From positions 1 through 55,065 of the forward strand of contig JAIYDB010000101.1 in the NCBI GenBank assembly GCA_027487695.1: DNA of 55,065 nt, in the 5' to 3' direction. A program made the translations under genes and the position numbers. Under the pieces are notes generated by a model. That model searched no databases. It was given only the letters and a program-made list of their open reading frames with translations, and was not told the DNA's origin. Below, piece after piece: positions 1-55,065 of this stretch (within the stretch, counting starts at the first letter, position 1; each line of letters starts with the position of its first letter). This stretch comes from Cytophagaceae bacterium. Its GTDB lineage: Bacteria > Bacteroidota > Bacteroidia > Cytophagales > Flexibacteraceae.

Positions 1-407
1 ATACTGGTAATCTCTTCTACTGAAACCAGTTTGCCTACAACGTTACAAAGCAAACCACCAATAAGCCAGCTAGAATCAATTATAAGAGCCAGCCTAAATA
101 ACTTCTTATCTTGAAACCAGAACCATACAAAGGTGTAGCACAACAGCATAGTTTGTATGATATAGATAATTTTTACATAAGCAACTGGGTTATTCATATT
201 GAACGGAAGTACCTTGTTTAGTGCTCCTCCAATACTCATCATAAAGCCAGAATGAAGAAAACCACCTAAGGCGTTTTCCATAAACTTGTAGTAGTGGTCA
301 GCAAAAATACGGTTACTCGCTACCAATGCGCCCACGATAATGAGGAGAATGATACGTCCCCACTTACTTCTTACAACTGGCGGATTGAACCTAAATGGCA
401 ATTTCAT
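1..407 (-). CDS. Partial multi-pass membrane protein, LspA (signal peptidase II)-like
   Basis: The gene starts with ATG at 407 and runs off the left edge, leaving 135 codons without a stop. It begins MKLPFRFNPP, followed by a hydrophobic helix (about residues 19-30), a second one around residues 70-85, and a third around 95-112. The layout resembles lipoprotein signal peptidase: ADHYYKFM after the first helix is placed like the family's DQxTKxxV, and WLIGGLLCNVVGK is placed like GGAxGNxxDR. The residue expected to be the catalytic Asp of GNxxD is Gly here, so it is either a divergent non-catalytic paralogue or an unrelated membrane protein. The second catalytic Asp would lie beyond the window. 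It is on the same strand as the DPP-IV gene but separated from it by a terminator. The coding call is firm; the family call is tentative. Confidence 0.6.
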   Translation of the reverse strand, partial: MKLPFRFNPPVVRSKWGRIILLIIVGALVASNRIFADHYYKFMENALGGFLHSGFMMSIGGALNKVLPFNMNNPVAYVKIIYIIQTMLLCYTFVWFWFQDKKLFRLALIIDSSWLIGGLLCNVVGKLVSVEEITS

Positions 408-442
408 AGTCGAAATATAAGGAAACAACCTCTAAATAAAAC

Positions 443-479
443 ACAAAATCCTATTGACTGCCAGCCAATAGGATTTTGT
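443..479 (-). terminator. Rho-independent terminator of the DPP-IV gene
   Basis: A 14-bp perfect inverted repeat (443-456 with 466-479) has a 9-nt loop. On the minus strand it is followed by a T-rich stretch (GTTTTATTTA). It lies 27 bp beyond the stop of the S9 peptidase gene. Confidence 0.85.
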
Positions 480-505
480 TAATACTGCCTTAATAGTAAT
501 TATTA

Positions 506-2620
506 CTAAAGGTTATCTTTTAAGTAACGTGTTACTGTTTTGTAAAGGTGAATTCTATCCTTGCCTACTACGTTATGGGCGTGTCCTGGGTAAATCATAT
601 AATCTACCAATTTGCCGCTTTCAACGCATTTCTGAACAAATGCCTGTGAGTGTTGCCAAACTACCACATCATCTACTGTGCCGTGGATGAGCATCAATTT
701 CTTATTCAGATTTTTAGCTTGGTTCAAGAGGTTTGCCGCGGCATAGCCATCTGGGTTTTCTTGTGGGGTATCCATATAGCGTTCGGTGTACATGATTTCA
801 TATAACGACCAATCCATTACAGGACCACCTGCAACACCTACTTTAAATACATCAGGTGCTTTGGTAAGCATAGTGGTAGTCATAAACCCACCGAAGCTCC
901 AACCATGTACACCAATACGAGATTGGTTTACATAAGGTCTTGTTTTAAGCCATTCAACCCCAACTAATTGGTCTTCTAATTCAAGGCTACCTAACCTGCG
1001 GTGCGTAGCCGATTCAAAAGCCTGACCTCTGCCGCTGCTTCCACGATTATCAATGGTAAATACGATATAGCCTTCACTAGCCATATAATTCATCCAAAGG
1101 TTAGCGCCTGTAAGCCAGTTGTTTGTTACCAATTGTGCATGTGGACCACCATATACATAAACCACAACTGGGTATTTTTTCTCTGGGTCAAAATTGATAG
1201 GCTTTATGATACGAGCATTCAGAATAGTGCTATCCAAGGCACGAAGTTTAATCACCTCAGAGCGTGGCATATAGAAGTTTACCAAAGGATTATCTGCTGT
1301 GAGTAAAACCTGCTTTTCCTTGCCATCGTTATCCATTACTGCAATTACACGAGGTACAGTAGGGCTTGAATAATTGCTCAAGTAATAGTTTTTATCGTCT
1401 GAAAAATAAGCGGTAACAGTTCCTGAAACCGTTCCGATTGATTTAGCCTTACCTTTCTTCACATCGGCTACAAAAATTTCACGATCAAGCCCATCGTTAG
1501 TGGCTACTTGAAACCAAACTTTGCTACCGCTGTAATTGGTTCCATAAACATTGGTTACAGTGCTTTTGCCTTCGGTAATCTTCCTAAGCATTTCACCATT
1601 AGTATTGTATAAGTAAAGTTGGTTGGTACCATCCCTTTCACTTTGCCAGATAAACTCGTTGTTTTTGGTGCCTACAAACAATGGAGGATTTTCAGGTTCC
1701 ACGTACTTAGGGTCTTTTTCATCAATAAGTGTACGAACAAACTCACCAGTATTAGCATCGTACATATTGAGTTTCATTTGATCTTGTTCCCTGTTAACAA
1801 TAGCAACAGTAACATACTTTTCATCTGGCGTAAAGGCAACGTTAGTAAGGTATTGGTCGTTAGGTTCACCAGTGGTAAGGAAGATAGACTTGTTCGTTTT
1901 AATGTTATAAACACCCACTTTCACAATATGGCTGGTTTGTCCTGCCATTGGGTATTTAATCAACTTCACTTTAGCAGGAGCAGATTCTAATTCCACCAAC
2001 GGATAATCAGTAACCATACTTTCGTCCATACGGTACCAAGCTATATAGCTACCATTTTCTGACCAAAACAAACCTTTTTTAATACCAAATTCATTGCGGT
2101 GTACTGCTACGCCATTTACTACTCCAGGCTTATTGTCGTTAGAAAGGGCATACTCCGTATTGTTTACAGATACAAAAGCATTTTCGCCTTTGGTATAAGC
2201 CACGTGAAAGTTGATGGGGTCAATTTCAATGTTTTCAGCTTTTTCGTCAAAGCTATTTACAGCAGCCTGTGACTTTGTTTTTAGGTTAAACAAATAAACT
2301 TTAGCCTTATAGGTATAGAAGAATTGAATATCGTCAATAAAAGTTAGGGCAGGGAAGCGTTTAAAATCGTACTGTAATTCAGTAGCTCTGAGCACAGTAT
2401 CCTTTTTCTTGGAGCTAGGTGAGCTAATAATAAGGAAGTCTTCAGAACCTTTACTTTCAAACCAAGCAAACTTATTAGACGTTCCCATCCATTGAATGCC
2501 ACGTAAGGTTTTCGGGTTTAGTTGCGGATTAAAAGCATCTTCAATAGTAAGTGGCTTTTGTGCCCAAATAGGCACCTGTATAACTGCCAGAAGCAGACAT
2601 AAGAGGAAAAGTTTTTTCAT
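506..2620 (-). CDS. S9 family dipeptidyl-peptidase IV-like exopeptidase
   Basis: A 704-residue secreted serine peptidase of the prolyl oligopeptidase clan, expected to remove Xaa-Pro/Ala dipeptides from peptides in the periplasm. A signal peptide (MKKLFLLCLLLAV, cleavage after IWA) leads the protein. Residues about 40-440 form the N-terminal beta-propeller (DPPIV_N) with a YRMDES segment placed like the substrate-binding Glu motif. The C-terminal alpha/beta hydrolase holds the triad: Ser575 in GWSFGG, Asp650/651 in GTVDDVV and His680/682 in PGHAHNV. YVYGGPHAQLV and DNRGSSGRG are further family signatures. The length matches Bacteroidota DPP-IV homologues. It is a single gene with its own terminator, divergent from proline dehydrogenase; together they could feed proline-rich peptide use, which is inference. 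Confidence 0.92.
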   Translation of the reverse strand: MKKLFLLCLLLAVIQVPIWAQKPLTIEDAFNPQLNPKTLRGIQWMGTSNKFAWFESKGSEDFLIISSPSSKKKDTVLRATELQYDFKRFPALTFIDDIQFFYTYKAKVYLFNLKTKSQAAVNSFDEKAENIEIDPINFHVAYTKGENAFVSVNNTEYALSNDNKPGVVNGVAVHRNEFGIKKGLFWSENGSYIAWYRMDESMVTDYPLVELESAPAKVKLIKYPMAGQTSHIVKVGVYNIKTNKSIFLTTGEPNDQYLTNVAFTPDEKYVTVAIVNREQDQMKLNMYDANTGEFVRTLIDEKDPKYVEPENPPLFVGTKNNEFIWQSERDGTNQLYLYNTNGEMLRKITEGKSTVTNVYGTNYSGSKVWFQVATNDGLDREIFVADVKKGKAKSIGTVSGTVTAYFSDDKNYYLSNYSSPTVPRVIAVMDNDGKEKQVLLTADNPLVNFYMPRSEVIKLRALDSTILNARIIKPINFDPEKKYPVVVYVYGGPHAQLVTNNWLTGANLWMNYMASEGYIVFTIDNRGSSGRGQAFESATHRRLGSLELEDQLVGVEWLKTRPYVNQSRIGVHGWSFGGFMTTTMLTKAPDVFKVGVAGGPVMDWSLYEIMYTERYMDTPQENPDGYAAANLLNQAKNLNKKLMLIHGTVDDVVVWQHSQAFVQKCVESGKLVDYMIYPGHAHNVVGKDRIHLYKTVTRYLKDNL

Positions 2621-2778
2621 CGGATAACTGTGTATTATGGTTCAATAAATCAAAAACATTGCAATTAACCAAACATCTTTGTTCGGTGGCTATTAAACAG
2701 AGTACTGCGGAAGTTAAATTTTGAAATAGTAGTAAACCTAAATATTGAACAAAGCTTTAAAGGCTCGCTATCAAAGTG

Positions 2779-2786
2779 TATTTTTG
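2779..2786 (+). promoter_or_regulatory. Bacteroidota -7 element (TATTTTTG) upstream of proline dehydrogenase
   Basis: TATTTTTG fits TAnnTTTG. A TTTA about 19 bp upstream is a weak -33 match. Transcription from here would give a leader of roughly 55 nt. It sits in the 229-bp divergent region shared with the DPP-IV gene. Confidence 0.45.
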
Positions 2787-2849
2787 TAAATTACCTCCTG
2801 AAGGTATAAGGCACAATACACCTTTCTACCCAGATTAAGCACCAACAAT

Positions 2850-4052
2850 ATGCCTACCCCCGAAACTAACTTAGCTTTACCAACAATAGATTTCAGCAAT
2901 ACAGAAATTGCTTTTGCACACAAGAGCAATGCTGAAATAAAACAAGCTTATTGGTTATTCAAATTAATGAATAATCCTAAGTTGGTAAACTTTGGTACGC
3001 CTTTTTTAACTGCAGCGCTTAGCCTGCACTTGCCTATCAAGAGGGCTATAAAAGGCACTATTTTTAAGCAGTTTTGCGGGGGCGAAAACATTGAACAGTG
3101 CACTTTAACTATCAAAGAACTAGGCAAATACCATGTTGGTGCTATTTTAGATTATAGCGTAGAGGGCGAAAAAAACGAAAAGGCTTTTGATGCTACCTGT
3201 GAGGAAACAATCGCCACCATTAAAAAAGCAGCAGCACAACCTAATATTCCTTTTAGTGTATTTAAAGTAACTGGCTTGGCTCCATTTTCTTTGTTAGAAA
3301 AGAAGCAAGCAGGTACTGCTTTAAGTAATGACGAAAAGGCAGCTTGGGATAGAGTTTACGATAGAATAAACAGAATTTGTGCGATGGCTGCTGAAATGCA
3401 AGTGCGTATTTTCTTTGATGGGGAAGAAACTTGGATTCAGGAAACCATTGATAGCCTGTGCTATGAAATGATGGAGAAATACAACAGACTTATGCCTATT
3501 GTATTCAATACCTATCAGATATACCGTTGGGAAGCCTTACCTAATTTGAAAGTTGCAGTTAAAGTAGCTGAAGAAAAAGGCTATTTCTTTGGAGCTAAAT
3601 TAGTTCGTGGTGCCTATATGGAAAAGGAAAGAGCACGTGCCCAATCTATGGGTTATAAAGATCCTATCCAACCAAACAAGCAAGCTACTGATGCTGACTA
3701 CGATGCTGCGATGCTATTCTGTTTAGACCATTTGCATTTTGTATCGTTCTGTGCGGGTACCCATAATGAAAATAGCAGCAAGCTATTGGCTATGGAAATG
3801 CTAAAGAGAGGTATTGATAAAGGCGATGAGCGCATTTACTTTAGTCAGCTTTTAGGGATGAGCGATAATATTAGTTTTACCCTTGCCAAGCTTGGATTTA
3901 ATGTGGCCAAGTATGTTCCTTATGGTCCAGTTGCTTCGGTAATGCCATATTTAGTACGCAGAGCTAGAGAAAACACCAGCATTGCGGGACAAAGCAGTAG
4001 GGAATTTAACCTGATTGAAAAGGAATTGAAACGTAGAAGCAGGGCAAATTAG
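2850..4052 (+). CDS. Proline dehydrogenase (monofunctional, FAD-dependent)
   Basis: 400 residues matching the PRODH TIM-barrel family, which oxidises L-proline to 1-pyrroline-5-carboxylate and passes electrons to the quinone pool. Visible signatures are LDYSVEGE (strand with the FAD/substrate acidic residues), KLVRGAYMEKER, AGTHNENSSKL, FSQLLGMSDNISF and the C-terminal YLVRRARENTS, where the paired arginines bind the proline carboxylate. The length is that of stand-alone bacterial/mitochondrial PRODH; there is no fused P5C dehydrogenase or DNA-binding domain as in PutA. No signal peptide. It is followed by pyrD after 57 bp with no clear terminator between, so co-transcription is possible though functionally unrelated. 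Confidence 0.93.
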   Translation: MPTPETNLALPTIDFSNTEIAFAHKSNAEIKQAYWLFKLMNNPKLVNFGTPFLTAALSLHLPIKRAIKGTIFKQFCGGENIEQCTLTIKELGKYHVGAILDYSVEGEKNEKAFDATCEETIATIKKAAAQPNIPFSVFKVTGLAPFSLLEKKQAGTALSNDEKAAWDRVYDRINRICAMAAEMQVRIFFDGEETWIQETIDSLCYEMMEKYNRLMPIVFNTYQIYRWEALPNLKVAVKVAEEKGYFFGAKLVRGAYMEKERARAQSMGYKDPIQPNKQATDADYDAAMLFCLDHLHFVSFCAGTHNENSSKLLAMEMLKRGIDKGDERIYFSQLLGMSDNISFTLAKLGFNVAKYVPYGPVASVMPYLVRRARENTSIAGQSSREFNLIEKELKRRSRAN

Positions 4053-4109
4053 TTTTCTTAACTAAATGCTTAATAGTTTATCAATTGCCATTATCTTTAA
4101 ATTGCGACT

Positions 4110-5150
4110 GTGTATAAGCTAATCATACGTCCGTTTTTATTTCAGTTTTCGGCAGAAACCGCCCATACCATTACTTTCAATGCATTAGAATTCTTGGGTA
4201 AAATCCCCGGAGTATTGTCGTTGCTTAAACTCCTGTATTCAAAAAAGGAAAAGCCTACACAGTTATTAGGAATTCAGTTTCCAAACAAAGTAGGGCTTGC
4301 AGCAGGGTTCGATAAAAATGCCAAACTACTTTCCGTTTGGGAGGCCTTGGGTTTTGGCTATGTAGAAATAGGGACAGTTACCCCATTACCACAATCGGGC
4401 AATCCTTTGCCTCGATTATTTCGTCTGAAAGCTGATGGTGGTATTATCAATAGAATGGGCTTCAATAACGAGGGAGCAGAAGTTGTAGCAGCTCGCTTAG
4501 CCGCTTTTAGAAAGCACAATAAGCATTTTATTATTGGCGGCAATATTGGAAAAAACAAGGTAACACCTAACGAAAACGCCACCTCTGATTACTTAATCGC
4601 CTATAAGGCATTAGCCCCTTACGTGAACTACTTTGTGGTAAATGTCAGTAGCCCAAATACCCCAGGCTTGCGAGAATTACAAGAGAAGGAACCATTGAAG
4701 CAATTGCTTTTCGCCTTGTTAAACGAGCGCAAAGTATTAGGTTACACCCAACCTATCCTTCTTAAAATTGCGCCGGATCTTACCCAAGAGCAGTTATTAG
4801 ATATTGTTGAAATAGTAAACGAAACTGGTATTGAAGGCATAGTAGCAACCAATACCACCATTGAAAGAACTGGTTTACAAGCCACCAAACAAGAAATTGA
4901 ATCTATAGGTGCAGGTGGCTTAAGCGGGAAACCATTAAAAACTAAGGCAACCGAAATAATTTCTTTCCTAAAAAAGCATCTTTCTGAAAGGGTGGTGATT
5001 ATTGGTGTGGGTGGCATTGATGGCGCAAATGCCGCCGTTGAAAAATTGAAAGCCGGCGCTCAACTATTGCAGGTGTATTCTGGTTATATCTATGAAGGAC
5101 CAGCAATGGTTAAAAACATACAGAAAGCGATAGAAACTACCGAAAATTAG
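4110..5150 (+). CDS. pyrD: Dihydroorotate dehydrogenase (quinone), class 2
   Basis: 346 residues, FMN-dependent oxidation of dihydroorotate to orotate in pyrimidine synthesis, coupled to membrane quinone. The N-terminal amphipathic extension (about 1-45) typical of class 2 is present. Core motifs include VGLAAGFDKNAK, RLFRLKADGGIINRMGFNN, GGNIGKNK, NVSSPNTPGLREL (active-site serine loop), KIAPDL, ATNTT and IIGVGGI for phosphate/FMN binding. The start codon is GTG: the next in-frame ATG would remove the conserved N-terminus. A TATCTTTA resembling the -7 element ends about 10 nt before the GTG, so if it is used the transcript would be nearly leaderless. Followed by nuoB after 82 bp. Confidence 0.94.
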   Translation: MYKLIIRPFLFQFSAETAHTITFNALEFLGKIPGVLSLLKLLYSKKEKPTQLLGIQFPNKVGLAAGFDKNAKLLSVWEALGFGYVEIGTVTPLPQSGNPLPRLFRLKADGGIINRMGFNNEGAEVVAARLAAFRKHNKHFIIGGNIGKNKVTPNENATSDYLIAYKALAPYVNYFVVNVSSPNTPGLRELQEKEPLKQLLFALLNERKVLGYTQPILLKIAPDLTQEQLLDIVEIVNETGIEGIVATNTTIERTGLQATKQEIESIGAGGLSGKPLKTKATEIISFLKKHLSERVVIIGVGGIDGANAAVEKLKAGAQLLQVYSGYIYEGPAMVKNIQKAIETTEN

Positions 5151-5232
5151 TGCTAACCCATGCAACCATTTTGCTGCGTTTGCATCTTACTTATAGAAAA
5201 GCAGATTTATTGCTTTACTACCCAAAATTAAA

Positions 5233-5754
5233 ATGAAAACAGGTACTACCGATATTGTGCTAACCACTACCGATGAGCTGCTCAACTGGGCTAGACTCAA
5301 CTCCTTGTGGCCAGTTACTTTTGGTTTAGCTTGTTGTGCTATTGAGATGATGGGAGCCTATGCAAGTAGTTATGACTTAGATAGGTTTGGGGTTTTGCCT
5401 AGGGCAACACCACGCCAAAGCGATGTGATAATTATTAGCGGTACAGTAACCTTTAAAATGGCCGATAGGATTAAGCGGTTGTATGACCAAATGCCTCAGC
5501 CTCGTTATGTAATAAGTATGGGCAACTGCAGTAATTGTGGTGGTCCGTATTGGGAGCATGGCTACCACGTTGTAAAAGGTGTGGACAGAATAATCCCAGT
5601 AGATATTTATATTCAAGGGTGCCCTCCAAGGCCAGAGGCTTTAATTGGAGGAATATTAAAGTTGCAGGAAAAGATAAGGGCAGAAAACAGTCCTGCTTTT
5701 ACCAAACTGCAACAGCTGCTTCAAAAGCACCAAAGCAGTAAAGTAACCGTTTAA
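5233..5754 (+). CDS. nuoB: NADH-quinone oxidoreductase subunit B (NuoB), solitary copy
   Basis: 173 residues of the NuoB/PSST family, the complex I peripheral-arm subunit that carries [4Fe-4S] cluster N2 at the quinone site. The N2 ligands are visible: the vicinal Cys34-Cys35 in LACCAIEMM, Cys99 in GNCSNCGG and Cys130 in [11 protein letters not shown] further cysteine, Cys102, lies three residues after Cys99, where many homologues have Ser or Gly. The usual complex I neighbours (nuoA upstream, nuoC/D downstream) are absent: pyrD precedes and a lipoprotein gene follows. It could be a dispersed part of a full complex I or an extra copy; the rest of the genome decides. A membrane-bound hydrogenase small-subunit relative is less likely given the PRPEALIGG end. 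Confidence 0.9.
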
Positions 5755-5866
5755 TAATTAGCCAATTAATAAAAAATATAATCCTTGGCAAGTTGTTAAA
5801 CATTCACTAAATTAGTAACAGATAATTAGGTACATACAATGTTCACCTCTAAAATCATTACCTATT

Positions 5867-7660
5867 ATGAACTGGAAAAATCTTTTATTCATCATATTGG
5901 CAGGCTTAGGTCTGCAAGCATGTTCTAGTTCTGCTCAATTAGCAAACTCTAGTTCAGACGATGTATATTTTACCAGTACCAGAAGTGTAAGTACTTCAGC
6001 TGGTACACAGTACACAGGCGCCCAAGCCACTACCGATGGCAATTATTATAATGGCCAAGGAGTGCAAGGCAACAGTACGCAGCCTAATGGCGGTTTAGAT
6101 TATTACAATGGTAATAATGCTACCAATATACAGCCTGCTGCCCAATCAAGTAATGAAGTGCCTGACTATTACAAGCCAGGAGCATCTACTGAGTACACAC
6201 CACAAACTTATAGCAGTTACCAGCCTAGTAATTCATCTGGTAATTATGGTGGCGTAACGCCTTCAGTGTCTGGTGGTAATACCTATATTACCAACAACTA
6301 TTACGATGATTTTAACCGTAATTATATTGGTTTTGCTCCAACAATTGGCTTTGCTTACAATCCGTTTTCGCCTTGGGCATTCAGACCTGGTATAGGAGTT
6401 GGTTTCGGCTGGGGCTTTCGCAGGGGTTGGAATGTAGGTTTAACTTATGGTGCAGGCTTTGGATGGGGTAACCCTTTCTTTACTAACTATGGTGGCTTTT
6501 ACGATCCTTTCTGGGGTGGTGGCACTTGGGGTACACCTTGGGGAGTTGGCTATGGCGTAGGCTGGGGCTTTGGTGGTAACTGCTATTCTCCATTTGGTTG
6601 GGGAGGCGGCGGCTGGGGTTCTCCTTGGGGATGGAACTATCCTTGGTGGGCTCATAACTCTGGTATACATAACGGAGGAAATAACAATAATAACTCTGAT
6701 TCCAGACCTTCACTTGGCAGAGCAACAGGCGGTTCGCCTCGCTCAACGGGTGGTGTAAGCGGAAGTGGTGGCCCAGGAAGGGGTACCATAGATAATAGCG
6801 GTAACGCAGTTCCTCAAACTGGTGGAAGAGTTGGCAGAGATATTGAAGGTGGTCCTAGCAGAGTAATTACACCTGCGCAAGTTGCCGACTTAAATAACCC
6901 AAATGCTCCTACTACAGACCGCCCTAATTTTGGTGGTGTAAGGCCAGGCGCAACGGGTGCCACCCCTGCAACGCCTTCAAATGAAAATGTGCCTGATAGG
7001 TATAAGCCAAGCAATGGAAATACTGATTATTACAGAGGTAATCCTGTAAATCCTGGCAGACCTACCGGTAATGTTGCAGAACCTACTACACCTGTAATTA
7101 CTGATAGACCAAGACCTGCTGGTGGCGATAGGCCACCTGTAAACCCAAGCAACCCAGTGCCTGATCGTTACAGACCAGCAGCTGATTATTATAGAAATGG
7201 TGGCGCTACTCCTGCAAATTCAACTATGGATCCAAGAGCACCTGTTACTCCAAATCAACCTATTGCGCCTGTACCTAACGGTCCGAACAGAGGGGCACCA
7301 GTAATGAACAATCCTGTTCCTTCTAATGGTGGTGTGCCAATTGGTAATAGAGAAGTAAATGGCGGTATTGATTATTATTCTCCTCCAAGAAGAAATACTG
7401 AGCCAGCACGTCAAATTAACCGTGATTTAGCGGTACCAAGAAGTAATCAAGAGCGTGTTTCACCTGCAAGGCAAATGTGGAACGATATGGCTCCAGAAGG
7501 TAGCAGAACGCCTTCATCGGCAAGCCCTATTTATAGTGCGCCAAGCAGAGGTTCAAGCTTTGGCGGTAGTGCACCATCTGCGCCTTCACCTGCTCCAGCA
7601 CCTAGTGGTGGTGGCGGTGGTAGAAGCGGCGGCGGTGGCGGTAACCGCAGAGGCTGGTAA
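5867..7660 (+). CDS. Gly/Asn/Pro-rich low-complexity lipoprotein
   Basis: 597 residues, family not recognised. A lipoprotein signal (hydrophobic run then LQAC, Cys19) predicts lipidation. Residues about 20-140 are Ser/Asn/Tyr-rich. Residues about 150-265 form an aromatic-glycine block with many GWG, GWGF, PWGW and FWGG turns. Residues about 270-597 are Pro/Asn/Gly/Arg-rich with recurring DYY-type units (DYYNGN, PDYYKPG, PDRYKPSNG, TDYYRGNP, PDRYRPAADYYRNG, DYYSPP), ending in a poly-Gly/Arg tail (SGGGGGRSGGGGGNRRGW). The composition suggests an extended, disordered or fibrous envelope protein. It is a single gene between nuoB and a FadL-like barrel, followed by a hairpin. Confidence 0.8.
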   Translation: MNWKNLLFIILAGLGLQACSSSAQLANSSSDDVYFTSTRSVSTSAGTQYTGAQATTDGNYYNGQGVQGNSTQPNGGLDYYNGNNATNIQPAAQSSNEVPDYYKPGASTEYTPQTYSSYQPSNSSGNYGGVTPSVSGGNTYITNNYYDDFNRNYIGFAPTIGFAYNPFSPWAFRPGIGVGFGWGFRRGWNVGLTYGAGFGWGNPFFTNYGGFYDPFWGGGTWGTPWGVGYGVGWGFGGNCYSPFGWGGGGWGSPWGWNYPWWAHNSGIHNGGNNNNNSDSRPSLGRATGGSPRSTGGVSGSGGPGRGTIDNSGNAVPQTGGRVGRDIEGGPSRVITPAQVADLNNPNAPTTDRPNFGGVRPGATGATPATPSNENVPDRYKPSNGNTDYYRGNPVNPGRPTGNVAEPTTPVITDRPRPAGGDRPPVNPSNPVPDRYRPAADYYRNGGATPANSTMDPRAPVTPNQPIAPVPNGPNRGAPVMNNPVPSNGGVPIGNREVNGGIDYYSPPRRNTEPARQINRDLAVPRSNQERVSPARQMWNDMAPEGSRTPSSASPIYSAPSRGSSFGGSAPSAPSPAPAPSGGGGGRSGGGGGNRRGW

Positions 7661-7686
7661 TGCTTCATTCACCCAGGAAAAAATCT

Positions 7687-7733
7687 AATGGCGACTTCTT
7701 ATAATTCTTTTCAAAGGAATGAGAGTCGCCATT
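7687..7733 (+). terminator. Inverted repeat/terminator after the lipoprotein gene
   Basis: AATGGCGACT (7687-7696) pairs with AGTCGCCATT (7724-7733), with a weaker inner stem, followed by GTTTTA. The short T-run makes it a moderate terminator candidate. Confidence 0.6.
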
Positions 7734-7767
7734 GTTTTACCCAAAAAACGCACAAACTATAAAGTCT

Positions 7768-9453
7768 ATGAAATTAAATATCAATATAAAACTACTCATA
7801 GGTTTGCTGGTATTATTAAGCAATGCCAGTTATGCCCAAACCGATTTTAGCGGCTATTTCGATGATATAGGTAGGTTCGGTAGCACTATGGGTCCCGTAG
7901 GTACTGCACGTAATCAGGCTATTGGAGGAGCAAATACCGCATTAGGTGGCGATATGAGCTCTATGTATAACAACCCTGCTGGTTTAGGATTGATGCGCAA
8001 ATCTGAATTTGCCTTTAGCCCAGGTTTTACCACTTCGGGTACTTCCACAAATTATAGGAATGAGAACTTTTCAGGAAGTAAAGGCAGGTTGAATATACCT
8101 CAGTTAGGTATTGTTTTCGCTAATACAAAAGACCCTATAGAAGGTGGTAAATTCCGTGGTATTAATATTGGTATAGGCGTAAACCGCACCAATGAATATA
8201 ATAATACCTACAATTTTGGCGGGTATGCAGGCAGGAATATTGTACAAACACCTCGGCTCGACGGTAATGGGGACACCGCCCGTGACTCTGATGGATTCAA
8301 TATCTTTAACATAGCCTTTGATAAAGTAAGTTATATAGATTATCTTAACAGTATTGTTAATGACACAGTTTTTAGAAGTAATAGTGTTAGAGGCAATGGT
8401 GACGCTAGCTTTGAAGAACTGCTTTTGCGCCAAGGTTTTAATGGCTATTTGTTGGATACTACTAGAGATGGAAAAATAAGAAGTTTCGTACCATTGAGCG
8501 ATATGATTCAATCAGGAACTATTACTACCCGAGGCAGACAAAACAGTATAGATTTTTCCTTTGGTGGTAATTACGATGATAAGTTTTTCTTTGGTGGTGG
8601 GGCTAGTATTTCCACAGGTTCTTTTGAAAGTGTAAGTACGCTTACTGAGAGCTGGACCAATATTCAGCCTATTTATGGTCAGGAAGATCCTATTAACAGA
8701 AGGTATGCTAATTCTTCTTACACCATCAAGCAAACCAACGCTTTTTCCGTTACAGGGATTAACTTAAAGGCCGGTGCCATTTATAGAATAAATGAAATTG
8801 TTCGGGTTGGTGCCAGTTACCAAAGCCCAACGTGGAGTAATGTAAGTCAGCAATACACCAATACGCTCACCAATAATTGGAACAATGCCCCTTATGGCAC
8901 AGGTAATTTGAACACCATTATTGTTTCGAACTTAGATGAGGAAAACATCCCATCGTATGTATATCGCTTAAAAACGCCAGGAAAGTTAAGTGCAGGTTTG
9001 TCAATATTCTTTAAAAAGAATGGCTTTATCACCTTCGATGCCGATTATATTGATTATACCCAAGGCAATGTGAGCGATAAACGTAATAGCAGTTTAGCTA
9101 GTCAGGGCCGAAAAGTAGATAGAATATATCAGCAAGCAGTAAACATTAGGATAGGTGGTGAGTACCGTTATGGAAAGTTCCGTGTGCGAGGCGGTTACAG
9201 TTACCAAGATTCACCTTACAAGCAAGACTTTGTTAACCAACAAACAACAGTATATAATAGCTACGCCAATGCAGGTATTACCAGCATAAGCGGTGGTCTT
9301 GGCTTCAGAGAAGAAGACTGGTATTTAGATTTAACCGTAGTAAATAGACAATTTACTAATGGGATGTTAGGCGGGCATATATATACGCCAACACTAATAA
9401 GTAAAGTAAACCAAACCTCGGTAGTGGTTACGCTGGGCTTCCCGTTAGATTAA
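7768..9453 (+). CDS. Outer-membrane beta-barrel protein, FadL/OmpP1-like
   Basis: 561 residues with a signal peptide (MKLNINIKLLIGLLVLLSNAS, cleavage near YAQ). The mature N-terminus carries the sequence common to Bacteroidota FadL/OmpP1/TodX-type proteins: GTARNQAIGGANTALGGD followed by SSMYNNPAGLGL. Alternating aromatic/polar strands run to the end, and the last strand TLGFPLD has the terminal aromatic pattern of a barrel. The family transports hydrophobic substrates or, in the PorV subgroup, shuttles T9SS cargo; which applies is not decidable here. I chose the ATG at 7768 because a start at 7732 (TTG) would lie inside the preceding terminator stem and put 12 polar residues in front of the signal peptide. 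Confidence 0.85.
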   Translation: MKLNINIKLLIGLLVLLSNASYAQTDFSGYFDDIGRFGSTMGPVGTARNQAIGGANTALGGDMSSMYNNPAGLGLMRKSEFAFSPGFTTSGTSTNYRNENFSGSKGRLNIPQLGIVFANTKDPIEGGKFRGINIGIGVNRTNEYNNTYNFGGYAGRNIVQTPRLDGNGDTARDSDGFNIFNIAFDKVSYIDYLNSIVNDTVFRSNSVRGNGDASFEELLLRQGFNGYLLDTTRDGKIRSFVPLSDMIQSGTITTRGRQNSIDFSFGGNYDDKFFFGGGASISTGSFESVSTLTESWTNIQPIYGQEDPINRRYANSSYTIKQTNAFSVTGINLKAGAIYRINEIVRVGASYQSPTWSNVSQQYTNTLTNNWNNAPYGTGNLNTIIVSNLDEENIPSYVYRLKTPGKLSAGLSIFFKKNGFITFDADYIDYTQGNVSDKRNSSLASQGRKVDRIYQQAVNIRIGGEYRYGKFRVRGGYSYQDSPYKQDFVNQQTTVYNSYANAGITSISGGLGFREEDWYLDLTVVNRQFTNGMLGGHIYTPTLISKVNQTSVVVTLGFPLD

Positions 9454-9459
9454 CATAAT

Positions 9460-9486
9460 AAAACCTCCTTAATGGGAGGTTTTTTG
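9460..9486 (+). terminator. Rho-independent terminator of the FadL-like gene
   Basis: AAAACCTCC pairs with GGAGGTTTT around a 6-nt loop, followed by a T-tract and TTGTTG. Confidence 0.9.
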
Positions 9487-9533
9487 TTGTTGAGGGAATT
9501 ATACCTTCAATCCTTTTGCCCCCTAATTTTTAT

Positions 9534-9902
9534 TTACTTATAAGCAGCATCGCCCTGACTTGCCAAGGCAAGTGGGCTTTCTATGAGTTCATAAGGAAGT
9601 GGTACAGGAGCAATACTCACTAGGGAAATATCTAAGGCTAATTCTAAAGCTGTTATTGTTTCTAAGCTCAGGTTTTGCTTACCTTTTAGTAGCCTACTTA
9701 TGTATTGAGGAGAAACCTGCAATTTGGCGGCCAACGTTTTTTGTCTTATGCCTTTGGCTTCTAATTGGTTGCCTATATGAATGGCTATCTGCATAGCCTT
9801 TATGGCTGCCTCTGTTTTTATTTTGTTAGCAGTAGCTTCTGTGAGCCAAGTGGAGGCGTTATTGGAAGTAAGTTTTTTTAAGATTGCAGTATTGTTATCC
9901 AT
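9534..9902 (-). CDS. XRE-family helix-turn-helix protein, probable antitoxin
   Basis: 122 residues. Residues about 45-100 form an HTH_3/XRE domain: QLEAKGIRQKTLAAKLQVS, then PQYISRLLKGKQNLS and ETITALELALDISLV. The N-terminal part (ILKKLTSNNASTWLTEATAN) has no motif I recognise. It begins 14 nt after the stop of the 185-residue gene upstream, which suggests a two-gene unit in HigBA order (partner first, HTH second) with the HTH protein as autorepressor and antitoxin. That role is inference from arrangement and fold. A stand-alone regulator is the alternative. Confidence 0.85.
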   Translation of the reverse strand: MDNNTAILKKLTSNNASTWLTEATANKIKTEAAIKAMQIAIHIGNQLEAKGIRQKTLAAKLQVSPQYISRLLKGKQNLSLETITALELALDISLVSIAPVPLPYELIESPLALASQGDAAYK

Positions 9903-9916
9903 AGCTATTCGGATGT

Positions 9917-10474
9917 TTAAAGGGTAAAGCCCTGATTTTCAAGCCAGCTTTTGGCATTGTGTAGCAGGGTAATTTGCTCTTGTAAATGAGGCAATTCCAT
10001 ACGCATAGTTAGTTTTATAGTACCTCCAGTAATGAGGTACTGCTCATATTGCGTATGTAACCGAATAGCATAAAACCTAAGCAATTTCTGGCTTAGGTTC
10101 GTTTTTAGTTTCCAATAAGAAAGACTTATGTTTTGCGCTCGGATATCGTGCGGGTAAAAGCTTTCTAATACTTCATTGAGTATTGTTGTGTTTAAACCGT
10201 GTGCACTAGTGAAGGCTTTTTGTAAAGTTCGCTCTATGGTTAGAGCTTCTAATACTACGTGCCTTGCGGTGCTTTCAAGTTTAAATGTACTTAGCTTGTT
10301 ATAGTGGTACTTTTTATTGTAGTCCTTTAACCAGCTAAGAACATCGTCATAATTTTTATACTGTTGAAGTAATTCCGTGAAGATATTGGTGCTATGCCCT
10401 TCGTATTGAATTGCATAAAGGCCGTCTGCCTCTCCTGCCTCAAAGATACTATCTATCCCTGAAATAATCAACAT
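9917..10474 (-). CDS. Uncharacterised protein paired with XRE regulator, candidate toxin
   Basis: 185 residues with no named domain I can assign. It starts MLIISGIDSIFEAGEADGLY; the C-terminal half holds KLLRFYAIRLHTQYEQYLITG followed by GTIKLTMRME, and ends in a helical tail (NAKSWLENQGF). This pattern, with an RxYAIR-like segment and an ITGGxIKLT segment, resembles from memory a Bacteroidota family that recurs next to XRE genes. No catalytic signature is obvious. It lies 13 nt after bioB and 14 nt before the HTH gene on the same strand, so all three may share a transcript. Toxin function is inference. Confidence 0.8.
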   Translation of the reverse strand: MLIISGIDSIFEAGEADGLYAIQYEGHSTNIFTELLQQYKNYDDVLSWLKDYNKKYHYNKLSTFKLESTARHVVLEALTIERTLQKAFTSAHGLNTTILNEVLESFYPHDIRAQNISLSYWKLKTNLSQKLLRFYAIRLHTQYEQYLITGGTIKLTMRMELPHLQEQITLLHNAKSWLENQGFTL

Positions 10475-10487
10475 ATATGTTTACTTT

Positions 10488-11510
10488 TTATACCAATATA
10501 CCAGTACCTGGTATTTGGTGTAGCTCCACTGGTTGTGGGGTATCTTTTCCTTTATGAGCAGGACGCGGTTTTAGATTTAAGATTTGGAACATTTCCTTGT
10601 CGGCATCTACTTCTGGGTTTGGGGTAGTAAGTAGTTTATCGCCTGCGAAAATGCTATTGGCACCGGCTAAAAAGCATAGTGCCTGCTCTTCTACGGTCAT
10701 TCTTACTCTACCAGCGCTTAGGCGTACCATAGCTTTCGGCATGATAATACGAGCAGTAGCAATCATACGTATCATTTCCCAAACCGATACTCTTGGTTGT
10801 TCTTCCAAAGGAGTACCTTCAACAGGAACTAATGCATTCACAGGTACCGATTCTGGATGCTCTGGAAGGTTAGCCAAAACGTGCAACATCCCAATTCTAT
10901 CGTCGTGGCTTTCGCCCATACCTATGATGCCTCCACTACAAACTGAAATACCACTCTTGCGTACATTTTCAATAGTATTCAATCTATCATCGTAAGTACG
11001 GGTGGTAATAATATCGTCGTAAAATTCTTCGCTAGTATCTAGGTTATGGTTGTAGGCATATAAACCTGCATTGTGCAGTTTTACGGCTTGTTCTTCGGTG
11101 AGCATACCAAGGGTACAGCAAACTTCCATACCCATACCGTTTACGCCTTTTACCATTTCAAGTACTTTATCAAAGTCCTTATTGTCGCGTACTTCGCGCC
11201 AAGCAGCACCCATACAAAAACGAGTAGAGCCACTTTCTTTGGCTTGACTAGCAGCAGTAAGCACTTCTTCTACCTCCATTAGCTTTTGCACTTTAACATC
11301 GGTATGGTAACGTGCAGCTTGTGGGCAGTAGGCGCAATCTTCAGGACAGCCACCAGTTTTCACACTTAACAAAGTACAAACTTGCACTTCGCCAGTATCG
11401 TGATACTGCCTGTGTACAGTTGCTCCTTGATAGATTAGTTCTAAAACAGGACGGTTATATATTTCGGTAATTTCGGCGCGGGTCCAGGTGTTTTTTATTT
11501 CGGTAGCCAT
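10488..11510 (-). CDS. bioB: Biotin synthase
   Basis: 340 residues of the radical-SAM biotin synthase, which inserts sulfur into dethiobiotin. The [4Fe-4S]/SAM motif is Cys55-Cys59-Cys62 in [12 protein letters not shown]. Further family motifs include SRFCMGAA-like [31 protein letters not shown]-like [13 protein letters not shown] and LSAGR; the conserved Arg of LSAGR contacts the [2Fe-2S] cluster. I place the start at the ATG at 11510 (MATEIKNTW): an upstream TTG at 11543 lies inside a TATATTTG promoter element and would not be transcribed. Other biotin genes are absent from the window. The candidate toxin-antitoxin genes follow closely. Confidence 0.95.
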
Positions 11511-11540
11511 AAGCGGTAATCTGTATAGAAGCAAATTTTT

Positions 11541-11548
11541 CAAATATA
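11541..11548 (-). promoter_or_regulatory. Bacteroidota -7 element (TATATTTG) for bioB
   Basis: It is an exact TAnnTTTG match on the minus strand, ending 30 bp before the bioB ATG and lying in the 59-bp gap after the giant gene. I saw no convincing -33 element at 19-20 bp. Confidence 0.5.
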
Positions 11549-11569
11549 AGTGGTTTTGCCAATGCTTTC

Positions 11570-14500
11570 TTAGTTTTTGAAAAAGCGTTGGAATTTGTTT
11601 TGGTTTTCAAAACGCACTCTAAGGTTGTAATAGCCTGATTTAAGTGCCTTTGCATTGAAGTTAACTTCCATAACGCCAGCATTTTGATTGCCTTCTGATA
11701 TAACAGCTACTTCCTTACCCATCACATCAATTACAGTAATTTTTACATTGCCTGCATTTGGTAGCACATAACGTACTTTTAAATCGTTTCTCACAGGATT
11801 TGGCGAAATCGGGAGCACAGCAAATCGTTGGGCAGAACTGATGCACAAACGATTATCGGTAAAGTTAACATCTGGTATAAGGCCAGGAATAATGGCCTCA
11901 ATACAGGCTATATCCACGGTTTTAGAGTCATCGCTTACTACCTTACTCTTGAAAGTATAGCTAATTGTTTCGCCTGGCTTTACGGTGGCATTTACAATTT
12001 CTTGCAGGGTAGCGTCTGAGTTTAAACCAAGATTAAGTTGTAAAGTACTAATTGCCACATTGCCTTTATTTAATATTTCAGCCGTGATATTGAGTTCAGT
12101 ATTATTCTGCACTGCAAAGCCTTGAGTTACTTGTAAATCTGGACGGGCATTGATTACTAAGTTTAATACTCTGAATAAAGTATCTGAACAACCGCCAGGT
12201 TTATAGGCAATTAAGGTTACTGTATATACTCCTTCTTGATTATACACGTGGGTAGGGTTTAATGCATTGCTGCTATCGCCATCGCCAAAGAACCATTTTA
12301 CAGCAGTTACATTGCTACTTCTGTTTTGGAACCTAATACTAAACGGTGCTTGCAAGAAGGTGCTATCTAATATCCTGAAATTTGCCGTTGGTCTTGGACC
12401 TGGGGTTACAGTAGTTGATACTGTACCAGCACAACCGGCAGGACTAAAACTATTTAAGATTATATCTTGCGGAAGTCCTTGTAATAGAAGTACTTCTACA
12501 GTTCTTCCAAAAAGCACTTGCCCATTGATAAGCCAAGTAGATTGGGTTGTTGGATCGAACACACCACTAACACGGCTACTATCAGTAAAACGATATGGAA
12601 CACCATCGCAACCTTCAAAAACTGAAATAATAGGAGTTGGGCTATCAGGAATAAGAACCTGTTTGGTCATTGTATTGGCACAACCATTAGCTACTACAGT
12701 TAGGCGTACATTATATATACCAGGTCCTGAATAAAACACACTGTCAGGCGATTGTAAGGTGCTAGTTTGACCATTACCGAAATCCCATCCATAGCTAGTA
12801 ATTCCTCCAGGTAAACCGTTTGCACTACTGCTATCAGTAAAGTTACTGTACCTTCCAGCGCACGCAACTCTGAAACCAAAATCAGCTAAAGGGGAAGGGT
12901 TTACAGTAATAGTATCGGTAAATACGGCTACGCATCCACCATTGGTAACAATACGTAGGCTAATTGGGAAACTTCCAGTACGGTTATATACATAAACTGG
13001 GTTCGGCTCTCTGCTACTTCCTCCATCGCCAAAAAGCCATTCATGTGAACTTACACTTCCTTGTATGGTAGTGAGGGTATAGTTAAAATCGGCAGGGAAA
13101 CCTACACACGGTAATGATCCTAAAGTGATAATACCTACAGGCCTACGCTGGATATTAATGTTTTTACTTCGTGTAACTTGGCAACCTTCTGCATTGGTTA
13201 CTGTTAATGTTACTCTACGTTCGCCTGGTGTTGGGTATCGGTAACTAGGGCTAGCTACATTACTTAATGCGCCAGGATCTAGTGTCCAAACGATAGAACT
13301 TACGGGGCTATCTGGGCTGTTAATTGAACTGTAGAAGATAGTTTCATCGCCAAAGCAAGTAGTTGTAGTTTCGTAATCAAAACTTACTGAAGCTCCAGGT
13401 CTGGCAACCTCAACTATACTAGTAACGCTGGTATCGCAACCACTTTCGCCAGTAATTCTTAGTGTTACAGGGTAAAAACCTGTTATAGGGAATTGATAAC
13501 GGAAGGTGCGATTATCGCTAATTTTTGCCCCGTTATAGAAGTATTCCCATCTTCTTATAATATCGCCATTTGCTATTGAAGCATCTGTAAACAATATAGA
13601 ATCGTTGGTACAGTTATTAGGCGTGGTAGTAAATCTAGGAATTGGTTTGCGAGTTATACTAATACGTCTGGTTACTGTAGTTGTACAACCACTGCTTTCG
13701 ATTAGGCGAAGTGTGACTGTAAAATTGCCCGTTCTTCTGTATCGATATACTGGATTAGCCAAGGTGCTTTGAGTAATGTTGGCAGAAGTAGTATCGCCAA
13801 AGTTCCAAATTCTTGTTGGTGGCTGAGGGTTGTTAGATACACTTTGATCTAAGAATTGGATATTGTTATTGGTACATCTGCCACCAATAAGACCAATATT
13901 TCCAGTTATTGGGCTTCTGATAATTACCGAATCGGCCAGCACTAATCTATTTCCTGTTAGGTTATTGGTTAAAGTAACACTTGATTTATATGTGCCAGGG
14001 TTGTTATACCTGATTGGGGTATTGATATTAGCAAATATAGGTGAAGTTGCTGTTGGGCAGCTTTGGTTCCAAGTAAGGCGTTGGGCATTACGGTTGGTAT
14101 TATAAGTTAGCAATACCCATTGACTATTGTCTTGTTTCAAAAGACTGAACGATAGGGCACTTCCAGAAACCAAATAGTTTCCGTAGTTAATTACGTTACC
14201 GAAAGTATTGTTTTGTAAACTTGTTCCTAAGGCAATTCTTATGATATCGCCAACGCTATTCTGAATAAAGCAGTGGTACTGGTCGCCATCGGCAGCAATT
14301 TTAATGCCTTGAGGAAGGTTGATATTAATAGTGTTATTCGGGATTCTATTGAAGGTAGGGCTGTTAGCAATGCCACTTGGGAAAGCTATTTGAATTAAAC
14401 CATTGCCACTGTTATCGGTAATAAGACCATACCAGCGGTTGCATTCCCGAACCATATAAATATCGAAACTACTGCTTGCGCCAGCCATAGGGTAGTTCGT

Positions 14501-17500
14501 GATTTCAGGAACTGCATTTATGTTAGTTCCGAAACGAAGCATGGTAATTGCATTAGACGCAAGGTTTGTTACCAAGGCAGCAATACCGCTTTCGTCTTCA
14601 ATTACTATGATGTTTCTGGCATTAGACAAAGCATTTCCCGTTGAAATAGTATTTACAATAGGAGCATTGTTCAGGTTATTACCAAACTGAAGAAAGTATA
14701 TACTGTTAGCAATACTGCTGTTTACACCTAAACCATACCATTGGTTTTTGTAATTGAATACATTTAACCCTACACAGTTAGGTAATGTGACATTGGTATT
14801 GGCGGCACTTGGTTGGCCTAGTAACGATGGACCGAATGATAATCGCCATAACCTAGTTTCAGAAATGAAAAAGCCGAAGTAATCGTTTCCTTGGCGGGCT
14901 ATTTCTAAGCCCGATTGCATATTGGTACCACCTGTAAAGTTTGCAAATCCTGTACTAATAACTGGGATGGTAGTTAGTTCACCTACGCAAGCATCTATTT
15001 CAACTCTACTACCTGCCGGGATATTGGCTTGAATAGGAATATTGGTTTCTGAACAAGCTTCAAAAGGCAAATCTATAGTTGCAGTTTGGCAAATATTATC
15101 GGTAGGTAAAGTACCAGTAACTATTACAGAATCGCTGCTATAGGCTTGGTTTCCATTAACATCAACGGCTTCTACAGTATAATAATAAGTGCCAGGGGTA
15201 GTATACCTGGTAGGTGTTTCTGTATTGCTAACTGATAGTAATTCAGAAGTTGTTGCACTGCAAAAATTAGGGAAGCGGAAACGTGAGAGCACGCGTTGTG
15301 TTCTTTCAGCTGAAAAGGCAAACCAAGTACTATTTTCTTTAGCAAAGGTAAGTCCTTGTGGCAAGGTAAATAGGCTCCAGTTTTGTGCTTCAGCAGTTAA
15401 TATTCTGCCTCTTGGACCTCCTTGGTTTACAATATGTATAACCGGACCTGCGGTAGAAGTTGATAAATACAAATGCAAATTACCTCTATCGTAAATTGCA
15501 GATACTGAAACTAAACTCAATAACTGCGAAGGTATAATCCCTGCTGTACTTATATCTGAAGTAATACTTACTACCTCAGGAGTATTAGATAATGAAACGC
15601 CATATTCCATTCTGAATACCTGGCCACTTGAACTTACCAAATAAACATACCATTCGTTACAAGCTTTAAAGATATCTATACCGCTTAAGCCAGATGCCGA
15701 TTGCATAGTTGGCGGATTACTTAATACATTAACACGAGGGGCATTTAAAATTGATGTGCCAAAGTTTAAACGTACAAAGTTGTTATTGGTAAGCGTATTT
15801 AAACTATTAACAACAAATACGTATATTGAGTCTCTATCCTTAGCTAGCAATACTTGTGATGCTCTATTAAAAGTACCAACTGGAACAGGTACAATTTGAG
15901 CACTAACTGTACTACTATTAATAGTGGTGCCAAAATTTAAACGGATAAGGTTGTTGTTGTTTGAGGCAGTATTAACGGTAATTCCATACCAATTACCACC
16001 TTCTTTATAAAATGCAAACTGACTAGGACCACTTAAGAAGTTGCCAGGATTGCCCATTAATACCTGCCTTGGGGTATTGTTAAGGCTACTATCAAAATCT
16101 AACCTGATGAACTGATTGTTTTGGTTAGATGCATCGCTACCGTTGGTAAGAAAACCGAAATACCTTCCGTTTTCTTTAACTATGGTTATTCTATTATTTA
16201 AAGTGGTTGTGATAGCACCAGAAGAACCTATTGGTGTAAACTGTAAATCGCCTTCGCAAAAATCTATATTGTAAGTCTGACTTGGCGTTCCTGCAACTCT
16301 AACAACTAAAGGTTCGTTAATGGGAACAGTATTATCTGTGCCACTAAGGTTAATTTCAGGACATGCTTGGCTTACTATAATATTTTTGAAAATAGTATCG
16401 GTACAACCAGAATTGGTGGTAATGATATACCTTACACGATAGTTGCCAGGTACTCTGTAAGTATATAAAGGGCTAGCTAAATTACTTATATCGGTACCGC
16501 CGCCAAGTGGGTCCGCAAAGTTCCAATTGTAGGCAACAATGTTTTGAGTATTTAAACTTGAACTATCAACAAACTGGGTAGGTACATCTACAAAGCCGCC
16601 AGAACCTATTCTGAAATTAGCTGATGGAGCTTGTGAAATAACTACTGGTTTGGAAGTGGTACTAATACAGTTAGTACCCGATCGAACTGTGAGTTGCACA
16701 ATAAAAGTACCTTGTACTGCATATATATGCGATGGGTTACTTTCAGTACTTGTTGGGGTGTTATCGCCAAAGTTCCAAACATAAGAAACAGGCTGTCCAA
16801 AAGTGGTGGTGCTATCAATAAACTGGGCTACTAAACCTTCGCATAAAGATGTAGCTCCAAATTTGGCTATTGGTGTGGAGCTAATATTGATATTGTTGGT
16901 AATACTTTGACTGCAACCACTTGAAGTTGTTACGGTTAGGGTTACATTATAGGCTCCACCATTAGGAAATGTAAAACTAGGGTTGCGTAAATTAGAAGTA
17001 CCTAGCCCATCAAAATCCCAGTTGTATCCAACAAGGGTATCAATTGTTTGTATAGAGGTATTGGTAAAAACAATTGATGTATTTGAGCAACTTCCTTCAG
17101 GTAAAACAAAGCCAACTAAAGGGTTTGTACTATTATGCAATACCCTAAATGATTTTATAATGGTTTGTCCTGCAGAATTAGTTACTAATAAACTAGCATT
17201 ATACACCGCATTCCCACTAGGATAAGCATGGGTTGGGCTTGATAAAGCACTAGTATCGCCATCTCCAAAATTCCAGCGGTAACGAACAATTTCAGAGCCA
17301 CCGCTTGCACAAGCATTAGCGTTGAAGGAATAAAGTTGAGAAGTACATTCTTTGTTATAAGTGGGCTTTGCAAAAACACCATCAACAATAAAAATACTAT
17401 CGGTTTGGGTGGTGAAATTGTTATTTATATCTGTGATTTCAACATTGATAAATTTCTTACCGCCTGCTGTATAGCTTACTCCAGCAGGAAATGCCCCTGA

Positions 17501-18658
17501 AGAAGTATTTAATGTTGCACTACAAGGGTTAGGGAAATTAAATAGAATTTGGCGTTGTAAACTTGAACTTATTGAACTGTAGAAGCCTTGTAAACTGAAT
17601 TGTGACCCAGTAGTATTGATAGGTTGTAACCCGAGTATTGGTGCGCTTATGCCTGTTGTTATAAGTGCTTGAGAGCCAAAACTTGACGATGCGGGAGATT
17701 GCAACATTGCTCTTGCTAAAATTTGTCCAGTGGCATTTCTGCCTTGGAAAAACAGGTATAGCCTGCCTAAATCAAAATAGTAAGAAAGATCGTTTAATTC
17801 TGCAAAGCCTTGTGGGGCAATGTTAAAGCTAATATCGGCAATGGCAGGGGTATTATCTACACCATTCAAAAAGCTGATTTTTAATAATCGATTGTTTGAA
17901 TTAATTGCAAAAACATAGGTATTGCCACAATAATTCAAAACTTCAATATCACGTAAAGATGTGCCAGGAGCTATATTTCTAAAAGTTGGTGTATTTGTAA
18001 TGCTACCACCAAAATTAAGGATTGATAATTGGTCAACTCCTTGAGATGCAACAAGACCGAAAACGTTATTTTCTTGTTTAATTATGCGTACTGCTTGGCT
18101 GGAGATATTTCCTCCAACATTTAAGATAGTGATAGTGGGATTGTTTTCAATACTGCTTCCGAACGATAGCCTAAATACTTGTTGAGAGCCTCTGTTTGTT
18201 AATAAGCCATGCCATTCAGCTCCTTCTTTGTAAAGATCTAGCGCACCAGGGTTAGTGATTACACCTCCAGTTGGAGAAAGAAAGTTAAGAACAGGGTTTT
18301 GGTTGTTAGGATCGGCACCATAATCTAATCTGATTAATTGGTTGGTTCCGCTGCTAAGTACAAAGCCGTAAAAGTTACCGCCATCTTCAATTATTCTAAG
18401 GCTATTTAAGGTTACCGTACCTGCTAAGTTAGATCCCAATAACAACGTAGGTTGAAGTGCGGCATCGCCTGCGCAAAAATCCCAACGTACAGTGTTAGTA
18501 GGTGCGGTATTTACAAATGCACTAAAATTTGCTCCATTACAAATAGAATCAGGTATCGATATATTGAAATTGCAGTTTATTTGGGCTTGTGCCTTTGTAT
18601 TAAAAAGAAAAGGAAGTATGAATAAGAGGCTAAGGCGTAAATATTTAGGCATAAACAT
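11570..18658 (-). CDS. Giant secreted protein: three predicted six-bladed propellers, PKD arrays, T9SS sorting domain
   Basis: 2362 residues. Order: signal peptide (1-26); propeller-like block 1 (about 60-380); Ig-like segment and four PKD-like domains (about 430-780, with WNFGDGD and WNFGDNTP turns); block 2 (about 798-1135); block 3 (about 1221-1536); about seven more PKD-like domains (to about 2165); a CARDB-like domain starting RPDLQVTQ (about 2172-2275); and a T9SS type A sorting domain (about 2280-2362, [13 protein letters not shown] to FQRFFKN). Each block has six repeats of the kind WYGL...LIRLDFGTSLNNTP. It would be exported through T9SS and displayed or released as an adhesin or glycan/protein-binding surface protein; the ligand is unknown. 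No enzyme motif is visible. It is a single reading frame without interruption. Confidence 0.93.
14051..14998 (-). repeat. Propeller block 3 of the giant protein
   Basis: Residues about 1221-1536 hold six repeats. Cysteines at 1224 (DACVGEL), 1406 (RECNRWYG) and 1534 (NQSCPT) align with blocks 1 and 2. Blades 1 and 5 have extra cysteines (LPNCVG, YHCFI). Confidence 0.75.
15254..16267 (-). repeat. Propeller block 2 of the giant protein
   Basis: Residues about 798-1135 hold six repeats. Cysteines at 801 (DFCEGD), 1000 (KACNEWY) and 1133 (FPNFC) align with those of block 1. Confidence 0.75.
17519..18484 (-). repeat. Propeller block 1 of the giant protein
   Basis: Residues about 59-380 hold six blade-like repeats (for example [20 protein letters not shown] and [20 protein letters not shown]). 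Cysteines lie at 62 (start), 244 (entry of blade 4) and 379 (end, FPNPC). Confidence 0.75.
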
Positions 18659-18836
18659 TCAGTGAGTGGCACCAATGGGTAAGGTAATGGAGTATAAATA
18701 TAGCCATAAAGTTTATTTTGCCTTTATGTGCCTGCAAGAAACTACTATTTTCTTAAGACTTTGTAGTTAAGTTGGTGTTTTACTTACATTAAAACAACCT
18801 AAAGAAGGGATTGGCAGAAGTGCTTTTTTAATTTAT

Positions 18837-18868
18837 TTTGCACTGGTGTTAAGAAATGATTACCTTTG
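18837..18868 (+). promoter_or_regulatory. Promoter of SRP RNA
   Basis: TTTG (18837-18840), a 20-bp spacer, then TACCTTTG (18861-18868): a complete Bacteroidota housekeeping promoter directly before the SRP RNA. Confidence 0.85.
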
Positions 18869-18870
18869 CA

Positions 18871-18963
18871 GCGGCAAATCGGTACGGTCAGCTCCTGCTG
18901 AACTCCCCCAGGTGCGGAAGCAAGCAAGGGTAGGTGGTTGAGCGACGCGATATTCGGTTTGCC
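18871..18963 (+). ncRNA. ffs: Signal recognition particle RNA, small bacterial type (4.5S)
   Basis: The core GGTGCGGAAGCAAGCA with flanking CCCCCA and AGGGTAGG is the conserved SRP domain IV that binds Ffh. Outer bases GGCAAA (18873-18878) pair with TTTGCC (18958-18963), closing a single long hairpin of about 93 nt. A T-rich run (ATTTTTATTTTTTAATT) follows and should terminate transcription. Ends are estimated to within a few bases. The 337-bp space between the giant gene and the HEPN gene holds this RNA, its promoter and nothing else I recognise. Confidence 0.93.
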
Positions 18964-18995
18964 ATTTTTATTTTTTAATTAGCATCTCTTATTTC

Positions 18996-19397
18996 ATGGA
19001 ATTTGACAACCATTGGCAAAACAATTTTGCTTAGTATAAAATTGCTTTAAAGTCATTAGAGTTAGGGCTAAAATCAAACCAAATATCCGAGCTTGCACAA
19101 GATGGCTTATTGCATCGGTTTGAATTTACTTGGGAATTGGCTTGGCAAACCTTACAAGACGTGCTAGTAAAACGAGTTATTACTACCATTAAAGGTCCAA
19201 ACCCAGTAGTAAAAGAAGCTGGGAACCTTCAAATAATTAGCAATTTGGTTGAGTGGGATAATATGCGCCAAGATAGAAACAGAGCTAGCCATACCTATGA
19301 TGCCGTTATGGTGACTGAAATTGTAAATAAAATTAAATCGGATTACTTGGATTTGTTTTTGGATTTAGAAAAGACTTTGAACAACGAACCTGAGTAA
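18996..19397 (+). pseudogene. HepT/HI0074-like HEPN protein with in-frame TAG at codon 13
   Basis: Read from the ATG at 18996, the frame is MEFDNHWQNNFA, then TAG (19032-19034), then YKIALKSLELGLKSNQ and on to a normal stop at 19397. The family N-terminus (a W-x-x-x-F...ALxxL pattern) lies on both sides of the stop, so the TAG interrupts a conserved region. The intact length would be 133 residues, usual for the nucleotidyltransferase substrate-binding/HepT family. Downstream motifs are DGLLHRFEFTWELAWQTLQD and the HEPN RNase-type R-x4-H (RNRASH, residues 94-99). Reinitiation at a TTG at 19110 would give only 95 residues without the first helix. The following MNT gene overlaps the stop by one base, as in HepT-MntA modules. 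I call it a probable pseudogene; a sequencing error is possible. Confidence 0.8.
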
Positions 19398-19729
19398 TGC
19401 AACAATCTCAAACTTCCTTTCATGCTGTTTCCGATGATATTGAGGGTATTCCAAACCCTTATACACAGAGAATTATCAAGGCATTAGAAGCTAATTTTGT
19501 AGAACATATTGTTGTTTTTGGTAGTAGAGCAAAAGGTAATTTTCACGAAGGTTCAGATATTGATATTTGCTTGTTTGGGAACTTTAGTTTAGCCCAACTT
19601 TGGGAATTGGAAGGTAATATTGATAGACTTGAATTGCCTTGGAAGGTAGATTTACTTGGCTTTCACTTATTAAATTCTGAGGAGCTAAAGGAACATATTA
19701 TGAGGGTGGGTATTCGTTTACAAAAATAA
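19397..19729 (+). CDS. MNT-type minimal nucleotidyltransferase (MntA-like antitoxin)
   Basis: 110 residues with the polymerase-beta-like nucleotidyltransferase signature GSRAKGNFHEGSDID (Gly42-Ser43, Asp54 and Asp56), that is GSx10DxD, preceded by EHIVVF. In HepT-MntA systems such proteins neutralise the HEPN RNase partner by AMP transfer to a tyrosine near the active site (here HTY in the partner). Its ATG shares the A of the partner's TAA stop, so the two are translationally coupled. The antitoxin-like gene looks intact while the partner carries a nonsense codon. A short hairpin follows. Confidence 0.88.
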   Translation: MQQSQTSFHAVSDDIEGIPNPYTQRIIKALEANFVEHIVVFGSRAKGNFHEGSDIDICLFGNFSLAQLWELEGNIDRLELPWKVDLLGFHLLNSEELKEHIMRVGIRLQK

Positions 19730-19746
19730 TTTTATAGATTTGTAAC

Positions 19747-19762
19747 AAGCCTTCAGGCTTTT
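19747..19762 (+). terminator. Weak hairpin after the MNT gene
   Basis: AAGCC-TTCA-GGCTT (19747-19760) is followed by TT. A TAGATTTG at 19735-19742 could be a -7 element for the next gene, in which case this hairpin would sit in that leader; the two readings compete. Confidence 0.4.
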
Positions 19763-19784
19763 AACCGAATAATACATCTCTGAT

Positions 19785-21227
19785 ATGATTAGCAAGAAGT
19801 TAGCTTTTTTGCTGCTTTTTTGTATGCTGCCGTGGTTTGCATACGCGCAGCTGAATATAGTTGTAAATAATGTCCCTGCCAATACGCCCAACGGTGCGGT
19901 TTTGTTTGTTGCTGGTAATTTTAATAGCTGGAATCCATCTGATCCTGCCTATCGATTAACCTTACAAGCCAACGGTGAATATAGCATTACCTTACCAAGT
20001 TCTGTTCGTGGACCAGTCCTGTTCAAATTTACAAGAGGTTCTTGGGCAAGTGTAGAAACCCAAGCTAATGGCAGCCAGCTAGCCGATAGGCGTTATACTA
20101 TTCCAGCAACAGGGCCTTCAAATTACTTAACTAGCATTGCTCGTTGGGAAGATTTAGGTTCTGGCAGTGGCACAGTAGGTGGTTCGGCTACTTTTAATGT
20201 TCGGTTGCTTTCTGATAATTTCAGAATGCCAGAATTGAACAGAAATAGAAGAATTTGGATTTACCTGCCACCAGATTATAGCTCCACCAATTTGCGCTAT
20301 CCTGTAATTTATATGCACGATGGGCAAAATCTGTTTGATAGAAATACCGCTTTCGGCGGAAATGAATGGGAAGTTGATGAGACTCTAAACAGATTGCATA
20401 GCCAAGGCGATTACGGCTGTATAGTTATTGGAATTGACAATGGCGGTACCGATAGAATTGCAGAATATACCCCTTATGCACACCCGCAACATGGTGGTGG
20501 TGATGGCGAGGACTACGTTCGCTTTTTGGTAAATACCTTAAAGCCTTACATTGATAACAATTACCGTACCCTACCAAACAGAGAAAATACAGCCATAATG
20601 GGCAGTAGTTTAGGTGGATTAATTTCACATTATGCCTTAGTTAGGTACCCGAATACTTTTGGAAAGGCAGGTGTGTTTTCGCCTTCTTATTGGTTTAATA
20701 GTAGTATTTATACCACTTCCAGAACTAGCAATAGAGTAGCAGGTAATAAAATGTACTTGCTTATGGGCGGCAGAGAAGGCAGTAGTGCCAACGGTAATGC
20801 TGGTTATGTGCGCGATTTAAAGCGTATGGCCGATACCCTTGCCTTAGCGGGCTATGCAATTGGAAACGAAATTGATACTGTAATTAAAGCGGATGGGCAG
20901 CATAGCGAATGGTTTTGGAAGCGAGAGTTTGCCGAGGCCTACCAATGGTTGTTTAGTGGAATAACCAGCGTTGCTAAATCAAAATCCGATAAGCCAATTC
21001 TTGAAGTATATCCTAATCCTGATACGGAAAATGGCGAAGTGCTTAACGTGGTGCTATCGGCTTGTAATACGCAACACAACCTTGTAATTGTAAATACTGC
21101 GGGTAAAGTAGTTGAAAACAAGGCTATTACGTGTAACAGTACTTTACAAGTAACTACAAAAAACTGGCCTAAAGGTATTTACACTATATCTGCTGGAGTG
21201 GCTACTATTAAGTGGGTAAAGAGGTAA
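19785..21227 (+). CDS. Secreted esterase (Fes/IroE-like alpha/beta hydrolase) with T9SS sorting domain
   Basis: 480 residues: signal peptide (cleavage near AYAQ); an N-terminal beta-domain (about 22-130) with VLFVAGNFNSWNPSD, the look of a CBM20/48-type starch-binding or E-set domain; an esterase domain (about 145-390) starting RRIWIYLPPDY and VIYMHDGQNLFD; and a T9SS sorting domain (about 403-480, LEVYPNPDTENGEV to TIKWVKR). The nucleophile is Ser275 in MGSSLGG; the catalytic His is probably in DGQHSEWFW. Related proteins hydrolyse siderophore or carbohydrate esters; the substrate is not evident. The neighbouring gene converges with only 5 bp between the stops. Confidence 0.88.
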   Translation: MISKKLAFLLLFCMLPWFAYAQLNIVVNNVPANTPNGAVLFVAGNFNSWNPSDPAYRLTLQANGEYSITLPSSVRGPVLFKFTRGSWASVETQANGSQLADRRYTIPATGPSNYLTSIARWEDLGSGSGTVGGSATFNVRLLSDNFRMPELNRNRRIWIYLPPDYSSTNLRYPVIYMHDGQNLFDRNTAFGGNEWEVDETLNRLHSQGDYGCIVIGIDNGGTDRIAEYTPYAHPQHGGGDGEDYVRFLVNTLKPYIDNNYRTLPNRENTAIMGSSLGGLISHYALVRYPNTFGKAGVFSPSYWFNSSIYTTSRTSNRVAGNKMYLLMGGREGSSANGNAGYVRDLKRMADTLALAGYAIGNEIDTVIKADGQHSEWFWKREFAEAYQWLFSGITSVAKSKSDKPILEVYPNPDTENGEVLNVVLSACNTQHNLVIVNTAGKVVENKAITCNSTLQVTTKNWPKGIYTISAGVATIKWVKR

Positions 21228-21232
21228 ATTAT

Positions 21233-21898
21233 CTACCACTTTCGACTATATCCAAACTGGAAAAAACCCGTTGAACCTAATGATAGGTTTAAGTATGCTG
21301 CATTTTTATTGCCAAATCTGAAGGCAAGGGGCTGTATTTCTCCTGATGGAATAGGAATGATATATGTATTGTTACCACTTGTAGGGTAATATATAGTTCC
21401 TAAGTATGGGTTATTGGAACGTTCTTCCTCATGAACAATTGCCAAGCCTAATCCGAATTTAAAACTTAAACTGTAGTTGCGCCTTGAGATGAATTTGTAT
21501 TCTAAGCCCCAAATGTTAGAGTATATTCCTTGGTAATCAGTGTAATAGTGAAAATCGGTATTGTTTCTTTTTCGAGCAAATTCTAGCAGCAATGAAGTGT
21601 ACCAGCTCCAATCGCCTTGTTTAATTTGCTTTTTGTAGGTTATAAGTAAAGGCAAAGCCTTTGAGTTTGCCTCCTTACTTCTAAGGAAAAAGCTCGTATA
21701 TGAAGGTTTAAACCTTTCAATATTACCATTTGCCCAAGCAAAATCGCCAAGGGTGAAAAGTCCAGTTCCTATTTCTAAATACCGTTCTTTCTTTAAAGAA
21801 TCAGGATTTTGGGCATATAATTCTGCGTATACGAACACCAATAAAGTAATTAAACCTAAGCGCATACAGTTCATACGAATTAGTTTTATTCTAATCAA
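21233..21898 (-). CDS. Small exported protein, probable outer-membrane barrel
   Basis: 221 residues, family not recognised. After a signal peptide (MRLGLITLLVFVYAELYAQ region) come repeated amphipathic strands: LLLEFARKRN, GLEYKFIS, YSLSFKFGLGLAIVH, AAYLNLSLGSTGFFQFGYS. The protein ends with RKW, an aromatic end fitting a beta-barrel. Several in-frame ATGs exist; the one at 21874 (MNCMRLGL) gives a more normal signal peptide than the one at 21898. Convergent with the esterase gene. Confidence 0.7.
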   Translation of the reverse strand: MIRIKLIRMNCMRLGLITLLVFVYAELYAQNPDSLKKERYLEIGTGLFTLGDFAWANGNIERFKPSYTSFFLRSKEANSKALPLLITYKKQIKQGDWSWYTSLLLEFARKRNNTDFHYYTDYQGIYSNIWGLEYKFISRRNYSLSFKFGLGLAIVHEEERSNNPYLGTIYYPTSGNNTYIIPIPSGEIQPLAFRFGNKNAAYLNLSLGSTGFFQFGYSRKW

Positions 21899-21909
21899 AT
21901 ATAATTAAA

Positions 21910-21939
21910 AAGGGTGATATTTTTACAAATATCACCCTT
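21910..21939 (-). terminator. Rho-independent terminator of the GH3 gene
   Basis: AAGGGTGATATTT (21910-21922) pairs perfectly with AAATATCACCCTT (21927-21939) around TTAC. On the minus strand TTTAATTAT follows. Confidence 0.88.
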
Positions 21940-21961
21940 GTAAATTTGTATTACATATAAA

Positions 21962-23533
21962 CTATTCAGTAACCTCTGCACCTAAGCCATTTTCTTTCAA
22001 AAAGGTATTCCAAAGTTCTAGCTGGGTTTTCTTGAGTACCCTCGGGAATTTGTTTTGACCGCCTTCTTTTCCAAGTTTTTCTTTCATAAAGCGGTAAAAA
22101 TCAGACGATGAGAGCACCGTGATTTTGAGGTATTTTAAAGGGCCTTTCCTTTCAACGGCATAATCGTCGTTTAGAACAGAAAGCTCTTTGTCTAATAATT
22201 CCAAAGCTTTGTTTTTATCAAAACTATCGTCAGACCCTACATACCAATGGTGGGTAAATTCACTATTGCCTTTGTTGTTACTTCCGGCAACTGCATATTC
22301 TCTAATGGTAATATTCATTTGCTCTTGCACTTTGGTAAGCGCATGATCCATATTATCCATACTGAGGTGTTCACCGCATAATGAAATATAGTGTTTTGTG
22401 CGTCCTACAATCTTTATTTCTGCTTTGGCAACATTGCTAAAGCGCACCACATCGCCAATCATATAGCGCCAAGCACCTGCATTGGTACTTAGTAATATGG
22501 CATAATCTACCCCTTCCTGCACCTGATTAACCATATAGGTTTTAGGGTTGGCTACAAGCTCACCATCTTGGGTAAAGTTTTCGTCGTTAAAAGGGATAAA
22601 CTCTAAGAACAAACCATTATCTAATACCAAACGCATATCGGTATTAGGCTCCGCTTGGTAGGCTATAAAGCCTTCGCTAGCCAAATAGGTTTCCAGATAA
22701 AGTAGTGGCTTACCTAGCACCGCATCAAACCCTTTTCTGTAAGGCTCTATGCTCACCCCACCAAAACAAAATATGGTAAGGTTAGGCCATATTTCGTGGA
22801 TGTTTTTAACGTTGTAGTGCTTTATTATCTTTTCAATCAGAATCAGATTCCAAGCAGGGCTGCCTGCAATTACACCAATATCCCAATCTTTAGCCTTTAA
22901 GGTAATTTCTTCAAGCTTTTCTGACCAATTACTAATCTTGCTAATTCTTGCACCTGGCTTATAATAGTTGGTAAACCAAGTAGGTATTTTTTTTGCCTGA
23001 ATACCACTTAAATCGCCATCGTAATAGGTTCCTCTATTATTAAGTTTAGTGCTACCACCAAGCATTAAAACGCCAGTTGTAAAAACATCGGTTGGTAAAT
23101 CTTTATAATGAGCAAGTGTAAGTATTTGCCTAACACTAGTTTTCTGATTAGATCTTATTAAGTCCCTTGTTATAGGAATATGTTTGGTGCTTGCCTCGGA
23201 GGTTCCGCTACTTAGTGCAAAATACTTGATGGCACCTGGCCAAGCAACATCTTCCTGACCTTCTAAGTTCTTATGCCACCAATGCTTCGCCATTTCGTTG
23301 TATGAAAAAATGGGAACATTCTTCTTAAAATGGTAGTAAAACTCAGCACCATCACGCTCATAGGCTTTGAGGATATTCTTAAAGCCATATTGCTGACCAA
23401 ATTGGGTGTCTTCGGCTTTATCTAATAATTTTCTGAGGGTATTTTGTTGTTGTATAAAAGGGCTGCCTTTAGGTAGTTTAACCTTATTGCTAAGCTGGAT
23501 GCCTTTTTTTACTATAGAGCCTATTATTGACAT
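21962..23533 (-). CDS. GH3-family acyl-adenylate synthetase
   Basis: 523 residues related to the plant auxin-responsive GH3 acyl-acid amido synthetases of the ANL superfamily, which adenylate a carboxylate and transfer it to an amine. ATP-binding motif 1 is SSGTSEASTKHIPIT; later elements are GGVSIEPYRKG, YLASEGFIA (ATP-binding motif 2 region) and YMIGDVVRF (the D of motif 3), with a C-terminal lid (IVGRTKHYISLCGEHLS). Cytosolic, no signal peptide. Bacteroidota commonly carry one such gene, with no established substrate. It is a single gene with its own promoter and terminator. Confidence 0.9.
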   Translation of the reverse strand: MSIIGSIVKKGIQLSNKVKLPKGSPFIQQQNTLRKLLDKAEDTQFGQQYGFKNILKAYERDGAEFYYHFKKNVPIFSYNEMAKHWWHKNLEGQEDVAWPGAIKYFALSSGTSEASTKHIPITRDLIRSNQKTSVRQILTLAHYKDLPTDVFTTGVLMLGGSTKLNNRGTYYDGDLSGIQAKKIPTWFTNYYKPGARISKISNWSEKLEEITLKAKDWDIGVIAGSPAWNLILIEKIIKHYNVKNIHEIWPNLTIFCFGGVSIEPYRKGFDAVLGKPLLYLETYLASEGFIAYQAEPNTDMRLVLDNGLFLEFIPFNDENFTQDGELVANPKTYMVNQVQEGVDYAILLSTNAGAWRYMIGDVVRFSNVAKAEIKIVGRTKHYISLCGEHLSMDNMDHALTKVQEQMNITIREYAVAGSNNKGNSEFTHHWYVGSDDSFDKNKALELLDKELSVLNDDYAVERKGPLKYLKITVLSSSDFYRFMKEKLGKEGGQNKFPRVLKKTQLELWNTFLKENGLGAEVTE

Positions 23534-23627
23534 TTAACGTAAAATGCTAATTTAAAACTATAAAACTGATAAGTCCTAAAACTTATTATCTGGTTCAAAT
23601 AGTGGTGCAAGGCTATTTGGGTAAACG

Positions 23628-23658
23628 CAAATATACAAGGATAGCCCTACTAAACAAG
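23628..23658 (-). promoter_or_regulatory. Promoter of the GH3 gene
   Basis: On the minus strand CTTG (23658-23655), a 19-bp spacer, then TATATTTG (23635-23628). The leader would be about 90 nt. Confidence 0.6.
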
Positions 23659-23855
23659 GAAATACTAGTAGTGCTGTTGTTGTGTTTTGATTTTTATTTT
23701 GAAAATACATGAGATTAAAAAATAAATATAATGAATTTTTGTTTATTACAAAATTATATTACGCATTATGTCTGTATGGTTATTGCTTAGCCTAAAATCT
23801 TACAATCTTTGGAGAGTAAAAGGGGTATTGTATTATTAAGTATTAACCAATAAAA
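23659..23855. other. AT-rich spacer, nothing recognised
   Basis: It lies between the GH3 promoter and the terminator of the AT-hook gene. No open frame of coding character, repeat or RNA motif was seen. Confidence 0.5.
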
Positions 23856-23887
23856 AAAGGTCTTTAGTTGTGAAGCTAAAGACCTTT
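23856..23887 (-). terminator. Rho-independent terminator of the AT-hook gene
   Basis: AAAGGTCTTTAG (23856-23867) pairs with CTAAAGACCTTT (23876-23887) around an 8-nt loop. On the minus strand TTTTATTGG follows. Confidence 0.88.
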
Positions 23888-23908
23888 GTAATGCAATTAA
23901 ATTGCTAA

Positions 23909-24442
23909 TTATTTCTTGCTGTATAGTTTAATACGAGCATCTGAAGCTAGTTTTTTAGTGTTTACAGAATTGGTTTTTTCCATTTCCATTAAAGTAATGT
24001 AAACACCACGCTCAATTTGAGCAGTAAATTCAACTGGTAAACCATGGTGATTGATGTACATACCAGCAATTTCATTTTTCGTTTTTGGTTCAGCAGTCAA
24101 AGCCGATGCTGTGAAAGCAGCAACATCTGACATGTTTAAACGAATTTTATTAGGGCTTTTTGGCTTCTTAGCTTTAGCAGCCTTTGGAGCCTTAGGTGCT
24201 TTAGGAGCTTTAGGCTCAGCAGGAGCGGCTGCACTAGCAGCAACTGCATTCTTTTTAGGACGACCACGCTTTCCTCCTTTGCTAGCAGCGGTAGCTGGAG
24301 CAGTAATGGCAGCTACAGAAGCTGGAGCAGTAGTAGTACCAAAACGAGCAATTAAAGAATCGATTGACTTTAGAGTTTCTTCGTGCTCTGCAATTACTTG
24401 GGCACGCATTACTTGTAAGTTTTGTAAATAGCTATTAGCCAT
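23909..24442 (-). CDS. AT-hook, Lys/Ala/Pro-rich nucleoid-type DNA-binding protein
   Basis: 177 residues. Residues 1-35 are helical (LQVMRAQVIAEHEETLKSID). An Ala/Thr-rich linker leads to KGGKRGRPKKNA, a canonical AT-hook (GRP core flanked by Lys/Arg) at about 57-65. Then comes a histone-H1-like basic stretch of repeated KAP units (about 78-98). The C-terminal 80 residues (LNMSDVAAFTASALTAEPK to LASDARIKLYSKK) look like a small helical, winged-helix-like domain. It probably binds AT-rich minor groove and acts as a chromatin organiser or global regulator. The frame is complete. It has a terminator and a long AT-rich upstream region. Confidence 0.85.
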   Translation of the reverse strand: MANSYLQNLQVMRAQVIAEHEETLKSIDSLIARFGTTTAPASVAAITAPATAASKGGKRGRPKKNAVAASAAAPAEPKAPKAPKAPKAAKAKKPKSPNKIRLNMSDVAAFTASALTAEPKTKNEIAGMYINHHGLPVEFTAQIERGVYITLMEMEKTNSVNTKKLASDARIKLYSKK

Positions 24443-24880
24443 GTCAGATGAAAGTTAAGAATTAGTTAGTGTGTGATTCTGAGTACAAATAAAATTAATT
24501 ATTTTTATATATACATTATGTTGTATGTAAATAATTACCAATATTTTTCAGTTTTTGGTAAATACCTGCCTTTCTGGCATCTGTAGCTGTATATAATTGT
24601 TAATTGAATACTTGTAATGCATAGTTTGGGCTTTATTTGTTTTTAATGTTTGCCTTTCATTTATACTTATTAGCTCTTTATTGGTCTTGAAATTGGATTA
24701 ATATGGTTTGTGAATCGGTACTTTAAATGGTTTTTTGATAATTTTTCTTAATCTGCAAAGGTCTTTAAATAGACTAAAGTTAGTTTTATTAGGTATTTGC
24801 CCACTGTTCATATGCTTAAGAAATAGACCTATTGAATTGTGAGCGTTGAAAAGTTGGCGTTAAGTTTATTTCATATTTAA
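24443..24880. other. Long AT-rich intergenic region
   Basis: 438 bp of AT-rich DNA between the divergent AT-hook and helicase genes. A loose -7-like TTTATTTG lies on the minus strand shortly upstream of the AT-hook gene. No coding frame or RNA motif is convincing. Such DNA could itself be an AT-hook target, which is only a suggestion. Confidence 0.4.
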
Positions 24881-24911
24881 TTAGGTAAGGCAGAAATAAT
24901 GCCTACCTTTG
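24881..24911 (+). promoter_or_regulatory. Promoter of the DEAD-box helicase leader
   Basis: TTAG (24881-24884), a 19-bp spacer, then TACCTTTG (24904-24911). The -7 element is identical to that of the SRP RNA promoter. Confidence 0.7.
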
Positions 24912-24917
24912 CATCAC

Positions 24918-25138
24918 TTGTTCTGAGTACAGATTGGGTTGGGTTCTGCCAAAAGGGAAAGTGCAGAGAACGGCTTTATGGGTTGCGAAGGGCAGGTATG
25001 TGGAAAGCACACAGGTTCCTAACCTAGAAATTATTTGGGTTCCAAGTTGTTGCTCTCTACGGAGAGGTAAAGTAAAACAACAAAAACAAAAGAATTATTG
25101 ATTGGCATTTTTATGCTGGTTAATGCAAAACAAATTAA
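24918..25138 (+). promoter_or_regulatory. Structured 5' leader of the DEAD-box helicase gene (possible cis-regulatory RNA)
   Basis: About 220 nt between a strong promoter and the start codon. Several helices can be drawn: GTTCTGC (24943-24949) with GCAGAGAAC (24963-24971); TGTG/CACA around GAAAG (24999-25011); AGGTT/AACCT around CCT (25013-25025); and CTCTC-TACG-GAGAG (25053-25066), a UNCG tetraloop, inside GTTGTT/AACAAC (25046-25081). CTGCC (24946-24950) can instead pair with GGCAG (24991-24995), which would break the first helix. No terminator separates it from the gene. Long leaders on cold-shock DEAD-box mRNAs are known in other bacteria; a role here is inference. It does not match RNase P RNA, tmRNA or SRP RNA. 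Confidence 0.6.
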
Positions 25139-26863
25139 ATGGAAAAATTATTGTTCGCAGATCTTCCCCTATCGGTTGAAGTGAAGCAAGCCCTTGAGGC
25201 GATGGGTTTTGAAGAAGCTACACCCATTCAAGCTCAGGCAATTCCGCTGGTATTCCGTGGTGCCGATATTATTGGACAGGCGGCAACTGGTACCGGCAAA
25301 ACAGGAGCTTTTGGTATTCCTGCAATTGAGTTGATTGATGTAAAATCATCTAACACACAAGCGGTTATCCTTACTCCAACAAGAGAACTTGCTGTACAAG
25401 TAAGTGAAGAATTAAAGAAAATTGCTCAGTTCAAAAGAGGTCTTACTATTGGCGCTATCTATGGTGGCGAAAGTATTGATAGGCAAATTAGAGCGCTAAA
25501 AAGTGGTTTACACATTGTTGTAGGTACCCCAGGCAGAGTAATTGACCACTTAGAACGTGGTACACTTCAATTAGATAACACCGAAATGGTGGTGCTAGAT
25601 GAAGCAGATGAAATGTTGAACATGGGTTTCCGCGACGATATTGAATATATCTTAGGAAAACTTCCACAGGCTCACCAAACTTTATTGTTCTCTGCAACAA
25701 TGAGTAAGGATATTATGAACCTGACCAAGAAATACCAATATGAGCCTCAGATTGTTAAGTTAACAAAGGCGGAAAATGGTAATCCTAATATCCAACAGTT
25801 CTACTACAAAATGCACAGCCGTAAGAAAATGGATGCATTGGGTAAATTGATGGAGTTCCACAACATTAACCTAGGTATTGTATTCTGTAATACAAAACGT
25901 ATGGTTGATGAGTTGGTTGAAAACTTACAGATGCGTGGTATCCCTGCTGAAGGTTTACACGGCGATATGCAACAGAATAAGCGTAACGTAGTAATGGGCA
26001 AATTCCGTAAGGGTGGCCTTAAGCTATTAGTTGCTACCGATGTTGCTGCAAGAGGTATTGATGTAGATGATATTGAAGCAGTATTCAACTACGATTTACC
26101 AATGGACGATGAGTTCTATACTCACCGTATTGGTAGAACGGCACGTGCAGGCAAGAGCGGTATAAGCTTTAGCTTCGTATCTGACAGAGATAACTCTCGT
26201 TTGTATGATATTATGCGCTATACCAATATGAAAATTATTGAAGCGCAAGTGCCATCTGATGAGCAAATTGCAGTTGGTAAATTAGCTAAGTTCAAAGAAG
26301 GTATCTTAGAAGATGCTGCCGATGAAGCTTCATTAACTTATTTCCGAACTATGCTTGCTAACTTTGAAGCAGAAGGCATAAGTGCAGAATTGATTGCTAC
26401 CGTTCTTTTAAAGCGTAACTTAGATTTCGTTAAAAAGGCTGAAGAAAATAGAGATAGAGAACCAAGGTTTGAAAGAAGCGACCGTGGTGATAGACCTGAG
26501 CGCAGGGATAGACCTGAGCGTGGCGACAGACCAGAACGCAGAGACAGACCTGAGCGTGGCGATAGACCTGAACGTGGCGAACGTGCTCCGGGTTCTGTAC
26601 GCTTAAGCGATGAAGGTATGGTAAGACTTTTCTTTAGCGTAGGCCGCAGAGATAAAGTAAGACCAGGCGATTTAGTAGGTGCCATTGCTGGCGAAACTAA
26701 TATCCCAGGCAATAGCATTGGCAATATCGATATCTTCGATAAGTATAGCTTTGTAGAAGTTCCGGCTGAAATGGCTGAAACGGTTCTTCAAGTGATGGAT
26801 AACAACATGATTAGAAGAAAGAAAGTAAACGTAGAAATTGCTAAAATGGAACCAGCTATATAA
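25139..26863 (+). CDS. deaD: DEAD-box ATP-dependent RNA helicase (DeaD/CsdA type)
   Basis: 574 residues. Helicase core: Q-motif GFEEATPIQAQAIP, motif I ATGTGKT (Lys54), Ia PTREL, Ib TPGR, II DEAD (154-157), III SAT, V ARGIDV, VI HRIGRTARAG. Residues about 440-490 are a basic linker of repeated RPER(R/G)D units (six or so, encoded by a short imperfect tandem repeat near 26490-26580). The C-terminus (about 500-570, RLFFSVGRRDKVRPGDLVGA to MIRRKKVNVEIA) is a DbpA/CsdA-type RNA-binding RRM. The protein unwinds structured RNA in ribosome assembly and mRNA decay, mainly at low temperature. The gene has its own promoter, the structured leader and a strong terminator. Confidence 0.94.
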   Translation: MEKLLFADLPLSVEVKQALEAMGFEEATPIQAQAIPLVFRGADIIGQAATGTGKTGAFGIPAIELIDVKSSNTQAVILTPTRELAVQVSEELKKIAQFKRGLTIGAIYGGESIDRQIRALKSGLHIVVGTPGRVIDHLERGTLQLDNTEMVVLDEADEMLNMGFRDDIEYILGKLPQAHQTLLFSATMSKDIMNLTKKYQYEPQIVKLTKAENGNPNIQQFYYKMHSRKKMDALGKLMEFHNINLGIVFCNTKRMVDELVENLQMRGIPAEGLHGDMQQNKRNVVMGKFRKGGLKLLVATDVAARGIDVDDIEAVFNYDLPMDDEFYTHRIGRTARAGKSGISFSFVSDRDNSRLYDIMRYTNMKIIEAQVPSDEQIAVGKLAKFKEGILEDAADEASLTYFRTMLANFEAEGISAELIATVLLKRNLDFVKKAEENRDREPRFERSDRGDRPERRDRPERGDRPERRDRPERGDRPERGERAPGSVRLSDEGMVRLFFSVGRRDKVRPGDLVGAIAGETNIPGNSIGNIDIFDKYSFVEVPAEMAETVLQVMDNNMIRRKKVNVEIAKMEPAI

Positions 26864-26887
26864 GCTTCTACCATAAAGTTAATTCGT

Positions 26888-26911
26888 AAAGGCAGCCAAT
26901 TGGCTGCCTTT
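26888..26911 (+). terminator. Rho-independent terminator of deaD
   Basis: AAAGGCAGCC and GGCTGCCTTT pair perfectly around AATT, followed by TATTTTTATG. Confidence 0.92.
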
Positions 26912-27004
26912 TATTTTTATGATTTGAAGTAAATTACCCTCATTGCTTATATTGCTAGCAAATATTAAATTTCGACCCCATAGCACCTAAACTAAAAACC
27001 AGCA

Positions 27005-27898
27005 ATGACTATAGATTTTAAACAAGACTTTGACGAAGACGATTTAGACGATAAGGCGGTTGCTAAAATTTATTTGACTCAAGCTATAAATGGCATTTTT
27101 GCCTTCATAGGTGCCTACCTTATAGTAATGGTCATTTATCAGTTAGCCTCTTTGGTAATGGGTACCACCTTTTCTATGCAAGGTACTTGGTATTATTATC
27201 TTGTGGAAATGGAGCCAATTGATGGCCACTGGAAAAGGAAGGCAATTGTTGCATCGTATGCCGCAGGGCCTGCAGCAGCTATGGTCTTAGCTATTTTGGC
27301 TTTAGTGTTATATTTTAACATATTCCGATACAAGTCAGGTATTTTCAAATTACTTTTGGTATGGATATTTATCCATGGCATAAACCTTAGTTTAGGAAAT
27401 GTTGTAGTAGGTGCGGTTTTGAATTATTTAAAGTTTACTAATACCTATCGCGGAGTAGGTCACGCACTTGTCTGGAGCAGAATTGAAGGCTTAACGCTTA
27501 TGGTTACAGCAGGTTCTGCCTTAGTATTGCAGCTAATTGCAGGGTTTATGTCTTTTTCGATTATTCTTCAAACAGCATTAAGTAGAAGGCTACTATTTGG
27601 AGGTTCTGGTGCCAGATTTAAGTATTTACTAACTGCGGTACTTTTACCTTGGGTTGTAGGAACCTTGGTTATTTTACTTTTTAAGGTTCCCCATGTAGAA
27701 CCTTTTGACTTATTGATATTTGCAATATTAGGTACAATTGTTATTGCCATACTTTCATTATATGGCTTTAATACTGCACTTTATATGTCTAAAAATGATT
27801 GGAAAACGCAAACTTTCCCGAATGTTACCTTAGTGCTTTTGGCAGGGGCTTTAATGTTTTTCTATAGAGTAATACTTGGTTTAGGTATTCCTTTTTAA
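27005..27898 (+). CDS. Multi-pass membrane protein of unknown function
   Basis: 297 residues, family not recognised. An acidic N-terminus (DFKQDFDEDDLDDK) is followed by about seven hydrophobic segments: GIFAFIGAYLIVMVIYQL, AAAMVLAILALVLYF, LLLVWIFIHGINLSLG, a segment near residues 160-185, YLLTAVLLPWVVGTLVILLF, LLIFAILGTIVIAILSLYG and LVLLAGALMFFYRVI. No HExxH, rhomboid or transporter signature was found. It is a single gene that converges on the coiled-coil gene across a shared hairpin. Confidence 0.75.
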   Translation: MTIDFKQDFDEDDLDDKAVAKIYLTQAINGIFAFIGAYLIVMVIYQLASLVMGTTFSMQGTWYYYLVEMEPIDGHWKRKAIVASYAAGPAAAMVLAILALVLYFNIFRYKSGIFKLLLVWIFIHGINLSLGNVVVGAVLNYLKFTNTYRGVGHALVWSRIEGLTLMVTAGSALVLQLIAGFMSFSIILQTALSRRLLFGGSGARFKYLLTAVLLPWVVGTLVILLFKVPHVEPFDLLIFAILGTIVIAILSLYGFNTALYMSKNDWKTQTFPNVTLVLLAGALMFFYRVILGLGIPF

Positions 27899-27911
27899 AG
27901 GGAATACCTAA
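27881..27911. terminator. Bidirectional terminator between convergent genes
   Basis: TTAGGTATTCC (27881-27891) pairs with GGAATACCTAA (27901-27911). The loop contains CTTTTTAAA and the stop codon of the plus-strand gene, so the hairpin overlaps coding sequence. Confidence 0.7.
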
Positions 27912-27914
27912 TAC

Positions 27915-28541
27915 CTAAAATTTCAATATGCCGCCAAGGTCTTTAATGCGTTGTTCAACTGCTTTTACTGCTTTCTTGTTGTTTTCCAGCTCGGTTTCGT
28001 TCTTTTGTTGCCTGCTATTTAATTCAAATAGCTGAGCATCTAGTTCCTGTTCTTTTACTTTAAGTTCAGTAATATCTTGTTCAGTTTCTGAAATGGTTCT
28101 TTCTAAGTTATAGACCGATTCTGCAGTTTCTGCAATCTCAACCTCTCTTTTAGCTTGGGAGCGCAGTACTTTCCATTCCTTAGCATCTTCGGCACGTTCC
28201 TTAGCTACATCTAAAGCGCTTTTAAGGTTTACAAGGTTTTCTTGTAGTTTACCTTTGTTATCTTCATTTTGCTTTACTTGGATTTGCTTTTCAGCAATAT
28301 CATTACTCAGGTTATTTATTTTCAGCTGAATATCTGCCTGTTCTTGTTCTAGTTTTTGAAGAGTTATTTCCGCGTCTTTCAAAGCAAAGGCATCCTTTTC
28401 TTTGGTGTTAGTATCTGATGAGCCTGAGAGCCATAATACTAGCCCAATAACTGCAGCACCAGCTATAATACCTCCAATTAGGTAGTTTAAAGTTTTGTTC
28501 TTTTGAAAGCGTTGGCTTTCAGCTGGTTTTAATTTGTCCAT
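27915..28541 (-). CDS. Membrane-anchored coiled-coil protein
   Basis: 208 residues, no named family recognised. A short basic cytoplasmic N-terminus (MDKLKPAESQRFQKNK) is followed by one transmembrane helix (about 19-38, YLIGGIIAGAAVIGLVLWL). Then a long charged heptad region (about 55-205) is interrupted once around KEWKVLRSQAKRE. The layout suggests a single-pass protein projecting a coiled coil into the periplasm. It follows the methyltransferase-like gene by 32 bp on the same strand, a probable two-gene operon. Confidence 0.75.
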   Translation of the reverse strand: MDKLKPAESQRFQKNKTLNYLIGGIIAGAAVIGLVLWLSGSSDTNTKEKDAFALKDAEITLQKLEQEQADIQLKINNLSNDIAEKQIQVKQNEDNKGKLQENLVNLKSALDVAKERAEDAKEWKVLRSQAKREVEIAETAESVYNLERTISETEQDITELKVKEQELDAQLFELNSRQQKNETELENNKKAVKAVEQRIKDLGGILKF

Positions 28542-28573
28542 TTTATTTGTAGGGATGAGGAGTAAATTATTTG

Positions 28574-29389
28574 TTAAGGTTTCAAATAGAACTTTTGCTT
28601 GCTCATGGTAGGGTTAAAAAGCACTATTCCTTGGTCAAACAAGTCAATAGTTACCTGAACCTGTGGGTGATTTTGAATAAAGTGCCATGCTTTCAGCATT
28701 TCGGGTGAATAGCGTAAATCATCAAAAAGGAAAACAGTATTGTCCTTCTTTACACTAAGGCAAAGTTCAAAATAATTTATGGTTGGCTGGTAGGCATGGT
28801 TAGCATCAAAATATACAAAAGTAGGATCAGGTATTTGCTTTAAGCCTTCCGCTAGTATGCTATCTAAATTCCCCGTTAACCTAGTTATATTGTGTTTGCT
28901 TAAGTGGTTAAAATTGCATTGGGCTAACTCAGAGATGTTTTCACAGCCTTCAATAGTATAAATATGGGCATTTGCACCTAAAGCACTCTGAAAATATGAT
29001 GTGCCTATTCCTAAATTTGTGCCTAGCTCTAGCACTGTTTTAGGTTGAAGAAACTGCAATAGTTTGTACATAAACCATCCTTGTTTTTTGGGAGTGGTCA
29101 TAGCTACTAATTTCGGTAAGGAAACTTTTTTATGAGGGTTTTTGATGCCTCCAGTACCAAAATCTGTAACATTTACTATGGTATTAGATTGAGCTAAAAG
29201 CACTTTCCTTAAGTTTTCTATTGGTTCAAGTTCCGAAGGGAAATTATGGGTCTTGTAATTTTTACCACTTATTACAGCATTATAAAGCTTAAAAACGAAT
29301 GGCGAATGCAAACCGTGTGCATTATGGGCTTTGGCGTACCATTGCAGATAGGCCATTGTTCGCCACCAATAAAGCTTTAACATTTGCAT
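28574..29389 (-). CDS. Class I SAM-dependent methyltransferase-like protein
   Basis: 271 residues. The Rossmann motif I is TVLELGTNLGIGTSYF (about 120-135); HIYTIEGCEN fits the post-I acidic strand; FVYFDANHAYQPT and FLFDDLRYS fit motifs IV/V of the O-methyltransferase-like fold. The N-terminal part (AKAHNAHGLHSPFVFKLYN) is characteristic of a Bacteroidota subfamily whose substrate I do not know. Cytosolic. It starts an apparent operon with the coiled-coil membrane gene. Confidence 0.82.
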   Translation of the reverse strand: MQMLKLYWWRTMAYLQWYAKAHNAHGLHSPFVFKLYNAVISGKNYKTHNFPSELEPIENLRKVLLAQSNTIVNVTDFGTGGIKNPHKKVSLPKLVAMTTPKKQGWFMYKLLQFLQPKTVLELGTNLGIGTSYFQSALGANAHIYTIEGCENISELAQCNFNHLSKHNITRLTGNLDSILAEGLKQIPDPTFVYFDANHAYQPTINYFELCLSVKKDNTVFLFDDLRYSPEMLKAWHFIQNHPQVQVTIDLFDQGIVLFNPTMSKQKFYLKP

Positions 29390-29510
29390 TATTCTTGAGG
29401 AGTTGCTGATTCAGAAAAACGCTAACCCTATTAAATTTTAAATTTTTTTAGCCTTTGCAAGTTACAAAAGGCATTGTTCATTCAACAAACTTTAGCGTTT
29501 ACTAAAGCAA

Positions 29511-29535
29511 AAAGGTCCTCATTTGGAGGACCTTT
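29511..29535 (-). terminator. Rho-independent terminator of apaG
   Basis: AAAGGTCCTC (29511-29520) pairs with GAGGACCTTT (29526-29535) around ATTTG. On the minus strand the stem runs into TTGCTTT. Confidence 0.85.
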
Positions 29536-29556
29536 AAAGTATTTTCATGTTGAATT

Positions 29557-29943
29557 TTAGTTGAGCATTGCTGGCATAACCAGGGTAAATTCAGGGATTT
29601 GCACGTCGAACTGCTTGCCATCTGTAAGGCGTTCCATGGTGTACATACCTACCATTTTGCCTATTGAACTTTTTAAGTGACAACCGCTTACATATTCATG
29701 TACCTCCCCAGGTTCTAAAACAGGTTGCACACCAACAACACCTTCCCCTTCTACTTCACTAATAGTGCCGGCAGAATCGAAAATGAGCCAATGCCTACGC
29801 ATTAACTGAACGGTATAATCGCTTTCGTTGGCAATTCGTATTTTATAAGTATGCACGTACTTATTTTGAGCAGGAACACTAAAATCGTCCAAATAAGCGG
29901 TAGTTACGCTTACTGTAATTCCTTTGGTATTTTGTGAAACCAT
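29557..29943 (-). CDS. apaG: ApaG domain protein
   Basis: 128 residues covering the whole single-domain ApaG (DUF525) fold, an immunoglobulin-like beta-sandwich. Family motifs are HTYKIRIANES, MRRHWLIFDS, EGEGVVGVQPVLEPGEVHEY and the closing G-M-Y-TMERLTDGKQFDVQIPEF-type end. The molecular role is unsettled: genetic links to divalent-cation efflux and Ap4A metabolism come from enterobacteria. Single gene with its own terminator, divergent from the tRNA-Ser gene. Confidence 0.93.
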   Translation of the reverse strand: MVSQNTKGITVSVTTAYLDDFSVPAQNKYVHTYKIRIANESDYTVQLMRRHWLIFDSAGTISEVEGEGVVGVQPVLEPGEVHEYVSGCHLKSSIGKMVGMYTMERLTDGKQFDVQIPEFTLVMPAMLN

Positions 29944-30086
29944 ACGCCGTTTGAAATTGAATAGGGTAAGTGAGCGTCTTGCGATAGCTATTTAACAAAC
30001 GTTTTTGAATACTGCAAAGTTTTACTTGAAGAAAAATAATGTTGGCTTAGTGGGCAAGGTAATTAAAAATATTTTTTCTAAAAAAG

Positions 30087-30118
30087 CTTGTATAGTAGTT
30101 TTTAGATTGCTACTTTTG
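30087..30118 (+). promoter_or_regulatory. Promoter of tRNA-Ser
   Basis: CTTG (30087-30090), a 20-bp spacer, then TACTTTTG (30111-30118). The geometry is the same as at the SRP RNA promoter. Confidence 0.75.
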
Positions 30119-30129
30119 CCATCCCAAAC

Positions 30130-30213
30130 AGAGAGATGGCAGAGCGGTCGAATGCGGCGGTCTTGAAAACCGTTGACCCACAAGGTCCGGGGGTTCGAAT
30201 CCCTCTCTCTCTG
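30130..30213 (+). tRNA. tRNA-Ser (anticodon UGA)
   Basis: Acceptor AGAGAGA pairs with TCTCTCT. The anticodon loop is CTTGAAA between GCGGT and ACCGT. A class II variable arm (TGACCCACAAGGTCC) and the T-arm GGGGG-TTCGAAT-CCCTC follow, then discriminator G. CCA is not encoded. The first base is A (A1-U72) where bacterial tRNA-Ser usually has G. Confidence 0.96.
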
Positions 30214-30326
30214 CAAACACCATTAAGGTTAGCCTTAGTGGTGTTTTTGTTTGGATACTATTTTTATTTTTAGGTTCAGGCTACTTTCTATCATATTTTC
30301 AGGTCTTTTATTAAAAATAAAAGCTT

Positions 30327-32300
30327 ATGAGAAATTCGTTAAACTTTCGTCTATTGGTTTGCCTGCTTTTGTTAAGTTTTTCAATAATTAATGATGCCTT
30401 TTGTCAAAATAGTTTTAGATCTCGTTGCCCTTATACAGTTAATTCTTGGCCTTTCCCCAATAATAATGACTGGATGGGCTGCCCTCCAGCTACATTTACT
30501 AATCAGAATGGGTCCTTGTGCCCATTGAATTATACAATAAAGCCTTTTCAGGATTGTTGTGGTGCAGAGCCTATCTGTAATGTTACACAAAATGTAACAA
30601 ACCAAGGATATGGCTCAAGTAGTAGATTTAATTCATCAATATGTGGTCAAGGTTGTTCAAGCTTAGATTTGCCACCTATTGGTACAACTTGTTTTGCAAC
30701 AAACGAGCGCCAAACAGCTTGGTATTCATTAAGAATTGCACCATTACCAGGCGGAAGTACCGCATTAGGTGCTCCAGCAGGAAAGTTGCGCTTTAAGGTT
30801 ATTCCGTGCGATATCTCCCCAAACCCAGCTAATTGCGATGAAATGGGTAATAATCCAATTTGTAATTGTGATTCTATTAACCCATCTTCTTCAATTTTAT
30901 GTGCAGATGAAGGGATTTCTAATATTGGAAATGCCGATTTTGATTGGATTTTATTTAGGGTTAGCGATTTTAGAACACGAAGATCGGCTTGTAATTCAAT
31001 CTCATCAAATAATTCAACAGTAGTTTGTTGTAACTGGAGTTCATACACTGGGCCCACTGGTATGTCTGAAATTAGCTCGTTTAATCCTTCTTGCGATCAG
31101 GGTGGTCAAGGAGGTAGATATGGTGCCCCTGTTCCTGTTTTTGTTGGAGAATTATACTTTTTAGCAGTTGATTATTACACAGTTAGAGAAACTAAAAGTT
31201 ATAAATTAGATTTCTCAGGTGCTTGCGCCAACACAGTATTGAATGGTGCAACTGCAATAATAGGTGGTGAGCAATCAACTATTAATAATGTTGATAGAAT
31301 TCAGGTCAGTAGAATTTTAACCCCTACAGATTCTTGTAGTATAGGTGGGTTTAATTTCAGTTTTAATCAAACCCAAGTTAATACAAGTATTACGACTGAT
31401 AAATTTAAGTTGTTCCGCTTGAACAATATAGGGGAGGATATTGATAGCAACATTTCAATTACGAGTTTGTTGCCGATTAACAGCCCTATTGCCGCCACTG
31501 AATGGAGTTTAAGAACATCTAGATTGCCAATTGGCAATTATGCAATTCGTTACCGCGATTCAATTATAAATAATTGTGGATTGGCTTTAAACGCCGATAC
31601 CTTTAGTTTTAGGGTTGGTCCTGCTGCTCCATCAATTACGGTTGTAAATGCCGATAGTTGCTTATTTCAACCAACCACGCTTAGAATATTAGATACCAAT
31701 TACTTTGATTTTATTTGGAGCAATGGTTCAACTGCCGATTCTGCAATAGTTACTGGTGCTGGCACTTATAGTGTATCTGTTAGAAGAAGAGGAGTTTGTA
31801 CTGAAAGGTTTACCACCACTTTCAATTTGACCCAACCAAGCTTAGGAAACTGTCCTATTTCAATTAATATCAATAATAGGTTAGATTCTTTAACTGCTTC
31901 GCTTTCGGCGTTACGTTATCAATGGGAACTTGAAGGTATTTTAATAAGTCCAGATTCTAGGATTATACCAGTTTTAGGTAATGGTTCTTACAGAGTAAGA
32001 GCAATTAATAATACTGATACAGGTGTTTGGAGTGCACCTTTCTTAGTTTCCAATACGCGAGAAGAACTGACGATAAGCACTTTAAAGGTTTACCCTAATC
32101 CTGCCAAAGGAATGGTGAATATTGCTGCACCAGCCTCTGCCCAGAGTATTCAATTAATCAATCCTCAAGGCAAAGTAGTGTTAACCAAACAGATTCAAGG
32201 TACTACTACCATTAATGTGCAAGGATTGCCTAATGGGGCGTACATAGTTCGTACCAAAGTTGGTTCTAATGTTTTGAGTGAAGTTTTGCTTGTGCAATAA
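30327..32300 (+). CDS. Cysteine-rich secreted protein with T9SS sorting domain
   Basis: 657 residues. Signal peptide (1-26, ending AFCQ). Residues about 30-300 form an unassigned module with more than twenty cysteines, including CC and CNC pairs (DCCGAEPIC, NPICNCDS, VVCCNW), likely disulfide-rich outside the cell. Residues about 430-505 resemble the Ig-like repeats of the CUB proteins downstream (FIWSNGSTADSAIV, AGTYSVSVRR). The T9SS type A sorting domain starts near residue 585 (STLKVYPNPAKG) and runs to the end. The family of the cysteine-rich part is not recognised. It starts about 110 bp after the tRNA, so read-through is possible. Confidence 0.85.
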   Translation: MRNSLNFRLLVCLLLLSFSIINDAFCQNSFRSRCPYTVNSWPFPNNNDWMGCPPATFTNQNGSLCPLNYTIKPFQDCCGAEPICNVTQNVTNQGYGSSSRFNSSICGQGCSSLDLPPIGTTCFATNERQTAWYSLRIAPLPGGSTALGAPAGKLRFKVIPCDISPNPANCDEMGNNPICNCDSINPSSSILCADEGISNIGNADFDWILFRVSDFRTRRSACNSISSNNSTVVCCNWSSYTGPTGMSEISSFNPSCDQGGQGGRYGAPVPVFVGELYFLAVDYYTVRETKSYKLDFSGACANTVLNGATAIIGGEQSTINNVDRIQVSRILTPTDSCSIGGFNFSFNQTQVNTSITTDKFKLFRLNNIGEDIDSNISITSLLPINSPIAATEWSLRTSRLPIGNYAIRYRDSIINNCGLALNADTFSFRVGPAAPSITVVNADSCLFQPTTLRILDTNYFDFIWSNGSTADSAIVTGAGTYSVSVRRRGVCTERFTTTFNLTQPSLGNCPISININNRLDSLTASLSALRYQWELEGILISPDSRIIPVLGNGSYRVRAINNTDTGVWSAPFLVSNTREELTISTLKVYPNPAKGMVNIAAPASAQSIQLINPQGKVVLTKQIQGTTTINVQGLPNGAYIVRTKVGSNVLSEVLLVQ

Positions 32301-32330
32301 GCTTTGCTTACCCAATTATAAACTTCTCCG

Positions 32331-32360
32331 AAAAGCAGAGGCTCCATAGCTTCTGCTTTT
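32331..32360 (+). terminator. Rho-independent terminator
   Basis: AAAAGCAGA (32331-32339) pairs with TCTGCTTTT (32352-32360), with an inner GCT/AGC pair, followed by TTCGTTT. It ends the cysteine-rich T9SS gene. Confidence 0.8.
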
Positions 32361-32432
32361 TCGTTTCCAAGTTTTAATTTCCTACTTTTAAAGCCTAACA
32401 ATTTATTCTTGGTAATTATTCTGTAAAAACTA

Positions 32433-33215
32433 ATGAAAAAGTATTTAAGCATCATCGTTTTTATTTGGCTGGGATGTATAGCTAACGTTATAGCCCAACC
32501 AAAGCATACAGTAATTAAAGGGCAATATATTGCAACTGATGCTAAACTTTCTGATACCTTAAACTACCAAGTTCATTTGCCTGATGGTTTTGACCCTGCC
32601 AAAAAATATCCAATGTTGGTAATGTTGCATGGTTCTGGTGAACGTGGCAAGGATAACGAAATTCAGTATAAGCATTTTGCTCCGTTTGTCGAAAATGCAA
32701 CCATTAGGAGTCAGCACCCTGCTATTATAGTAATACCCCAATGCCCAAGAAGTAGCTCTTGGACTTGGTGGCTTACTGATAGAGATACAATTAGTTTTAC
32801 TTTGAAACCGAAGCCTACTGTACCACTTCAAAATCTGAAAACCCTATTAGGTCAACTTGAGAAACAATATAAAATAGACGATGAGCGTAGGTATATCACT
32901 GGTCTTTCTATGGGGGGCTTAGGTACCTTTGAATTTTTGAGTTACTACCCTGGTTACTTTGCGGCAGCCGCTCCTGTTTGTGGTGGTGGCGATATTAAAA
33001 AGGTTCGGAAAATTAAAAAATCGGCAGTTTGGCTATTTCATGGTGGTGCCGATAGGGTAGTGGTGCCATCGCTTTCCAGAAGAATGTACAGCGCACTATT
33101 AGAAGCTGATGCGGAAGTAGTTTATACGGAATTTCCGGGTGTGGGACATGATAGTTGGGTACAAACTTACCAACAAGTTATACTGGCCGATTGGATTTTT
33201 GCACACGAGCAATAA
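32433..33215 (+). CDS. Secreted alpha/beta hydrolase (esterase, dienelactone/PHB-depolymerase-like)
   Basis: 260 residues. Signal peptide (1-21, ending VIAQ), no T9SS domain, so probably periplasmic. The fold opens with LNYQVHLPDGFDPAKKYPML and MLHGSGERGKDN (oxyanion hole). The nucleophile is Ser159 in GLSMGG, the acid Asp207 in HGGADRVV and the base His239 in GVGHDSW. Close architecture: feruloyl esterase/LpqC-type polyester and ester hydrolases. The substrate cannot be read from sequence. It stands alone between two hairpins. Confidence 0.88.
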   Translation: MKKYLSIIVFIWLGCIANVIAQPKHTVIKGQYIATDAKLSDTLNYQVHLPDGFDPAKKYPMLVMLHGSGERGKDNEIQYKHFAPFVENATIRSQHPAIIVIPQCPRSSSWTWWLTDRDTISFTLKPKPTVPLQNLKTLLGQLEKQYKIDDERRYITGLSMGGLGTFEFLSYYPGYFAAAAPVCGGGDIKKVRKIKKSAVWLFHGGADRVVVPSLSRRMYSALLEADAEVVYTEFPGVGHDSWVQTYQQVILADWIFAHEQ

Positions 33216-33238
33216 TAATTTAATTCCTAAAAATAAAA

Positions 33239-33271
33239 ACACTTTCAAGGCAGATACCGCCTTGAAAGTGT
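33239..33271. terminator. Terminator hairpin between convergent genes
   Basis: ACACTTTCAAGGC (33239-33251) pairs perfectly with GCCTTGAAAGTGT (33259-33271). The T-tract lies on the minus-strand exit (TTTTTATTTT), so it serves mainly the minus-strand gene. Confidence 0.8.
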
Positions 33272-33322
33272 AAGGAATTAACGGATAATAAAATAATCTT
33301 TCTTTGGTGTTTATATTTATGA

Positions 33323-33754
33323 CTAGGCTTTAACAATCCTTTTTACTGTAATAGTTCCGTTGCTGTTTTTTAATAGAACGGAATATACAGACCTAGGGGC
33401 ACTTTCAGGTAACTGTACCAATGCAATTTGTTGGCTAGAGAATCCTTTTGATATTTCCTTGCCTTGTAAATCGGTAACGGTATATTCGAATTCGCTGGCT
33501 GCAGAAATGCGAAAATTGCCATTTGTAGCAGGATTTGGGAATAATGAATACTGCAGGCTTTCAGCAGACTTGGTTGAATTGATTGGTGGCTCGTCCGGAA
33601 ATTCATTATTTACATCTAACGGATTTCTGCCGTTATAAGTAGGTTTAGCAACATCCTTGTTTCTGGATGGTTTTTGGTCGGCTCCAGTAGCACTTGCTAT
33701 AAATGGAACACTTAGGAATGCGATTAACGCAATAACAATATTTACCTTTTTCAT
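33323..33754 (-). CDS. Miniature T9SS cargo: signal peptide, short linker and sorting domain
   Basis: 143 residues. Signal peptide (1-23), a polar Pro-rich linker (about 24-65, with PSRNKDVAKPTYNG and EFPDEPPIN), then a sequence that is entirely a T9SS type A sorting domain: YSLFPNPATNGNF, FEYTVTDLQGKEIS, VYSVLLKNSNGTITVKRIVKA. No passenger domain is present. It may be a small surface peptide carrier, a competitor or regulator of the sortase PorU, or a remnant of a larger gene. The frame is clean and it has its own terminator, which argues against decay. Confidence 0.85.
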   Translation of the reverse strand: MKKVNIVIALIAFLSVPFIASATGADQKPSRNKDVAKPTYNGRNPLDVNNEFPDEPPINSTKSAESLQYSLFPNPATNGNFRISAASEFEYTVTDLQGKEISKGFSSQQIALVQLPESAPRSVYSVLLKNSNGTITVKRIVKA

Positions 33755-33966
33755 AGTTTTGTTTAGTTCTATTTGTATGATTCAAAACTACGGCAAACAG
33801 TTGCATTATTTTTCCCGTTTATCATGTAAAAGCAAGAGCTAATCCATATTAAAAAAATGTTTTTTATTTTTATTTCGCAATATATTTTAATCGCCAGAAA
33901 AGCTTAATTACACTAAACCTTAGAATTTATGGTTAAGCGGTTGCGTAGCTAGGTTCAGAGTTAGCA

Positions 33967-33997
33967 TTGAAAGGGCTACCATTTTTCCTTACCTTCG
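33967..33997 (+). promoter_or_regulatory. Promoter of the thiolase gene
   Basis: TTG (33967-33969), a 20-bp spacer, then TACCTTCG (33990-33997), one mismatch to TAnnTTTG. The leader would be about 35 nt. Confidence 0.55.
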
Positions 33998-34037
33998 CCT
34001 ATCCTATTATTGAAATCACCAACTACCACATAAACCA

Positions 34038-35243
34038 ATGAATAGCGGAGTTTTTATTGTTGAAGCAGTACGTACGCCTGTAGGCAAATACGCTGGTACC
34101 TTAGCTAATTATCGTCCAGATGATTTGGCGGCACTTATAATCAAAGGCCTTATGGCAAAGGTGCCTCATTTCGACCCTATGGAGTTGGAAGATGTTATTT
34201 TTGGTGCAGCTAACCAAAGTGGAGAAGACAATAGAAACGTGGCTCGCATGGCAGGGTTGCTCGCTGGCTTGCCTTTGCACGTAGGTGGGGTTACTGTAAA
34301 TAGATTATGCGGCAGTGGCTTAGATGCTATCGGTACCGCATTCAGAAGTATTAAAGCAGGTGAAGGCAGTGCTTTTGTGGCCGGTGGTGCTGAAAGTATG
34401 ACCCGCGCACCATTTGTAATGCCCAAAGCAGAAGGTGCATTCGGTAGAAGTCCTGAAATTTATGATACTACTATGGGGTGGCGTTTTACTAATAAGGCGC
34501 TATCTAAAATACACCATCCTTTTACGATGGGCGAAACTGCTGAAAATGTAGCAGAGCGTTATAAAATTACTCGTGAAGCTCAAGATCAGTTTGCTGTTAC
34601 AAGTCAGGAACGTTGGGCTGCAGCAAATGAAGCTGGTAAATGGACCGATGAAATTGTACCTGTTGCCATCCCTCAGAAAAAATGTGATCCACTTATCTTT
34701 AAAACCGATGAGCACCCAAGGCTATCAACCATGGAGGCATTGGCTAAATTAAAGCCTGCATTCAAGGAAGAAAATGGTACAGTTACAGCAGGAAATGCCA
34801 GCGGTATTAACGATGGTGCAGCTGCAACCTTAGTAGTTTCAGAAGAGATGGTTAATAAATACAATTTGAAGCCATTGGCAAGAGTTGTAGCAACAGCAGT
34901 TTCTGGAGTAGATCCCGCTTATATGGGAATTGGTCCTGTTTCAGCTACGCAAAAAGTGTTAAAAAGAGCTGGTTTAACCATGAACGATATCGGGCTTGTG
35001 GAATTGAATGAAGCCTTTGCAGCACAGGCACTTGCTTGCATGCACGATTTGGAATTGAATCCTGAAATTGTAAATGTAAATGGTGGTTCAATAGCCATAG
35101 GTCACCCACTTGGCGCTAGCGGAGCTAGAATTACAGCCACCCTTCTTCACGAAATGAAGCGCAGAGCCAATGTGCAATATGGCCTTGCTACTATGTGCAT
35201 AGGGGTAGGGCAAGGGATTGCTGTTATCTATGAAAAGTGCTAG
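34038..35243 (+). CDS. Acetyl-CoA acyltransferase (thiolase), 3-oxoadipyl-CoA thiolase-like
   Basis: 401 residues of the degradative thiolase family, cleaving 3-oxoacyl-CoA with CoA. The acyl-accepting Cys91 is in NRLCGSGLDA; His356 is in GHPLGASGARI and the general-base Cys387 in MCIGVGQG. GAANQSGEDNRNVARMA, DTTMGWRF and MGETAENVAERY resemble the PcaF/PaaJ (3-oxoadipyl-CoA thiolase) branch. No other phenylacetate or beta-ketoadipate genes are nearby, so a general fatty-acid thiolase remains possible. Cytosolic, single gene with promoter and strong terminator. Confidence 0.93.
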   Translation: MNSGVFIVEAVRTPVGKYAGTLANYRPDDLAALIIKGLMAKVPHFDPMELEDVIFGAANQSGEDNRNVARMAGLLAGLPLHVGGVTVNRLCGSGLDAIGTAFRSIKAGEGSAFVAGGAESMTRAPFVMPKAEGAFGRSPEIYDTTMGWRFTNKALSKIHHPFTMGETAENVAERYKITREAQDQFAVTSQERWAAANEAGKWTDEIVPVAIPQKKCDPLIFKTDEHPRLSTMEALAKLKPAFKEENGTVTAGNASGINDGAAATLVVSEEMVNKYNLKPLARVVATAVSGVDPAYMGIGPVSATQKVLKRAGLTMNDIGLVELNEAFAAQALACMHDLELNPEIVNVNGGSIAIGHPLGASGARITATLLHEMKRRANVQYGLATMCIGVGQGIAVIYEKC

Positions 35244-35286
35244 TAATCAACTTTAGCTTAGTTTCTTTTTGAGGTAATGCTGAGCT

Positions 35287-35326
35287 AACAGGGCAAAGTA
35301 TCAATAACAAGATACTTTGCCCTGTT
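35287..35326 (+). terminator. Strong rho-independent terminator of the thiolase gene
   Basis: A perfect 16-bp stem (35287-35302 with 35311-35326) around an 8-nt loop, followed by TTTATTTT. Confidence 0.93.
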
Positions 35327-35438
35327 TTTATTTTGGGTTTTTGGTTTTATGCCTAATATATTTTCCTGATTTATTGTTATTTTGCAGTTTGATTTTGAAA
35401 TCAAGAAGTAGTACAATTTCTACCTACCACGCCAGATA

Positions 35439-38400
35439 ATGTTTGCTAATAATTTACTACGAAAGCTATCTTCTTTATTGAATAAAGAGCTTTTGGCTAT
35501 TGTTTTGGTTATACTAAGCTTTGATGTTGCTTCAGCTCAACAATCAGAAAAGCCAACCCCAGAACAGCTAAAGAATTTGGAAGAAATTATATCTGAAAGG
35601 AAAAAAGCCAATGAGGAATTTAAGCAGTGGCTTACACCTGAACGTATAAAAGAGTTAGGCTTGGTTCTAATTGCTGGATCTGATGCCCCAATTGATCCTG
35701 TAACAGGGGCTATGTTGGTGGGTTTAGATATTTTTGGCAAGCCGAAGTTTTATAAAACAACGAGTAATTTAGCTGCAGGTATTACTACTTCTACCAATAG
35801 AGTAATAGTAGGTGGCGATTTAAACTTGAACCTTACTGGTGCTGGAAGAGTAATTCACGAATGGGACGGCGGTCAAGTTCGTGCTACTCACCAAGAACTT
35901 ACTGGTAGAGTAACGCAGTTAGATGGTGTTACAACTTTGAGTGATCATGCTACACACGTTGCTGGTACTATGATTGCCTCAGGTGTAGTGAACACAGCTA
36001 AAGGTATGGCTACCCAAGCTATACTTAGAGCAAGCGATTACAATAACGATATATCTGAAATAACCTCTGCTGCTAGTGGTGGTGCTAGAATTTCCAATCA
36101 CTCATATGGTCAGCTTGGTGGCTGGGAAGGAAGTCGTTGGCACGGAACCCCTTCTGTAAGTGAAACGGACGATTATAAATTCGGTTTTTATGATACCGAT
36201 GCCAGAGATTTAGATAGGATTGCTTTCAATTCACCTTTTTATCTTATGCTTTGGGCTGCTGGTAACGATAGGTCAGATAATCGTGTTACCAACCACCAAG
36301 TTAGAAATAGCAGTGGTAGTTGGGTGTCATCTACAGTTACTCGCGATAACGATGGTCCTTACGATTGTATTTTACCAGCCCAAACGGCCAAGAACATATT
36401 AACTATTGGTGCAATAAATTCGGTAGCAGCTAATCAGCATACAATTGTAAACAGAATTACAATGAGCGCATTCTCTAGCTGGGGTCCTACAGACGATGGT
36501 AGAATTAAACCTGATTTAGTTGCTCAAGGTACAAGTGTTTATTCTTCTACTAGTGGTAGTAATACAACGTATGAAACCCAGCAAGGTACTTCAATGGCAA
36601 CACCTAACGCTACTGGTTCTTTGGCATTAATGCAGGATTATTTCAGGCAAATCAAGAATAGGGAGGTGCTTTCTGCTACCTTGAAGGCTTATGCTATTAA
36701 TACAGCCTATGAAGCAGGTACGTCAACAGGTCCTGATTATAGCTTTGGTTGGGGATTATTGAATACTGCTGGTATTGCAATAGCCATGCAAAATGATGGT
36801 ACTACAAGTAGGTTGTTTGAAAACAGACTGATTCAAGGACAAACTTATACCACAACCTTTAACACTACAGGTACTAACATACCTAAACTAACAATGGTGT
36901 GGACAGATCCTGAAGCTACAGTTTGGGTGGCAAGTGGTGCATTGCTCAATAATAGAATTCCAAAACTGGTGAACGATTTAGATGTTCGCCTCATTTCGCC
37001 ATCAGGAACTAGGTATCAGCCTTGGGTATTGGATCCGGCTACTCCTACAGCTGCAGCAACCCGTGGCGATAACATTCGTGATAATGTAGAGCAGGTAATA
37101 GGCATTGCTGAGCCTGGTCAGTGGACTATTGAAGTAACCCATAAAGGTACTTTACGCAATAATGGTCAGAATTATTCAATTGTATTAACAGGTGCGAGCC
37201 TTACAGGTTGCCCTCAAGTTCCAACTATCTTCGCTAATGGTCCTACAAGTATTTGCCAAGGTAGTGGAGTAACATTGGTAGGTCCTACAGGTACTGGCCT
37301 AGGTTATATCTGGAGTAATGGCGCTACAACCAAAGATATAGTAGCAACTCAATCTGGAAGTTATACATTAAGAACATTTGCAAATAACTGTACTACCGAT
37401 GCTTCTAATGCAGTTGCAATTACAATTTCAAATACTCCGCCTCCTGCCAGACCAGTAATTTCAGCAAGTGGACCAACCACATTTAATATAGGAGGTTCTG
37501 TAACGCTATCTGCGCCTACAGGTTTTAATTATATATGGAGTAATGGAGCAACTACCAGAACAATAAACGTTACTACAACAGGTACTTATACAGTGCGTAC
37601 TATTTCAAGTGGCTGTTCTAGTGAGGTAAGTTTGCCTACTAACGTAGTAGTACAAGGTGGCGTATGTTCAGGCCAGGTCACCTTATCGGCATCATCTGGA
37701 ACTATAACCGATGGACCTGGCATATATGTATCAAATGCATCTTGCTCTTGGTTAATCAATGGGGTTCCAAATAGTACTTTCAGGTTTAGCTTCTCAGCCT
37801 TTGCAACTGAACGTAGTTACGATTTTGTTAGAATATATAATGGTACTAGTGCATCTGGAACATTGGTAGGTGCATATAGCGGTACCGCAATTCCAGCTGC
37901 TATTGAATTTGTTGGCACCAATGCTTTTGTATCGTTTACTACAGACGGAACCACTCAATCTGAAGGGTTTGTGCTTAACTATACCTATATCCGTCCTTGT
38001 ACACCACCTGCTACACCAGAAATATCGGCGCTTGGTACAATACCAGTTCCTTTTGGGAGTAGTGTAACCTTGCAACCCAATGTGCCAAGTGGAGAAGGTT
38101 ATAATTACTTATGGAGCAATGGGGCTACCACCAGAACTATCGACGTAAATGTTGCAGGTACTTATACTTGTAGCGTTATAAGAAACAGCTGTACGAGCTT
38201 AGTTAGTAACCCATTAACAGTGCAGTTTAGTGCTGCACCAGCTTGTACTGGTTTAACCTTGTTACAAGCTAATAGTGGTGTTATTACAGATGGTTTTAAC
38301 AACTATACTAATAATATGGATTGCAGATGGAGCATATCAAGATCTTCGCCTGGTGTGTTTAGGTTTAACTTTTTACAGTTAATTACAGAATCTGGTTATG

Positions 38401-39482
38401 ACGAAGTTATCATTTATAATGGTGTTAACGATATTACTGGAGTCCAAATTGGAAGGTACTCAGGAAGCACTTTACCAGCCGAAGTTACCTTTGCCGGAAC
38501 CAATGCTTATGTTGCCTTCATAACCGATGGATCCCAAACTTTTTCAGGGTTTAACTTAGCCTACTCTTTTAGGCCTAATGCATGCGATAGTGTAACTCCT
38601 CCTGTTTTAGCTGGCTCTAATACACAAACAATTTGTGTTGGTGGTTCAACAGTATTACGTGGACCTGCCGGATTGAATTATTTCTGGAGTAATGGCGAAA
38701 CCCAACAAAACTTAACAGTTACTAATCCAGGTACTTATACTTTACGCAGTATTAGTGGTCAATGTACTAGTAACGCATCGGCACCAATTGAAATAACTTT
38801 GGTTGATCAGTTACCAACACCGTTTATTGTTGCATCAGGAAATACTACTATTTGCGATGGGCTTTCAGTAACTTTAGAGGGTCCGGCAGGTTATAACTAC
38901 ATATGGAGTAATGGCGATACCTCTCAAACTACTACAATTAGAAACGCGGGCGATTATTCATTAAGGGTGCGAAGTGGAAGCTGTACTAGCGAAGTTTCTA
39001 GTTCGATTTTAGTTACTATTTTACCTGCACCTGCACAACCATCAATCAGTTATATTGGTTGGGATACCCTTGATGCCGGAGTTACAGCCAATAGTTACAT
39101 TTGGAATTATAACAATAACTTGATTAGCGGCTCTGGAAGAAGAATTGCAGTAAGAGGTCCGGGAACTTATGTAGTAACAGGAATTGGTAATAGGTCTTGC
39201 AGAAGTCAACTATCAGCACCTTTTGTAGTTAACACAACTCCATCACCTAAACAATTAGGTATATCAGTTTATCCGAACCCCGCTAGCAAGCAAGTGAGCA
39301 TTTCAGCAGGTTTCAATACTATTAAATCAGTAGCTTTTTATAGCACTGATGGAAAGTTGCTTCTTGTTCAATCGGTTTCAGGAAATAGTACAACTTTGGA
39401 TTTGCCATTTAAAGCTGGTGTTTATTTGGTTTCCATTGAAACCAATGTAGGAAAGGCTTTTGAGCGATTGATAATTCAATAG
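35439..39482 (+). CDS. Subtilisin-like S8 peptidase with Ig-like and CUB domains and T9SS sorting domain
   Basis: 1347 residues. A long signal region (about 1-34, ending ASAQ) and a charged helical pro-segment (about 35-75) are followed by the S8 catalytic domain (about 130-450) with Asp143 (HEWDGG), His173 (DHATHVAGT), oxyanion Asn276 (WAAGND) and Ser385 (GTSMATPN). A beta-sandwich (about 460-590, KLTMVWTDPEA to YSIVLTG) follows, as in many Bacteroidota subtilases. Then Ig-like repeats (YIWSNGATT units), a CUB domain from Cys743, another Ig-like repeat, a second CUB from Cys936, more Ig-like repeats, and the T9SS sorting domain (about 1273-1347). The protein is a secreted protease, probably surface-bound. 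Its Ig/CUB half closely resembles the next gene. Confidence 0.93.
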   Translation: MFANNLLRKLSSLLNKELLAIVLVILSFDVASAQQSEKPTPEQLKNLEEIISERKKANEEFKQWLTPERIKELGLVLIAGSDAPIDPVTGAMLVGLDIFGKPKFYKTTSNLAAGITTSTNRVIVGGDLNLNLTGAGRVIHEWDGGQVRATHQELTGRVTQLDGVTTLSDHATHVAGTMIASGVVNTAKGMATQAILRASDYNNDISEITSAASGGARISNHSYGQLGGWEGSRWHGTPSVSETDDYKFGFYDTDARDLDRIAFNSPFYLMLWAAGNDRSDNRVTNHQVRNSSGSWVSSTVTRDNDGPYDCILPAQTAKNILTIGAINSVAANQHTIVNRITMSAFSSWGPTDDGRIKPDLVAQGTSVYSSTSGSNTTYETQQGTSMATPNATGSLALMQDYFRQIKNREVLSATLKAYAINTAYEAGTSTGPDYSFGWGLLNTAGIAIAMQNDGTTSRLFENRLIQGQTYTTTFNTTGTNIPKLTMVWTDPEATVWVASGALLNNRIPKLVNDLDVRLISPSGTRYQPWVLDPATPTAAATRGDNIRDNVEQVIGIAEPGQWTIEVTHKGTLRNNGQNYSIVLTGASLTGCPQVPTIFANGPTSICQGSGVTLVGPTGTGLGYIWSNGATTKDIVATQSGSYTLRTFANNCTTDASNAVAITISNTPPPARPVISASGPTTFNIGGSVTLSAPTGFNYIWSNGATTRTINVTTTGTYTVRTISSGCSSEVSLPTNVVVQGGVCSGQVTLSASSGTITDGPGIYVSNASCSWLINGVPNSTFRFSFSAFATERSYDFVRIYNGTSASGTLVGAYSGTAIPAAIEFVGTNAFVSFTTDGTTQSEGFVLNYTYIRPCTPPATPEISALGTIPVPFGSSVTLQPNVPSGEGYNYLWSNGATTRTIDVNVAGTYTCSVIRNSCTSLVSNPLTVQFSAAPACTGLTLLQANSGVITDGFNNYTNNMDCRWSISRSSPGVFRFNFLQLITESGYDEVIIYNGVNDITGVQIGRYSGSTLPAEVTFAGTNAYVAFITDGSQTFSGFNLAYSFRPNACDSVTPPVLAGSNTQTICVGGSTVLRGPAGLNYFWSNGETQQNLTVTNPGTYTLRSISGQCTSNASAPIEITLVDQLPTPFIVASGNTTICDGLSVTLEGPAGYNYIWSNGDTSQTTTIRNAGDYSLRVRSGSCTSEVSSSILVTILPAPAQPSISYIGWDTLDAGVTANSYIWNYNNNLISGSGRRIAVRGPGTYVVTGIGNRSCRSQLSAPFVVNTTPSPKQLGISVYPNPASKQVSISAGFNTIKSVAFYSTDGKLLLVQSVSGNSTTLDLPFKAGVYLVSIETNVGKAFERLIIQ

Positions 39483-39502
39483 CAATTCAAACGTATTAAC
39501 TT

Positions 39503-39533
39503 AAGAGGTCTTCGGTTTTGAAGGCCTCTTTTT
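39503..39533 (+). terminator. Rho-independent terminator of the subtilase gene
   Basis: An 11-bp stem with one G-T pair (39503-39513 with 39520-39530) around GGTTTT, followed by a T-run. Confidence 0.85.
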
Positions 39534-39636
39534 GTGTTAAACCTTTATAAAATTTTGTTTAAATGCTTGCTTGCAAATAAATTATACATAAATTAGAGGT
39601 TGAAATAATATTTAATAAAGCACTCATTGTTTACTT

Positions 39637-42600
39637 ATGAATTTTACATCTACTCCCCAAAATCAAGTGCAACGAAAAAAACAACGGTTTTTAGCCGGCT
39701 TGTTAGTTTTTGGATTATTTCTAATTTCTATCCAAGCACAAGCGCAACAGTGTACCGGTAATGTTACACTCACCTCTAACTCAGGTACCATTACAGATGG
39801 TACTGGTAACTATCAAAACAACCAACGATGTACTTGGCTTGTGCAACCAACTGGTGCTCAGGAGTTTTTTATCTCGTTTTCTCAGTTTTTGATTAATACT
39901 AACGATACCTTATTTATATATAACGGTACAGATAGCACAGGAACTTTAGTAGGTCGTTTTAATGGTTTTGTTGCTCCTGTAGCTAGAAACCTTGTAGGCA
40001 GTGCTCTATATGTAAGATTCAAAACTAACGCTAATGGTGTTTTGCCAGGTTTTAGTTTAGACTACGAAGCTAGTAGCTGCTCAACACCTGCTATAACGGC
40101 AAGTGGTTCATTGGCAATTCCAGCAGGACAGTCTATTACTTTAAGTGCGCCTGCAGGTGCAGAAAGATACATTTGGAGTAATGGCGATTCTGTTCAATCA
40201 ATAACAGTAGGGGCAGCAGGAACATTTACTTTACGCACAGTAACTGCTGGTTGTACTTCATTAGTGAGTGCTCCTGTAACTACAACTGTAACCACTTGTT
40301 CTGGTAATTTAACCCTAACCAGCCCTAATGGTGCAATTACTGATGGGCTAGGCAATTATTCGAATAACAATAATTGTACATGGCTTATTCAAAGCCCTGG
40401 CGCCACTTCCTATCGATTAACATTTACCCAGTTTACAATCAATAGTAATGATACACTGAAAATTTATAATGGTACCGATACTACTGGAACCCTAGTAGGT
40501 AGGTATACTGGAGTAAACAATCCTGGTGCCATAGTCATAAATGGAACTTCAGTATTTGTAAAGTTCAGAACTAATGCCGCAGGCGTAGGTGCTGGTTTTG
40601 CCATGGCATATAATTCAAGTGCTTGCCCTGCTCCTGTTATCACTTCAAGTGGTCCTCTTGCAATACCAGCAGGACAAAGTATAACTTTAACTACTACCCA
40701 AGTTGCCGACCGATACCTATGGAGTAACGGTGATACCACCCAAAGTACAACTGTTCAAGCAGCAGGAACTTATACGCTAAGAACAGTAACGGCAGGTTGT
40801 ACGAGCCTAATAAGTAATGCCCTTGTAACAACCTTAGTAAGTTGTGCAGGTAACGTTGTATTAAACTCTGTTTCTGGAACTATTTCAGATGGTCCTGGTC
40901 AGTACGATAATAATAGTAACTGTACTTGGTTAATTCAGCCTACTGGTGCTACTTCTATTACTTTGACTTTCACAGGCAATTTTAACCTTGAGGCCAATAA
41001 CGATTTACTACGTATTTACAGAGGTACCGATACCACTGGTACATTAGTTGCTACTTTAACAGGTACTGCAACACCACAAAGTGTTAGTGTATTAGGCGGT
41101 GCAATGTTTGTAAGGTTAACTACCAATGGTTCTGTAACAAGGGCTGGTTTTGCGGCTAATTATAATATTACCACTTGTTTAATACCAAATACCCCAATAA
41201 TAAGTGCTACAAATGGCGGATCTATTAGAAATGGTGTGCCAGTTGTTTTATCTATTCCTGAGCAAATCAATGCTCGTTACCTATGGAGCAATGGCGATAC
41301 TACTAATAGTATAACTGTAAGCGCGGCTGGTAGTTTTAGTGTTAGAGTAATTATTGCTGGTTGTACAAGTTTGGTAAGCAACATAGTGGCAGTAACTGTT
41401 CAAACTGGTTGCAACGGACTTACAATATTAAATACAGCAACGGGTTCATTTTCGGATGGACCAGGGAATTATCAAAATAATGCTAATTGTAAGTTTTTAG
41501 TGCAGGTGCCTAGTGCTACTTTTATAAGATTAACATTTACAGAATTTAATCTTGAAGCAGGCTGGGATTTTTTAGAAATATTCCAAGGATCCGATTCAAC
41601 AGGTGTTTCATTAGGCAGATTTAGCGGTACAGTAATTCCTGGTCCTATTCAAGTTCAAGGAAGTTCAGCATTTGTAAAGTTTACAAGTGATGGTTCTCAA
41701 ACACCAGCTGGCTGGGTAATAAATTATATTAGTGGAAACTGCGTTATACCTGCTGCACCATCCATTACACCTACAGATACTATAAACCTAATCACCGTAC
41801 CAAGTAGAGTTTTAACTTCGTCGGAGGCTCCTGCAGGTATGCGCTATCTTTGGAGTACTGGCGATACAACACGTAGTATTACAGTAACTTCATTAGGAAA
41901 TTATTCGGTTAGAATAGTTAATGGAGTATGTACAAGCAATGTAAGTAATATAGTAGTGGCTACTTTAAACGTACCACAATGTTCGGGAAATACTACCCTT
42001 ACATCTTTAACAGGTACTATAACTGATGGGCAAGGTGAACACTCTGATAATCAGCGTTGCGCATGGTTAATCAATCCAACGGGAGTTAATCAGCTTTATA
42101 TTGATTTCATAGCTATGGATTTGGAGTCTTGCTGTGATGAAGTGGAAATTTATGATGGTCCAGATAGCACATCTACATTTATTGGAAGATATACAGGTCT
42201 AACTATTCCTCCTAGAATTTTATTATCGAGTGGTGTGGCATGGGTAAGGTTTACTACTGATCAAAGTGTAGTGAATGAAGGCTTTGCGTTAAATTATACT
42301 GGAGTTGTTTGTCCTAATGCGCCTGCCATTCCTACTATAACTGCCGATGGTCCAACTACGTTTAGAACTGGAGGAAGCGTAGTATTAAGAACTACTCCGT
42401 TAGCAGGTGTCTCATACTTATGGAGTAATGGTTCAACTGCCGATACTTTAAGAGCAACCACCACGGGTTTATATAGAGTTAGAGCCATTGCCAATGGTTG
42501 TACAAGTGCATTAAGTGCTCCAATAGGAGTATCGGTACTTACTGGTTGTAACGGTCTTACTACTTTAAGTACTGCTTCAGGTTCAATAACCGATGGACCT

Positions 42601-44907
42601 GGTAATTATGAAAATAATGCGAACTGCAAATTCCTAGTTCAGGTACCTGGTGCTACGTTTATTGATTTTAATTTTAGCGAATTTAATACGCAGGCTAACT
42701 CTGATATAATCCGTATTTACCAAGGAACCGATTCATTGGGTACTTTAGTAGGTACCTTCTCTGGAGCTGCTATTCCTTCTGGAGTTACAGTAGCTGGTGG
42801 TTCAGCATTTGTGCAATTTATTTCTAATGGAGTTACAGTAAACACTGGTTATGTTCTGAACTATGTTTCAGGCAATTGTGTGTTACCAGCAACGCCAACC
42901 ATTACTGCAAGCGGCCCTCTTGAACTGCCTGTTACTGGTGGTAGTGTAACGCTTTCTGCCGATCAGGTTACAGGAGCAAGGTATCTATGGAGTACTGGCG
43001 ATACAACTAGAACAATTACAGTTAATGGTGCAGGAACTTATTCAGTAAGAACTATTGTAAATGGTTGTTCAAGTGCTATTAGCCAAGGTGTTGTTATTAC
43101 GGTACCTCAGTGTAATGGAAATTATACTGCAACTGCATTAACAGGCACTATAACGGAAGGACAAGGTATTTATTCTGATAGACAGCGTTGTTCATGGTTA
43201 ATTAACCCAACAGGTGCAAACGTACTTACTTTACAATTCCTAGCCATTAACATGGAAAGTTGTTGCGACTTTGTAGATATTTTTGATGGTCCTGATAGTA
43301 CTTTTACTCGAATAGGTAGGTTTACTGGAACAACAATACCTCCGCGAATTGAAGTTCCAGGTGGTATTGCATGGGTAAGGTTTACAACAGATCCAAGTGT
43401 TACACTTGAAGGCTTTACCTTAAATTATACAGGTTCTATTTGTCCGGCTCCGCCAATTCCAGTATTAAACACCAACCGTTCACCAAACCTTTCTTATGGC
43501 GATACTGTAACCATTTCTGCACCTGATAGTGTTGGTTATGCTTACCTATGGAGCAATGGCGCTACAACATCGTCAATAAGGGTGGCAACGGCTGGTTCTT
43601 ATTCAGTAAGAATTATTGCCAATGGGTGTACTACCAGAGCAAGTAACCCTGTTGTAGTAGGCGTAAGTAACTGTTCAGGATTTACTCGTTTAACTAGTGA
43701 AAGTGGTACGATAGGCGATGGTCCTGCGGTTTATGATAATAATATGAACTGCTCTTGGTTGTTGAACAGACCAGGTGCTACAAACATTAGAATTTCATTT
43801 AGTCAGTTTAATACTGAACAAGGCGCCGATTTAATTAGAATTTATCGTGGTGCGGATTCATTATCGCCTTTAGTAGCTACTTTTAGCGGTGCTAACATCC
43901 CTGCTGTGCTTAATGTTCCTAGCGATAATGTATTTATTCTATTTACAACCAATGGTACAGCAACTAGAGCAGGATTTACATTAAACTATGTGATTACAGG
44001 CGGTTGTTTGCCTCCGCCAACGCCTAGCATTACTGCTAATGGTCCTATTGAGTTTTGTGCGGGTGGTTCAGTAGTGCTTTCTGCACCTGCTGGGTACCAA
44101 TCGTACTTATGGAGCAATGGTGCAACTACACAGTCTATTACTGTTACTGAACCTAATAACTATACTGTTAGGGTAACTGAAAATAGCTGCCAAAGTGCAA
44201 GTTCAGAGGCTATTACTGTTTCTTTAACTACAAACCCTGCTGGTCCTACTATCACTGCAAGTGGCTCGTTGGCAATTTGTGAGGGTAACACAGTTACACT
44301 ATCGGTACCTGCTGCAAGTGGATATATTTGGAGCAATAATGCAACTACTCAAAGTATCACTGTTACTACGCCAGGTGTTTATTTTGTAAGGTCAATTAGT
44401 GGTACTTGTACTACCTTGCCTTCTAGACCAGTTCAGGTTACCTTAGCCACTCCACCTGCCAGACCAGCACTTGGCTATTACTTAAGAGATTCGTTAAGAG
44501 CCTCAGTAGTTGCTGCTCGTTACGAATGGAGATACCAAGGCAATATTATTGCGCCAACTACTCGTACTATCCGCATCATTGGCGATGGTTTGTATTCAGC
44601 TGTAGCAATAGATGCGCAAGGTTGTAGAAGTGCTATTAGCACAGAGTTCTTAGTTACTTCTCTGAAAACTGCTTTAGCTAATGATATTGTACTATATCCT
44701 AACCCAGCTTCTGATAGAATTACCATTGGAAGCAAAGGTTCTACTTTGAAATCGGTAGCGATAATTACCCTTGAAGGCAAGAAGGTAGTATCACAATCGG
44801 TTTCAGGTACTGAAGTTCAGTTACCAATTAACTTACCTGCTGGTGTATATATGGTAAATATCCAAACTAGTTTGGGTACCCACCATGAGCGTTTAGTAAT
44901 CAAGTAA
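39637..44907 (+). CDS. Eight-fold CUB-Ig repeat protein with T9SS sorting domain
   Basis: 1756 residues. Signal peptide (about 1-37, ending AQAQ). Eight CUB domains start at codons 39751, 40297, 40843, 41410, 41980, 42547, 43111 and 43672, each opening with C-x-G and a DG-x-G-x-Y-x-N-N-x-x-C pattern and each followed by an Ig-like repeat with YLWSNGDTT and GCTS elements. Two more Ig-like repeats, a Trp/Arg-rich segment (RYEWRYQGNII) and the T9SS sorting domain (about 1680-1756, IVLYPNPASDRIT) close the protein. No catalytic motif. CUB domains often bind ligands through Ca2+; acidic residues are present. Probable surface adhesin. The tandem arrangement with the subtilase suggests origin by duplication of the Ig/CUB part. 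Confidence 0.92.
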   Translation: MNFTSTPQNQVQRKKQRFLAGLLVFGLFLISIQAQAQQCTGNVTLTSNSGTITDGTGNYQNNQRCTWLVQPTGAQEFFISFSQFLINTNDTLFIYNGTDSTGTLVGRFNGFVAPVARNLVGSALYVRFKTNANGVLPGFSLDYEASSCSTPAITASGSLAIPAGQSITLSAPAGAERYIWSNGDSVQSITVGAAGTFTLRTVTAGCTSLVSAPVTTTVTTCSGNLTLTSPNGAITDGLGNYSNNNNCTWLIQSPGATSYRLTFTQFTINSNDTLKIYNGTDTTGTLVGRYTGVNNPGAIVINGTSVFVKFRTNAAGVGAGFAMAYNSSACPAPVITSSGPLAIPAGQSITLTTTQVADRYLWSNGDTTQSTTVQAAGTYTLRTVTAGCTSLISNALVTTLVSCAGNVVLNSVSGTISDGPGQYDNNSNCTWLIQPTGATSITLTFTGNFNLEANNDLLRIYRGTDTTGTLVATLTGTATPQSVSVLGGAMFVRLTTNGSVTRAGFAANYNITTCLIPNTPIISATNGGSIRNGVPVVLSIPEQINARYLWSNGDTTNSITVSAAGSFSVRVIIAGCTSLVSNIVAVTVQTGCNGLTILNTATGSFSDGPGNYQNNANCKFLVQVPSATFIRLTFTEFNLEAGWDFLEIFQGSDSTGVSLGRFSGTVIPGPIQVQGSSAFVKFTSDGSQTPAGWVINYISGNCVIPAAPSITPTDTINLITVPSRVLTSSEAPAGMRYLWSTGDTTRSITVTSLGNYSVRIVNGVCTSNVSNIVVATLNVPQCSGNTTLTSLTGTITDGQGEHSDNQRCAWLINPTGVNQLYIDFIAMDLESCCDEVEIYDGPDSTSTFIGRYTGLTIPPRILLSSGVAWVRFTTDQSVVNEGFALNYTGVVCPNAPAIPTITADGPTTFRTGGSVVLRTTPLAGVSYLWSNGSTADTLRATTTGLYRVRAIANGCTSALSAPIGVSVLTGCNGLTTLSTASGSITDGPGNYENNANCKFLVQVPGATFIDFNFSEFNTQANSDIIRIYQGTDSLGTLVGTFSGAAIPSGVTVAGGSAFVQFISNGVTVNTGYVLNYVSGNCVLPATPTITASGPLELPVTGGSVTLSADQVTGARYLWSTGDTTRTITVNGAGTYSVRTIVNGCSSAISQGVVITVPQCNGNYTATALTGTITEGQGIYSDRQRCSWLINPTGANVLTLQFLAINMESCCDFVDIFDGPDSTFTRIGRFTGTTIPPRIEVPGGIAWVRFTTDPSVTLEGFTLNYTGSICPAPPIPVLNTNRSPNLSYGDTVTISAPDSVGYAYLWSNGATTSSIRVATAGSYSVRIIANGCTTRASNPVVVGVSNCSGFTRLTSESGTIGDGPAVYDNNMNCSWLLNRPGATNIRISFSQFNTEQGADLIRIYRGADSLSPLVATFSGANIPAVLNVPSDNVFILFTTNGTATRAGFTLNYVITGGCLPPPTPSITANGPIEFCAGGSVVLSAPAGYQSYLWSNGATTQSITVTEPNNYTVRVTENSCQSASSEAITVSLTTNPAGPTITASGSLAICEGNTVTLSVPAASGYIWSNNATTQSITVTTPGVYFVRSISGTCTTLPSRPVQVTLATPPARPALGYYLRDSLRASVVAARYEWRYQGNIIAPTTRTIRIIGDGLYSAVAIDAQGCRSAISTEFLVTSLKTALANDIVLYPNPASDRITIGSKGSTLKSVAIITLEGKKVVSQSVSGTEVQLPINLPAGVYMVNIQTSLGTHHERLVIK
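39751..44232 (+). repeat. Eight tandem CUB-Ig modules
   Basis: Module lengths from cysteine codon to cysteine codon are 546, 546, 567, 570, 567, 564 and 561 nt. Modules 4 and 6 resemble each other (NNANCKFLVQVP), as do modules 5 and 7 (ESCCD, QRC, GPDST), which points to duplication of a two-module unit. Confidence 0.85.
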
Positions 44908-44925
44908 GGAATTGCATATTCAATG

Positions 44926-44955
44926 AAAGGGCGGCCAATGGTCGCCCTTTTTTAT
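44926..44955 (+). terminator. Rho-independent terminator of the CUB-Ig gene
   Basis: An 11-bp GC-rich stem (AAAGGGCGGCC with GGTCGCCCTTT) around AAT, followed by TTTTT. Confidence 0.93.
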
Positions 44956-44973
44956 GCTTAAATTGCGGAGGAT

Positions 44974-45537
44974 ATGGAGCATATACTTTATACTATTGGC
45001 TATGGAAACAAAACTCTAAAGGAGTTAGTAAATACCCTCAAAGGTTTTGGTGTAACAGTAATTTATGATGTGCGGTCTATCCCAGCTAGCAGAAACAACC
45101 CTGCCTTTGATAGGATAAACTTAGTGCCTGAACTTCCTAAACTAGGGATGCGTTATTTCTTTGGTGGGGATAACATTGGAGGCAAACCAGCAAACAAGGC
45201 TTATTACGATACTGATGGTGTTTTAGATTATAGCCTTCTCCAACAATCAGAAGAATATAAAACAGCTATTCAAAGGCTTTGCGATGGCATAGTGAATCAA
45301 CACCTAAAAGTTGCGCTCCTATGTGGCGAATACGATGCTGCTGAATGCCATAGAAGTAGGTTAATAGGCACTTTTATTAACGAACACTATTCTGGTATTG
45401 AAATTCAACATATAACAGGAAAGGGTGTATTAGAAAGTCAGCAATCTCTAATTGCTCGTTTGGAAGCTGCAAATCCTAATCCTTTATTTTCAGCAGGAGA
45501 ACAACCATACTATATGTTTTCGCCAATGAAGCGATAG
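44974..45537 (+). CDS. DUF488 family protein
   Basis: 187 residues with the DUF488 signatures TIGYGNKTLKELVNTL, YDVRSIPASRNNPAF and ALLCGEYDAAECHRSRLI. The conserved Cys and His of CGE...CHR are present. The biochemical function is not established for the family. Cytosolic. Its start lies 24 bp beyond the terminator stem of the CUB-Ig gene, so it probably has its own promoter or depends on read-through. Confidence 0.9.
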   Translation: MEHILYTIGYGNKTLKELVNTLKGFGVTVIYDVRSIPASRNNPAFDRINLVPELPKLGMRYFFGGDNIGGKPANKAYYDTDGVLDYSLLQQSEEYKTAIQRLCDGIVNQHLKVALLCGEYDAAECHRSRLIGTFINEHYSGIEIQHITGKGVLESQQSLIARLEAANPNPLFSAGEQPYYMFSPMKR

Positions 45538-45561
45538 TTAGATTTTGCCTAAAAAAGAAAA

Positions 45562-45588
45562 CAGCCGATAATGATTAGTTATCGGCTG
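45562..45588. terminator. Bidirectional terminator between DUF488 and htpG
   Basis: CAGCCGATAA pairs perfectly with TTATCGGCTG around TGATTAG. A/T-rich flanks (AAAAAAGAAAA before, ATATTATTT after) can serve both strands. Confidence 0.85.
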
Positions 45589-45611
45589 ATATTATTTCTA
45601 AATAATCCAGT

Positions 45612-47411
45612 TTAGCTGATTAAGCTCAAACTACGTTTGATAAACGAAGTTAAGCGTTCGCCATCTAGCTTGTTTAAGCTAAGTAAGGCTAAATCATACG
45701 CTTGCCAAACTGCATCTGCATTTGCTTCTTGGTTAGCTAAAAATTTGGTTGCCAATGGGTGATTGGTGTTTACTACTACTTTAGTGAAGTTGAAACCATT
45801 GCCACCAGCATTTGGCATCATGTGCGCAAACTGTCGGAACATTTCGTCTTCAACTACTTGTATCGGCATATCCGTAGGACTCATAGCTTCCGTAAGAACT
45901 TCGTTTTCGCCAAGGTTTAAAGTTGTACGAACACCATCTTTTAGCTTGGTTACTTCATCGTCAGATAAAATGCTTTCGATTTTAATTTCCTGTTCAATTA
46001 ATTTATCGGCAGTAGCACTATCAACTGAACGGATAACTACGTTTTCAAGCTTCATTCCCAAGTGACGCACGAAGTAGTCATCTACTGGATTCTTTTCAAA
46101 CTCTAGTACATCGTAACCTTTAGCCTTTGCATTAGAAACATAGAAGTCTTGTTTCTTAGGTTCGTTAGCATAAAGGAATACAACCTTATTGTTTTTATCG
46201 GTTTGAGCCGCTTGCACAAACTCAGTATATTCTGTGGTAGAGAAATACTTGCCTTCTGTGTTTTTAACTAGCAAAATATCTTTGGCTCTTTCTTCGAACT
46301 TAGGTTCGCTTATGTATCCGTATTTCACGAACAAGCCGATAGCCTCCCATTTCTTTTCGTAAGCTTCTCTGCTTTCTTTGAATAATTCATTCAATTTATC
46401 GGCCACCTTACGCATGATATAATCCGATAATTGCTTTACATTTTTATCGGCCTGTAGGTAGCTACGGCTTACATTCAATGGAATATCAGGCGAATCTATA
46501 ACCCCGTGAAGGAGTGTCAAAAATTCAGGCATTACATCCTTTAATTCATCGGTAATGAACACTTGCTTGCTGTACAATTGTACTTTGTGCTTGTTCATTT
46601 CCATTTCGTTCTTCACTTTCGGGAAGTATAAAATACCCGTTAGGTTGAACGGATAATCTACATTCAAGTGAATCCAGAATAACGGCTCCTCAGCGTAAGG
46701 ATATAAGGCCTGGTAGAAATCCAGATAATCCTTATCCTCTAAAGAACGAGGCGATTTGGTATAAAGTGGCTCGGTAGCATTAATATGCGTTTCGCCAATT
46801 TTAATTGGCAACGGCATAAAGCGGCAGTATTTCTTCAAGATACCTTCTAGGCGGTATTCATCTAAGAACTCCTCACTATCTGCTGCTACGTGCAAAATGA
46901 TATCGGTACCACGTTCGGTTTTATCGGCAGCGGTAATTTCAAATTCTGTAGAACCATCGCAAATCCAACGGGCAGCAGGCTCGTCTTTATGGCTCTTGGT
47001 AATGATTTCAACCTGAGAAGCCACCATAAAGGCAGAGTAGAAACCAAGACCGAACTGACCAATAATTTGCTCTGTGGTTTGCTCTTTGTAGGTTTCTAAG
47101 AACTCCTTTGCGCCGCTGAAAGCAATTTGGTTAATGTACTTCTTTATTTCATCGGCGGTCATCCCTATTCCTTTATCGGAAATGGTGATGGTTTTAGCCT
47201 CTTTATCCAGTTTAACGGTAATTTCAAGGTCGCCCAGTTCGCCAGTGTATTCACCTAAACCGCTGAGCGATTTAATTTTCTGACTAGCATCGGTGGCATT
47301 AGACACCAATTCACGCAAGAAAATCTCGTGATCCGAATAGAGGAACTTCTTGATAATGGGGAAAATATTTTCGGTATGGATGGAAATACTTCCTTTTTCG
47401 GTGGTAACCAT
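45612..47411 (-). CDS. htpG: Chaperone HtpG (Hsp90)
   Basis: 599 residues. The GHKL ATPase domain shows FLRELVSNATDAS (Glu and Asn of the ATP site), ISDKGIGMTADE (DxGxG) and IGQFGLGFYSAFMV (lid glycines). The middle domain carries GILYFPKV and RSYLQADKNVKQ with the catalytic-loop Arg; a C-terminal dimerisation region ends the protein. The total length matches bacterial HtpG. I start at the ATG at 47411 (MVTTEKGSISIHTEN), where homology begins; an upstream in-frame ATG at 47483 would add 24 residues unlike the family. It is divergent from msrA across 164 bp, so the two stress genes may be co-regulated. Confidence 0.95.
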   Translation of the reverse strand: MVTTEKGSISIHTENIFPIIKKFLYSDHEIFLRELVSNATDASQKIKSLSGLGEYTGELGDLEITVKLDKEAKTITISDKGIGMTADEIKKYINQIAFSGAKEFLETYKEQTTEQIIGQFGLGFYSAFMVASQVEIITKSHKDEPAARWICDGSTEFEITAADKTERGTDIILHVAADSEEFLDEYRLEGILKKYCRFMPLPIKIGETHINATEPLYTKSPRSLEDKDYLDFYQALYPYAEEPLFWIHLNVDYPFNLTGILYFPKVKNEMEMNKHKVQLYSKQVFITDELKDVMPEFLTLLHGVIDSPDIPLNVSRSYLQADKNVKQLSDYIMRKVADKLNELFKESREAYEKKWEAIGLFVKYGYISEPKFEERAKDILLVKNTEGKYFSTTEYTEFVQAAQTDKNNKVVFLYANEPKKQDFYVSNAKAKGYDVLEFEKNPVDDYFVRHLGMKLENVVIRSVDSATADKLIEQEIKIESILSDDEVTKLKDGVRTTLNLGENEVLTEAMSPTDMPIQVVEDEMFRQFAHMMPNAGGNGFNFTKVVVNTNHPLATKFLANQEANADAVWQAYDLALLSLNKLDGERLTSFIKRSLSLIS

Positions 47412-47551
47412 AATGTTAAAAAGCCTTTTATTGATACTATAAGTGGCATAACAAACCACGTTCCATAGGGCATTGGTTGACAAGTTGGCAGTTTGGGGAA
47501 AAGGGATTTTAATGGTATATCAAATCTTTCCTGCCCTAAATCCGTTATACC

Positions 47552-47568
47552 TATATACTCCGTATATA
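47552..47568. promoter_or_regulatory. 17-bp perfect palindrome upstream of msrA, possible operator
   Basis: TATATAC-TCC-GTATATA, ending 7 bp before the msrA start codon in the htpG/msrA divergent region. It could be a repressor site or part of the promoter; no regulator is identified. Confidence 0.4.
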
Positions 47569-47575
47569 TGCTGTT

Positions 47576-48256
47576 ATGGAAACAACAATAAACTTTACTA
47601 AACGCTCCGTGTTTGTTTTATATATCCTCTTTGCTGCGCTTGGCACAGCTTTAGCAGGATGTACTACCAACACAAACTCTCAATTTGAACAAGTTAAAAC
47701 AATGGACGAACAACCTAAGGCTGGCAGCGAAATAGCCACATTTGGTACGGGCTGTTTTTGGTGCACAGAGGCAGTTTTCCAATCCTTGAAAGGGGTATAT
47801 AAGGTAGAATCTGGTTACAGCGGCGGTAAAACTGTTAACCCTACTTACAAAGAAGTTTGCGAGGGTACTACTGGTCACGCCGAGGTAGTGCAAATTACCT
47901 ACGACCCTAAGGTGATTTCTTTTGCACAGTTAATGGAGGTCTTCTTTAAAACGCACGACCCTACCACATTGAACAGACAAGGTGCTGATGTGGGTACACA
48001 GTACCGCTCAGCTGTGTTTTATCACAACGAGGAACAACGCAAGTTCGCAGAAGAAATCAAGGCAAAACTGAATGCTGAAAAGGCTTATGATAGTCCTATC
48101 GTTACTGAAGTAACCGCATTTACTAAGTTTTATAAAGCCGAAGATTACCACCAAGATTATTACAACTTGAACGGTCAAGCCAACGGATATTGCCGCATGG
48201 TTATTCAGCCTAAACTGGAGAAGTTCAAGAAAGCATTTGGCGCCATGCTCAAGTAA
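47576..48256 (+). CDS. msrA: Peptide-methionine (S)-S-oxide reductase, lipoprotein form
   Basis: 226 residues. The N-terminus is a lipoprotein signal with lipobox ALAGC (Cys29), then a linker and the MsrA domain (about 54-215). The catalytic Cys60 is in GTGCFWCTEAVF, followed by GYSGG, VCEGTTGHAEVVQI, HDPTTLNRQGADVGTQYRS and a late Cys in NGYCRMVI that may be the resolving residue. It would repair oxidised methionine in envelope proteins rather than in the cytosol. No fused MsrB domain. The divergent chaperone gene fits a shared stress response; that is inference. Confidence 0.94.
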   Translation: METTINFTKRSVFVLYILFAALGTALAGCTTNTNSQFEQVKTMDEQPKAGSEIATFGTGCFWCTEAVFQSLKGVYKVESGYSGGKTVNPTYKEVCEGTTGHAEVVQITYDPKVISFAQLMEVFFKTHDPTTLNRQGADVGTQYRSAVFYHNEEQRKFAEEIKAKLNAEKAYDSPIVTEVTAFTKFYKAEDYHQDYYNLNGQANGYCRMVIQPKLEKFKKAFGAMLK

Positions 48257-48279
48257 AATTTAATCTGATTACTTATTCC

Positions 48280-48735
48280 TTACACTCCAAACTGGCGAAG
48301 GTGGTGGTCGGTATGTTTATACATAGCGATACTCCATTCTTCGCCAGTTAGTTTTCCGAATATATCGTGCTTACGTGTTGCAGCAACCGCAATGCCTTCA
48401 GAAGAAAATTGCTGTAAAAGTTGAATCAGTTTCGTTCTACCAGCTTCAAAGTCTGGTTCATTGACCACGATGTATTGCTTTGCAGTAGGACCGTTATGTC
48501 CGAAGTCTTTATTATTTAAAAGAGTGCCTTTAAGAAATGGACCCACTAACTTTAATAAAAACGGCGCCTTTATTTTTTCATTTCCTAAAGCAACATTAAA
48601 CACTCTAATTTGGTGCTCTAGCATTTGATTTACCGACATTGTTCCCCATTTACGTTCAGTAATAGGTGAAAGTTGGTTGATACGCTCAATAAGTTGGTTT
48701 ACTGTAGCTTGCTCGAAGATGGAAGGGTAGGGCAT
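48280..48735 (-). CDS. DUF1569 (DinB-like four-helix) protein
   Basis: 151 residues. The DinB-superfamily layout is visible: NQMLEHQIRVFNVALG (first His), a middle helix region, and the C-terminal FGKLTGEEWSIAMYKHTDHH with LRQFG, the DUF1569 signature with several potential metal-binding His. Function unknown; relatives include thiol transferases and other metal-dependent enzymes. It converges with msrA (23 bp between stops) and follows the T9SS gene by 79 bp on the same strand. Confidence 0.87.
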   Translation of the reverse strand: MPYPSIFEQATVNQLIERINQLSPITERKWGTMSVNQMLEHQIRVFNVALGNEKIKAPFLLKLVGPFLKGTLLNNKDFGHNGPTAKQYIVVNEPDFEAGRTKLIQLLQQFSSEGIAVAATRKHDIFGKLTGEEWSIAMYKHTDHHLRQFGV

Positions 48736-48814
48736 AGGAGTGAGGATTGTAGAATTTGGAATTATACTTTCGTAAATAACTAGACTTTTGACAAAGGCAA
48801 ACGCGGATTTATTG

Positions 48815-50755
48815 CTATCTCACCACAACCTTCAAAACCTGCATCCCAGTTCTGCCTTCAGTCCTTAGCAAATACATTCCGGCTTTAGGTTTTTGAAGCA
48901 AGGTAACTTCATTCTCTTGTACGTGGGTGGTACTTACCACCTTGCCTTGTAAGTCCAACAAAGTGGCGGAGGTTATTGCGGCTCCAGTTACATACAATAC
49001 ATTCCCTGAAAGGGGATTTGGATAAACCTGTAATGTAGGTTTTTGTATTGTAGAGCTTGTGCTTGATGGATTTTGGAATTTCCCAAACTCCGCTCTAATC
49101 ATAGGAACGCCTTGCGCGCCAGTAAAGCGGGTCCAATAACCATCGCGGTTAAACCAGAAGCGACTGCTATCGGCATAATTCAAATCAAAGCCTACACGTA
49201 CTTCGTTTTCTACGTTTGAGATTTGCTGCCAACCTACAAAGAATTTACCCTGATTTATGCGTACTGGTCTGGGTAAGGTGAACTTTGAAAAACCTTGCAA
49301 TTGGTTGGTGAACTCCACAATCTCAGAACTCTGATATACAATACTATCTCTATCAGTTGGGGAGCTACCTATACGTTGCCATACCCTTAGCAAGAAACTT
49401 ACTGGGGTGGTTATATTCGGTATTGGTCTAATAGGCGGAAAGTACATAGATACCGCTGTCATAGTATCGGCTTCAAAGGCATCGAACTCTACTGCGCCTC
49501 TGGCTGCTGGTCCTTGAACGAAAAGGACCGCCTCGGCATTACCATCGTCGTAGGCGTATTGGTTATCTATGTTGTAGGTGGTACTAATGGTATCGTTTGT
49601 AGTGATAGCGTTTTGAGTGCCTTGTGCGGTTAATGCGTATTGTACCACAATACTTTTGGTGCTATCTGGAAGGGTATCTAATCGTGGGTAGGAAGAGCGT
49701 AATGCGGTTACATTAACCACTTTTACATTATTCGGCGGACTAAAAAATGAACCTTCAATGGTAGTAGGGTCTACCAAACCAACGAGCCTGTTTTGTGGTT
49801 GGGCTATGAACCTTATGCTTGGTACAAACGTAATAGGCAATAACGGTTCTGGACGGTTATTACGTGCTTCTGCAAAAAGTGTATCTCTTAGTAATTGGCT
49901 GTAGCCTGCCTGAAACTGCGCTCTTGGTAACTGGGTGTATTTCTTAAACAGGGGCGATATTGGGCTTGTATATGTAATATCTGAAAGCGTATCGAAGTTG
50001 TTTTCTAGTCGGTGAAGTTGAACGTAGTCTAAGTTCCAAGTATCGAACCAACCGTTACGCTGACCAAAATTGATGAATCGGAATTGGAAGGAATTGGTAA
50101 TAAAAGTATCAGGAACTTCTATAAAAACGCGGTAAAATGAATCGACCCGTACCTCGTCTATTCCCTTCTGCCTTAGGATATTATACCAATTACTATCGGC
50201 TGCGATGTTCTTATTGAACTGCACAAGCATAAAGCTATTGGTATCGGCAATGGTAGTGACCGACCTACTGCCAGGCTGCAAACTAAAACGCAATTCTGCA
50301 AAATCTCCTGGACGTAAACCTCCTCTTAAATCAATCATTCTTGAGGTAAGCGTATCGCAATAGCCTTTCACCGCAAGCGTATCAGAGTAGGGGAGTCCGT
50401 TTGCCTTCATCCCATCGAAAGTGGCAATGTTAACGCTAGGCTGTTTAATGCCAAAGCTATTATTAATATACACGCCACTGCCTAGCAACCATTTATTAGT
50501 ATCTGGTGAAGAGCCCACGGTAACAGAAAAATCGTCGAAGAAGCCTAAGCGAGGCAACATTGGGATTACCCTATTAGTACGCTGGCTTGATGCCGACCTG
50601 CTTACCGCATTGTTTCTTTGCTGTATTTGGCTATTCTTATATAGGAATGGGTTCCAGTTTAATCCCTCAATTACTACTTGCGCACTCGCATTTTGGCTGC
50701 TGAAAAAGCAAGCAGCAAACAAGAAGACAGCAAGAAATAAATAGCGAAAATTCAT
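48815..50755 (-). CDS. Secreted T9SS sorting-domain protein, jelly-roll-like
   Basis: 646 residues. Signal peptide (1-25, ending ASAQ). Residues about 70-250 carry FFDDFSVTVGSSPDTNKW, NIATFDGMKANG and DTLTSRMIDLRG, a pattern recurring in large Bacteroidota T9SS proteins and resembling a MAM-like beta-sandwich. Further beta-rich domains follow (about 350-560, including YDDGNAEAVLF). The T9SS type A sorting domain is about 572-646 (LQVYPNPLSGNVL to VLKVVVR). No enzyme motif; function unknown. Only 6 bp separate it from the upstream PASTA gene, so co-transcription is likely. Confidence 0.86.
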   Translation of the reverse strand: MNFRYLFLAVFLFAACFFSSQNASAQVVIEGLNWNPFLYKNSQIQQRNNAVSRSASSQRTNRVIPMLPRLGFFDDFSVTVGSSPDTNKWLLGSGVYINNSFGIKQPSVNIATFDGMKANGLPYSDTLAVKGYCDTLTSRMIDLRGGLRPGDFAELRFSLQPGSRSVTTIADTNSFMLVQFNKNIAADSNWYNILRQKGIDEVRVDSFYRVFIEVPDTFITNSFQFRFINFGQRNGWFDTWNLDYVQLHRLENNFDTLSDITYTSPISPLFKKYTQLPRAQFQAGYSQLLRDTLFAEARNNRPEPLLPITFVPSIRFIAQPQNRLVGLVDPTTIEGSFFSPPNNVKVVNVTALRSSYPRLDTLPDSTKSIVVQYALTAQGTQNAITTNDTISTTYNIDNQYAYDDGNAEAVLFVQGPAARGAVEFDAFEADTMTAVSMYFPPIRPIPNITTPVSFLLRVWQRIGSSPTDRDSIVYQSSEIVEFTNQLQGFSKFTLPRPVRINQGKFFVGWQQISNVENEVRVGFDLNYADSSRFWFNRDGYWTRFTGAQGVPMIRAEFGKFQNPSSTSSTIQKPTLQVYPNPLSGNVLYVTGAAITSATLLDLQGKVVSTTHVQENEVTLLQKPKAGMYLLRTEGRTGMQVLKVVVR

Positions 50756-50761
50756 TGGTAA

Positions 50762-51559
50762 TTAATTAGCTGGGTCTCCAATATCTGCGCCTGCCTTAGG
50801 GTCAGGACCAGATACCCAAACATCAATAACTGAACCTGCCCTTATTTTATTGCCTGGTTCTGGCTTTTGTTTGATGATAGTGCCAGGAGTATCGGGAGCA
50901 TTAGGGTCGTAAATGATAACCCCGAACTGCAATCCTGTACCAGCTACATTAATATCAGCTTCATCAAAAGTAAGTCCCTTCAAATCTGGCACGTCAAATT
51001 CTTGCTGACCAAGTCCATCGGCCACTACCAAATCAACCTTGCTGCCTTTAGGAATGTCAACTCCTTCAGCAATTGGTTGACCATTGAAGATTTGTTTCAA
51101 TACCGCATTTTGCTGAATATCAGGTTCATAATCTACCTTGCCAAGACGTAAACCAGCATTTTCTAACTCCGTTTGCGCATTTACCAATGATCTCCCCACC
51201 AGTTTAGGCATTTTTACAATAGGTGGCTTCAGGCTATAAATGGAGATAAATATTTTCCTGCCCTTTTTTACTTTACCATCCGCATAAGGGAATTGAGCAC
51301 TCACGGTGAGTGGTTTAGCATCAGGTTTGTAAACGCTATCTTCAATTACATAGTCAAGGTCGCGTTCGTTCAAGTAGGTTTCTACTTCGCTAATACTCAT
51401 CCCAATCAGATTAGGCACCGTAACGGTTTGGTTATGATTGGTAGTAAACGGCAGGTAGATATAGAAAAATCCAAGCAAAAGAATTAAGCCAATACACAAC
51501 ACCAAGAAGAAGTGAAGTACAACATCTCTTTTGGTTTCGGCTTTAAAGCTAATTTTCAT
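50762..51559 (-). CDS. Membrane-anchored protein with three PASTA domains
   Basis: 265 residues: a cytoplasmic N-terminus, one transmembrane helix (about 15-37, FFLVLCIGLILLLGFFYIYL), then three PASTA domains outside the membrane (about 45-112, 113-183, 184-252), each opening with a V/M-P-x-L-x-G element (TVPNLIGMS, KMPKLVGRS, DVPDLKGLT). PASTA domains bind peptidoglycan fragments or mediate contacts in cell-wall proteins; here there is no kinase or penicillin-binding domain. Downstream the T9SS gene follows after 6 bp; upstream lies ruvX. Confidence 0.9.
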   Translation of the reverse strand: MKISFKAETKRDVVLHFFLVLCIGLILLLGFFYIYLPFTTNHNQTVTVPNLIGMSISEVETYLNERDLDYVIEDSVYKPDAKPLTVSAQFPYADGKVKKGRKIFISIYSLKPPIVKMPKLVGRSLVNAQTELENAGLRLGKVDYEPDIQQNAVLKQIFNGQPIAEGVDIPKGSKVDLVVADGLGQQEFDVPDLKGLTFDEADINVAGTGLQFGVIIYDPNAPDTPGTIIKQKPEPGNKIRAGSVIDVWVSGPDPKAGADIGDPAN

Positions 51560-51613
51560 AAGGAATAGCGGGGTGAACCTTTAATTCAGGTGCTAAATTA
51601 AGCAAAGTATTTT

Positions 51614-52045
51614 CTATTGCCTTGCTTTCTGAAAGGCTTGTTGTTCCATATAGGACTGAAGAATGATTACAGCAGCTACAGAATCGACCAACGACTTATC
51701 CGCACGTTGCTTTTTGGAAGCACCTCCAGCAATTAAAGTTTGCTGAGCAATGCTCGAAGTAAACCGCTCATCTATCTGAATAATAGGTATTTGCGGATAT
51801 TTTGCTGCAATTTTTCTGATAAAGCCAACTACGTGCTGTGCGTTCTGACTTGGGTTACCATCTAATTGACGAGGCATACCAATTACTATTTTGGCAACCT
51901 CTTCAGTTAGTAAATAGGTTGCTAAAAATTGTTCTAAATCTTTGGTATGCACCGTAGTAAGTGCGTTGGCAACAAGTTGTAAGGTATCAGTTACGGCTAT
52001 GCCGCAACGTTTTGTTCCGTAATCAATGGCCAACAATCGGGGCAT
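51614..52045 (-). CDS. ruvX: Holliday-junction resolvase-like protein / pre-16S rRNA nuclease
   Basis: 143 residues of the YqgF/RuvX family with an RNase H-like fold. Catalytic acidic residues are visible: Asp8 in LAIDYGTKRCGIA, the Glu of DERFTS and the Asp of LVDSVAAV. GMPRQLDGNPSQNA is a family motif. Members process the 5' end of 16S rRNA. It starts 27 bp downstream of the hemerythrin-type gene on the same strand. Confidence 0.94.
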   Translation of the reverse strand: MPRLLAIDYGTKRCGIAVTDTLQLVANALTTVHTKDLEQFLATYLLTEEVAKIVIGMPRQLDGNPSQNAQHVVGFIRKIAAKYPQIPIIQIDERFTSSIAQQTLIAGGASKKQRADKSLVDSVAAVIILQSYMEQQAFQKARQ

Positions 52046-52072
52046 TCACTTCTATTTAGGTAAGGCAGAAAA

Positions 52073-52813
52073 TTAAGCGTGAGAAGGCAAAGCTTCTTTC
52101 ACGGCTTTTTCCAACTCTAATGCTTTAGGTAGCAATATATGGTTTTCTATGGCGGCGTGGGCCCTTAATTCTTTTTCAAAGGCTTTAAGTTCTTGGAAAA
52201 GCACTTTTATACCCAATAAACTTTCATTAGTATATTGATAGTCAGAAGTTAGCTTTCTAATGCTACCCATTTCATCGTCGTGTCCTTCGTGTTCATCGTG
52301 AAGGGCAGCAATGCTAATTTTATCGTGCTTAATACCGAACTTTAACAACGGTTCAGGCTTACCATCTTTGGCAGCTTCTAAGGCCAAAACATAAGTAAAC
52401 AAGGTATCTTCCTCGTGGTAAATATGCTTGATAAAATCTTCAGCAAATAGAGGGAATACAAAACTTAAATCAGCAATCGGACCTTCTTGAACCGAAGCAC
52501 TTATTTGTTTTACAAGGGTACCCATATAAGGCAACTTGTACTTTATAAACAAATGGTGCGCGTGTTTTAAATACTCAATCACCAAACTTAGTGGCTGACC
52601 AGCCAACTTAGGCTGCTCCAAATCCAGATACTTAGAAGAATCTAAGAAGTTTTTTTCTAAGGTGGCGATATCTATACCCTTTATGGCAGATAGCTTTTCG
52701 ATAGTAACTGATTCATAATCGGCATATTCAATGCCTAAATAGTGCAATGCCTGAGCAAAAAAGGCATTATCGGTTACTAGTTCAGAAATGGTACGTTGTT
52801 GAAAGGTATGCAT
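52073..52813 (-). CDS. Hemerythrin-domain protein, Ric/YtfE-like without the N-terminal cysteines
   Basis: 246 residues. Residues about 10-55 (LVTDNAFFAQALHYLGIEYA) match the DUF542 (ScdA_N) domain of the iron-sulfur repair protein Ric, but the Cys-Cys of GIDYCCGG is Ala31-Asp32 here. The rest is a HHE four-helix bundle with metal-ligand candidates HAHH, HIYHEEDTL, HDEHEGHDDE and HAAIENHILLP. It probably binds a di-iron centre and responds to oxygen or nitrosative stress; the lost cysteines make a standard Ric cluster-repair cycle doubtful. First gene of the hemerythrin-ruvX-PASTA-T9SS run. Confidence 0.87.
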   Translation of the reverse strand: MHTFQQRTISELVTDNAFFAQALHYLGIEYADYESVTIEKLSAIKGIDIATLEKNFLDSSKYLDLEQPKLAGQPLSLVIEYLKHAHHLFIKYKLPYMGTLVKQISASVQEGPIADLSFVFPLFAEDFIKHIYHEEDTLFTYVLALEAAKDGKPEPLLKFGIKHDKISIAALHDEHEGHDDEMGSIRKLTSDYQYTNESLLGIKVLFQELKAFEKELRAHAAIENHILLPKALELEKAVKEALPSHA

Positions 52814-52900
52814 AAGGCGGTGCCTGAATAAGCGGAATGGTTTACCCTACAAATATAAGTATAGAGTAATGTCAAATGTTATGAGAAATATCAGGTGGGG

Positions 52901-53962
52901 TTATTCTTCCCACTTCAATACTTCTACACCAATAGCATACGCTACCGTTTTCTTTTTGTTGCCCTTGTACACCCTAAATTTATTGATAGCTCTGCCAATG
53001 TTAAGCTTCTTCCAAGTTTTGCCGCCATCTGCTGTTTCGTAGATGGTTTTTGTGGTGCCCACCCAGCCTTTTTGCTCATCAATAAATCCGATACCGTACT
53101 GGTTCAAACTGAAATCAGTATCTAAAGGAACTTCTTTCCAAGTTTCGCCAGCATCGGTAGTTTTGATAATGTATCGTGCTTTTATAGAAGTATCTGGATT
53201 ATAGTTTTGGATGCTCACATAGCCTACATTTTTGGTTGGGAAACTTGCCTTCCAAGTCATTTCATAGATGCCTTTGCTTTCGTAAACCTTCTTCCAAGTA
53301 TTACCGCCGTCAATAGTTTTGAGCACAACAGCGTGGGCCTCGGTTACATCGGCATTGCTGCCTGCGCAAATAAAGCCCACTTTTTCAGAGGTGAAAACGA
53401 TATCGAATATCATTTGGCATTGGTCGCCCAAGTTTTTGCTCATCCAAGTATTGCCGCCATCGGTACTGCGGAGGTAATAAGCAGGTGAACCCACTCTGCC
53501 GGCTGCGTGCCAAATTTGTTTGTTATCTAGTTTGCCGTGGTTCACGAAAGGAGCATTTTGTATCCATATCGCGCACAAACCTTTGGGCATATTACCTATT
53601 ACATTAGCGGGCGACCAACTTCTGCCGCCATCGGTAGTGCGGTAAAGCGGAATAGTATCAGATACATTAGGGAAATAATCGGTACCTACATTTCCTGCAA
53701 ACCCATTCAGGCTATCGGCAAAGCCAAGGCATCGCCAAAAGGTACCTGGCTTATCTGAGCGAAGTTCCCAAGTAGTTCCGCCATTGGTAGTAGCGTAAAA
53801 TTTACCTTGTCCGTTAGCATAAAATCCTGTTTCTGCATTTACAAAACAGATATCGTCTTGCTTGCCAGGATAAGGTTTAGTGGTCAGTTTTTGCCAAGTA
53901 CCTTGTTGGGCAAAGGAAAAGGTTGAAACGAGTATGAATAAAAGTGTAAAGATGGCTTTCAT
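52901..53962 (-). CDS. Exported Asp-box (BNR/YCF48-like) beta-propeller protein
   Basis: 353 residues. Signal peptide (1-18, ending SFAQ). At least six Asp-box turns are visible: TTNGGTTWE, TTDGGRSWSP, STDGGNTWMS, TIDGGNTWKK, TTDAGETWKE, TADGGKTWKK, evenly spaced in the manner of a six- or seven-bladed propeller. Proteins of this shape include the photosystem II factor Ycf48 and many extracellular binding proteins; sialidase catalytic residues are not apparent. No T9SS sorting domain. Single gene. Confidence 0.88.
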   Translation of the reverse strand: MKAIFTLLFILVSTFSFAQQGTWQKLTTKPYPGKQDDICFVNAETGFYANGQGKFYATTNGGTTWELRSDKPGTFWRCLGFADSLNGFAGNVGTDYFPNVSDTIPLYRTTDGGRSWSPANVIGNMPKGLCAIWIQNAPFVNHGKLDNKQIWHAAGRVGSPAYYLRSTDGGNTWMSKNLGDQCQMIFDIVFTSEKVGFICAGSNADVTEAHAVVLKTIDGGNTWKKVYESKGIYEMTWKASFPTKNVGYVSIQNYNPDTSIKARYIIKTTDAGETWKEVPLDTDFSLNQYGIGFIDEQKGWVGTTKTIYETADGGKTWKKLNIGRAINKFRVYKGNKKKTVAYAIGVEVLKWEE

Positions 53963-54096
53963 AGAAAATGTGTTTAGAGGTAGCTATTTAAAAGTCAAGG
54001 TTCTGAATTGCAAGTATTTTATTATGAGTGGATTGGAATAGGGATTTGAGGTGGATGATTTTGTGGATAATCGGGTATTCGTTTAAGCACATTAAC

Positions 54097-54128
54097 TTGA
54101 TTTCGTTCCCCCTTTTTCCTTACCTTGC
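54097..54128 (+). promoter_or_regulatory. Promoter of the gamma-carbonic anhydrase gene
   Basis: TTG (54097-54099), a 21-bp spacer, then TACCTTGC (54121-54128). The start codon at 54141 would leave a leader of only about 8 nt. Confidence 0.5.
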
Positions 54129-54140
54129 CCATAAAAAACA

Positions 54141-54689
54141 ATGCCTTTAATACTCCCTGTAAAAGATACCTCGCCTGAGTTTGGGCGTTTTTGTTGGTTA
54201 GCGCCTAATGCCACCATTGTTGGCGATGTGGTGCTAGGCGAACATTGCTCGGTTTGGTTTAATGCCGTTATCCGTGGCGATGTGAACAAGATTAGGATTG
54301 GCAACTATACTAATATTCAGGACGGGGCAGTTATTCACTGCACTTACCAGAAAACAGAAACCACCATTGGCAACCACGTAAGTATCGCCCATAATGCCAT
54401 TGTGCACGGTTGCACCATTGGTAATGAGGTGCTTATTGGGATGGGTGCGATTGTAATGGATAATGCAGTGGTCCAAGACCGTGTAATTATTGCTGCGGGT
54501 GCCATTGTTACCCAAGGAATGGTATGTGAAACTGGTTTTATTTATGCTGGTGCTCCCGCCAAGAAGTTAAAGCCACTTACCGATGAACACGCGGAGGTAT
54601 TTATGCGCACGGCCAATAACTACGTGGAATATAGCAAGTGGTTCCCTCAGTCTCCTGCTGATGAGAGCATTTTGCCTGATCCTATTTAA
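54141..54689 (+). CDS. Gamma-carbonic anhydrase family protein (left-handed beta-helix)
   Basis: 182 residues with hexapeptide repeats (NATIVGDVVLGEHCSVW, AVIRGDVNKIRIGN, ETTIGNHVSIAHNAI) forming a left-handed parallel beta-helix trimer. The three metal-binding histidines are His66 (VIHCTYQ), His84 and His89 (IAHNAIVHG), with the RGD and QDG residues of the active site. The C-terminal helix (EHAEVFMRTANNYVEYSKWF) packs on the trimer. Carbonic anhydrase activity varies in this YrdA/PaaY-like group. The regulator gene follows after 8 bp. Confidence 0.93.
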   Translation: MPLILPVKDTSPEFGRFCWLAPNATIVGDVVLGEHCSVWFNAVIRGDVNKIRIGNYTNIQDGAVIHCTYQKTETTIGNHVSIAHNAIVHGCTIGNEVLIGMGAIVMDNAVVQDRVIIAAGAIVTQGMVCETGFIYAGAPAKKLKPLTDEHAEVFMRTANNYVEYSKWFPQSPADESILPDPI

Positions 54690-54697
54690 TTGCTGCT

Positions 54698-55065
54698 ATG
54701 CGTTTAAAGCACTTTACTTTACAGTTTGGTTTGCCCCTTTTCAAGGCCTTGGCCGATGAAAGCAGGCTCCGTATTCTGTTCCTGATTTGGAAGCAACAGC
54801 AAATGTGCACTTCAGATTTGGAGCTGATATTGGACTTTACCCAAACCAAAACCAATCGACATTTAACCTACCTAAAGAATAGCGGTCTGATTACTGGGAA
54901 GAGAACCGACCAATACATTTTCTTTACCATTAATGAAGAATATGCCGATGTACTGCAGCAAGTGCTCCACTATTTAGAAAAAGACCCTCAGTTATTAGCC
55001 GATAGAGAAACTTTCCGTATCTTGTTTTCTAATAGGGAGTTAGCCCTCAATAAGATAGGACAAAA
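54698..55065 (+). CDS. ArsR-family winged-helix regulator, cut by window end
   Basis: 122 codons are present from ATG 54698, with no stop before the edge. FGLPLFKALADESRLRILFL is the ArsR opening, followed by MCTSDLELILDFTQTKTNRH and LTYLKNSGLITGKR, which form the recognition helix and wing, and YIFFTIN. Metal-sensing cysteines of the classical ELCVCDL type are not present: only one Cys (MCTSDLEL) is seen, so the signal may not be a metal. It lies 8 bp after the carbonic anhydrase gene, a likely operon. Confidence 0.88.
   Translation, partial: MRLKHFTLQFGLPLFKALADESRLRILFLIWKQQQMCTSDLELILDFTQTKTNRHLTYLKNSGLITGKRTDQYIFFTINEEYADVLQQVLHYLEKDPQLLADRETFRILFSNRELALNKIGQ

Follow-up and report, generated by a model that had tools for sequence, protein, structure and literature searches.

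Does the long stretch between a promoter and a DEAD-box RNA helicase gene in a Cytophagaceae bacterium encode an RNA leader that controls the gene, or is it simply a distance that transcription has to cover? The locus lies in a window of 55,065 nucleotides (the whole stretch of DNA that was analysed, contig JAIYDB010000101.1) and comprises the following features:

24883-24908, no strand assigned: imperfect inverted repeat AGGTAAGGCA/TGCCTACCT overlapping the promoter element, read directly
24904-24911, + strand: -7 element TACCTTTG of the Bacteroidota type, read from the sequence
24912-25138, + strand: mRNA leader of 227 nt, assuming that transcription starts a few nt past the promoter element
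25139-26863, + strand: ORF of a DeaD/CsdA/CshA-type DEAD-box RNA helicase, 574 aa (Pfam and NCBIfam profiles)
26888-26911, + strand: terminator-like hairpin 3' of the helicase gene (terminator scan)

The first-pass annotation had placed a leader of about 220 nt between promoter and helicase gene, and its strings and coordinates are correct on reading. It had also called the promoter clean. The exact TACCTTTG, which we assign to the Bacteroidota -7 consensus (TAnnTTTG), is present at 24904-24911, but no obvious TTTG-type -33 element was seen at the usual distance when 24865-24912 was read by eye. The inverted repeat is possibly an operator, or a chance arrangement. The encoded protein matches the Pfam domains DEAD, Helicase_C and DbpA, with DeaD_dimer just over its cut-off. 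Because of these DEAD, Helicase_C, DbpA RNA-binding and DeaD_dimer domains, it was assigned to the DeaD/CsdA/CshA/DbpA type; none of the 25 NCBIfam matches listed reaches its cut-off, the best being CshA (516.6 against 646). The nearest orthologue found shares 56% protein identity with it. In its linker, encoded at 26480-26590, an arginine-rich stretch like RPERGDRPERRD recurs.

The minimum free energy (MFE) predicted for the whole leader, -57.9 kcal/mol, was equalled by 5 of 200 dinucleotide shuffles (z -2.10) and, in a second run, by 15 of 300 (z -1.94), a modest excess of structure over shuffled sequence. The several hairpins noted earlier are present in the predicted folds (in the 5' domain and at 25021-25041, 25053-25066 and 25096-25125), as is the cUACGg tetraloop described inside a second stem:

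24916-24997, + strand: 5' structured domain, closed by 24916-24924/24989-24997, containing CTGCC and GGCAG
25000-25060, + strand: competing long hairpin (25000-25004 with 25056-25060), pairing probability about 0.25 at 37 °C, energy -57.9
25021-25041, + strand: hairpin common to both middle folds, probability about 0.61-0.76
25046-25081, + strand: predicted hairpin 25053-25066 with a cUACGg tetraloop, enclosed by the stem 25046-25051/25076-25081
25096-25125, + strand: 13-bp hairpin ending 13 nt 5' of the start codon, probability 0.72-1.0

Three of these pieces, chosen after folding so that their z-scores are post hoc, fold better than shuffles: the 5' domain (z -2.61, 3/300), the tetraloop hairpin (z -4.1, 0/300) and the 3' hairpin (z -3.4, 0/300). 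The helix 24943-24971 alone is at chance level (z -0.85, 59/300). In the isolated leader, the helix that closes the 5' domain has a probability of 0.89-0.98, with middle pairs down to 0.4-0.6. Adding 62 nt of coding sequence alters the MFE fold, and the domain is not secure because part of it then pairs with the gene. The tetraloop hairpin reaches 0.50-0.64 and its enclosing stem 0.25-0.50. Next to the gene, positions 25126-25138 are unpaired at 0.73-0.97 and the three bases of the AUG at 0.81, 0.43 and 0.46 (289-nt fold, 37 °C). Because most of the sequence just ahead of the start codon is predicted to be unpaired, there is no obvious translational on/off control; at 37 °C, the prediction does not place the ribosome-binding site and AUG in the heat-melting hairpin of a classical RNA thermometer. 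A consensus scan of 23500-27000 found no intrinsic terminator (hairpin and T-run) in the leader (24904-25139), such as a terminator-dependent riboswitch or attenuator would carry.

The explanation that we favour, which in our judgement stands evenly balanced between right and wrong, is that the window leader is a folded 5' untranslated leader setting helicase output after transcription. Transcription from the Bacteroidota-type promoter would yield a long folded leader on the mRNA of a DeaD/CsdA-type helicase, and this leader would tune how stable the mRNA is or how easily ribosomes reach it. Its probable inputs would be cold and the helicase itself, and helicase output would rise when unwinding capacity falls short. 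That this leader is functional, and that it responds to helicase level or temperature, we infer.

Relatives of the leader were sought at several levels. Rfam returned, for the whole window, only a Bacteroidales small SRP RNA (18865-18968) and a tRNA (30130-30213), with nothing at the leader at the gathering threshold, and a permissive scan of 24850-25180 gave three matches, the best at E 3.2. The earlier statement that the leader belongs to no known RNA class agrees with this lack of an Rfam match. A blastn search of 59 genomes found no credible homologue, only the leader itself and ten short hits, 25-35 bases long (E between 9.6e-4 and 0.0098), every one of them aligned to query positions 176-227 in the leader's 3' part. 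Among the upstream regions, blastn gave two weak matches to that of the window, each at E 0.002: L019 aligned to the promoter region and L171 to the A-rich 3' part. A covariance model of the leader (R1), built from this single sequence and with one pair mis-set (25021-25052 rather than 25041), retrieved itself and L058 at E 4.4 from 85 sources. The covariance search proposed in the first-pass annotation came back empty: across 241 genomes of the order, at E 0.1 and with stricter filters, R1 found only itself. These searches amount to a weak negative, given that a single genome represents the genus in the set, the nearest orthologue found is at 56% identity, R1 comes from one sequence with one mis-set pair, and the search of the 241 genomes used the stricter filters. 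A lack of conservation upstream of orthologous helicase genes had been named as what would refute the proposal; for this sequence conservation is indeed lacking, though the comparison spans large distances only. This lack also weighs against the favoured explanation, as without a detectable homologue nothing shows that the folds are selected.

The leader may, with a plausibility well short of even, be merely long, with a distant promoter, some 220 unselected nucleotides and folds as expected for length and composition. In favour are the lack of homologues in these searches, the helix 24943-24971 at chance and a z of only about -2, a value that also counts against a regulatory role. The three pieces that beat their shuffles, though picked after folding, argue the other way, as does the order-wide comparison, in which long leaders recur and fold better than controls.

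For this comparison, an orthologue was found in 132 genomes of the order (129 at E 1e-140, plus three more of the family); 118 upstream regions were used and 14 left out. Seven f10 regions in which no ATG start was found were kept, although coding sequence may extend into part of them. The controls were 221 genes with at least 60 nt upstream, drawn from the window plus twenty 20-kb stretches by the longest-ATG ORF rule; they supersede an earlier set of 58 genes with 5 promoter matches. A strict TAYYTTTG occurs within 400 nt upstream of 78 of the 118 orthologues (38 of 51 genera) versus 30 of the 221 controls, both untrimmed at the upstream gene; the 13 genera lacking it within that distance weigh against the favoured explanation. 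The nearest TAYYTTTG is at least 100 nt upstream in 35 of 38 genera compared with 15 of 30 controls, both untrimmed (Fisher p 1.1e-4), all p-values in this comparison being guides because genera are not independent and the controls include untranscribed DNA. Median promoter distances are 170 in the 38 genera and 96 in the 30 controls (rank test p 0.0025), where a genus is represented by the median of its genomes and a control by a single gene. Trimming only the controls at the upstream gene left 10 of 25 at 100 nt or more (p 1.1e-5), and after a harsh trim on the helicase side (any frame open for 60 codons) that distance remained in 20 of 25 genera, compared with 10 of 25 among the trimmed controls (p 0.004). 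With like-for-like handling of the controls, the long-leader effect shrank yet persisted. Helicase leaders also fold better relative to shuffles (mean z -1.33 in 36 genera, last 150 nt at most, versus -0.67 in 90 control regions; p 0.0013), although z is positive in 6 of the 36 genera, a further point against the favoured explanation. Outside the order but within the same class, TAnnTTTG lies 84 and 99 nt upstream in two genomes. The upstream regions of contigs L085 and L089 are 81% and 87-89% identical to those of the order genera g7 and g64. Long leaders with more structure than chance at the helicase gene are a habit across the order, and because of this pattern we put a regulatory role of the window leader at roughly an even bet.

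A leader that is recognisably conserved was found in family f19 and in genus g38 of family f22, where the helicase leaders are about 100-115 nt long and alike (L109, L114, L115, L119, L121, L123, L126, L184, L201, L207, L150 and L156; matches L211-L226). Two folds are predicted for it. In the open fold, the stretch 5' of the start codon is free, whereas in the closed fold UCCUUACU pairs with AGUAAGGA right before the ATG. In ten aligned f19 leaders, both partners have changed in four pairs of the open fold, compared with 1.4 in shuffles (6/500), and its covariation score was matched by 1 of 500 shuffles, with the caveat that related sequences may beat shuffles in this tool without any structure. 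The closed fold is 92% paired, and shuffles did as well in 135 of 500 cases for pairing and 38 of 500 for score; it has little covariation support because its outer helix hardly varies, with a C-G to U-A change in f22. The predicted energy difference (open minus closed) spans -2.2 to +6.3 kcal/mol; it is within 3 kcal/mol in 9 of 16 sequences, and the closed fold is lower in 10 of 16.

A covariance model built from the ten f19 leaders (R2) matched 20 of the 241 genomes at E 0.1: 14 in f19, 2 in f22 and four others. All 16 matches in f19 and f22 end at the helicase start codon; four f19 genomes and both f22 genomes were outside the training set, the f22 pair having been seen beforehand. These placements, together with the paired changes in the open fold, count for the favoured explanation. 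The four others (G186, G178, G098 and G013; E 0.0066-0.057) were set aside as chance, with no helicase gene downstream in the stretch inspected. The f19 genome G028 is absent from the matches, and the three regions of f22 genus g29 (L116, L167, L181) gave none. R2 does not match the window leader: its hits in the window (E 5 and 6.9) lie away from it on the - strand, and in that genome it found nothing at E 0.1. An AAGGA-like sequence stands at -18 to -4 in 12 of 12 element-bearing leaders examined, compared with 0 of 106 other helicases of the order, 1 of 221 controls and 0 of 40 controls from f19/f22 genomes, in a test devised after the sequence had been noticed. This Shine-Dalgarno-like AAGGA sits in the start-codon-adjacent arm, hidden in one fold; it is absent before the window helicase.

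These leaders are the clearest instance of a broader account that we consider unlikely: throughout the order, the helicase gene would be controlled by fast-evolving leaders that take the helicase itself as input and have two near-equal folds, between which unwinding capacity selects, and the window would carry a lineage-specific version.

A narrower variant places the switch in the middle domain of the window leader, with the long hairpin 25000-25060 competing against the cUACGg hairpin and the stem 25046-25081. The region 25000-25081 does have two near-equal predicted folds (-57.9 and, with the tetraloop hairpin forced, -56.7), and on these energies it is the only alternative in the leader that we regard as real. 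The predicted balance moves with temperature: the long hairpin has a probability of 0.02 at 10 °C and reaches 0.35 at 42 °C, and over this range the outer stem 25046-25051/25076-25081 drops from 0.86 to 0.37. A cspA-like cold switch would couple such a refolding to access to the start codon; the shift predicted between 10 and 42 °C stands beside start-codon access computed at 37 °C only. RNAs commonly have near-equal alternative folds. That generality, the lack of homologues and the fact that neither fold reaches the start codon make a middle-domain switch distinctly improbable. Control by attenuation through a translated short upstream ORF is more improbable still: short ATG ORFs are present in the leader (24978-25022, 14 codons; 24998-25027, 9 codons), but such ORFs are expected by chance and the terminator scan gives none there.

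The switch originally proposed, in which heat or helicase moves CTGCC between the helix 24943-24971 and GGCAG, is scarcely conceivable and was rejected on predicted energies: CTGCC (24946-24950) and GGCAG (24991-24995) are confirmed and complementary, but their pairing has a probability of 0.0006 at 37 °C, which rises to 0.05 at 50 °C and is 0.0 to four decimals between 10 and 30 °C, and forcing it gives -53.0, a penalty of 4.9 kcal/mol. It is not credible because GGCAG is already held by 24918-24922 (0.97-0.98); CTGC pairs with 24963-24966 (0.97-0.99). What remains of the wider proposal of a structured leader with alternative folds is a long, structured helicase leader lacking an Rfam match, the frequency of long leaders at this gene in the order, and competing folds conserved in two other families, f19 and f22; the CTGCC/GGCAG pairing and conservation of this particular leader are not supported.

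Caulobacter and Synechocystis, from which two parallels come, belong to phyla other than that of the window organism. The rhlE gene of Caulobacter crescentus has a 186-nt stem-loop 5' UTR in front of a DEAD-box helicase; reporter expression is up in the rhlE mutant and down without the leader, and a translational fusion rises at 10 °C, evidence of self-regulation and post-transcriptional cold induction (PMC5472812). The window helicase shares with rhlE the long stem-loop leader. It differs in that RhlE is not of the DeaD type and that function was measured there. The window leader would most likely be a fast-evolving post-transcriptional control leader, possibly self-regulating like that of rhlE. 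Among helicase leaders in the literature covered, that of rhlE alone turned up with measurements of both self-regulation and a response to cold. CrhR of Synechocystis is an RNA helicase controlling its own expression with temperature (PMC3485376), a looser parallel: its control is not, in the text consulted, placed in a leader structure, and the words 'UTR' and 'untranslated' are absent from the main text. Structured leaders have been named as candidate cis-regulatory RNAs for genes of RNA metabolism (rne-II and Actino-pnp; PMC2864571); as far as described there, these are other RNAs at other genes, and the window leader has no Rfam match. The RhpA helicase of Helicobacter pylori is described as affecting expression of RNase J by way of the 5' region of rnj, not of its own gene. 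Shine-Dalgarno sequences are rare in Bacteroidia, and rpsU of Flavobacteriales uses one for self-regulation, in a paper whose main text lacks the word 'helicase' (PMC9976891). The f19/f22 helicase leaders resemble rpsU in carrying a Shine-Dalgarno sequence where their group seldom relies on it, unlike the window helicase. No Bacteroidota helicase leader was among the literature matches listed, in a search with most subscription journals outside it. If the pattern holds, unrelated leader sequences across the order would form a natural series of answers to one control problem, and the f19/f22 element would be a compact test, in a Shine-Dalgarno-poor group, of a helicase as the signal for its own RNA switch.

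Some further observations concern individual leaders. A mimic of 23S helix 92 in the leader could be a target of the DbpA domain. This candidate was rejected, a hairpin of at least 3 pairs on a UGUUC loop occurring in 1 of 78 leaders, 2 of 184 controls and not in the window. In the leaders of genus g17 (perhaps Hymenobacter; alignment A6), the 5' end pairs with a downstream segment in 11 of 11 sequences; this segment mostly lies about 30 nt before the assigned start, and 5 of 26 predicted pairs are changed on both sides. The sequence ATAAATGACGAATA is common to leaders of two families (L186, L189 and L204 of genus g94, and L147 of genus g60). Finally, the contig L023 (CALPQG020000277.1), titled Bifidobacterium breve, has the same length (4101) and the same helicase leader as contig C277 of the order genome G096 (L106), and is probably a mislabelled MAG.
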